Shown: positions 1-37,183 of the stretch, one piece after another | Numbering within the stretch: the stretch's first letter is position 1 | How the letters are laid out: each line of letters starts with the position of its first letter | Origin: an uncultured Alphaproteobacteria bacterium | GTDB taxonomy: Bacteria; Pseudomonadota; Alphaproteobacteria; RF32; CAG-239 | Assembly: GCA_944390905.1 (NCBI GenBank) | Contig: CALXRR010000015.1 | Span: 1 to 37,183 of the forward strand | Length of the DNA stretch: 37,183 bases | Reading direction: 5' to 3' | Notes under the pieces: model-generated | Told to the model about the DNA's origin: nothing | Databases searched by the model: none | Seen by the model: only the letters and a program-made list of their open reading frames with translations | Translations under genes and position numbers: made by a program

Positions 1-912
1 GATTCATCATGGCATACGGGCTGTGTTTGCAAGTCTGAATATAATCAGACTTGTACTTCGCCTATGAAAGGGGTGGGTAGCAGCTGTAATAACAAATACA
101 AATCCTGCTGCAACACCTGTCCTGAGTATACTTATACCTCAATCCCTAAAGGTTATGTTTCAGCCGGTTCTTGCAGTAGCTGTGATGGTCCTAAATATAA
201 AGTTACCGAGGCTCCTTGTACCGGCTACAAACGCGCCGGAGATTGTGAGTGTGGTTATGATACGACTTCTTCAACCTGTTTATCCGGTTCTACGACATTA
301 TACAAATCTTGCAAACCATGTTGCTCTTCAGCTTATGTTTATAACAGTTCAAACTGTGTTTATCCGAAGAAACTAGCCGGTGATGAGTGTGGAGGTAAAT
401 ATACCAAATGTGAAGGCAATTGCGCTGATGCCGGATATTTATCAAGTATTCCGAGTGGTAAAATTTGTAATAAAGTAAATTATGCCGGAAAAATTTGTTA
501 TACATCTTGTCGAACCGATGATCGTACGGATTTGGCAAAGCGTTATTGTTCAGGTTCTCAACTGATGTATGAAGAGTATCGCAAAGATGGGGTTTATTTA
601 GGTATTTTGGTAGGTAATATTTTAGTTAGTAATAATGTGTTGTATAATACTGAAAGTGAATGTATTTCAGCTTGTAATTATAGCACTAGAGGAGGGTTGC
701 GTTGGCGTTCTCCTAAAATTAGTGAGTTTCCAGCTTTGCGTTGTGCTATCGTGGCTATGGGTGGTAAAACGTATGATGTCTATTGGGCTGAGGGTGCCGC
801 TGGATATCATAACGGAAGTGCTGATTGGTTGTTTGGCGTGGAAGATATGAGTGGGCCAAGTCATTTGTATGTAGACCAGTCTAATTATTGTGCGTGTATT
901 TCGGAGTTATAA
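1..912 (+). CDS. Cys-rich secreted-type protein, 5'-truncated by window edge
   Basis: The frame is open from base 1, so the N-terminus and any signal peptide lie outside the window. About 303 residues are visible. The first two thirds are very rich in cysteine, with CxxC and CC pairs every 5-15 residues and repeated units such as YKSCCNTCPEY and YKSCKPCCSSAY, which suggests a disulphide-bonded extracellular stalk. The last ~90 residues contain LRWRSPKISEFPAL, resembling the WRLP..EL core of DUF1566/FISUMP (C-type-lectin-like) domains, so it may be a distant relative of the three MKIRFLL... genes in this window. The C-terminus is not a variable region of the kind seen in genes A and B. It is followed at once by a strong bidirectional terminator. 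Function is unknown; surface adhesion or binding is an inference. Confidence 0.75.
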   Translation, partial: DSSWHTGCVCKSEYNQTCTSPMKGVGSSCNNKYKSCCNTCPEYTYTSIPKGYVSAGSCSSCDGPKYKVTEAPCTGYKRAGDCECGYDTTSSTCLSGSTTLYKSCKPCCSSAYVYNSSNCVYPKKLAGDECGGKYTKCEGNCADAGYLSSIPSGKICNKVNYAGKICYTSCRTDDRTDLAKRYCSGSQLMYEEYRKDGVYLGILVGNILVSNNVLYNTESECISACNYSTRGGLRWRSPKISEFPALRCAIVAMGGKTYDVYWAEGAAGYHNGSADWLFGVEDMSGPSHLYVDQSNYCACISEL

Positions 913-914
913 TA

Positions 915-944
915 AAAAAGGGAGGTGTAAAACCTCCCTTTTTT
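915..944. terminator. bidirectional intrinsic terminator
   Basis: A perfect stem GGGAGGT/ACCTCCC is flanked by A6 on one side and T6 on the other, so it can end transcription in both directions. It lies between two convergent genes (stop at 912, stop of the opposite gene at 949). Confidence 0.9.
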
Positions 945-948
945 GTGC

Positions 949-2355
949 TTAGAACCTAAAGTAAATAAATGGGTTGTAGGTCGAAGCCGTAATTGAGGCT
1001 ACGGATAATATGAATAATATACCCAGCCAGATGTTGATTGCTCCGCGTTTGAGCTTTTGAGCATAGGGGACATCTAAAATGCGGGTGAAGATAGGCATTG
1101 AGCATAAAATACCTACGGCAAAAGCCAGAAGCTTAATGTTATCCATCTCATAAAGCATTTCGGAGTTGATTTCTTGCCAGTTGTTGAGGCCAAACATGCT
1201 CTTTAGATAAGTGGTGGCGTGGGTTAGATTATCAGCGCGGAATAGTACCCAGCCCAAGATAAAGGCAAACATTGCATAAATATGGTGGCTGACGCTTGAA
1301 ATTAAGCCTCCTTCTTGTTTGTGCCAGCCGGTTATCTTTTCAAAGATGATAAACATACCGTGCCAGATGCCCCAGAAGATGAAGTTCCAGCTGGCTCCGT
1401 GCCAAAGACCGGTAACCAAAAATACTATAAACAAGTTAATGCAGGTACGGTGCGGTGAAACCCGATTGCCGCCAAGAGGAATATATAGATATTCCTTAAA
1501 CCAGGTGGAAAGGGAAATGTGCCAACGGCGCCAAAACTCGGTAATTGATTTGGAGATGTAGGGATAGTTGAAGTTTTCCAAAAAGCGAAAGCCAAAGATT
1601 GAGCCTAAGCCTATGGCCATATCAGAATATCCGCTGAAATCGTAAAATAGCTGGAGGCTGTAAGCCAGAGCCCCTACCCAAGCGGTGAAGGGGTCAAGTG
1701 TATCAAGCGGTTGGGCAAAGATTTTATCTGCCAATGAGCCCAAGGTATTGGCTAACAGAATCTTTTTGGATAGGCCTATAATGAAGCGTTTGACACCATA
1801 AGAGACTTTATCAAAGGTGATGCTTCGGTTGTTGATTTGCTCATCAACATCGTGGTATTTGACGATAGGGCCGGCAACTAACTGCGGAAATAGTGTGATG
1901 TATAGCGACAGTTTGTAAACGTCTTTTTGAACGCTGACTTCTTTGCGGTAGACGTCAATAACATAAGACATAGCCTGAAAGGTGTAAAAAGATATACCAA
2001 TTGGCATGACTACGTCTATGACGCTGATGTTAGCATTGAAGGCTGCGTTGATGTTGTCCATTACAAAGTTGAAGTATTTGAAATAAAACAACGAGCTTAA
2101 GTTGGCTATAATCGTGGCAGCCAGGATTAATTTGCGGTGAAGCTGATTGCGGCTGCGGCTGATGTAGTTGGCGCCGATGTAGTTGACTAAAATCGTCAGT
2201 ATCATTATGGCTAGATAGCGCGGTTCTCCCCAGGCATAAAAGATTATACTTGCAATGAGCAGGATATAGTTGCGGATTTCTTTGCGTGCTAAAAGGTATG
2301 CGGCGCAGACTATCGGAAAAAAAAGAAATAAAAATGTTAAAGATGAGAATAGCAT
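949..2355 (-). CDS. MBOAT family O-acyltransferase (AlgI-like)
   Basis: A 468-residue polytopic membrane protein. It carries the MBOAT hallmarks: WRRWHISLSTWFKEYLY followed by IPLGGNR, and LVTGLWHGASWNFIFWG, whose histidine in GLWHGASW is the conserved catalytic His of the family. AlgI-like MBOATs move acetyl groups from a cytoplasmic donor across the inner membrane to a periplasmic partner that O-acetylates a polysaccharide. The upstream gene (4 bases away, same strand) encodes an AlgJ/AlgX-like protein, so the two form an operon and probably one O-acetylation machine. No polysaccharide synthesis genes are next to it, so the acceptor (capsule, exopolysaccharide or peptidoglycan) cannot be named. 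Length and motifs are normal for the family. Confidence 0.93.
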   Translation of the reverse strand: MLFSSLTFLFLFFPIVCAAYLLARKEIRNYILLIASIIFYAWGEPRYLAIMILTILVNYIGANYISRSRNQLHRKLILAATIIANLSSLFYFKYFNFVMDNINAAFNANISVIDVVMPIGISFYTFQAMSYVIDVYRKEVSVQKDVYKLSLYITLFPQLVAGPIVKYHDVDEQINNRSITFDKVSYGVKRFIIGLSKKILLANTLGSLADKIFAQPLDTLDPFTAWVGALAYSLQLFYDFSGYSDMAIGLGSIFGFRFLENFNYPYISKSITEFWRRWHISLSTWFKEYLYIPLGGNRVSPHRTCINLFIVFLVTGLWHGASWNFIFWGIWHGMFIIFEKITGWHKQEGGLISSVSHHIYAMFAFILGWVLFRADNLTHATTYLKSMFGLNNWQEINSEMLYEMDNIKLLAFAVGILCSMPIFTRILDVPYAQKLKRGAINIWLGILFILSVASITASTYNPFIYFRF

Positions 2356-2359
2356 TACT

Positions 2360-4036
2360 TTAATCCTTTGGGAATGTTAAAGAGGACAACGTGGGAACCA
2401 TGCGCTCTAGCTGTTCCATGATTATGATGTCTCCTTGTTTAAGCTCTTGAAGATCTGTATCTTTGATGTCATAGCGCCATTTGTAGTTGACTTCTTTGAA
2501 TGTGTTGTTGAGATATGGACCAAGGTTAGCACTGAACGAATCTCTGTATATATATACAATTTTTTTGCCATAGGGATTGTTACAATGAGTGTCTTGGGTT
2601 TCACCGAGAGAGTGGTCACAGGTCTCGGTATTATTTATTTGAGGATAAAAATAGGTTGTGTTATTGTCTATTTCTGATCCTGGGTAGAGTTTATTTAAAT
2701 CTCCTGAAGGATGTTTTGCTTCATATAATGGAAGGTCTTTTAGTACTTTAAATGGTTGTTTGCGACCTTGGTTGATTTGATGCATTAATTCAAGGTACCC
2801 GATATAGGCTCCATACGGGGTCCAGTGGGTGTCATTTTTCCAGTATAATAAATTGTCGCTTTCTTTTTTGGCCTGATGGATAACATCATAAAGGTAGATA
2901 ACTTTTACATGTGTGTGCTGATGTAAATAGTTTACCAATTGGTTGATGCGGCTTTGGCTATCTGGTTTTTCTTTTTTGATACCTTGGATATTTTCGCCAT
3001 AAATTTTGTTTTTATCGGGACAAATCAGGTAGTAAAATTCTTTGCCGTTCTTTTTTGCCCATTGGTCGATGTCTGATAAGTATTGGGCTATATTTTGTAG
3101 ATCTTCGTTGCTGAATGTAGAGGTGTTTTTATAATTGTTAATGCTGTCTTCTTGGGTATAGAAAAGCCAGTTATCTTTGCCTACCAGAACTTTGTCGTTG
3201 CCATGTCGGCTTATGTTCATTTGGAGATAATTGTGAAAGTTTATGATTTTGTCTCTGATGTAGAAATGGTCGTTAAACCATTGTTCAAATTGTTGTCCGT
3301 AGTTTTGAGATTTATCATAAATGGCTTTTAATGTGGGGCGAGCGGCTAGAGTACGATTTTCATTTTGGGAGGTCTCTTGGTCTGAAATGTTCCACATCGG
3401 AATGAAAATTGCTGTAAAAAATAGGCTTAAAAATACAATATCTATTCTGGAATAGTGACCTTCCAGTTTGAATGTGGCTAGATATTTTATAAGCTTGTAG
3501 GATATAAAAAAGTAAATCGTGGCTAGGATAGTAAATATATATACATCAATATTGTTTTGACCTTTGATTGTTTTGGGAAATTCTATGGTGATAGCGGCAC
3601 TGTTCTTAGATGATGTTGTAAAGGTTAAGTCGTTTTGGTTGGAATGTTTGTTTAATATATCAGTGTATTTAAAATCTTCAAAATTATTTATGGAATTTTG
3701 TTTTTTTCCGGTGAGAGTGATATTGGATAAAGTAATGCTATTGTTGCTTGGAGCAAATTTAAGGCGTATTGTGTTTAGTTTTGCTGCATCTATAGTGATG
3801 TCTTGTTGAGATGTTCCTGCGTTAATGGTGCCGTTAATGTGGCTTGCAGTGTTAAATAATTGGGAGGAATGGGTGGTATAAAGGACTTCATAGTCTACTT
3901 TTTTTGCTGAAGTCGCAGTAAAATGTAAGGTAAAGTTTTTGATGTTCCAGAAATGGGAGGATAGATTTAGTAAAATAGCCGTAATTATTAAAACAATTAT
4001 TATTGTTTTATTGGGGCGTGGAAAATAGCGTTTCAT
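2360..4036 (-). CDS. AlgJ/AlgX-like SGNH acetyltransferase, membrane-anchored
   Basis: 558 residues. An N-terminal membrane segment (about residues 12-28), a divergent extracytoplasmic region, a second hydrophobic segment (about 170-190) and a third (about 200-217) precede an AlgX/AlgJ-type SGNH domain. Family marks are VLVGKDNWLFYTQED at its start, NDTHWTPYGAYIGY with the catalytic D-x-H pair, and YIYRDSFSANLGPYL with the nucleophile serine. EQLERMVP near the end matches the usual terminal motif. The extra N-terminal ~230 residues are not typical of AlgJ and show no match I recognise. It is the first gene of a pair with the MBOAT gene and probably acts as the periplasmic acetyl acceptor and transferase. 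The region is AT-rich compared with its neighbours. Confidence 0.85.
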   Translation of the reverse strand: MKRYFPRPNKTIIIVLIITAILLNLSSHFWNIKNFTLHFTATSAKKVDYEVLYTTHSSQLFNTASHINGTINAGTSQQDITIDAAKLNTIRLKFAPSNNSITLSNITLTGKKQNSINNFEDFKYTDILNKHSNQNDLTFTTSSKNSAAITIEFPKTIKGQNNIDVYIFTILATIYFFISYKLIKYLATFKLEGHYSRIDIVFLSLFFTAIFIPMWNISDQETSQNENRTLAARPTLKAIYDKSQNYGQQFEQWFNDHFYIRDKIINFHNYLQMNISRHGNDKVLVGKDNWLFYTQEDSINNYKNTSTFSNEDLQNIAQYLSDIDQWAKKNGKEFYYLICPDKNKIYGENIQGIKKEKPDSQSRINQLVNYLHQHTHVKVIYLYDVIHQAKKESDNLLYWKNDTHWTPYGAYIGYLELMHQINQGRKQPFKVLKDLPLYEAKHPSGDLNKLYPGSEIDNNTTYFYPQINNTETCDHSLGETQDTHCNNPYGKKIVYIYRDSFSANLGPYLNNTFKEVNYKWRYDIKDTDLQELKQGDIIIMEQLERMVPTLSSLTFPKD

Positions 4037-4205
4037 TTAGTTACTCTACAAGTTTTGGTGTATAAAAATAAGTCTATAGCTGTAAAGTTTAAAATACATA
4101 ATATGCTTTATCTTGCAAATAAAAAGTAATGTTTTTGAACAAGATAAGGTTGAAAATTGAGGAAATAGGAATAAAATCAGGTGATGAATGTATGAGTGAA
4201 GATAA

Positions 4206-4238
4206 AAAAGAAACGCTCTTATAAAGAGCGTTTCTTTG
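4206..4238 (-). terminator. intrinsic terminator of accBC
   Basis: AAGAAACGCTCTT pairs with AAGAGCGTTTCTT around the loop ATAA. Read on the minus strand, T6 follows the stem. It starts a few bases after the accC stop codon. Confidence 0.88.
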
Positions 4239-4242
4239 ATGG

Positions 4243-5592
4243 TTATTTGTTTTTCTTGCGGTTTTCCATGTAGTGTTCAAGCCAATGGATGTTGTACTGT
4301 CCGTCAATGAACTCTGCCTGTGAAATAATCTCTTGATGCAGAGGAATGGTGGTTTGTACGCCTTCTATTACAAATTCTTCCAAGGCACGGCGCAAGCGCA
4401 TTAACGCAGCGTTGCGGGTTTTGCCGTGGACGATGAGCTTGGCTATCATACTATCATAAAAAGGTGGAATGCTGTAACCGGAGTAAATCTCTGAGTCTAC
4501 TCTGACACCCAGACCGCCTGGGGCATGCCATTCGGTAATCTTGCCGGGGCAGGGGGTGAAAGTTTCAGGATTTTCGGCATTAATACGGCATTCAATTGCG
4601 TGTCCGCTGAAGGTGATATCGTCTTGGGTGTAGCCCAATTCGGCACCGCTGGCTATACGAATCTGTTCACGGACGATATCAATGCCGCTGACGGCTTCGG
4701 TAATCGGGTGTTCAACTTGAAGGCGGGTGTTCATTTCCAAAAAGTAGAATTTGCCGTCTTCATATAAAAACTCAAGCGTTCCGGCGTTGGTATAGCCGAT
4801 TTCTTCAATTGCCTTGCGGACAATGTCGCCGATTTCTTTGCGCTGTTGCTGGTTGAGTGCCGGTGATGGGCATTCCTCAATAACCTTTTGGTTCTTGCGC
4901 TGAATCGAGCAGTCGCGTTCGCCTAAGTGGACAACGTGGCCGTATTTGTCTGCTAAAATCTGCATCTCAATATGGCGTGGTTTTTGCAGATATTTTTCCA
5001 TATAGACCACGTCGCTGGTGAAGGCTGCTTTGGCTTCGGCTTTAGCCATGGTGAAAGCTTCACGCATTTCTTCATCATTAAAGGCGATTTTCATGCCTTT
5101 ACCGCCGCCGCCGGCTGTGGCCTTGACTATTACAGGATAGCCGATTTTGTTGGCCCATTCAATAGCGTGGTCAACGCTCTCTAATGCAGGAGAGCCAGGG
5201 GTGACCGGAAGACCGGCTTTGATTGCGGCCTGACGAGCGGTAATTTTGTCACCCATAAGGCGCATTTGAGCTGCGGTCGGACCGATGAAGGTGATGCCAT
5301 GGGCTTCAACCATTTCAGCGAAGTCTGCATTCTCGGATAAAAAACCGAATCCGGGGTGAATAGCGTCTGCTCCGGTAATCAGCGCGGCTGAAATAATGGC
5401 TGACATATTTAAATACGAATCGCTAGAGCGAGCCGGACCGATGCAAACAGCTTCATCGGCCAGACGAACGTGCATGGCGTTGGCGTCGGCTTCTGAATGA
5501 ACGGCTACCGTGCGGATGCCCATTTCGCGGCAGGCGCGGTGGATACGCAGGGCGACTTCTCCTCGGTTGGCTATAAGTACTTTTTCAAACAT
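4243..5592 (-). CDS. accC: biotin carboxylase, acetyl-CoA carboxylase subunit
   Basis: 449 residues from the ATG at 5592, the same length as E. coli AccC. It carries out ATP-dependent carboxylation of biotin on AccB, the first half-reaction of acetyl-CoA carboxylase in fatty-acid synthesis. Visible marks are the N-terminal FEKVLIANRGEVALRI, the glycine-rich ATP lid KATAGGGGKGMK (about 160-171), the active-site stretch EMNTRLQVEHPITEAVSG (about 287-304) and SKMIAKLI-type residues (DSMIAKLIVHG) near the C-terminal domain. A longer frame begins at 5643 but would overlap accB by 29 nt and adds 17 residues absent from the family, so 5592 is chosen; GGGAT lies upstream of it. It follows accB with a 22-nt gap, so accBC is one operon. 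Confidence 0.97.
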   Translation of the reverse strand: MFEKVLIANRGEVALRIHRACREMGIRTVAVHSEADANAMHVRLADEAVCIGPARSSDSYLNMSAIISAALITGADAIHPGFGFLSENADFAEMVEAHGITFIGPTAAQMRLMGDKITARQAAIKAGLPVTPGSPALESVDHAIEWANKIGYPVIVKATAGGGGKGMKIAFNDEEMREAFTMAKAEAKAAFTSDVVYMEKYLQKPRHIEMQILADKYGHVVHLGERDCSIQRKNQKVIEECPSPALNQQQRKEIGDIVRKAIEEIGYTNAGTLEFLYEDGKFYFLEMNTRLQVEHPITEAVSGIDIVREQIRIASGAELGYTQDDITFSGHAIECRINAENPETFTPCPGKITEWHAPGGLGVRVDSEIYSGYSIPPFYDSMIAKLIVHGKTRNAALMRLRRALEEFVIEGVQTTIPLHQEIISQAEFIDGQYNIHWLEHYMENRKKNK

Positions 5593-5614
5593 GTATTTAT
5601 CCCGAAGTTTGTGT

Positions 5615-6100
5615 TTATTCGATAACAACCAACGGTTCACCATATTCTACAGGATCACCGCTCTCTACCAGAATTTTGCTGACTTTGCCGCCTTTGTGGG
5701 CTTTGACCGGATTGTAGGTCTTCATGGCTTCTATCAAGCAAACTGTATCGCCTTCGGCAACGGTGTCACCGACTTTGACGTAATTCGGGCTGTTGGGATC
5801 GCTGGAAAGATATACTACGCCCACCATCGGAGATTTTACGCTGCCGGGGTGCTTGCTGTAATCAACTTCAGCCGGGGCTGTGCTGGCTGCGGCGGTAGGC
5901 GCTGCAGGTGCAGGAGCTGCTAAAGGAGCAGGCATCGGAGCTGGAGCTGCGACCGGCATCGGCGGAACAGGTGCCGGATGCGGATGGCGAGACAAGCTGA
6001 TGCGACAGCTTTCGTCTTCATATTCCAGTTCGGTAAGGCTGCTGTTATCAAGAATTTCAGCCAGTTTGCTAATAATCTTTGTATCCAATGGAGTTGACAT
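5615..6100 (-). CDS. accB: biotin carboxyl carrier protein of acetyl-CoA carboxylase
   Basis: 161 residues. The C-terminal biotinyl domain (about 85-161) contains EAMK with the biotin-accepting lysine at residue 127, set in CLIEAMKTYNPVKAHKGG. This departs slightly from the common EAMKMMNEI form, with T-Y in place of the usual M-M or L-M. Residues ~38-75 form the flexible Pro/Ala linker typical of BCCPs, made here of repeated APAP/APAAPT stretches. It is the first gene of accBC. The carboxyltransferase genes accA and accD are not in this window. Confidence 0.96.
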   Translation of the reverse strand: MSTPLDTKIISKLAEILDNSSLTELEYEDESCRISLSRHPHPAPVPPMPVAAPAPMPAPLAAPAPAAPTAAASTAPAEVDYSKHPGSVKSPMVGVVYLSSDPNSPNYVKVGDTVAEGDTVCLIEAMKTYNPVKAHKGGKVSKILVESGDPVEYGEPLVVIE

Positions 6101-6290
6101 ATTTATTCTCTCTTACTTATTATTTAAACAAATTCTTCTTTATTCATATCTTGATTTTAAGTGAAAAACAACAAGAATCTTTATATTAGTGCTGAATTTG
6201 TGTGGAAAGCCCGAAAATTAAGGTGTTTTAAGTATATGTTTACAACTTTTCTGTTATGTTGTGTTAGGCAAAATTGATGGAGATTGAGTG

Positions 6291-6725
6291 ATGAGTGATT
6301 ATTTGTGGTTGGGCTATGCTTTATTGTCGGCTTTGATGGCGGCTCTGGTCAGTGTGTTTGGAAAAATTGGCTTGCAGGGGCTGGATGCTAATACGGCAAC
6401 GGCTATTCGCGCCGTGATTATGGCTTTGTTTTTGGTGGCGGTGTTGCTGGTGCAGCGAAATGTGGGGCATGTATCGGAGATTTTGAGCAATTCTAAGGCG
6501 ATGTTATTTATTGTATTGAGTGGGGTGGCCGGTGCGTTGTCTTGGTTGTTTTATTTTGTGGCGCTTAAATATGGTAAAGTGGCGCAGGTGACATCAGTGG
6601 ATAAGTTTAGCGTGGTGTTGGCGGCAATTATTGCCGTAGTGTTCTTGGGTGAGGCTTTGTCTTGGGTGTCGGCGGCAGGGGTTGGTTTGATTACCGCCGG
6701 AATTATTTTGGTCGCCTTGGGATAA
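6291..6725 (+). CDS. small EamA/DMT-family membrane protein
   Basis: 144 residues from ATG 6291 (GGAG at 6279-6282, 8-nt spacing); a GTG one codon earlier is less likely. It has about five hydrophobic segments and one EamA repeat: a start of the type YALLSALMAALVSVFGKIG, a central FYFVALKYGKVAQVTSVDKF and an end FLGEALSWVSAAGVGLITAG. Single-repeat members of the drug/metabolite transporter superfamily work as dimers, and the substrate cannot be read from sequence. The stop codon lies against the sigma-54 promoter of the next gene, so the two are probably transcribed separately. Confidence 0.85.
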   Translation: MSDYLWLGYALLSALMAALVSVFGKIGLQGLDANTATAIRAVIMALFLVAVLLVQRNVGHVSEILSNSKAMLFIVLSGVAGALSWLFYFVALKYGKVAQVTSVDKFSVVLAAIIAVVFLGEALSWVSAAGVGLITAGIILVALG

Positions 6726-6726
6726 A

Positions 6727-6742
6727 TGGCACAAAAATTGCA
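6727..6742 (+). promoter_or_regulatory. sigma-54 (RpoN) promoter upstream of flgE
   Basis: TGGCACA-AAAA-TTGCA matches the -24/-12 consensus (TGGCACG-N4-TTGCW), with GG and GC at the required spacing. The predicted start is near 6752, about 30 nt before the hook gene. Sigma-54 control of hook genes is established in Caulobacter-type alphaproteobacteria. An activator site was not identified. Confidence 0.75.
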
Positions 6743-6781
6743 TATTAATCCTTAAATGATTTAATTTGTTTGAGGTGTAAT

Positions 6782-8002
6782 ATGGCTTTAGGTATATTTT
6801 TTGCTCCGGTCTCCGGTATGAATGCACAGAGCAATGCTTTGAGTGCCGTCAGTGATAATATTGCCAATATCAATACCGTAGGCTATAAATCTGCCAGTAC
6901 TTTGTTCTATACCATGCTGGGGTCTCAACCGGCGGCGTCAGGCATTAGTGATGAAATCTCGACCTCAAAGGTGGATACTTTCGGGGTGGGGTCTTATACT
7001 CGTTATTCGATTTTGGATCAAGGTGTGGTGACTTCTACCGGAAATGCTTTTGATGTGGCGCTTAATCAGGAAAATGCATTCTTTGCCGTGAATGACGGTT
7101 ATGGCAATATATATTATACTCGTGCCGGTAAGTTTTCTCAGCGTGCCGAAGGCGGAGTAAATTATTTGATTAATAACAGCGGTTATTATGTACAGGGATT
7201 TAAGGCTAACGGAGACGGTACTTTTGCCGCTACAACATCAGATGTGGTGATTGATCCGGTTAGTAAAATGCCGGCAGTGCCGACCACGGATATGGAAATT
7301 ATTGCCAACGTGCCGGCAAGCGATGTTGATTCCGCTGCTTATGGATTGACCGTATATGGGCCTGAAAACGGCGGTGAAAATATGAATATGGTCTTTACTA
7401 AAGTTGAGGGAAAGCTCAATACTTGGAGTGTTGATTTTGTGGCTGAAAACGGTACTGTGACCGGAGGCCCGATTGAGGTGCAGTTTTCAAGCGACGGAAA
7501 GCTAGTCTCGCCGCAAAGTATTAATATTACTACCAACTGGAATGACGGAACTTCTAATAATATTACCATTCATATTGATAAAATGACCCAATATGCGGGA
7601 TCTGATGTGGAGACGCGTATATCTCAAGATGGGGTTGAGAGCGGTGATTATCTTGGGAGTTATATTGACCGTGATGGCGTGTTGCGTGCCAAATATACTA
7701 ATGACAAGACTTTGGATATTGCTAAGTTGGCGGTAGTGGGTTTTCAGGCTCCGGAGAATTTAATTCCGGTCAGCGGGACGATGTTTGAGGCAACCAGTGA
7801 TGTCGGCGGGAGTTTTTATGTGATTGGTTCTGATACTGAAAATTTGAATGTTTTGGTGCCAGAATCGGTGGAAGCTTCAAATGTGAGAGTGGAAGAAGAA
7901 TTTGCCGAGATGATTCAAGTGCAGCGTGCTTATAATCTGAACTCTAATGCTTTTACCGTGATTAATGAAATGACATCAACCGCAATTGATTTGAAGTCGT
8001 AG
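6782..8002 (+). CDS. flgE: flagellar hook protein
   Basis: 406 residues from ATG 6782, with GAGGTG 5-10 nt upstream; TTG at 6770 is an in-frame alternative. The N-terminus SAVSDNIANINTVGYKSAS is the rod/hook signature shared by FlgE/F/G. The C-terminus (EEFAEMIQVQRAYNLNSNAF, then INEMTSTAIDLK) is the matching coiled-coil end. The length and the large middle domain fit FlgE better than FlgF or FlgG. The protein polymerises into the hook, the universal joint of the flagellum. No other flagellar gene lies in the window, so this is a detached hook gene with its own promoter. The 3' flank carries a copy of a palindromic GGGAGAGGAATATA repeat. Confidence 0.9.
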   Translation: MALGIFFAPVSGMNAQSNALSAVSDNIANINTVGYKSASTLFYTMLGSQPAASGISDEISTSKVDTFGVGSYTRYSILDQGVVTSTGNAFDVALNQENAFFAVNDGYGNIYYTRAGKFSQRAEGGVNYLINNSGYYVQGFKANGDGTFAATTSDVVIDPVSKMPAVPTTDMEIIANVPASDVDSAAYGLTVYGPENGGENMNMVFTKVEGKLNTWSVDFVAENGTVTGGPIEVQFSSDGKLVSPQSINITTNWNDGTSNNITIHIDKMTQYAGSDVETRISQDGVESGDYLGSYIDRDGVLRAKYTNDKTLDIAKLAVVGFQAPENLIPVSGTMFEATSDVGGSFYVIGSDTENLNVLVPESVEASNVRVEEEFAEMIQVQRAYNLNSNAFTVINEMTSTAIDLKS

Positions 8003-8065
8003 GTTGGAAGCGGGCACAGGGAGTGTTCTCTTAATGCGTTATATTAGGAAGCTGGCGGAAGATGC

Positions 8066-8120
8066 CCTCTATCTGCAAGGGAGAGGAATATAGGGAGAGG
8101 GGGCCGCACGGGAGAGGATG
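8066..8120. repeat. palindromic GGGAGAGGAATATA-type repeat
   Basis: The segment CAAGGGAGAGGAATATAG recurs at 21309-21335 (ACGGGAGAGGAATATATT), in both cases beside complementary CCCTCTC stretches. It sits between flgE and the promoter of the next gene. Confidence 0.5.
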
Positions 8121-8129
8121 GGTTTTTTA

Positions 8130-8157
8130 TTGACATCTTTATTGAGGCCGTTATAGT
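8130..8157 (+). promoter_or_regulatory. sigma-70 promoter, copy 1 of a duplicated promoter
   Basis: TTGACA (8130-8135), a 16-nt spacer, then TATAGT (8152-8157) and GAG. The downstream leader AAAAACATTATTAATT recurs with few changes before the gene at 9008. The leader has no Shine-Dalgarno sequence. Confidence 0.8.
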
Positions 8158-8197
8158 GAGCACGTAAAAACATTATTAATTTATAAAATTTATAGCT

Positions 8198-8896
8198 ATG
8201 TTTATTATTGTTATTTGTTTGGTGCTGATTATGTGGATTTTGATGCATTTTAAGCGCAAAAAAATCGCACTGCAAAAAGAGGCTGAAGATTGTAAAAAGA
8301 TGATGCTTAGTGATGAACGGTGCTTGCCTTCTCAACAGAGACGTTATCTGAATTATCAAAAACAGCAAAGTGTGTTGAACCGGTTGATGCTAGGTGCAAT
8401 TCTCTTAGTGCTCTTGTTGGGTGGAAGGTGGATGGTTTTGGCTCATCAGTGGGACAATGTGGTTGAACAACTTGGTATTGAAGAGCAAAAGCAAATTCAT
8501 TGGTATTCGGAAAATGCAGCCAGGCTGCGTTTTTATGCTGATGTGCAGCCAGATTCTGTCAAACTGCAAGCCTTTGATGCAGCCTATGAACAAAATTATA
8601 ATTTTAGATTATGGCAGCATGCAAAATGCGGAAAGCTTTATTTATGGATGGGCTTGTGGTCTGTGGTTGCTGTTGCGGTATATGTGATTTTGTTTAGAAA
8701 AAAGTATTATCAATGTGATAGAGCTTATTTCGGGATTGCCTTGGCTTCAATTGTTTTTATGGTCGTGGAGCTGGCGGCAATTGGGGTGATGGCAATGGCT
8801 TGTCTGTCAGCGATTGTTTTATGCGCGATGTTTGAAGTTTTGTGTTGGCATGTTGCTTCGTTGATATTAGCTTTATTATATCCACTTAATCCGTAA
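8198..8896 (+). CDS. unknown four- to five-segment membrane protein, paralogue 1
   Basis: 232 residues and not a family I recognise. An N-terminal membrane segment (about 2-16) is followed by a basic stretch (HFKRKKIALQKEAEDCKK), a second membrane segment (about 64-81), a soluble stretch of ~65 residues, then three C-terminal segments (about 149-167, 177-198, 200-227). The protein at 9008 has the same layout but little sequence identity. The two share almost the same promoter, leader and terminator, so they are diverged tandem duplicates. The ATG has no visible ribosome-binding site; the 5' leader is A/T-only just before it. Function is unknown. Confidence 0.7.
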   Translation: MFIIVICLVLIMWILMHFKRKKIALQKEAEDCKKMMLSDERCLPSQQRRYLNYQKQQSVLNRLMLGAILLVLLLGGRWMVLAHQWDNVVEQLGIEEQKQIHWYSENAARLRFYADVQPDSVKLQAFDAAYEQNYNFRLWQHAKCGKLYLWMGLWSVVAVAVYVILFRKKYYQCDRAYFGIALASIVFMVVELAAIGVMAMACLSAIVLCAMFEVLCWHVASLILALLYPLNP

Positions 8897-8904
8897 TCAA
8901 TAAG

Positions 8905-8937
8905 AACCGTTGCTTAAGATTTAAGCAGCGGTTTTTT
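8905..8937 (+). terminator. intrinsic terminator, copy 1
   Basis: AACCGTTGCTTAA pairs with TTAAGCAGCGGTT, followed by TTTTTT. The same hairpin recurs at 9896-9926 after the paralogue. Confidence 0.88.
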
Positions 8938-8938
8938 G

Positions 8939-8966
8939 TTGACATTTTTGTCAAGCAGGTTATAGT
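8939..8966 (+). promoter_or_regulatory. sigma-70 promoter, copy 2 of a duplicated promoter
   Basis: TTGACA (8939-8944), a 16-nt spacer, TATAGT (8961-8966) and GAG. The leader AAAAATATTATTAATT is nearly the same as that of copy 1. It starts directly after the terminator of the preceding gene. Confidence 0.82.
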
Positions 8967-9007
8967 GAGGGGTAGAAAAATATTATTAATTCTTAAATTT
9001 TTGTGTT

Positions 9008-9871
9008 ATGTTTACAACTATTATTATTTGCGGAATATTGATTCTGCTGATTTTCGGAGGATGGCTGAGCTATCAACGAAAGCTGGACAAAGCCTTTAAG
9101 GAACAGAGTGAGCGAGAGCCAATGTTTGACCTTGACCGAGATGTTAAGCCGGGGCTGGACAGAGAGGCTTGGAATATAAGAAAACGTCGCGCCTTTATGT
9201 TTATGGTTTCTACAATAGGCGGAGTCATAGTGATTGGTGCGCTAATCTGCGGCATAATGGAATGGAATGCCGGTGCCGAGCAGAGGCAAATAGCAAAGGC
9301 TGAAAAACAACGCCAAGCTGAGCTGGAAGGTGATGTGGCACTGTTTTCAGAGGCAGCTATCCGAAAACGTTTTATCAAGTCTCAGCAAAAAGAGTTGGAC
9401 AAGCTGCAAGCTAAACTCGACAAGCTGGAGGCGGAGAAACAACGTCTGCAAATTGAGTGGCAAAATGACCTGAAAAAGCTTTCCACACCACTTAAATTAG
9501 CTCGAGATTCGGTGTATTATCGTAGCTTGGCTGATTTGAACGAGGAACAAACCGAAATTAACTCTGATATAGCCGCGGTGCAGAGTGAAACCATTGAAAT
9601 GTGGCGAAATGATGCCGGTGGTGATATATTGTTGTATTTGTTTTTATTGGGTATTGCTGTATGGGGGGCTAGTATCTGTTTTGGAAAAAGGTTTTATTGG
9701 TCAGGTGCCGCAGTAGTGTCGGTCCTGTGGATTGTACTGATGAATCTGGTAGGCGGACAATGGTCTGATATAGTACTTATATTGATGCCGGCATGTGTGG
9801 CGGTTTATTTTGGATATATGGCACTTACAGAAATTGGGATATATGGTACTTACAGAAATATTGATGATTGA
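9008..9871 (+). CDS. unknown membrane protein with cytoplasmic-type coiled coil, paralogue 2
   Basis: 287 residues, family not recognised. Membrane segments lie at about 3-19 and 65-85. A highly charged coiled coil (about 92-197, heptad-like QKELDKLQAKLDKLEAEKQR) follows, then three membrane segments (about 206-224, 231-248, 256-274). The layout matches the gene at 8198, but the soluble part is ~50 residues longer and clearly coiled-coil. As in paralogue 1, no Shine-Dalgarno sequence precedes the ATG. The duplicated promoter and terminator make it an independent single-gene transcription unit. Function is unknown. Confidence 0.7.
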   Translation: MFTTIIICGILILLIFGGWLSYQRKLDKAFKEQSEREPMFDLDRDVKPGLDREAWNIRKRRAFMFMVSTIGGVIVIGALICGIMEWNAGAEQRQIAKAEKQRQAELEGDVALFSEAAIRKRFIKSQQKELDKLQAKLDKLEAEKQRLQIEWQNDLKKLSTPLKLARDSVYYRSLADLNEEQTEINSDIAAVQSETIEMWRNDAGGDILLYLFLLGIAVWGASICFGKRFYWSGAAVVSVLWIVLMNLVGGQWSDIVLILMPACVAVYFGYMALTEIGIYGTYRNIDD

Positions 9872-9894
9872 TTAAAGATTCTGAGCTAAATAGA

Positions 9895-9932
9895 AAACCG
9901 TTGCTTAAGATTTAAGCAGCGGTTTTGTTTTG
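9895..9932 (+). terminator. intrinsic terminator, copy 2
   Basis: AACCGTTGCTTAA/TTAAGCAGCGGTT has the same arms as copy 1 and is followed by TTGTTTTGT. It ends the unit of paralogue 2. Confidence 0.85.
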
Positions 9933-9942
9933 TCGGCATAAC

Positions 9943-9976
9943 AAAAAAGCCTGCCTAAATACAGCAGACTTTTTAT
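9943..9976 (-). terminator. intrinsic terminator of rpmJ
   Basis: On the minus strand AAGTCTGCTG pairs imperfectly with CAGGCTT and runs into TTTTTT. It lies downstream of the rpmJ stop. Confidence 0.7.
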
Positions 9977-10002
9977 AAAACATCTAAAGTGATTATCAAA
10001 AA

Positions 10003-10128
10003 TTAGCCCTGACGTGCTTTGAGCTTCGGGTTCTTTTTATTAATGATATAAACGCGACCTTTGCGACGTACAACTTTGCAATCTTTATCGCGTACTTTCT
10101 TAGACTTTAATGAGCTATAAACTTTCAT
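10003..10128 (-). CDS. rpmJ: 50S ribosomal protein L36
   Basis: 41 residues. The N-terminal [20 protein letters not shown] and the motif [21 protein letters not shown] are those of the alphaproteobacterial single-Cys (zinc-ligand-poor) L36, which stands alone rather than in the spc operon. It is a small basic protein of the large subunit. GGAAAG precedes the ATG. A minus-strand promoter-like TTGACA (10182-10187) and TAAGTT (10159-10164), 17 nt apart, could drive it. It is monocistronic and ends in its own terminator. Confidence 0.96.
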
Positions 10129-10215
10129 TTTTCTTTCCTTATATAAATATTTGCCTGAAACTTATGATAAAAGAGAGCGTTTGTCAACCATAAAATTATA
10201 TTTTTGGTAAAAAAC

Positions 10216-10243
10216 TTGATATTCTTGTGTTTATCTTTATAAT
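10216..10243 (+). promoter_or_regulatory. sigma-70 promoter for the secreted protein gene
   Basis: TTGATA (10216-10221), a 16-nt spacer and a perfect TATAAT (10238-10243). The predicted start near 10250 lies just before the AAGGAG ribosome-binding site at 10256-10261. Confidence 0.75.
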
Positions 10244-10268
10244 CAGCAGTGGTTTAAGGAGAATCCTG

Positions 10269-10952
10269 ATGATGAAAAAATGTTTTGCTTGGGCTTTGTT
10301 GGCGAGTTTGTGCGGGGGTGTGGCTCCGGCTAAGGCGGAGATGGCTTATTTGGATGAAGTGCGGGCACTAGGCGCCGTGGCCGGACAAGGATTGGCTTGT
10401 GGGGCGGCTAAATATGATACTTTTGAGATGCTGGCTATGGCTATCTTAATCTCTAAGGCGCCTAGCGATAATTTGCAGGCGCAGGCGATGTATGCTTATA
10501 ATGAAGAAAAGGCAAACGCTTACCTATCCAAGCAATATGACGGAATGTTTGAGTGTGCCGAGATTAATGCCAGATTTGATAATCAGGGGATTTTTGAGGC
10601 AGTGCTCTATGCCGACGGAACTATCAAAATGCCCGATGGCAAAATTATTACGCCAAGGCAGGCTTATGATGCCAGACAGATTTATAATCCGGATAAGCAG
10701 GCACGCCAAAAAGCGCAAAAAATTTATGATGGCGGTAATAATGTAAAAGTCGGCGAGATTAGCATTAAACCTTATGGTAATGAAAAAGATGTGCAGACCG
10801 TGTATGCCGGTGCTGCCAATGTACAGTCTTCGGTGAGTTTGCCGGATAGTGCAAAAGCTGTGTCCGCAAGCTCAAGCGTGGAGGCGAATCCGTCGCGATA
10901 TTCTCAGCCGGTGGCTGAAAACAGTGTCGGGCATATTAAGTCTAAGTGGTAG
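10269..10952 (+). CDS. unknown secreted protein with signal peptide
   Basis: 227 residues from ATG 10269 (AAGGAG 7 nt upstream; a second ATG follows directly). A longer frame from 10227 would start upstream of the promoter's transcription start, so it is not used. The N-terminus MMKKCFAWALLASLCGGVAPAKA is a Sec signal peptide with an AKA cleavage site. The mature part is mixed, with an Ala/Ser-rich low-complexity C-terminus (about 175-225). I do not recognise the family. A conserved role in the periplasm is possible but not shown. Its neighbours rpmJ and ettA give no functional clue. Confidence 0.75.
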   Translation: MMKKCFAWALLASLCGGVAPAKAEMAYLDEVRALGAVAGQGLACGAAKYDTFEMLAMAILISKAPSDNLQAQAMYAYNEEKANAYLSKQYDGMFECAEINARFDNQGIFEAVLYADGTIKMPDGKIITPRQAYDARQIYNPDKQARQKAQKIYDGGNNVKVGEISIKPYGNEKDVQTVYAGAANVQSSVSLPDSAKAVSASSSVEANPSRYSQPVAENSVGHIKSKW

Positions 10953-11063
10953 CAGAGGCCAGAGTGCCGGAGTTTAAAATGATTGCAACTTCTGAAAAAT
11001 CATTTATACTGCGGCGAAAGTTGTTTTTTGTTTGATTATAAATTATGAGGAGTGTTGAGGCTT

Positions 11064-12767
11064 ATGGCGTCTTATCAGTATATTTTTGTAATGCAGAACC
11101 TGACCAAAGTATTCCCCAATGGAAAGGAATTGTTTAAGGGGATTACGTTGTCTTTTCTTCCGGGGGCAAAAATCGGCGTCTTGGGTGTGAATGGTGCCGG
11201 TAAGTCTACGTTGCTCAGAATTATGGCCGGAGTGGATAAAGAGTTTAATGGTGAGGCTTGGGCGGCCGATGGTGTCAAGGTCGGATATTTGGAGCAAGAA
11301 CCAAAGCTTGATCCTAACAAAAATGTGATGGAAAATATTATGGATGGTTTGAGCGAAACCAGAGATTTGCTCAAGCGATTTGAAGAAGTTTCAATGAAGT
11401 TCGCCGAGCCGATGAGCGATGATGAGATGAATGCCCTGATTGAAGAGCAAGCCGCCCTGCAGGAAAAGATTGATGCCTGTAACGGTTGGGATTTTGAACG
11501 CACCATTCAAATCGCGATGGATGCGTTGCGCTGCCCGCCGGCTGATGCCGATGTGACCAAGCTTTCAGGCGGAGAAAAACGTCGCGTGGCATTGTGCCGC
11601 TTGTTGTTGCAAAAGCCAGATATGCTCCTGCTTGATGAGCCGACCAACCATCTGGATGCCGAATCGGTGGCGTGGTTGGAAAAGCATTTGCGCGATTATA
11701 ACGGTACGGTGGTGATGGTTACGCATGACCGCTACTTTTTGGACAATGTTACCGGTTGGATTTTGGAACTCGACCGCGGGCAGGGTATCCCCTATGAAGG
11801 AAACTATACCTCTTGGTTGGAGCAAAAGGAAAAACGCTTGGCGCAAGAAGCCAAAGAAGAATCGGCTCGCCAGCGGACTTTGGCTAACGAGTTGGAGTGG
11901 ATACGCAAAAATCCTAAAGCTCGTCAGGCTAAGTCTAAGGCGCGTATTAATGCTTATGATGAACTGCTTTCTGCCGCAACGAAAGAGAAAATTACGCAGG
12001 CGCATATCAATATTCCGATGACGGAGCGTTTGGGTGATTTGGTGATTGAAGCAAACAACATCAGCAAGGGGTATGGTGACCGCCTGTTGATTGATAATTT
12101 GTCTTTCAAAATCCCCAAGGGTGCAATCGTGGGTATCATCGGGCCGAACGGTGCCGGTAAAACGACTTTGTTCCGGATGATTACAGGGCAGGAAAAGCCA
12201 GATTCAGGTGAAATCAGAATCGGTGAAACCGTCGACCTTGGCTATGTTGACCAAGGGCGTGATGAGCTTAATCCCGATAAGACCGTGTGGGAGGAAATCT
12301 CTGACGGGTTAGACATTATTCAACTTGGCAAAAAAGAGATGCCGTCGCGCGCTTATGTGGGGCAATTTAACTTTAAGGGTGGCGACCAGCAGAAAAAAGT
12401 CGGTCAGCTCTCCGGTGGTGAGCGCAACCGTGTGCATTTGGCCAAGATGCTGCGCAAAGGGGCTAATGTGATTTTGCTCGATGAGCCTACCAATGATTTG
12501 GATGTTGATACTTTACGCTCGTTGGAAGAGGGGATTATGGACTACCCCGGATGTGTATTGGTAACCTCTCACGACCGTTGGTTCTTAGACCGTTTGGCAA
12601 CGCATATTTTAGCCTATGAAGGTGACTCGCAAGTGGTGTGGTTTGAAGGCAACTTTGAGGAATATGAAAAAGATAAGCGTCGTCATTTGGGTGATGAGGC
12701 GTGCAATCCGCATAGAATCAAATATAAGCCTTTGGCTCGCCACGGTGCCCGTGGAGCCCTAGGTTAG
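11064..12767 (+). CDS. ettA: energy-dependent translational throttle protein (ABC-F)
   Basis: 567 residues from ATG 11064. Two ABC domains are present. The first has [17 protein letters not shown] and [11 protein letters not shown]; the second has [17 protein letters not shown] and [11 protein letters not shown]. The start ([17 protein letters not shown]) and the EttA arm/linker with [15 protein letters not shown] identify the EttA branch of ABC-F. It binds the ribosomal E site and couples elongation to the ATP/ADP ratio. The normal end KRIRYKPLAR-type (here [10 protein letters not shown]) is followed by HGARGALG. Those last codons and the stop lie inside a dispersed palindromic repeat that continues into the intergenic region, so the C-terminal tail is repeat-derived. 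In-frame GTG 11052 is a weaker start. Confidence 0.95.
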
Positions 12768-12851
12768 CTGTTGGAAGCGGGTGCCGCTTCACCCACTAGG
12801 TTAGCGGTTGATGGATAGGGGCATAGGGCGAACTGCGTTCGCATAGTGCCG
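12738..12851. repeat. mosaic palindromic repeat overlapping ettA 3' end
   Basis: It begins with CCACGGTGCCCGTGG (12740-12754) and continues AGCCCTAGGTTAGCTG, GGAAGCGGGTGCCGCTTCACCC, GGATAGGGGCA and GCGAACTGCGTTCGC. The same blocks recur in other orders at 14541-14985, 19068-19223, 21444-21533 and 33776-33950. Confidence 0.8.
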
Positions 12852-12921
12852 GTGTTGAGTTTTGGGCACTGGATCCCCGGGACAAGCCCGAGGATGACAG
12901 TGCGGATAAAGGGATAAAAAA
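12852..12921. repeat. GLDPGI-type alphaproteobacterial palindrome, copy 1
   Basis: An imperfect palindrome CACTGGATCCCCGGG / CCCGAGGATGACAGTG (12867-12902), then GGGATAAAAA leading directly into the stop codon of gene A. The same element in the same position follows gene B and two truncated gene ends. Confidence 0.85.
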
Positions 12922-13857
12922 CTAGAAAGCCATGACCGGACGAACGGAGAGGGTGCTGGAGTAGTTGCCCTTACTGCCGTAGTTCATATTGAACGAACCA
13001 CTCGTACTGGCGTTGAAGTACCACGCGCGGGTGGTGAAGGAGTACTCAGACGATGACCAAACGCTCTCATATCCACTGGATACATTTCCTAGGATTGTAC
13101 CTCCGGCAATGGTAATACTGGCATTTACTTTGGTGAAATTGACGGAATTATTAAGGTTATTCAATAAGCCACCTGAAGGTAGGCACCAACTCTTTCCGCT
13201 TGGGGTGCCTGTTGGTTTATAATTCTTAGCTGCCCATGCTGCGGGGTAAGTTGAGCTATTACCTTGAGCGGTAATTTTATCCGTATTAGTACAACTGGCT
13301 TGTACATCAGTCGGAGTTGAGCCATAGTTAGTAAGTCCCGGAATATCCGTACCAGATTCATCCCATGCAATACCGGTCTTAACCGGCTTAACCGTCATAA
13401 TCCAGCCATTCTGGCTGGCGGATTTTTCGTAGATAACTACACCAAGCAGAGTTTTAGAGCTTAATCTATCTTGCGAGCAAGCGCCATCGCTGTAATACAA
13501 TGCACCGATGACGCAGTCTGAATAATCAGGTTCACTACTCTTACAAGTACCGTTTTGCCAAACATACCCGTCAGCGCAAGAGCAGTAATTATATTTGCCA
13601 TTGCAGGCTTGGCTGGCGCCGCCGGTTTGGTTGGTGCCGGTGCAGGAGAGGGTGAAACCAAGGTCATTACATATTTCCGACTCGGATTTGAAGCAAGCCC
13701 ATTTGTTGCCGAAGGGGCATTTGACACCAGAGCCGCCGGAGCAAGAGGTTTCGGTATAGCCCAGTGTGGCGCAATCCTGCGTGGCGACGCATTGAGCGTT
13801 AATAGTTTGAGGGATTAAGGACAGACTTGTCCCTATTAACAAAAAGCGTATTTTCAT
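12922..13857 (-). CDS. gene A: secreted Cys-rich protein with C-type-lectin-like variable domain
   Basis: 311 residues from ATG 13857. An upstream in-frame extension to 13962 would run through the structured leader and is not used. Residues 1-21 (MKIRFLLIGTSLSLIPQTINA) are a Sec signal peptide. Residues ~22-125 are Cys-rich, with the unit CNGKYNYCSCADGYVWQNGTC. Residues ~130-311 form a DUF1566/FISUMP-like domain with GVVIYEKS, SWCLPSGGLL, VWSSSEYS and a terminal VRPVMAF. Genes B and C are paralogues. The last ~45 codons before VRPV differ from gene B almost only at codon positions 1 and 2, with third base C or T, which is typical of a DGR target. The likely role is a surface or secreted binding protein with a variable ligand face (inference). 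Confidence 0.88.
   Translation of the reverse strand: MKIRFLLIGTSLSLIPQTINAQCVATQDCATLGYTETSCSGGSGVKCPFGNKWACFKSESEICNDLGFTLSCTGTNQTGGASQACNGKYNYCSCADGYVWQNGTCKSSEPDYSDCVIGALYYSDGACSQDRLSSKTLLGVVIYEKSASQNGWIMTVKPVKTGIAWDESGTDIPGLTNYGSTPTDVQASCTNTDKITAQGNSSTYPAAWAAKNYKPTGTPSGKSWCLPSGGLLNNLNNSVNFTKVNASITIAGGTILGNVSSGYESVWSSSEYSFTTRAWYFNASTSGSFNMNYGSKGNYSSTLSVRPVMAF
12946..13077 (-). other. candidate DGR variable region, gene A
   Basis: The segment lies between the invariant blocks GGATAT and GTTCGTCCG. Compared with gene B, the differing codons are of the form NNC or NNT (TTC, ACC, ACC, CGC, TAC, AAC, AGT, AAT, GGC and so on). The anchors TGG TCR TCG TCT GAG TAC TCC and ACG AGT GGT TCG TTC are unchanged. 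Most differences can be derived from a template with AAC or AAT codons by changing adenines. Confidence 0.75.
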
Positions 13858-14042
13858 AACAAAAGCTCCATTGTTTTTATAGTTAAACAAACTCGCCAGA
13901 GTCATGAAAACTAAGGCGAGCGGAGCTGAAAAACTGTAAGAGTAACAGTCGCTGTTATTCAATATATTACCAGCACTCCGCCACTAGGCGGATATTTCAC
14001 TCTTAGGTGTTTTTCAGACACCGCGGTCGGCTCGTCCGACTG
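13858..14042 (-). ncRNA. structured 5' leader of gene A, candidate novel regulatory RNA
   Basis: Plus-strand coordinates of the arms: CTCGCC 13892-13897 with GGCGAG 13915-13920; CTGAAAAAC 13926-13934 with GTTTTTCAG 14009-14017; TAAGAGT 13937-13943 with ACTCTTA 13999-14005; CCGCC 13978-13982 with GGCGG 13987-13991; GTCGG 14026-14030 with CCGAC 14036-14040. A hairpin GGTGT/ACACC (14006-14022) would compete with the 9-bp helix, which allows two mutually exclusive folds. Loop and core 13944-13977 is almost identical in gene B's leader, while the helices change with compensation. It ends in ATGGAGC near the start codon. Confidence 0.72.
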
Positions 14043-14049
14043 CAAATTC

Positions 14050-14078
14050 AGAATATCACTTTGGCGCCAAGGTTGCAA
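14050..14078 (-). promoter_or_regulatory. sigma-70 promoter with palindromic spacer, gene A
   Basis: Minus strand: TTGCAA (14073-14078), a 17-nt spacer, TATTCT (14050-14055). The spacer contains the perfect palindrome TTGGCGCCAA (14061-14070), unchanged in gene B's promoter and well placed for an operator. Confidence 0.7.
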
Positions 14079-14145
14079 GCGGTTTTTGATGTAGTGGTGA
14101 AATGTGCTTTTTCAAGAGAGAATGGTGACATCATATATTATCCGG

Positions 14146-14160
14146 CTAATTTTGTCTAAC
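14146..14160. repeat. GCTAATTTTGTCTA motif, copy 1
   Basis: GGCTAATTTTGTCTAAC closes the block of upstream sequence shared by genes A and B (14056-14160 and 20421-20525). The motif recurs at 14335, 20509, 20733, 21040, 21133 and 21604, each time followed by a purine-rich tract. Confidence 0.75.
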
Positions 14161-14259
14161 CGATTTTAGGGGAGGTAGGGGTAAAGGAAAGGAGAGGAAT
14201 AGTTTGTGGAATGAAATTTAGTAAAGAAGTGAATGGGCTAAGATAAAAGTGGAGTTCTG

Positions 14260-14356
14260 GCTCCGGCTGAGCCGGAGGCACAAGCTGTGCTAGCTTGTGT
14301 TGGATGGTTGGTTTGGAAAAGATAGCTTGCTGTGGCTAATTTTGTCTAGCGGATTG
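14260..14356. repeat. two-hairpin repeat ending in TAATTTTGTCTAGC, copy 1
   Basis: CTCCGGCtgaGCCGGAG, then CACAAGCtgtgctaGCTTGTG, then GGATGGTTGGTTTGGAAAAGATAGCTTG and GGCTAATTTTGTCTAGC. Three further copies occur at 20623, 20968 and 21533. The second hairpin covaries (AAGC/GCTT against AGGC/GCCT). The stretch between this and 14541 is purine-rich low-complexity DNA with no supported gene. Confidence 0.78.
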
Positions 14357-14540
14357 AGGGAAGGAGGGGATTAAAGAGGGGAGTAGTTGGTGGAGGATGA
14401 AGGAGGGCAAGGATTGGAGGGGATAAAAAAAGAGGGAGAAGTGGGAGGAGGATAAAGAAAGGTAGAGATTGAGGAGAAGGCGGAATAGTAAAGGGTAAAG
14501 AAGAGAGGCAGAGGAGGCGCGACCACCGAGGTTGTTGGAA

Positions 14541-14935
14541 GCGGGGAGCCCCCGCGGGCATTAGTCACCGGTAGCTTGTGCGGTGCCACAAAAGGCGCGA
14601 TGCTTGGGTTGTGCCGGTGTTGAGTTCTTGGCACTGGATCCCCGGGTCAAGCCCGAGGATGACAGTGCCGGTAGTGGGATAAAAACCTAGAAAGCTAGTA
14701 CCGGCCGGAAGCGGGTGCCGCCACGGTGCCCGTGGAGGCGGGGAGCCCCCGCGGGCATTAGTTAGCGGTGGCTTGTTACGTGCCAAAGGAGGCGCGATGC
14801 TTGGATTGTGCAGGAGTTGAGTTCTTGGCACTGGATCCCCGGGACAAGCCCGAGGATGACAGTGCCGGTAGTGGGATAAAAACCTAGAAAGCGAGCACCG
14901 GCCGGAAGCGGGTGCCGCTTCATCCACTAACTTTG
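14541..14935. repeat. 197-bp tandem duplication with two truncated gene-A-type 3' ends
   Basis: Two units start at GCGGGGAGCCCCCGCGGGCATTAG (14541 and 14738), 197 bp apart. Each holds GGCGCGATGCTTGG, a GLDPGI palindrome (14632-14667 and 14829-14864), GGGATAAAAACC and then CTAGAAAGC. On the minus strand the last piece reads R-P-V-L-A-F-stop (14687-14707 and 14884-14905), i.e. the last seven codons of the A/B/C gene family with the rest lost. Minus-strand open frames here are translated repeats, not genes. Confidence 0.8.
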
Positions 14936-15136
14936 TTGTTTGGGAATTGGGGCAGAGAAACGAACTGCGTTCGCACCGTGCCCTTGTTGGGAATCTGAAA
15001 AGCCATTGCTAAATTGTTTTATAAGACATGGAGTGTTGCCGTTTGAGGGATTTATTGGTTATGATAAAAAAAAGTAGATTTTTGTGAAAATTGTGATAAT
15101 ATATGAGTATGGTTTAATATAATTTAGGAGAGTATA

Positions 15137-15652
15137 ATGATTTCAGAAGATAAAAAAACAGTGACCAGTAAAAGTGGTGAAACATTTATGGTTACAGATA
15201 GATATGCTGAAAACCACGGGTCTGCACCTTCATCAGAGCATACTTTGGAGTTGTCACAGTTTGGTTCTAATCATAAAAAAGAAGGTATGTATGTTTTTTA
15301 TGCAGATATAAATGAAGGTAAAAAACTTTCGGTTCGTGATAGTGAGCCTACGGTCGGAACTTATAAAAATGGTAAAAAAGATGGTCCGGCTTATCATTTT
15401 TCTGCTAAAGGTGATTTGGAGTGGGTTGAGATTTATGAAAATGGCGGATTAAAGAAAAGTTATGATGAAAGCAATCCGGAGTTTTCTGAACTCAAAAAGA
15501 CATCAGAAAAAACTTGGGGCGAATATCAAAAAATGTTGAATTCTTTAAGAACAGCTGAAATTGAATATGAGCTTCCGAAAACCGTTAATAATACTAAATC
15601 AGATAATGTTTTTGGTAAAGTATTGGCTAAGTTATCAGGTGCTCAGCGTTAG
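15137..15652 (+). CDS. unknown cytoplasmic protein with MORN-like repeat
   Basis: 171 residues, AT-rich, no signal peptide or membrane segment. The middle (about 75-110) reads GTYKNGKKDGPAYHFSAKGD followed by VEIYENGGLKKSY, which is the G-x-Y-x-N-G-K-x-x-G pattern of MORN/YwqK-type repeats. The C-terminal part is Lys/Glu-rich. AGGAG precedes the ATG at a normal distance. It stands at the edge of the repeat island between a stretch of repeats and pfkA, and it ends with its own terminator. Function is unknown; MORN-like repeats are structural and do not name a role. Confidence 0.72.
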   Translation: MISEDKKTVTSKSGETFMVTDRYAENHGSAPSSEHTLELSQFGSNHKKEGMYVFYADINEGKKLSVRDSEPTVGTYKNGKKDGPAYHFSAKGDLEWVEIYENGGLKKSYDESNPEFSELKKTSEKTWGEYQKMLNSLRTAEIEYELPKTVNNTKSDNVFGKVLAKLSGAQR

Positions 15653-15681
15653 TTGACAGTTGGTTAAAGTCTGGTTGTTAT

Positions 15682-15713
15682 AACTGCTCTTAGATTTAAG
15701 GGCAGTTTTTTTG
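15682..15713 (+). terminator. intrinsic terminator of the MORN-like gene
   Basis: A ten-pair stem, AACTGCTCTTA with TAAGGGCAGTT, followed by T7. Confidence 0.88.
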
Positions 15714-15719
15714 TGAATA

Positions 15720-15753
15720 AAAAAAACACCGTTTGAAATTAATCAAACGGTGT
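15720..15753 (-). terminator. intrinsic terminator of pfkA
   Basis: ACACCGTTTGA and TCAAACGGTGT form a perfect 11-bp stem. On the minus strand it is followed by T8 or more. Together with the neighbouring terminator it separates two convergent genes. Confidence 0.9.
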
Positions 15754-15771
15754 CGGGGTAAATGCGAATAA

Positions 15772-16851
15772 TTAAATTTCGCCGATGTACATGCCCAAAG
15801 CTTTGGCGGCTTTGACGTAGTCACTGTTGACGTTGAGCAAGGTGGTGCCTTCTTTGACAACTTTTTCAATATCGACGGCATCAATCTTGCCGTTTTTCCA
15901 GACGACCATTTTGTTGGTCTCATCTTGGGCTAAGAGCTCAACAGCTTTGGCTCCGAACAAGGCTGCCAAGATGCGGTCAAAGCAGCTGGGGTTGCCGGAA
16001 CGCTGAATGTGTCCTAAAGTGGTGACGCGAACCTGAAACTCTTTGTAGCGGTTGCTGATTTCGGCATTGAGATAATTGCCGATACCGCCGTAAACAGCCT
16101 CACCGACCAAGTTCTTTTTGTTGGACAGATGTTCACCGCTCTCGGTCTTGATGCCTTCAGAAACAACAATAACGGCGTGGTTGCGCCCAGAAGCTTTGAT
16201 TTCTTTGAGCTTGTTGATAACTCCATCAATCTTATAAGGAATCTCAGGTACAAGGCAAACGTCAGCTTGTCCGGCAAGGGCTGATTGCAGAGCCAAGTGA
16301 CCGGCATCACGCCCCATAACCTCGCAAATCAAGGCGCGGTGGTGAGAACGTGCTGTCCAGTTTAAGTCATCAACGGCGTTGGTGCAGGCTTGGCAAGCAG
16401 AGTTGAAACCAACCGAAAACTCGGTAATCGGGGTGTCATTATCGATGGTTTTAGGAATACCCATCATCTTAATACCGGCACCTTTGCAATAGTTGCCGAC
16501 GATGTTCATGCTGCCGTCGCCGCCTACAACTACTACGGCATCAAGCCCTAATTCTTTGACGCCTTCGCCAAAACGACGTGACATTTCTGCCAATGATTCC
16601 ATCTTGACGCCTTTGTTTAACGAGCCAAGGTAGGAACCGCTTAAGCGCGGCCAAGGAGTGTCTGAAAAATTTTCAACGGTAAGAACTTCATAAGACAGCG
16701 GTTTTTCTGTTAAACCGTCAGTACCATTGTGGATGCCATAAACTTCCCACCCTTTGATGGTAGCGGCATTAACCACTGCTCTGATTACGGCATTGAGGCC
16801 GGCGCAGTCGCCGCCGCTGGTCAATATTCCAATTCTTTTATGCTTTGTCAT
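15772..16851 (-). CDS. pfkA: 6-phosphofructokinase (ATP- or PPi-dependent)
   Basis: 359 residues from ATG 16851, with AGGAG 10 nt upstream; the frame continues upstream to 17028, but those 59 residues are not part of the family. It phosphorylates fructose 6-phosphate in glycolysis. Visible marks are GILTSGGDCAGLNAVIR (7-23), GGDGS (110-114), PKTIDND (133-139) and MGRDAGHLAL. GGDGS (Gly at the position of E. coli Gly104) suggests ATP use. Lys in PKTIDND (where E. coli PfkA has Gly124) is shared with PPi-dependent enzymes and with some ATP enzymes. The phosphate donor therefore cannot be decided here. It has its own terminator. Confidence 0.93.
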   Translation of the reverse strand: MTKHKRIGILTSGGDCAGLNAVIRAVVNAATIKGWEVYGIHNGTDGLTEKPLSYEVLTVENFSDTPWPRLSGSYLGSLNKGVKMESLAEMSRRFGEGVKELGLDAVVVVGGDGSMNIVGNYCKGAGIKMMGIPKTIDNDTPITEFSVGFNSACQACTNAVDDLNWTARSHHRALICEVMGRDAGHLALQSALAGQADVCLVPEIPYKIDGVINKLKEIKASGRNHAVIVVSEGIKTESGEHLSNKKNLVGEAVYGGIGNYLNAEISNRYKEFQVRVTTLGHIQRSGNPSCFDRILAALFGAKAVELLAQDETNKMVVWKNGKIDAVDIEKVVKEGTTLLNVNSDYVKAAKALGMYIGEI

Positions 16852-16992
16852 ATAAAAAAAACTCCTGTTGTATTTCTTTTTTGTTGCATATTTCCTTAAA
16901 ATGCTGTATAATCTAATACAAACTTTATTGGAAGATTTCCAGTAAAAAATTAGTTTATCATATATTTTTTTCAAAAAAAAGGATATTTTCAG

Positions 16993-17205
16993 ATGTTTAA
17001 AGACGACAATCTTGGTAAATTGCAACATCAGTTGTGTGAGCTCAAGTTAGAAGAACGTCGTGTCAGCTCGGATATCCGCCATTTGGTTGCTAAGAACAGC
17101 ACCATTGATTTTTATCAGGCTAAACAGCTAAATGCTCTTAGAACTGGCTTGAAGTCTAAGATAAAAAATGTGGAAGCTAAAATTATGCCTAACATTATTG
17201 CATAA
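16993..17205 (+). CDS. small DUF465 (YdcH-like) protein
   Basis: 70 residues. The pattern of a leading charged helix (LQHQLCELKLEERRVSSDIRHL), then a short acidic turn and LNALRTGLKSKIKNVEAKI, matches the two-helix DUF465 family, common and often multi-copy in Alphaproteobacteria. AAGGA lies about 10 nt upstream of the ATG. It is probably a helical hairpin of unknown role. It is divergent from pfkA and 100 nt upstream of rpsU. Confidence 0.72.
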   Translation: MFKDDNLGKLQHQLCELKLEERRVSSDIRHLVAKNSTIDFYQAKQLNALRTGLKSKIKNVEAKIMPNIIA

Positions 17206-17305
17206 TTGCTCAAATTTTTTGCTTGCAATATTGTTTTTCCTGTGTTAAACAGGGGCTAAATTTTTGTGGTTTAACTTTTGATAGTGATGAAATGAGGTGA
17301 TTTAA

Positions 17306-17512
17306 GTGGTTCAGGTTACTGTTATTGGTAATGACGTTGCTCAGTCTTTGAAAGTCTTGAAGAAGAAAATGCAGCGCGAAGGTATCTTCCGTGAAATGAA
17401 GCTGAGACGTTGTCATGAGAAAAACTCTGAAAAGAAAGCTCGCCGTCAGGCTGAGGCTATTCGCAGAGCCAGAAAGCAGTTGCGTAAACGCTTAGATACT
17501 GAAGGATTCTAA
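17306..17512 (+). CDS. rpsU: 30S ribosomal protein S21
   Basis: 68 residues. The GTG start at 17306 has GAGGTGA 5 nt upstream. [17 protein letters not shown] is the family signature and the C-terminus is a basic Arg/Lys/Ala helix typical of alphaproteobacterial S21. It helps base-pairing of 16S rRNA with the mRNA leader during initiation. It is a single gene with its own terminator, not in the classical rpsU-dnaG-rpoD unit. Confidence 0.96.
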
Positions 17513-17528
17513 TCTGACAGCAATTAGA

Positions 17529-17560
17529 AAAAAGGAAGCCAAGGGGGCTTCCTTTTTTTT
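17529..17560 (+). terminator. intrinsic terminator of rpsU
   Basis: AAAGGAAGCC pairs with GGCTTCCTTT and is followed by T8. Confidence 0.92.
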
Positions 17561-17579
17561 GTGAGTGATTGTGTGGCTA

Positions 17580-17611
17580 AAAAAATCCTGCATCGTTTTG
17601 ATGCAGGATTG
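17580..17611 (-). terminator. intrinsic terminator of the minus-strand NhaD gene
   Basis: AATCCTGCATC with GATGCAGGATT, an 11-bp perfect stem. On the minus strand it runs into T7. Confidence 0.9.
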
Positions 17612-17637
17612 TGCTTTGTGGCAGCTCTCTTTAGGCT

Positions 17638-18969
17638 TTATTCAAAATACTGGATATAAAGCCATGCGCAAGCAACAGCAACACTCATCAGCATTACCGG
17701 AATCGACCATTTAAGGAAGCCGATAAAGCTTATTGGGTGGCCTTCACGCTGAGCCATACCGGCAACAATAACGTTGGCCGAGGCACCGATAAGGGTACCG
17801 TTTCCGCCAAAGCATGCACCAAGTGAAAGTGCCCACCATACCGGCATCATAACCTCTCGTCCGCCGAGCGACTCTTCCATTGATTTGAGCATCGGAATCA
17901 TCGTGGCAACAAACGGGATGTTATCAATTACGGCTGATACAATGGCTGATACCCATACAATCAGCAGCATGGTATGAGAGATATTGCCTTCGGTCAAGTT
18001 GACAAAGTAGTTGCCGAGCATCTTCAAGACGCCGGTTTCTTCAAGACCATAGACAATTACAAACAATCCGCTGAAGAAGAAGATGGTTGTCCAGTCTACC
18101 AATGACAAAATCTCGGTAGTCTTGTTTTCACGCACGCTGTGCTCGTTGCCCCAGGTATAGAGCATTAACAAGGTTGCAGCGCCGCAGATGGCGATGGTGC
18201 CGTTGGCAATGTGCAAGTGTTCGGCCGAGATGAAGGCGGCTATAACACAGAACAATACAAACAAGCATTTCCACAATAAGTGCCAGTCAGTAATGGAGGC
18301 TTTTTCATCAATCTTCATAACTTTGTTTTTGCGGGCGGTGGTTGAAACCAGGCGACGTCCCCAGAAAAAGTCGAAAATCAGCAGCAAAATTACCATTACT
18401 GTGATAACAACCGGAGTCAGCTCGTAGACAAAGTCCATAAATGACAGGTTCAAAGCTGAGCCGATTAAGATGTTGGGTGGATCACCAATCAAGGTAGCGG
18501 TACCGCCAATGTTGGAGGCAAAAATCTCCAGAATCAAGTACGGATATGGGTTGATGCCAAGCTTTTTGGTAACCTGAAAAGTTACCGGTGCTATCAATAA
18601 TACCGTGGTGACGTTGTCCAAAAAGGCTGAGAAAAACGTTGTGACAACGGCTAATACAACCAGCAATCCGCGTGGGCTGGCTTTGACTTTTTTAACACCC
18701 CAGATGGCGACGTATTGGAACATGCCTGATTTTTCACAGATGTTGACAATCGTCATCATACCAATCAAGAGAGCTAAGGTGTTGAAGTCGATGCCCTTAA
18801 ACGCCGTGGTTTGGGTTAATACGCCTGAGAAAACCATAATCGCGGCGCCAAGCAAAGCGACTACCGCGCGGTTGAGTTTCTCAGTAAATAAAATGAGGTA
18901 GCACACAATCACAATAGCTGATGCTACGGCCTGCGCACTGAAGCCCCATATTAAATGAGAAGCATCCAT
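17638..18969 (-). CDS. ArsB/NhaD-family cation/anion antiporter, paralogue 1
   Basis: 443 residues with 11-12 membrane segments. Family marks are FLDNVTTVLLIAPVT (about 113-127), EIFASNIGGTATLIGDPPNI (about 147-166) and, in the second half, IDNIPFVATMIPML and GACFGGNGTLIGASANVI. The two inverted repeats with DN(V/I)...T and GG(T/N)...GA.N are those of the ion transporter superfamily (NhaD, ArsB, the P protein). The likely role is Na+/H+ exchange at the inner membrane, but arsenite or another anion cannot be excluded. AGGA lies 8 nt upstream. A close paralogue is at 30109, with long identical blocks. Confidence 0.88.
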   Translation of the reverse strand: MDASHLIWGFSAQAVASAIVIVCYLILFTEKLNRAVVALLGAAIMVFSGVLTQTTAFKGIDFNTLALLIGMMTIVNICEKSGMFQYVAIWGVKKVKASPRGLLVVLAVVTTFFSAFLDNVTTVLLIAPVTFQVTKKLGINPYPYLILEIFASNIGGTATLIGDPPNILIGSALNLSFMDFVYELTPVVITVMVILLLIFDFFWGRRLVSTTARKNKVMKIDEKASITDWHLLWKCLFVLFCVIAAFISAEHLHIANGTIAICGAATLLMLYTWGNEHSVRENKTTEILSLVDWTTIFFFSGLFVIVYGLEETGVLKMLGNYFVNLTEGNISHTMLLIVWVSAIVSAVIDNIPFVATMIPMLKSMEESLGGREVMMPVWWALSLGACFGGNGTLIGASANVIVAGMAQREGHPISFIGFLKWSIPVMLMSVAVACAWLYIQYFE

Positions 18970-19067
18970 TTTATTATTCCTTAGTCTATAAATATTATGA
19001 ATATAATTAAAATACAGAGACTCTATAGCACGGAAAGGTTAAAAATTTTATTAACTCTATGGGAGTT

Positions 19068-19278
19068 TGGAAGCGGGTGCCGCTTCACCCACTAGGTTAG
19101 CGGTAGCTTGTTTAGTGTTTTAATTAATCGCGACCACGATGCTCGTGGTGCCCTAGGTTAGCTGTTGAGGGATAGGGGCAGGGGAGGCGCGATGCTCGCA
19201 TGGTGTCGGTGTTGAGTTCTTGGCACGGGATCCCCGGGTCAAGCCCGAGGATGACAGTGCCGGTAGATGGATAAAAAC
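19068..19278. repeat. mosaic repeat and GLDPGI palindrome upstream of gene B's 3' end
   Basis: Blocks GGAAGCGGGTGCCGCTTCACCC, CTAGGTTAGCGGTAGCTTG, CGACCACGATGCTCGTGGTGCCCTAGGTTAGCTG, GGATAGGGGCAGGGGAGGCGCGATGCTCGC and the palindrome 19224-19259, then GGATAAAAACCTA, which contains gene B's stop. It has the same order as beside gene A. 18970-19067 shows nothing I can identify. Confidence 0.82.
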
Positions 19279-20226
19279 CTAAAAAGCGAGCACCGGGCGA
19301 ACAACGTGGTTACTGGGGTCGTAGTTCTTATAGTTGTAGTTCATATAGAACGAACCACTCGTATTGGCGCCGAAGTTCCACGCGTAGCTGCGGGAGTACT
19401 CAGACGACGACCAAACGAGCCTATATCCACCGGATACATTTCCTAGGATTGTTGCTGCACTCGTACCCGCAGAAGCTTGGATTTTGTATACGGCAGCATT
19501 GAATTTAGTAAAGTTAGCTGAATTATCTAAGGCATTTCTTAATAATCCGCCTGAAGGCAGGCACCATGTTTTACCTCCTTCTTTATAATTCTTAGCGGCC
19601 CATGCTGCAGGATATTTTGAGCTGTTACCTTGAGCGGTAATTTTATCCGTATTGGTACAGCTGGCTTGGATATCGGTTAATTTTGATTCTGATGTTATGT
19701 TAGTAAGCCCCGAAATGTCCACAAATTCCGTAGACCATTTAATATTGGTAGCTACCAGCTTATGCGTCATCACCCAACCATTCTGGCTGGCTGATTTTTC
19801 ATAGATGACAATACCAAGCAATTTCTTACTGGAAATATAGTCATTTGAACATGTCCCATCGCTATAATACAACGCGCCGATAACGCAGTTGGCAGTATTA
19901 GCCTCACATGATTTGGTATCCGCGTTCCATGTAAAATTCGCAGCACATTTACAGATATTGTATTTGCCGTTACAGGCTTTGCCGGTACCGCCGGTTTGAT
20001 TCGCATCTGTACAGGAAAGAGTGAAGCCATATTCATTGCAAAATTCCGAATCGGATTTGAAGCAGGCCCATTTGTTGCCGAAGGGGCATTTGACGCCTTT
20101 GCCTCCTGAACAGGAGGTTTCGGTATAACCTAAGGTGGCACAATCCTGGGTGGCAACGCACTGAGCATTTATGGTTTGGGGAATTAAGGACAGAGAAGTC
20201 CCTAGCAATAAAAAGCGTATTTTCAT
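19279..20226 (-). CDS. gene B: secreted Cys-rich protein with C-type-lectin-like variable domain
   Basis: 315 residues. The signal peptide (residues 1-21) is the same as gene A's except one residue. A Cys-rich region with CNGKYNICKCAANFTWNADTKSC follows, then the DUF1566/FISUMP-like domain with GIVIYEKSASQNGWVMT, TWCLPSGGLL, LVWSSSEYS and the end VVRPVLAF. Its 3' end differs from gene A in a way typical of DGR variable regions, while the neighbouring codons are almost unchanged. Promoter, leader and 3' palindrome are shared with gene A, so the whole ~1.3-kb unit was duplicated. It ends with TAG inside the repeat-associated CCTAAAAAGC. Confidence 0.88.
   Translation of the reverse strand: MKIRFLLLGTSLSLIPQTINAQCVATQDCATLGYTETSCSGGKGVKCPFGNKWACFKSDSEFCNEYGFTLSCTDANQTGGTGKACNGKYNICKCAANFTWNADTKSCEANTANCVIGALYYSDGTCSNDYISSKKLLGIVIYEKSASQNGWVMTHKLVATNIKWSTEFVDISGLTNITSESKLTDIQASCTNTDKITAQGNSSKYPAAWAAKNYKEGGKTWCLPSGGLLRNALDNSANFTKFNAAVYKIQASAGTSAATILGNVSGGYRLVWSSSEYSRSYAWNFGANTSGSFYMNYNYKNYDPSNHVVRPVLAF
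19303..19431 (-). other. candidate DGR variable region, gene B
   Basis: It aligns with 12946-13077 with a one-codon gap. Examples of A/B codon pairs: AGC/CTC, TAC/AAC, AAC/GGC, AAT/TAT, GGC/AAC (twice), AGT/TAT, TAC/GAC, ACC/AAC, CTC/CAC. Position 3 is kept in nearly all of them. Position-3-only changes are limited to TCA/TCG and AGC/AGT, and one codon (TCC/GTT) changes at all three positions. Confidence 0.75.
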
Positions 20227-20407
20227 AACAAAGCTCCATTGTTTTTATAGTTAAAACAACGCACCTTTGTCTGAAACAAAAGGTGCGGGGAGCTCAAAAA
20301 CTGCTATTGTACAGTCGCTGTTATTCAATATATTACCAGCACTCCACGCCAAGGTGGATATTTACAATAGGGTGTTTTTGAGACACCGCAGCCGGTTCAT
20401 CCAACTG
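20227..20407 (-). ncRNA. structured 5' leader of gene B, candidate novel regulatory RNA
   Basis: Plus-strand arms: GCACCTT 20261-20267 with AAGGTGC 20280-20286; CTCAAAAAC 20293-20301 with GTTTTTGAG 20374-20382; CTATTGT 20304-20310 with ACAATAG 20364-20370; CCAC 20344-20347 with GTGG 20354-20357. The GGTGT/ACACC hairpin lies at 20371-20387. The core 20311-20345 (ACAGTCGCTGTTATTCAATA and onward) matches gene A's. Each helix differs from gene A by paired changes, so base-pairing rather than sequence is kept. Confidence 0.72.
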
Positions 20408-20414
20408 CAGATTC

Positions 20415-20443
20415 AGAATACCACTTTGGCGCCAAGGTTGCAA
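20415..20443 (-). promoter_or_regulatory. sigma-70 promoter with palindromic spacer, gene B
   Basis: Minus strand: TTGCAA (20438-20443), 17 nt, TATTCT (20415-20420). The palindrome TTGGCGCCAA sits at 20426-20435 in the spacer, as in gene A. Confidence 0.7.
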
Positions 20444-20508
20444 GCGGTTTTTGATGTAATGGTGAAATGTGCTTTTTCAAGGCAGAATGGCGATGTTTAG
20501 TATTGTTT

Positions 20509-20525
20509 GGCTAATTTTGTCTAGC
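20509..20525. repeat. GCTAATTTTGTCTAGC motif, copy 2
   Basis: It ends the upstream block shared with gene A and is followed by a purine-rich tract. Confidence 0.72.
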
Positions 20526-20622
20526 GACTTTAAGGAGGTGATGTCAGATAGGGGCGGAAAAGGAAAGGGAAGGGATAGGGGCGGAGAAAAGTGAAAGGTA
20601 GGCAAGTGGAAAGGGAGGAAAG

Positions 20623-20756
20623 GCTCCGGCAGAGCCGGAGGCACAGGCGTCCCGCCTGTGGTGGATGGTTGGTTTATAAAGCAGGTGGAGAGATAAGGTT
20701 TTGAGGGGGGGCTGGGTTAAAATAGTCTGTTGCGGCTAATTTTGTCTAATGGATTA
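20623..20756. repeat. two-hairpin repeat ending in TAATTTTGTCTA, copy 2
   Basis: CTCCGGCagaGCCGGAG, CACAGGCgtcccGCCTGTG, GGATGGTTGGTTT, then GCGGCTAATTTTGTCTAATGG. The hairpin loops differ from the other copies but the stems are kept. Confidence 0.75.
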
Positions 20757-20897
20757 AGGGAGGTAAGGCGTAAAGGAATGAATAAAGAGGAAGACAGGGG
20801 ATGGAATGGAAGAGTAGAGAATGAAGAGGCGGAGCGGAGATGGACGTTAATCGGAATATTGAGGCTGGGTGAGTAGAATAAAAAAATATTATCAACT

Positions 20898-20924
20898 GTC
20901 ATGTTCGGGCTTGACCCGGACATC
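20898..20924. repeat. GLDPGI-related palindrome, variant
   Basis: ATGTTCGGGCTTGACCCGGACAT is a short palindromic variant of the GGGCTTGACCC element, free of any gene end. The surrounding 20757-20967 shows only purine-rich sequence. Confidence 0.6.
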
Positions 20925-20967
20925 TAAACGCTGGTTTGAGTTAGAGTTTGATGATATGTAGGGAAAT

Positions 20968-21059
20968 GCTCCGGCGGAGCCGGAGGCACAGGCTTGCAGC
21001 CTGTGGAGGATGATTGGTTTGGAAAAGATAGCTTGTTGCGGCTAATTTTGTCTAGCTAA
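20968..21059. repeat. two-hairpin repeat ending in TAATTTTGTCTAGC, copy 3
   Basis: CTCCGGCggaGCCGGAG, CACAGGCttgcaGCCTGTG, GGTTTGGAAAAGATAGCTTGT, then GCGGCTAATTTTGTCTAGC. A lone TAATTTTGTCTAGC follows at 21137-21151. Confidence 0.75.
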
Positions 21060-21164
21060 CTAAGAGAGGAAGAGATTGAGAGGATAAAGAGAGGAAGATG
21101 AAAACGGAAAGAGGGAAAGAGTAAATTTGTATTGTGGCTAATTTTGTCTAGCAGATTAAAAAAG

Positions 21165-21240
21165 GGAATGTATTAAAAAAAAGAAAGAAAAGGAGAAAAG
21201 AAAAGGAGAAAAGAAAAGGAGGAAGGGAAAAAAAAGGCAA
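21165..21240. repeat. A/G-only tract with short tandem repeat
   Basis: Almost pure purine sequence on the plus strand, including three copies of GGAGAAAAGAAAA-like units. It may adopt unusual DNA structure. No coding signal. Confidence 0.7.
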
Positions 21241-21284
21241 AAAAATATAAAAATAAATGTCGGCGCTTGCGCGTCGGGGCTGCC

Positions 21285-21336
21285 CTCTCCCGACGGCTTG
21301 CCGTCGACCTCTCCCTACACGGGAGAGGAATATATT
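21285..21336. repeat. paired palindromes CGACGGC/GCCGTCG and CTCTCCC/GGGAGAG
   Basis: Hairpin 21291-21306 (CGACGGCttGCCGTCG) and hairpin 21309-21327 (CTCTCCCtacacGGGAGAG), followed by GAATATA as near 8085. No gene in 21336-21443. Confidence 0.68.
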
Positions 21337-21443
21337 GCGCGGGTGGTTTTTTATGATGGCATAGGTTTGAGGTTAATAATGAAATATTGACACTCAATGA
21401 GCACTATTTAAGCAACGCGATTTTCTGGGCACGAAACAAGTAT

Positions 21444-21620
21444 CAGCTAACCTAGGGCTCCACGAGCATCGTGGCGCGACTTCTTTGTCGCTATCACTCA
21501 ACAGCTAAGTTAGGGGGTGAAGCTGGCACAGCTTCTCCGGCTTTGTCGGGGGCACAGGCTTGCAGCCTGTGGATGATGGTTATTGGGGTAAGATTGCCAA
21601 TTATAGCTAATTTTGTCTGG
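21444..21620. repeat. mosaic repeat joined to two-hairpin repeat copy 4
   Basis: 21444-21533 holds CAGCTAACCTAGGGCTCCACGAGCATCGTGG, GCGACTTCTTTGTCGC and GGGGGTGAAGCTGGCACAGCTT, blocks shared with ettA's tail and the last gene of the window. 21533-21620 is the two-hairpin repeat with CACAGGCttgcaGCCTGTG and TAATTTTGTCTGG. Confidence 0.75.
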
Positions 21621-21663
21621 TGACTTTTAGAGAGGAGGGAATTAAGGAGGGGCAGTATAGAGG

Positions 21664-22113
21664 TTAGCGTTTTTGTTGGAAAAAAGTTTTGAGTAATTGG
21701 GCGCTTTCGGCTTCCAAAATGCCGCCTTCGACTTGGGGGCGGTGGTGGCATGTCGAAGCTTCAAAGAATCTGACGCCGCTGGCTACCGCTCCGCCCTTGC
21801 TATCATAAGCTCCGAAATACAAGTGTTCAATCCTTGCAAATGATATGGCTGCTGCGCACATGGTGCAGGGTTCTAAAGTAACGTACATATCCATTCCGCG
21901 CAGGCGGTTTTGCCCCAAGTGGCGGCAGGCTTTGCGGATGGCCTCAATTTCAGCGTGGGCAGTGGCGTCCAATATGTGTTGTGACTGATTATAAGCCTCG
22001 GCTATAATACTATCCGTGCTGGGGTCAACAATAACAGCTCCAATCGGGACTTCATCCTCTGTGGCGGCTCTTTGTGCCAGCTCTAAGGCTCGTTGCATAA
22101 ATTTAATTTGCAT
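21664..22113 (-). CDS. tadA: tRNA-specific adenosine deaminase
   Basis: 149 residues. It converts A34 to inosine in the tRNA-Arg(ACG) anticodon. The zinc site is complete: H53 and E55 in TAHAEIEAI, C83 and C86 in LEPCTMCAAA. The C-terminal RFFEAS motif is a variant of the tRNA-contacting end of TadA. Length is normal. AAGG lies upstream of ATG 22113; the gene stands divergent from rluB, with ~68 nt between them. Its 3' end touches the repeat island. Other CDA-fold deaminases are possible, but size and motif spacing favour TadA. Confidence 0.92.
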   Translation of the reverse strand: MQIKFMQRALELAQRAATEDEVPIGAVIVDPSTDSIIAEAYNQSQHILDATAHAEIEAIRKACRHLGQNRLRGMDMYVTLEPCTMCAAAISFARIEHLYFGAYDSKGGAVASGVRFFEASTCHHRPQVEGGILEAESAQLLKTFFQQKR

Positions 22114-22181
22114 ATTTTACCTTTGCTTATTTTGAAATTATCTGATATATAATCTAAAAAATTAAATAAGGAAAGCAGAAA

Positions 22182-22901
22182 ATGTCGGAGAGAATCGCCA
22201 AATTTATTGCTCGCTCTGGGGTGTGTTCACGTCGTGAGGCCGAAGAACTTATTAAACAACAGCGAGTCAGTGTCAACGGTGTTGTCATAGAAACACCGGC
22301 CTTTAATGTGGAAGGAAACGAAAAAATAAAAATTGATGGGGAAAAACTTCCCGAAACCGAAAAAACTCGGGTTTGGATTTATCATAAACCATCAGGCTTG
22401 GTGACTTCTCATAAAGATGAAAAAGGACGCCAGACCGTGTTTGACAATTTGCCGGAGGGAATGCCCCGTGTAATCTCTGTCGGGCGCTTGGACTTGAACT
22501 CCGAAGGGTTGCTCATTTTGACCAACAGCGGAGAGTTATCACGCAAATTAGAACTGCCTTCCAACGGGTGGAGCCGCCGCTATAAAGTAAAAGTTCATGG
22601 CAAGGTGGATAAAGCCAAACTGGCTGAGTTGGAAAAAGGCTGTGAAATTGACGGCGTGGTGTATGGTGCCATCAAAGTTGTGGTGGATAGCGAGCAAGGA
22701 ACTAATGCTTGGCTCACAGTTACTTTGCAAGAAGGCAAAAATCGTGAAATCCGCAAAGTGATGAAGTCTTTGGGGCTGGAAGTGGCGCGCCTGATTAGAG
22801 TATCGTACGGGCCGTTCCAATTGGGAAGCCTGAAAAAAGGCGAGGTACGCGAAGTCCCACAAAAAGTATTAAAAGAACAATTGGGCGGAAAGTTGGATTA
22901 A
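22182..22901 (+). CDS. rluB: 23S rRNA pseudouridine synthase, RluB/RsuA family
   Basis: 239 residues. An N-terminal S4 RNA-binding domain (about 1-48, AKFIARSGVCSRREAEELI) is followed by the RsuA-type catalytic domain with the active-site aspartate in GRLDLNSEGLLILTN, and by EGKNREIRKVMKSLGL. The order of motifs and length fit RluB (U2605 of 23S rRNA); RluE/RluF/RsuA roles cannot be fully excluded. It is translationally coupled to rsmD, with TAATG overlapping stop and start. Confidence 0.9.
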   Translation: MSERIAKFIARSGVCSRREAEELIKQQRVSVNGVVIETPAFNVEGNEKIKIDGEKLPETEKTRVWIYHKPSGLVTSHKDEKGRQTVFDNLPEGMPRVISVGRLDLNSEGLLILTNSGELSRKLELPSNGWSRRYKVKVHGKVDKAKLAELEKGCEIDGVVYGAIKVVVDSEQGTNAWLTVTLQEGKNREIRKVMKSLGLEVARLIRVSYGPFQLGSLKKGEVREVPQKVLKEQLGGKLD

Positions 22902-23446
22902 TGCGGATTATTGGCGGAACATATCGCGGCAAAAAGCTGTATTCTCCGGCTTCAACTGCGGTGCGGCCGACGGCTGACCGTGCCCGTGAGGCGGTGTTTA
23001 ATATCCTTAACTCCAAGCTTGGCGGTGATTGGAGCAGTGTGGAATTATTGGAGCTTTTTACCGGCAGTGGAGCTTTTGCCTTGGAAGCATTATCACGCGG
23101 GGTAGCCAAAGTTTGTATGGCGGATATTGATTTGCGTGATGCCAAGCGCAATGCGGCACTGTTTCCGCAAGAGGCAAGCAAAATCAAAATGCTTAAGGCA
23201 GATGTAACCAAAATGCCGCAAGCTACGGAAAAATATAATCTTTTGTTTATGGATGCTCCATATAACCAAGGCTTGAGCGAGCCGGCTTTGGCCTCAGTTT
23301 TAGCCAAAGGGTGGTTGACGGATGATTGTTTGTGTGTGGTTGAAGTTGAGAAAAACGAGAGCTTTGTTCCGCCGCAAGGTTTTTCTGTGGAAGATGAGCG
23401 GATTTATGGTCTGGCCAAATTTTGGTTCTTGACGGTATCTGCGTAA
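22901..23446 (+). CDS. rsmD: 16S rRNA (guanine966-N2)-methyltransferase
   Basis: 181 residues. MRIIGGTYRGKKL at the start and RPTADRAREAVFNIL are RsmD signatures. The SAM-binding LFTGSGAFALEAL follows, and the catalytic motif reads DAPY instead of the usual DPPY. It methylates G966 of 16S rRNA in the 30S head. Its start overlaps the rluB stop by one base. Its 3' end overlaps the minus-strand bioG-like gene by 43 bp, so the two transcripts are convergent and complementary there. Confidence 0.92.
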   Translation: MRIIGGTYRGKKLYSPASTAVRPTADRAREAVFNILNSKLGGDWSSVELLELFTGSGAFALEALSRGVAKVCMADIDLRDAKRNAALFPQEASKIKMLKADVTKMPQATEKYNLLFMDAPYNQGLSEPALASVLAKGWLTDDCLCVVEVEKNESFVPPQGFSVEDERIYGLAKFWFLTVSA

Positions 23447-24087
23447 GTGTTGATGATTTCTTCAAAACTGTGAAATCTGAAGAAAATATGATGTTTGGCG
23501 TTTTTGATGGCGCTTAGTTTATCTTGGTAAAATTCTTGTTGAGCCTGGAGATTAAAGAGAAGATCTTTGTCAGCGACAAGGGCTTTATCAAATAAGAGGG
23601 TGAGCTTAGTTTTATGCCGGTTATAGAGGTTTTGCAGGGAAGCTAATTCAGTTTGGCAGCTTTCGATACTGCGTAGGGATTGCAGTTCGTTGTATTGTTT
23701 ATATTCTGCTTCGGATGAAACCATATATTCTCTGCGGAAGGTTAAGTAGTTGTCAAGATTTATGGATTGTAAAACTTGAACATTAGCAGGAGATATGCCG
23801 AATTTGGCATCAAATAGGTAAGGGTTGCCGCATAAAGCAATGGCGGTTTTTATATTGGGAATTTTAGGCATTAAGACTGTTGCGACAAAAACTCCGGCCG
23901 AGTATGCCAGTAGATAAATGTTATGGTATTGGGTGAAATCAAAATTTAGGTCTAAATCTTGATAATCATATAAAATCAGAACATCTTTGTGGTCGTGTAA
24001 GTTGGTGAATTGGTTATAATCGCATCCCCAACCGGCGAAAAAAACGATTAAGTCTTGAGAATGGTGGTTTTGGTAAAAATACTGCAT
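23404..24087 (-). CDS. bioG: DUF452/BioG-like pimeloyl-ACP methyl ester esterase
   Basis: 227 residues from ATG 24087. A TTG four codons upstream (24099) is possible, but BioG proteins begin close to this point. The start QDLIVFFAGWGCDYNQF and the YDYQDLDLNFDF stretch are DUF452 hallmarks. The nucleophile serine is in LLAYSAGVF, and the late H-x-F in FRFHSFEEI fits the catalytic His region. BioG releases pimeloyl-ACP in biotin synthesis, which would feed AccB. No other bio genes are in the window. The C-terminal codons overlap rsmD on the other strand. Codon use is AT-rich compared with rsmD. Confidence 0.82.
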   Translation of the reverse strand: MQYFYQNHHSQDLIVFFAGWGCDYNQFTNLHDHKDVLILYDYQDLDLNFDFTQYHNIYLLAYSAGVFVATVLMPKIPNIKTAIALCGNPYLFDAKFGISPANVQVLQSINLDNYLTFRREYMVSSEAEYKQYNELQSLRSIESCQTELASLQNLYNRHKTKLTLLFDKALVADKDLLFNLQAQQEFYQDKLSAIKNAKHHIFFRFHSFEEIINTYADTVKNQNLARP

Positions 24088-24136
24088 AAATATATCCAAT
24101 AAGGTTGAGGGCTAAGTTGAGGGCTAATAAAAAAAG

Positions 24137-24160
24137 AGAGAGGAAGATTATTCTTCCTCT
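24137..24160 (-). terminator. intrinsic terminator overlapping the hydrolase stop codon
   Basis: On the minus strand GAGGAAGA (codons for the last Glu residues) pairs with TCTTCCTC beyond the stop, and TCTCTTTTTT follows. The left arm is coding sequence. Confidence 0.75.
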
Positions 24161-24957
24161 TCATCGTCCATAAAATTATCTTCAGAATCGAATTCATCAT
24201 CAAGCTCAGAATCCATTTCCATATCGGTATCTTGATTTTCAAGGAGTAATCTGTCTTGATTGTCGGCCTCTAACTCTGATTTTTTGCGGCGGCCGCGGCG
24301 CTTCTTGGGTTGGCTCTTTTGCTGAACCGAATTGATGATATAGTTGCCGCAAATCTTGTATAAATCAACCAGATGATTGTTATACATGTGGTCGCCTTCT
24401 TCTATCAAGGCAAAGTCTACAGCAACGTTGCGTTGAGTATTCAGACGACGTGCCATGGTGGCAACGCTTGATGGGGTAACAATCTCATCTTTGCCGCCTT
24501 GGATAATCAGACCTGATGTCGGGCAGGGGGCCAAAAAGGCAAAATCTTTATCATTAGCCGGAGGTGATACCGCTATAAAATTATTGATATCGGGGCGGCG
24601 CATCAACAGCTGCAAACCAATCCACGCACCAAAAGAGTAACCGGCTATCCAGCATTGACGGGCTTCAGGGTTAACCGACTGCAACCAGTCAAGGGCGACG
24701 GTGGCGTCAGAGAGCTCTCCGGGGCCGTCTTCAAACTCGCCTTGAGAGCGGCCGACGCTGCGAAAGTTAAAACGCAGAACCGAAAATCCTAAATTTTGAA
24801 AACAACTGAACAAGGTGTAAACAACCTTATTGTTCATGGTGCCGCCGTATTGCGGGTGGGGGTGCAGAATAAGGGCTATCGGGGCTCCGGGTTTGTCGCT
24901 TTGGTGGTAGCGGCCTTCTAAGCGGCCAGCGTGTCCGTTAAATAAAACTTCACTCAT
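24148..24957 (-). CDS. alpha/beta hydrolase with acidic C-terminal tail
   Basis: 269 residues. Residues ~1-210 are an alpha/beta hydrolase of the COG2945 type, with LILHPHPQYGGTMNNKVV, FNFRSVGRSQGEF, the nucleophile elbow AGYSFGAW, GGKDEIVTP (acid) and EEGDHMY (His). The substrate is unknown. After a basic stretch (KKRRGRRKK) the last ~45 residues are strongly acidic, ending DDEEEE. Such a charged, disordered tail is not usual in the family and may mediate binding. It is upstream of bioG on the same strand, separated by a terminator. Confidence 0.85.
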   Translation of the reverse strand: MSEVLFNGHAGRLEGRYHQSDKPGAPIALILHPHPQYGGTMNNKVVYTLFSCFQNLGFSVLRFNFRSVGRSQGEFEDGPGELSDATVALDWLQSVNPEARQCWIAGYSFGAWIGLQLLMRRPDINNFIAVSPPANDKDFAFLAPCPTSGLIIQGGKDEIVTPSSVATMARRLNTQRNVAVDFALIEEGDHMYNNHLVDLYKICGNYIINSVQQKSQPKKRRGRRKKSELEADNQDRLLLENQDTDMEMDSELDDEFDSEDNFMDDEEEE

Positions 24958-25070
24958 TATGTTTTTCTCGTTATTTTTTAATATTAATTTAGTAACAATT
25001 GGATATATATTACTTAAACAATATTATATAATTTATTAATTTTTCATAATTAAAAGGAACATAGCACAAA

Positions 25071-25760
25071 ATGAAAACAAATTTCAAGATGATTCAGCAG
25101 GATTTGGAAGCTGTCGTTAAAAGAGACCCGGCAACAAGGAATAAGTTGGAGGCAGCGGTATGCTCGTCTGGCTTCCATGCTATTGTTTTTCATAGATTTA
25201 ATCATTGGCTATGGGAAAAAAACTTTAAGTTTAGCGCGAGGGTGTTGGCGCAGGTGGCGCGTTTTTTGACGGGAATTGAGATACATCCGGCGGCGCGAAT
25301 CGGGAAAGCTTTTTTTATTGACCACGGAATGGGCGTGGTGATTGGTGAAACTTGTGAAATCGGCGATAATGTGACTATGTATCACGATGTGACGCTGGGT
25401 GGAACAACCGTGTTTGATAAAAACGGAAAAGTAACAACCAAGAGGCATCCGACTATCGGCAACAACGTGATTATCGGTTCGGGCTCGCAGGTGTTGGGGC
25501 CGATAGTGGTCGGCGACAATGCCAAAATCGGCTCTAATGCGATTGTGACTAAAGATGTGCCGGCTAATACGACGGTAGTGGGAATGGCAGCGCATCGTGT
25601 GGCGGAGTTGAACGGACAGAGCAAGAAAAAACGCCAGCCGTTTGCGGCTTATGGTATTGTGCCGGATGCTAAAGATCCGCTGGAAAGCAAGCTGGAAGAA
25701 ATGAGCCGTGAAATAGCCGAGTTGCGTGCGGAAGTCAGCCGTTTGAAAGGTGAAAAATAA
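25071..25760 (+). CDS. cysE: serine O-acetyltransferase
   Basis: 229 residues. It acetylates serine with acetyl-CoA, the first step of cysteine synthesis. The left-handed beta-helix hexapeptide repeats run from about 68 to 170 (IHPAARIGKAFFIDHGMGVV, TMYHDVTLGGTT with the catalytic DH and H residues, IGNNVIIGSGSQVLG). The C-terminal end is a coiled coil (LEEMSREIAELRAEVSRLK), as in EpsC-type short CysE enzymes. AAGGA lies 12 nt from the ATG, rather far. The stop overlaps the mnmA start (TAATG), so the two genes are coupled; MnmA uses sulphur derived from cysteine. Confidence 0.95.
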   Translation: MKTNFKMIQQDLEAVVKRDPATRNKLEAAVCSSGFHAIVFHRFNHWLWEKNFKFSARVLAQVARFLTGIEIHPAARIGKAFFIDHGMGVVIGETCEIGDNVTMYHDVTLGGTTVFDKNGKVTTKRHPTIGNNVIIGSGSQVLGPIVVGDNAKIGSNAIVTKDVPANTTVVGMAAHRVAELNGQSKKKRQPFAAYGIVPDAKDPLESKLEEMSREIAELRAEVSRLKGEK

Positions 25761-26809
25761 TGGCAGAGCAAAAAATAGCCGCGGTGGCAATGTCCGGCGG
25801 AGTGGATAGTACGGCGGCGGCGATATTGTTGCAACAACAAGGCTACAAGGTAATCGGTTTGACGATGGAGCTCTTAAAGCCGCCTTATATGCCGCAGGTA
25901 GAATCTATTCGTGATGCCGGTAAAGTGGCGGCCAAGCTTGGTATTGAGCACCATTATTTGGATTATCGGGAGTTGTTTGCCGACAAAGTGGTAGATTATT
26001 TTACCGAAAGTTATGTAAAAGGTTTGACACCGTCGCCGTGTATTATGTGTAATCGTTTTGTGAAGCTGGGAGCTTTGGCGGATAAAGCTCGTGAGCTGGG
26101 TGCCGAAGTGTTGGTAACGGGGCATTATGCCGAGGTAAGGCAGACTCCTCACGGAGCGGAGTTGCACCGTGCCAAAGATTTGGTACGTGACCAAAGCTAT
26201 TTTTTGCTGGGAATTGAAAAGCGCAATTTGGAGATGCTTAGGTGTCCTCTGGCTGAGATGTCTAAAGATGAAACGCGTGATTTGTTAAAAGCCGCCGATA
26301 TTGAAATTTATCAGAAGGCGGATAGTCAGGATATTTGTTTTGTCAGTAACGGAAAATATGTTGAGCTGATACAAAAGCTCAGGCCGGATTATGCCTTGAA
26401 AAAAGGGGATATTGTGACATCAGATGGAAAAGTGCTCGGCCAGCATAACGGTATTATTAATTATACGGTCGGGCAGCGGAGAGGTTTGGGAATCGGCGGC
26501 GGTCCGATATGGTATGTGTTGCGAATCGATGCCGTGAAAAATCAGGTAATAGTCGGTAGCCATGATGAGCTCAAACAGACCAAAGTGAGAATCGGTGATG
26601 TCAACTGGTTGGGCGAGGATAAGCCAGAAGAGCTGGATTTGGAGGTAAAACTACGCTCAAGGCAGAATCTGGTGGCGGCAAGAGTCCGCTTTTTGCCGGA
26701 TAATGAGGCAGAGGTGACGTTGCTAGGAGATTTTTATGGAGTGGCCGCGGGACAGGGATGTTGTTTTTACCAAGGGACGAGAGTGCTTGGCGGCGGTATG
26801 ATTTTGTAA
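25760..26809 (+). CDS. mnmA: tRNA-uridine 2-thiolase
   Basis: 349 residues. It forms 2-thiouridine at U34 of Lys, Glu and Gln tRNAs with ATP and persulphide sulphur. Visible marks are the PP-loop AMSGGVDSTAAAILL at the N-terminus, the first catalytic Cys in TPSPCIMCNRFVK, the second in DSQDICFVSNGKY and the tRNA-binding HNGIINYTVGQRRGLGI. The length is normal. Overlap with cysE suggests a sulphur-linked operon. Confidence 0.96.
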   Translation: MAEQKIAAVAMSGGVDSTAAAILLQQQGYKVIGLTMELLKPPYMPQVESIRDAGKVAAKLGIEHHYLDYRELFADKVVDYFTESYVKGLTPSPCIMCNRFVKLGALADKARELGAEVLVTGHYAEVRQTPHGAELHRAKDLVRDQSYFLLGIEKRNLEMLRCPLAEMSKDETRDLLKAADIEIYQKADSQDICFVSNGKYVELIQKLRPDYALKKGDIVTSDGKVLGQHNGIINYTVGQRRGLGIGGGPIWYVLRIDAVKNQVIVGSHDELKQTKVRIGDVNWLGEDKPEELDLEVKLRSRQNLVAARVRFLPDNEAEVTLLGDFYGVAAGQGCCFYQGTRVLGGGMIL

Positions 26810-26878
26810 CCGAAATGTAACTGGATTTTAGGTGCATTTTGTGCTATGATAATATAAAAGCTGATAAGGAGAAAAACG

Positions 26879-27439
26879 ATGCGGCTGACGTGGTATATAA
26901 CGGCACTGATTTTGGGAATGAGCATTGGCGCAAGTGCGGCTTATGCTTTGCCTGCTAACCCGTGGCAGGCTCAAGCCAAAGCCAATCAAAATACAGTGAA
27001 TGTTGATTATGAGGCAAAGGCTACCGGCGGGGTGTTGCCGGTTGACCCTTGGGCTCGAGCCAGACAGACTGACAGTGAGAGCTCTTGGATTGGAAGTGGT
27101 AATCACGGCAAGTTGAAGTATACCGGAGAGGCGACGACTTATACCGAGGCCAAAGGGCAAGAGATGATTGCGCCGGCGGCTAATATTCATAATACTTTGG
27201 TGATGACGGATCATTTGCGGCGGATGGGATACCAAATTCCGCAGAGCTTAGATGATAAAATCCGTAATGCGCCGGAGAATTATGGCAAGTTACTGCGCTC
27301 TAGTTATGACAAAGTTTATACGCAGACCGACCCGTTGAGCGAAGGTTTTACCGGTATTATGAGCAGGGTAGAAGACGGTACCGGTTTTGATATGGAGAAT
27401 TTGCTGTTTAACAGTGTGCGCTTGTTGTCTAATGAATAG
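26879..27439 (+). CDS. unknown secreted protein with signal peptide
   Basis: 186 residues. MRLTWYITALILGMSIGASA is a Sec signal peptide, cut near AYA-L. AAGGAG lies 8 nt before the ATG. The mature part starts with two proline-tryptophan units (ALPANPWQAQAK and VLPVDPWARARQ), then a region with a predicted helix TDHLRRMGYQIPQSLDDKIR. I do not recognise the family. The repeated N/DPW unit might be a binding motif. The gene is separate from mnmA by ~70 nt and from the next gene by 141 nt. Confidence 0.72.
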   Translation: MRLTWYITALILGMSIGASAAYALPANPWQAQAKANQNTVNVDYEAKATGGVLPVDPWARARQTDSESSWIGSGNHGKLKYTGEATTYTEAKGQEMIAPAANIHNTLVMTDHLRRMGYQIPQSLDDKIRNAPENYGKLLRSSYDKVYTQTDPLSEGFTGIMSRVEDGTGFDMENLLFNSVRLLSNE

Positions 27440-27580
27440 AAAATAAGTTTGTTTTTTTATAACTAAAGAGCATGGAGCATTGGTTGTTTTGTGCTTTTTT
27501 TTGGTTGATTTTTACGGCAATGCATGTTATTATATTTTTAATATCGCTAAATAAGAATGACGGAATTGTGAGGATTGAAG

Positions 27581-29215
27581 ATGGCAGAATTGAGTGTCAT
27601 TAATAGGAATGATTTGTTTTTTGTTAAAAATGCGGATCCGGAGGTTATGCGCGGAATGCAACAGTTGAATGAGGCTTACCCGTCAGTACTTATGACCGAT
27701 GAGGAGAGATTGCGTTTTAACGAGACCGCAGTACCGGCTTTTCGGGAAGCATTGCGCGGGGTGAATAACAGAACCTTGGCGGTGTATGCCGGTGGTGCGG
27801 AAATGACAGTAGGGTTTGGAAATGATTATGAACAGCGGGGTATCTCTGCACGTGGGCTTATTCAGGAAGAAATTCAACGTAGAATCGGTGAAATGCGGAA
27901 TGGTAATGCTCAATATATGGATCAGGATGCGGAAAGTCTGATTTATTTTGCCGGAGAGGCGCAAACCAATAATTATTTTCAGGAAAGGCATAATTCTAAT
28001 TTGGAAAGAAATGAGTTTGTTGATGCGGTGCGGAATGGGCAGGCTGATTTTAGAGATTGGGAAGTGCACTATGAACGAGACCGAGCAAGATTGTCGCCTG
28101 AACAGGAGCAGGCGTTGAATAGGTTGCGAGAGTTTCAGCAGGGACGAGAGCAATATTCGCAGGGGCAAGAAACAGCGAGTAATGCAACGGCAGAAAGGGA
28201 AAACATTGAACAAAGTTTGGAAAATGGAAGAGAAAATATACAGGCTTGGAATGAGTCTTTAATTCCGGAAAGAGAAAGTTTGCAGCAGGAGAGAATTTTA
28301 ACCGCAGAAGATTTTAAATGGAGAGAGGACGCCTTATCAAAGATGGATGTCAGAAGTGCTGAGTATCGGCGAGCCAGAGCGCAATTGGATGCGTTGTATG
28401 AAAATGCAGGGTGGAAAAAAGTTGAACAACGTTTGGCTACTGAAAATGGAAAATATTTTTTTAGTGATTGGTATAATCCCAAAGAAGAAACAGAAGATGT
28501 TGCTAGGAATCGTTTTTTGCAGCGACATAGCGAGGAAATTGTGAATCAAGCTCCATCATTAACAGATAGGCAAAACTATGTGCGGGAGGCTCTTAGCGAT
28601 AGGTTTTCGGCTCAGTTTTTCGGAAACAACAGCGGAGAAGCTCTTCAGCGGGCTTTAGCGGAACGACGGCAAAGAAGAACGATTGTGGGACAGCGGTTAA
28701 GTATTGAAGCCAGAGAGAGAGCAGCTAGGGTTTCTACGGCGCAAGTAAAACCGACTTTAGGGCAAAAAGTTGGAGCCGTAATCGGACGGGGAATTGACGG
28801 TACAATTCAAAAATTCGGTAAAGCGGCGGTTCTTGCAGGTAAAACAGTTGTTTTTGCGGCGTCGGTTCCTTATAAGGTTTTGAAGATGGGATATAAGTTA
28901 GGCAAAAAAGTATTATCCGCAATGGCGAGCGGACAAGGACATAATTCAGTACAGAATAGTGCACAGTCAGATGCAGAAAGAGTTGCGTCAGTTGCCGATA
29001 ATCTGTGTAACAGCGAGGTTCAGCAGGAAAGACCAAAGAAAAGAAAGAAAATGGCTAATCATTTGTGGAATTTGATGAACGGAAGGAATGCTAATTTGGA
29101 GTATCGCGGAATTAAGTCAGAGGAAATGACGCCGGAAATGCGTGAACGTGCCAGAAATATGAATATTGATTCTCATTGGGCGGAAATGGTTCGGAATCGG
29201 AGAGGCGGAAGATAA
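27581..29215 (+). CDS. unknown large, charged helical protein
   Basis: 544 residues from ATG 27581 (GAGG 8 nt upstream). No signal peptide. The sequence is mostly charged helix, rich in Glu, Arg and Gln, with coiled-coil-like parts (about 175-240 and 375-395). One hydrophobic-amphipathic stretch lies at about 405-455 (GKAAVLAGKTVVFAASVP followed by YKVLKMGYKLGKK) with many Gly and Lys. A basic KKRKK segment follows near 495. It has no recognised domain. AT content is higher than in its neighbours. A membrane-interacting or secreted effector-like role is only a guess. Confidence 0.7.
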   Translation: MAELSVINRNDLFFVKNADPEVMRGMQQLNEAYPSVLMTDEERLRFNETAVPAFREALRGVNNRTLAVYAGGAEMTVGFGNDYEQRGISARGLIQEEIQRRIGEMRNGNAQYMDQDAESLIYFAGEAQTNNYFQERHNSNLERNEFVDAVRNGQADFRDWEVHYERDRARLSPEQEQALNRLREFQQGREQYSQGQETASNATAERENIEQSLENGRENIQAWNESLIPERESLQQERILTAEDFKWREDALSKMDVRSAEYRRARAQLDALYENAGWKKVEQRLATENGKYFFSDWYNPKEETEDVARNRFLQRHSEEIVNQAPSLTDRQNYVREALSDRFSAQFFGNNSGEALQRALAERRQRRTIVGQRLSIEARERAARVSTAQVKPTLGQKVGAVIGRGIDGTIQKFGKAAVLAGKTVVFAASVPYKVLKMGYKLGKKVLSAMASGQGHNSVQNSAQSDAERVASVADNLCNSEVQQERPKKRKKMANHLWNLMNGRNANLEYRGIKSEEMTPEMRERARNMNIDSHWAEMVRNRRGGR

Positions 29216-29248
29216 AAATAATTGACTTTGAATGATGCTTTGGTGTTT

Positions 29249-29277
29249 AATCCCCGTCAGGAATAATGACGGGGATT
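29249..29277 (+). promoter_or_regulatory. perfect 11-bp hairpin covering the trmJ ribosome-binding site
   Basis: AATCCCCGTCA (29249-29259) pairs with TGACGGGGATT (29267-29277). The GGGGA used as ribosome-binding site for ATG 29284 lies in the right arm. No T-run follows, so it is more likely a translational control hairpin than a terminator. Confidence 0.6.
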
Positions 29278-29283
29278 AAGTTT

Positions 29284-30009
29284 ATGCAAAAACCGGTGAT
29301 AATTTTGGTTAATCCGCAGATGGCGGAAAATGTGGGAATGGCCGCACGCGCCATGATGAACTGTGGCTTGTATGAAATGCGGCTGGTCAGCCCGAGAGAA
29401 AACCATGTCGGCGATAAGGCGGTGGCGGCATCTTCGGGGGCGGAAAAGATTTTGTTTGAGGCGAAGGTGTTTCAATCCACGCGTGATGCCGTGGCGGATT
29501 TAGGAATCGTGTATGCAACAACGGCCAGACGCCGCAATATGATTAAAACCGTAGAGACTGCCGACGCAGCAACTGCAGAGATGCTCACTAAAGCCCAAGC
29601 CGGTATTAAATGCGGAATTTTGTTTGGGCCGGAGCGTACCGGTCTGCATAATGATGATGTGGGAATAGCTGATAAAATTATTGAAATTCCGCTTAATCCG
29701 GAGCATTGCTCGCTCAACTTGTCGCAGGCGGTGTTGTTGGTTGGTTATGAATGGTACAAAAAGCAGATTGATGTGCCGGAAGTGCAGTTGGTTACTAACG
29801 GAGGAGAGGTGGCCGACAAAGAAAAAGTGATGCGCTTCTTTGACTTTTGGGAGCAAAAGCTTGATAAGTGTAAGCCTTTTCAAGATGAAGAAAAACGTCC
29901 AAGAATGTTGATTAATCTGCATAATATATTTTTACGCAGCGAGATTACCGAGCCGGAGCTCAATACCTTATACGGCATAATCAATTATTTGAGCAGCAAG
30001 GAAAACTGA
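29284..30009 (+). CDS. trmJ: TrmJ-like tRNA (Nm32) 2'-O-methyltransferase, SpoU family
   Basis: 241 residues from ATG 29284; ATG 29266 adds six residues but starts inside the hairpin. SPOUT marks are ILVNPQMAENVGMAARAMMN (motif 1), GILFGPERTGLHNDDV (motif 2) and IPLNPEHCSLNLSQAVLLV (motif 3, SAM knot). TrmJ methylates the ribose of position 32 in tRNAs. The C-terminal region (about 160-241) is the extra domain typical of TrmJ. Other TrmH-family targets cannot be excluded. The stop is TGA. Confidence 0.88.
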   Translation: MQKPVIILVNPQMAENVGMAARAMMNCGLYEMRLVSPRENHVGDKAVAASSGAEKILFEAKVFQSTRDAVADLGIVYATTARRRNMIKTVETADAATAEMLTKAQAGIKCGILFGPERTGLHNDDVGIADKIIEIPLNPEHCSLNLSQAVLLVGYEWYKKQIDVPEVQLVTNGGEVADKEKVMRFFDFWEQKLDKCKPFQDEEKRPRMLINLHNIFLRSEITEPELNTLYGIINYLSSKEN

Positions 30010-30108
30010 TTTAAGCCAAAATCGGTCAAAATCGGCGAAGTTTTAACTAATTGTTGAGAAAGCGGACTCTATAATCAGGGCGAATCAATTATTATAAGGA
30101 GAAAAAAT

Positions 30109-31452
30109 ATGCACGCTGAAGGTTTGGCCTCACAGGTGATATTCGGATGGGATCCGATGTGGGTGTCATCTGCAGTCTTGATTATAAGCTATATTATCTT
30201 GTTTACCGAAAAAATGAACCGTGCGGTGGTTGCCTTGCTGGGTGCCGCGGCGATGATTTTGACCGGTGTTCTGTCGCACTCGACCGCGATTAAAGGGATT
30301 GACTTTAACACATTGTCGCTCTTAATCGGAATGATGATTATTGTCGGTATTGCCGAAAAGTCAGGAATGTTCCAATTTGTGGCGGTGTGGGCAGCCAAAA
30401 AGGTGAAGGCTAACCCGCGAGGTTTGATGGTGGTATTAGCCTCGGTAACGGCTCTGTTTTCGGCCTTGTTGGACAATGTGACAACCGTGTTGTTGATTGC
30501 GCCGGTGACTTTCCAGATTACCAAGCGGTTGAAGGTTAATCCGTATCCGTATTTGGTAATGGAGATTTTTGCCTCAAATATCGGTGGCACGGCGACCTTA
30601 ATCGGTGATCCTCCTAACATTTTAATCGGGTCGGCGTTGAATTTGTCGTTTATGGATTTTGTGTATGAGCTGACGCCGATTGTGATTATGACAATGATTG
30701 TGCTGATTTTGGCCTTTGACTTGGTATATGGGCGCAAATTGGTAACAACTACGGCCAGTCGTAATGCCGTGCTGAAGATGAATGAATTTGAGTCAATTAC
30801 CGATACTAAGCTGTTGTTTAAGTCTTTGACGATTTTGTTATTGGTGATTGCCGGATTTATGGTGGCTGAACACTTCCACATTTCAAACGGAACGGTGGCA
30901 ATGCTCGGTGCTGCAGTCCTGATGCTGATTTATACCTTGGGTGATACGCATGATAAGCGCGACCACAAGGTTGAAGAAGCGTTTAATTTGGTGGACTGGA
31001 CAACCATATTCTTTTTTGCCGGATTGTTTGCCATTGTATATGGTTTGGAAGAATCCGGAGTGCTGGCGGTGATGGGTCACAAGTTTGTGGAGATGACCGA
31101 TGGTAGTATTGAGAAAGCTACGATGTTAGTCGTATGGATTTCGGCTATCGTATCAACCGCGATTGACAATATTCCGTTTGTGGCGACGATGATTCCGATG
31201 ATTAAAACCATGGAAGCCAGTATGGGCGGACGTGAGGCGATGATGCCGGTATGGTGGGCGCTCTCACTTGGTGCTTGTTATGGTGGAAACGGTTCTTTGA
31301 TTGCCGCTTCGGCTAATGTGATTGTGGCCGGTATGGCTCAACGCGCCGGACATCCTATCCACTTTATGCGCTTTTTGTTGTGGTCGCTGCCGGTGATGCT
31401 GGTCAGTGTGGCAATGGCTGCTCTGTACTTGCATGTGATTCACTTTATGTAA
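30109..31452 (+). CDS. ArsB/NhaD-family cation/anion antiporter, paralogue 2
   Basis: 447 residues with the same membrane layout and motifs as the gene at 17638: LLDNVTTVLLIAPVT, EIFASNIGGTATLIGDPPNI, IDNIPFVATMIPMI and GACYGGNGSLIAASANVI. The two differ mainly in loops and at the N-terminus. AAGGAG lies 6 nt from ATG 30109. A TATAAT (30070-30075) is present without a clear -35. Having two close NhaD paralogues 11 kb apart, each with its own terminator, points to a duplication with separate regulation. The ion transported is not shown. Confidence 0.88.
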   Translation: MHAEGLASQVIFGWDPMWVSSAVLIISYIILFTEKMNRAVVALLGAAAMILTGVLSHSTAIKGIDFNTLSLLIGMMIIVGIAEKSGMFQFVAVWAAKKVKANPRGLMVVLASVTALFSALLDNVTTVLLIAPVTFQITKRLKVNPYPYLVMEIFASNIGGTATLIGDPPNILIGSALNLSFMDFVYELTPIVIMTMIVLILAFDLVYGRKLVTTTASRNAVLKMNEFESITDTKLLFKSLTILLLVIAGFMVAEHFHISNGTVAMLGAAVLMLIYTLGDTHDKRDHKVEEAFNLVDWTTIFFFAGLFAIVYGLEESGVLAVMGHKFVEMTDGSIEKATMLVVWISAIVSTAIDNIPFVATMIPMIKTMEASMGGREAMMPVWWALSLGACYGGNGSLIAASANVIVAGMAQRAGHPIHFMRFLLWSLPVMLVSVAMAALYLHVIHFM

Positions 31453-31474
31453 GCTCATAAAGCTGATTGGTTGC

Positions 31475-31504
31475 AAGGGGCGGTTTTGGTATCGCCCCTT
31501 TTTT
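31475..31504 (+). terminator. intrinsic terminator of NhaD paralogue 2
   Basis: AAGGGGCG with CGCCCCTT, followed by T4 within a run of T's. Confidence 0.88.
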
Positions 31505-31570
31505 ATTGGGGATTATATGGCTTGAGGGTAGTGACAAAGGGATTTTTTTTGGTTTTAATAGAGATTCTTG

Positions 31571-31598
31571 TTGACAGAGCGAAAAAGTTATGTATATT
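31571..31598 (+). promoter_or_regulatory. sigma-70 promoter of rplU
   Basis: TTGACA (31571-31576), 16 nt, TATATT (31593-31598). The predicted start is ~40 nt before the rplU ATG. Confidence 0.75.
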
Positions 31599-31645
31599 GC
31601 AAACAAAAGATTTATGTTTAATCAAAAAAATTGGATGGTTAAAAA

Positions 31646-31948
31646 ATGTACGCAGTAATTAAAACAGGCGGAAAACAATACAAAGTAACAACAGGTGATG
31701 TTGTTAAAATTGAAAAAATCGCCGGTGAAGAAGGTAATGAAGTTATTTTTAACGAAGTTCTGGCTTTGGATGATGTTATCGGAACCCCGTTGGTTAATGG
31801 TGCCAGCGTTAAGGCTAAGGTCTTGAAACAGGCTAAAGATGCCAAAGTTATCATCTTTAAGAAAAAGAGAAGACAGAATTATCGTCGTAAAAACGGCCAC
31901 AGACAGCAGATTACGCTGGTTAAAATTACCGATATTTGTGGCAAGTAA
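31646..31948 (+). CDS. rplU: 50S ribosomal protein L21
   Basis: 100 residues. MYAVIKTGGKQYKV and the C-terminal KKKRRQNYRRKNGHRQQITLVKI are diagnostic. It binds 23S rRNA in the large subunit. GGATGG lies upstream of ATG 31646. It is the first gene of rplU-rpmA, the usual order, with rpmA 25 nt downstream. Confidence 0.97.
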   Translation: MYAVIKTGGKQYKVTTGDVVKIEKIAGEEGNEVIFNEVLALDDVIGTPLVNGASVKAKVLKQAKDAKVIIFKKKRRQNYRRKNGHRQQITLVKITDICGK

Positions 31949-31973
31949 TATAGGTTGTTGAGGAGATTTAGTT

Positions 31974-32237
31974 ATGGCACATAAGAAATCAGGCGGTAGC
32001 TCTAATAACGGACGCGACTCTATCGGACGTCGTTTGGGCTTGAAAAAATCCGGCGGTCAGGCTGTTATCCCTGGAAACATCATCATTCGTCAACGTGGTA
32101 CTCAGTATCATCCGGGTGAAAATGTTGCTATGGGTAAAGATCATACCATTTTTGCAGTAGCTGAAGGTAAAGTTCAGTTCAGCAAAAAAGCCGGTGACAA
32201 AACTGTTGTTTCCGTTGTCGCTGATTCTGAGAATTAA
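31974..32237 (+). CDS. rpmA: 50S ribosomal protein L27
   Basis: 87 residues. [20 protein letters not shown] with the glycine-rich N-terminus that reaches the peptidyl transferase centre, and [27 protein letters not shown] lies before the ATG. It is followed by a hairpin before obgE. Confidence 0.97.
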
Positions 32238-32255
32238 TCAGGCAGGGCAGAAAGT

Positions 32256-32290
32256 TTTTGGCGGAGGGGGTTATATGCCCCCTTTTGCCG
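32256..32290 (+). terminator. terminator or attenuator between rpmA and obgE
   Basis: GAGGGGG ttatatg CCCCCTTTT, with GGC/GCC extending the stem. The T-run is short, so it may only partly reduce transcription of obgE. Confidence 0.65.
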
Positions 32291-32304
32291 TCTTAAATTA
32301 GTGA

Positions 32305-33375
<1,071 letters not shown>

Positions 33376-33384
33376 GGAGAAAAT

Positions 33385-33759
33385 GTGGTGGTAAAAGAAC
33401 TTGCTCAAAAAATAGATGCAACCCCTGATGATGAAAAAATTTTGGCCATTGTTACCAAGACTCTGGATGATAATAAGGCTGAGGATTTGGTGGTGATGGA
33501 TTTGAAGGGTAAGACCTCGATTGCCAGTTTTATGGTGGTGGCCAGCGGTACTTCTCAACGCCATGTAGCGTCTTTGGCTGAAAAAGTGCAAGAAAACTTG
33601 AAAGCTGCCGGTTATAAGTCAGTATCTGAAGGTGCAGAAAAGGCAGATTGGGTTTTGATTGATGCCTTTGATGTGATTGTGCATATTTTTAAGCCGGAAG
33701 TGCGCGAGTTCTATAATATTGAAAAAATGTGGAGCGCAGTGGCTGAAATCCGCAAATAA
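33385..33759 (+). CDS. rsfS: ribosome silencing factor RsfS
   Basis: 124 residues. It binds L14 and blocks joining of ribosomal subunits in starvation. DLVVMDLKGKTSIASFMVV, GTSQRHVASLA, ADWVLIDAFDVIVHIF and REFYNIEKMW are the family motifs. The start is GTG 33385 or GTG 33388 after AAGGAG (33374-33379); an ATG in another frame at 33383 opens a three-codon frame MWW-stop overlapping this start. In most relatives rlmH follows directly; here gene C and one other gene lie between. Confidence 0.93.
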   Translation: MVVKELAQKIDATPDDEKILAIVTKTLDDNKAEDLVVMDLKGKTSIASFMVVASGTSQRHVASLAEKVQENLKAAGYKSVSEGAEKADWVLIDAFDVIVHIFKPEVREFYNIEKMWSAVAEIRK

Positions 33760-33775
33760 TTTAAACAAGCTGTGC

Positions 33776-33957
33776 AAACGGGCGCCGTTTGAGCGGAGAG
33801 CCTCCGCGGGCATCAGTCACCGGTAGCTTGTGTGGAGTTTTAACAAGTCGCGACCACGATGCTCGTGCAAGCTGTGCCAGCTTGACCCCCTAACCTAGCT
33901 GTGGCTTGCTCTGTGCCCAAGAAGGCGCGATGCTTGGATTGTGCCCCTTTCTCATTC
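33776..33957. repeat. mosaic palindromic repeats between rsfS and gene C
   Basis: AGCCTCCGCGGGCATCAGTCACCGGTAGCTTGTG, CGACCACGATGCTCGTGCAAGCTGTGCCAGCTTG, ACCTAGCTGTGGCTTG, GGCGCGATGCTTGG and CTAGAAAGC, in an order different from the other islands. The GLDPGI palindrome is missing here. Confidence 0.78.
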
Positions 33958-34929
33958 CTAGAAAGCGAGCACCGGTCGAACGGAAAATGAATATAAGGTA
34001 GAACCTTTATTGTATGTCTTCATTGATGATGATATTGAAGAATATGATGGAGTGCTAACTTCTAAATGCCAAGCATCATGAGAATCATAATCAGAAGACG
34101 ACCAAATCCACTCAATGGAAATATATTCGTTGGAATTGGCATCTCCAAGTTTAGTGCCTCCAGCTATACTAATACCGGTGTTGATTTTTGTTAAATTTGC
34201 GGAATTAGTTATATTATTTAATAATCCTCCTGATGGTAAACACCAGTTTTTTCCATTTGGAGTTCCTGTTGGTTTATAACTTTTTGCAGTCCATGCTGCC
34301 GGATATGTTGAGCTGTTACCGTATGCCGTAATAGCATCTGTGTTTATACAACTGGATTGTATATCGGTTAAACATGATATTGATGTACAATTAGTGATTT
34401 CTGGAATATCTTTTATATCTCCCCACGCAATAGCTGTCTGAATCGGTTTAACCGTCATAATCCACCCCATCTGGCTACCTGATTTTTCATAAATCACCAC
34501 ACCCAGTAGAGTTTTAGAGCTTTCAAGCTTATCGGAGCAGGTATTATCTGAATAAAATAAGGCTCCAATGGTACAGGCTGAATAATCAGGTTCACTACTC
34601 TTACAAGTGCCGTCTTTCCAAAGATATCCATCAGCGCAAGAGCAGTAATTATATTTTCCGTTGCAATCCTTACTACCGCCACCGGTTTGGTAGGTGTCGG
34701 TGCAGGTAAGGGTGAAACCGAGTTCTGTGCAGAGTTGGTCTTTGATTTCCGAATCGGATTTTAAGCAAGCCCACCAATTGCCAAATGGGCATTTGACACC
34801 ACTACCGCCGGAGCAGCTGGTTTCGGTATAGCCTAAAGTCGCGCAATCTTGAGTGGCGACACATTGGGCGTTAATAGTTTGGGGAATTAAGGACAGACTT
34901 GTCCCCAGCAATAAAAAGCGTATTTTCAT
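33958..34929 (-). CDS. gene C: secreted Cys-rich C-type-lectin-like protein, not visibly diversified
   Basis: 323 residues. The signal peptide is identical to gene B's. The Cys-rich part contains CNGKYNYCSCADGYLWKDGTC, very close to gene A. The C-terminal domain has NWCLPSGGLL, IEWIWSSSDY and the shared end SFSVRPVLAF. The segment before VRPV is AT-rich and rich in Ser (TCA/TCT codons) instead of the NNC/NNT codons of genes A and B, so it does not look like a current variable region. Only 14 nt before the ATG (CTTTTGTT-type) match A and B; the structured leader and the promoter are missing. It may be an older copy or a copy under different control. Confidence 0.85.
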   Translation of the reverse strand: MKIRFLLLGTSLSLIPQTINAQCVATQDCATLGYTETSCSGGSGVKCPFGNWWACLKSDSEIKDQLCTELGFTLTCTDTYQTGGGSKDCNGKYNYCSCADGYLWKDGTCKSSEPDYSACTIGALFYSDNTCSDKLESSKTLLGVVIYEKSGSQMGWIMTVKPIQTAIAWGDIKDIPEITNCTSISCLTDIQSSCINTDAITAYGNSSTYPAAWTAKSYKPTGTPNGKNWCLPSGGLLNNITNSANLTKINTGISIAGGTKLGDANSNEYISIEWIWSSSDYDSHDAWHLEVSTPSYSSISSSMKTYNKGSTLYSFSVRPVLAF

Positions 34930-35029
34930 AACAAAAGCTCCATATCATTTTACATAGGAGCAGTATAACATAAAATTTTATTCGTTTCAATTATTATTTT
35001 TAGCAGCGGACGGGAAAGAGGGCAAAAAA

Positions 35030-35059
35030 ATACCGGTATCTGTGGAAGGATACCGGTGA
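35030..35059 (-). terminator. intrinsic terminator of the small membrane protein gene
   Basis: ACCGGTATC with GATACCGGT. On the minus strand it runs into T7. Confidence 0.88.
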
Positions 35060-35071
35060 TTTGAATGTTTA

Positions 35072-35518
35072 TTAGGTCAGCAGCACTAATGCTATAATCA
35101 ACAAGGCTACTAATCCGATACCTACAATCGCAGTGCGTTTGAAAAACCGGTTGTTGCTCACAATGTCCGGATTGTTCAAATAATGCGGTGAGTAGAAGTA
35201 CAGAGCATCATCAAAACGCTCGGCCTTAAAAAGACCTGCCTCGCTTTGATAGTAAAAGTGGATAATCGAGAGTTCTGCCATTTGGGGTGCTATCGGCCCG
35301 TAACTCATATTGCAGTAACTGAGCGGGGAGCATGCCGTGGCTTGAACCATGATGTCACTTTCAGGAATGTCTTGCCCTAAAAGCGATGATATTGCCTGAG
35401 CCATATCTTTTTGGCTGCCATACTTGATTCCGGTTTTTAATTCTAATTTCGGAATCGGTTTGTTTTCCTGTGCGAGATGCTCGCATTTCTTGAGGTAATT
35501 AATAATTTTCGTTTCCAT
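35072..35518 (-). CDS. unknown protein with C-terminal membrane anchor
   Basis: 148 residues. The soluble part (1-~125) shows no domain I recognise and contains SSLLGQDIPESDIMVQATAC and SYGPIAPQMAELS. The last ~22 residues (AIVGIGLVALLIIALVLLT) form a single membrane segment at the very end, so it is probably tail-anchored, facing the cytoplasm. It has a minus-strand promoter-like TTGACA (35564-35569) whose -35 box is next to the divergent one of rlmH. Confidence 0.72.
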   Translation of the reverse strand: METKIINYLKKCEHLAQENKPIPKLELKTGIKYGSQKDMAQAISSLLGQDIPESDIMVQATACSPLSYCNMSYGPIAPQMAELSIIHFYYQSEAGLFKAERFDDALYFYSPHYLNNPDIVSNNRFFKRTAIVGIGLVALLIIALVLLT

Positions 35519-35540
35519 AACAATATAATTTAGTTCTCTT

Positions 35541-35603
35541 ATATTTCTTTAAAAAAATTGTTTTGTCAAGCGCCTTGACTCAGAAAAATCTATGCTTTAG
35601 ACT
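35541..35603. promoter_or_regulatory. back-to-back divergent promoters
   Basis: The inverted repeat GTCAAGcgcCTTGAC (35565-35579) holds two -35 boxes, TTGACA on the minus strand (35564-35569) and TTGACT on the plus strand (35575-35580). Partners 17 nt away are AAATAT (35541-35546, minus) and TAGACT (35598-35603, plus). Confidence 0.5.
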
Positions 35604-35622
35604 TTCGGCAGAGGTAAAAATA

Positions 35623-36063
35623 ATGAAAATTACGATTTTAGCCATAGGCAAGTGCAAAAAAAATTCTCCGGAAGCGGCTTTGATTGCCGAATATGTGAAG
35701 CGGACATCGTGGGAGGTGGTGATTAAAGAAAAAGATAATGCTACCCAAGATGAGGAGGCTAAATTTTTGCAGGAGAATATTCCTCATGGTGCTAAAGTGG
35801 TGGTGCTTGATGAACGCGGCGTGAATATTAAGACTACCGAATTGGCGGCTAAGATGGAGTCGTGGATGGTGAATGGTTGCTCCGATATTTGTTTTTTAAT
35901 CGGTGGAGCGGACGGGCATTTGCAATCAACTCGAGATAAGGCGGATTTGCTACTTTCGTTCGGAAAGCTGACGCTGCCGCATATGTTGATGCGAGTGGTG
36001 CTTATGGAGCAGATATATCGTGTGGAAACGGTGATAAAGCATCATCCTTATCATCGGGAGTAA
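35623..36063 (+). CDS. rlmH: 23S rRNA (pseudouridine1915-N3)-methyltransferase
   Basis: 146 residues from ATG 35623 (GAGGT 7 nt upstream); the frame extends to 35563, but those 20 residues are not in the family and would overlap the promoter. Family marks: ITILAIGKCKKN at the start, LDERGVNIKT, CFLIGGADGHL (SAM-binding knot) and the end HMLMRVVLMEQIYRVETV followed by HHPYHRE. It methylates pseudouridine 1915 in helix 69. It usually sits right after rsfS; the pair is interrupted here. Confidence 0.96.
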   Translation: MKITILAIGKCKKNSPEAALIAEYVKRTSWEVVIKEKDNATQDEEAKFLQENIPHGAKVVVLDERGVNIKTTELAAKMESWMVNGCSDICFLIGGADGHLQSTRDKADLLLSFGKLTLPHMLMRVVLMEQIYRVETVIKHHPYHRE

Positions 36064-36069
36064 AAAAAT

Positions 36070-36101
36070 AAGCTCCCGTCCAGCGCAGGAGGGGAGCTTT
36101 G
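36070..36101 (+). terminator. weak terminator of rlmH
   Basis: AAGCTCCC with GGGGAGCTT around a 13-nt loop, followed by a short T-run. Confidence 0.6.
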
Positions 36102-36125
36102 AGGTGTTTTTCAGGTGTTTTGGTT

Positions 36126-36539
36126 TCAATGGGATTGGCTGACAATGTAGTCGGTACGATGTTGTTTGCCGACTATTTTGTGTATTTCAAAGGTATTATG
36201 TGTTTTTTCAACCTTTTGAAATACATGGCCGTTGAGGGCGAGCAATTGGTTGTCGTGGACAATTGCCAGCCAGTGGAACCCAGGCTTGCAGACAAAAGCG
36301 TCTTTGAAGCGGAGCTCTTGGGCTGATTCTTGATCCGCGGTGATGGCATAAGTCTTAATTTCACGGCCGAGGGCTTGGGAGAAAATCTCCTTAGCGTCTT
36401 CAATAGAGGTAACTTCTTGCGGAAGTATAAAGATTTCCGTAAAAGTTATGGACTTGTTGATGCGCATCATTTTGCCGGCGCTCTTGAAACCTTTGACTCT
36501 TTTGTAGAGTTCTTTTTTAGTACATTCGAGTAGCTTCAT
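36126..36539 (-). CDS. unknown small cytoplasmic protein
   Basis: 137 residues, no signal or membrane segment, not recognised. It starts MKLLECTKKELYKRVKGFKS and includes GFHWLAIVHDNQLLALNG. The mix of helices and strands suggests a compact globular protein. The ATG (36539) has no ribosome-binding site in an AT-only leader. The gene has a good promoter (36579-36607). It is convergent with rlmH. Confidence 0.7.
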   Translation of the reverse strand: MKLLECTKKELYKRVKGFKSAGKMMRINKSITFTEIFILPQEVTSIEDAKEIFSQALGREIKTYAITADQESAQELRFKDAFVCKPGFHWLAIVHDNQLLALNGHVFQKVEKTHNTFEIHKIVGKQHRTDYIVSQSH

Positions 36540-36578
36540 AATTGTATGTTTTTAATTAATAATAAATCATCGTCGATG

Positions 36579-36607
36579 TATATAGTCAAAATTTTGTCTT
36601 TTGTCAA
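36579..36607 (-). promoter_or_regulatory. sigma-70 promoter of the 36126-36539 gene
   Basis: Minus strand: TTGACA (36602-36607), 17 nt, TATATA (36579-36584). The start would be near 36572, giving a leader of ~33 nt. Confidence 0.75.
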
Positions 36608-36649
36608 GATGTTTTTTGGGGTAGGAATTTTTAGAGAAATTGGATGGGG

Positions 36650-36712
36650 CTCGCAATGACACTCACAACTACGGGGCAGAGAAGGCGTGATGCTTGGATT
36701 GTGCCGGTGGTG
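36650..36712. repeat. fragment of the mosaic repeat
   Basis: GGGCAGAGAAGGCGTGATGCTTGGATTGTGCCGG corresponds to the GGCGCGATGCTTGG-GTGCCGG block seen in the other islands. Confidence 0.6.
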
Positions 36713-36748
36713 GGTGTATAATATTTTACCGGTTTTGAAAAATTAGTA

Positions 36749-36777
36749 TTTACATCAATGAAAAATTGTGATAGTAT
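36749..36777 (+). promoter_or_regulatory. sigma-70 promoter of the last gene
   Basis: TTTACA (36749-36754), 17 nt, TAGTAT (36772-36777). GAGGAG (36802-36807) then serves as ribosome-binding site for ATG 36816. Confidence 0.75.
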
Positions 36778-36815
36778 GAGACTCGTAGGAAAGAGGTTTG
36801 CGAGGAGATATTATC

Positions 36816-37183
36816 ATGAAACGGCATGTTTACTTATTGATTTCCGTATCTTGTCTAAGCTTAGGTAGTGTTTTATCTGCCCAAGCCGGTATTCTCCCAT
36901 CAGAAACAGATTTATCTTCACACACACATAATACACACCTTGTTTCTCAAACCAAACTTCTTTCCTTATCTCAATTATCTGCACAATCGGAGCATCGCGA
37001 CTTCTCTGCCCCTATCTGGCAGCCGCTAACTGATGGGGTCAAGCTGGCACAGCTTGCATCGGTCTGTTTTATAACGGATGCGGGGAATTGTGGTGGTGCC
37101 GGTGGTGGGACGGATAGCAGTTCTTCCAGCGGTGCGGGGCCGATTGATCCTGATACTGATAATATGTGCAAACTGGAAGGTTA
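36816..37183 (+). CDS. secreted protein with repeat-derived segment, 3'-truncated by window edge
   Basis: 122 complete codons are visible; no stop before the window end. Residues 1-24 (MKRHVYLLISVSCLSLGSVL then SAQA) are a Sec signal peptide. A Ser/Thr/His-rich stretch follows. Residues ~59-82 (HRDFSAPIWQPLTDGVKLAQ region) are encoded by a copy of the dispersed mosaic repeat (36990-37061), read in frame. Then come Gly- and Ser-rich linkers and the first cysteines. It is probably another member of the large Cys-rich secreted protein class, comparable to the gene at the start of the window. GAGGAG lies 8 nt upstream of the ATG. Confidence 0.78.
   Translation, partial: MKRHVYLLISVSCLSLGSVLSAQAGILPSETDLSSHTHNTHLVSQTKLLSLSQLSAQSEHRDFSAPIWQPLTDGVKLAQLASVCFITDAGNCGGAGGGTDSSSSSGAGPIDPDTDNMCKLEG
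36990..37061. repeat. mosaic repeat copy inside coding sequence
   Basis: GAGCATCGCGACTTCTCTGC, CCCTATC, AGCCGCTAAC and GGGGTCAAGCTGGCACAGCTTGCA match, in the same order, blocks at 21454-21533 and the complement of 33851-33905. The copy keeps the frame open. Confidence 0.72.

Follow-up and report, generated by a model that had tools for sequence, protein, structure and literature searches.

Here we analysed a window of 37,183 nucleotides, which is contig C15 of the source genome G000, a 1.63-Mb metagenome assembly of an uncultured alphaproteobacterium in 74 contigs. The last gene of the window starts with an ATG at 36816, and its frame is open up to the contig end. It is truncated there, so only the 5′ part of a secreted, Cys-rich protein is present (36816..37181, + strand, from the ORF list). 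The protein begins with a probable Sec signal peptide, MKRHVYLLISVSCLSLGSVLSAQA (36816..36887, +), recognised by eye from its charged start, hydrophobic core, and AQA end. Further downstream lies the start of a conserved Cys-rich domain, ASVCFITDAGNCGGAGGG... (37056..37181, +), referred to here as the ASVC domain after its opening residues ASVCFITDAG. This domain has 27 matches in its own genome and many in genomes G009 and G010; overall it was found in 21 of the 56 genomes searched, with the best matches in the same genus.

Between the signal-peptide region and the ASVC domain, the linker holds a 77-bp copy of a dispersed repeat (36981..37057, +), identified by its match to the repeat consensus (90% over 77 bp, E 6.2e-24 in a search of its own genome) and by a reading-frame test. 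The copy is read on the + strand, in the opposite orientation to the consensus as constructed. Translated in the frame of the gene it reads AQSEHRDFSAPIWQPLTDGVKLAQL, followed by ASVCFITDAGNCGG. The repeat closes with a terminal hairpin, CAAGCTG-GCA-CAGCTTG (37040..37056, +); the last base of its 3′ arm is the first of the Ala codon that opens ASVCFITDAG. A partial copy upstream of the gene (36673..36704, −) lies in the opposite orientation to the linker copy, as an inverted pair.

The original prediction had assigned 72 bp of repeat similarity to 36990-37061. The similarity is real and covers 77 bp, but those bounds start 9 bp too late and end 4 bp inside the conserved domain. The estimate of ~24 residues added behind the signal peptide is close to the about 25 that we count, although these lie ~31 residues past the likely end of the signal peptide. 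The repeat was also said to stay open in the coding frame, as it does through to the contig end. Judged by the paralogue on contig C24, which is identical across repeat and junction and open for 650 aa, the frame is not broken beyond the window and the similarity survives paralogue alignment. Paralogues on other contigs have open frames of up to 659 aa, and those on C24, C26, and C3 carry a C-terminal variable-type domain. A Pfam search of four family or variable-type proteins found no domain.

Copies of the repeat outside the linker

The region 36700-37183 has 53 matches in its own genome, about 30 of them short copies of the repeat and the others paralogous genes. More than 50 non-coding repeat places occur in the sampled G000 loci, where 54 intergenic copies compare with five in ORFs of the family. 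The search for the repeat found it only in G000, G009, and G010, and weakly in G005. Within the window, an intergenic copy at 21469..21546 (+) is interrupted by a TAG in the reading frame of the window gene, and 14756..14813 (−) is an intergenic mosaic copy. Three more intergenic copies on the − strand lie 3′ of a variable-type domain: one at 33866..33944, 17 bp from the domain of gene 33958-34929(−); a core match at 19157..19205, 77 bp from that of gene 19279-20226(−); and a partial copy with the GGAAGCGG version of the hairpin at 12781..12826, 99 bp from that of gene 12922-13962(−). In each of these three genes the variable-type domain is C-terminal, with mosaic hairpin repeats directly after it. 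Another intergenic repeat, with the core GGCTAATTTTGTCT, has seven copies between 14141 and 21646. Of the 77-bp repeat, the terminal 17-nt hairpin alone gives a good fold; the window copy has a z-score of −0.27. The repeat as one whole palindrome was rejected, as there is no end-to-end pairing.

Rickettsia palindromic elements (RPEs) are short dispersed repeats with an open frame that are found between genes and also in frame inside protein genes (PMC2229807, PMC10969869). The 77-bp repeat is similar in that it is fused in frame in a protein gene and has intergenic copies elsewhere. This bears out the expectation of an RPE-like process in a different repeat family and lineage, with a mostly intergenic dispersed repeat read in frame within a gene. 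However, RPEs are 105-146 bp long (PMC2229807) and have long stem-loops, while the repeat here is 77 bp with a terminal hairpin only. RPEs also enter many unrelated genes, whereas in the sampled stretches this repeat was found in one family at one junction, where it is repeatedly renewed. The parallel thus applies to the manner of working and not to membership, since length, overall palindrome, and host-gene range differ; the repeat works like an RPE but is not itself one. Other MITE-like elements, ERIC/RU-1 and the 107-bp Correia element, have ORFs that fuse in frame with genes (PMC2229807). Compared by description, these elements differ in carrying terminal inverted repeats along with target-site duplications; we saw neither feature here. 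BIME/REP elements are mosaics of short palindromic blocks between genes. The 77-bp repeat is likewise a mosaic of intergenic palindromic blocks, but its blocks occur inside coding sequence too. The REP-associated Y1_Tnp (RAYT-type) transposase, PF01797, has no match in G000, which is about 90% complete, and this leaves RAYT-type transposition of the repeat unsupported.

In G000, the gene frame is uninterrupted in all five full linker copies, compared with one of 31 other copies; a sixth copy, counted as genic in one frame test, is probably upstream of a start codon. Copies outside the linker have a TAG in the gene frame, typically CTAACCTAG, where full linker copies read CTAACTGATG or CTGACTAATG. 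On contig C4, an intergenic copy 3′ of a variable-type gene also has the open allele. The coding frame is naturally open in the intergenic copies of G009 and G010 as well, so frame agreement alone is no proof of selection. Tested against simulated drift, the openness of these copies gave P values of 0.03 (G009) and 0.07 (G010), with three G010 copies counted as intergenic that sit in long ORFs and look genic. As this is little above simulated drift, we do not claim that selection keeps the intergenic copies open. Codon-position diversity did not separate genic from intergenic copies, which are too few for the comparison.

A search of other proteins, as the original prediction had proposed, recovered the repeat in further members of the ASVCFITDAG family but in no other ORFs of at least 150 aa in the sampled G000 loci (45,910 codons). 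Outside this family in the relatives, only 3′-end (C-terminal) overlaps with a few ORFs were seen among the sampled stretches and the matches listed. A UvrA-like ORF of G010, named from its sequence, has a C-terminal tail that runs into a repeat copy (L147, 357-458), and a 621-aa ORF of G009 (L152) ends in one. An apparent ORF of 286 aa on G009 C195 was set aside, as it is antisense to an oxidoreductase-like gene.

Contents and turnover of the linker

Among 66 members of the family sampled from five species, it is the linker that varies. The repeat occupies the same linker in the same frame and orientation in 28 of the 66, all from G000, G009, and G010 (one genus), and its copies are mostly flush with the ASVC domain. 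The insert first reported in the last gene is therefore present but not single, with the same linker filled repeatedly in three species. Comparison with insert-free relatives, the check proposed at the outset, can be made within G000, where paralogues on C8, C12, C34, C41, and C68 are without the insert and those on C3, C57, and C74 have a different linker. The window gene is 94% identical to the C74 paralogue upstream of the linker and 95% downstream, and 96% and 90% identical, respectively, to that on C3, yet the linkers differ in both cases. The linkers of C3 and C57 are filled by a second, unrelated repeat of about 42 bp, which has 15 further places in G000 outside the C3, C57, and C6 linkers. 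In G009 and G010, several linkers have matches elsewhere in the DNA of their own species, outside the family. In G010, the 77-bp repeat stands twice in tandem in the gene on C76 and once in that on C61; the DNA upstream of the two is 100% identical. Close paralogues have repeatedly gained, lost, or replaced the linker insert, and have also duplicated it in tandem.

No before/after pair with a target-site duplication was found among the sampled paralogues. Nor was a clean empty site found, and comparison of a filled with an unfilled paralogue (L111, L116) reveals no obvious duplication of a target site. Other sequences occur at the same site in two more genomes: the linker of G005 L139 has other repeat-like sequence with LLRGRE runs, and those of G006 L179 and L181 hold SSP[EK]VGEARRGV. 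These linkers suggest that the linker is a landing site beyond the range of the 77-bp repeat.

The main rival reading is a single ancestral insertion, followed by vertical inheritance and copying between paralogues, with the hairpin variants arising through exchange with intergenic copies. Consistent with this, the frame, orientation, and hairpin-flush 3′ junction are common to three species, and the repeat label is somewhat clustered on the domain tree (10 of 500 shuffles were as low). On the same tree, however, repeat presence needs 11 parsimony changes, of which at least five are forced by supported branches (as gains or losses). Unrelated repeats also occupy linkers, the same insert sits behind different N-terminal modules (C19 vs C24), and the tandem duplication looks recent. 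We consider one old insertion unlikely for these reasons, although with copying between paralogues it could account for part of the pattern, and we prefer a reading in which hairpin-ended blocks were captured repeatedly, by recombination, in a permissive linker.

The junction hairpin and the variable-type genes

Of 65 members, 28 have a perfect hairpin of 6-8 bp at the junction, compared with 1.4% of background windows; these members and the 28 repeat carriers are different sets, with most members common to both. In 23 of the 28 hairpin members, the hairpin ends exactly one base into the Ala codon. Four stems are found, each with its exact complement (CAAGCTG, CAAACGG, CGACCTG, and CCACCG). 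The hairpin may be kept for a job at the DNA level, as an exchange point where secreted proteins trade N-terminal modules and linkers with one another. That four different stems all form perfect hairpins in the same register would fit such a role, as would the near-identical domains behind different signal peptides in L109 and L110. Of 52 within-species pairs with similar downstream and dissimilar upstream sequence, 42 also lose their similarity no more than 6 nt from the junction, but since the junction is a chosen reference point and the domain is conserved, this break pattern alone indicates a module boundary rather than a mechanism. Against the role, the hairpin is missing in 37 of 65 members, selection for domain boundaries predicts the same breakpoints, and swapped whole repeat blocks would give the same stems without any function. 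An exchange point is thus a tentative and rather doubtful proposal.

Outside the linkers, 18 of the 40 copies compiled in G000 are found 3′ of a C-terminal variable-type domain, at a distance of up to 400 bp, against 0.3 expected, although the probability attached to this count is too small because duplication of genes with their flanks breaks the assumed independence of copies. All 18 are on the same strand as the variable-type gene. The genome also encodes a reverse transcriptase (RT), with a match above the Pfam cut-off, and an avd-like ORF recognised by eye. It has three template repeats; in most of their matches, the one in paralogue C3 among them, A is the base that changes most often. 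Read from sequence, the RT, avd-like ORF, and adenine-biased template repeats are those of a diversity-generating retroelement (DGR). At L142 (G000:C61), the DGR occupies 4047-6585 and 7468-7611, with the RT, the avd-like ORF, three similar template repeats, and a fourth match nearby. About 60 genes or fragments with a C-terminal variable-type domain are present in the 1.6-Mb genome, with adenine bias examined for some, and the variable-type genes are possibly an unusually large target set for the DGR. In phage DGRs of the BPP-1 kind, hairpins with 7-10 bp stems and 4-nt GRNA loops lie 4-34 bp from VR (PMC3240598). Like the Bordetella phage BPP-1 system, G000 has hairpins 3′ of variable-type genes, an RT, an avd-like ORF, and adenine-rich template repeats, but the hairpins in the linkers have 3-nt loops and lie in the 5′ part of the gene.

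The direction of flow could also be reversed, with intergenic copies being remnants of gene linkers that the duplication and decay of genes have scattered. The same-strand copies 3′ of related variable-type genes (18 of 40) could be read in this way, as could the intergenic copies of G009 and G010 that are open in the coding frame. However, the intergenic copies inspected have no ASVC-domain sequence after the hairpin, and the excess of intergenic over family-ORF copies in the sampled G000 loci (54 vs 5) makes this origin improbable. An assembly or binning artefact, in which repeats joined unrelated contigs within genes, is hardly credible: several family genes, including the window gene, do stop at contig ends, but the same pattern recurs in the separate assemblies G009 and G010, and inserts are contig-internal with frames open for hundreds of residues (C26 and C36; C9 and C8 in G010). 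Because several contigs break within the Cys-rich family, the assembly probably under-represents it. The window itself begins inside another gene of this family (1-912).

Probable capture of repeats as protein spacers

The 77-bp segment is best explained as a copy of a dispersed, mostly intergenic repeat that moved into the linker of a multicopy secreted family and would be translated there as a spacer, a reading to which we assign a probability of about 0.7. Entry would proceed by ectopic recombination or gene conversion with hairpin-ended repeat blocks, and the hairpin-ended repeats abundant 3′ of related variable-type genes may be their source. The linker likely accepts almost any residues, with selection mainly purging copies that bear stops or are out of frame. 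In the protein, the insert would separate the export signal from the domain by a variable spacer.

To our knowledge, most cases of dispersed repeats captured in frame come from Rickettsia and a few MITEs, largely as scattered events in unrelated genes. Here, dispersed repeats arrive at one spot of one family, where junk-like DNA would repeatedly become new protein spacers. As one linker has been occupied again and again in three species, its empty, occupied, and duplicated states can be set side by side, which makes it testable whether such insertions are noise that the protein tolerates or raw material for new protein parts. The repeat-filled linker also adjoins a retroelement system that appears to diversify the other end of related proteins. 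If the junction hairpin does act as an exchange point, the exchange junction and the DGR-hypermutated C-terminal domain would be two layers of diversification in one protein family.
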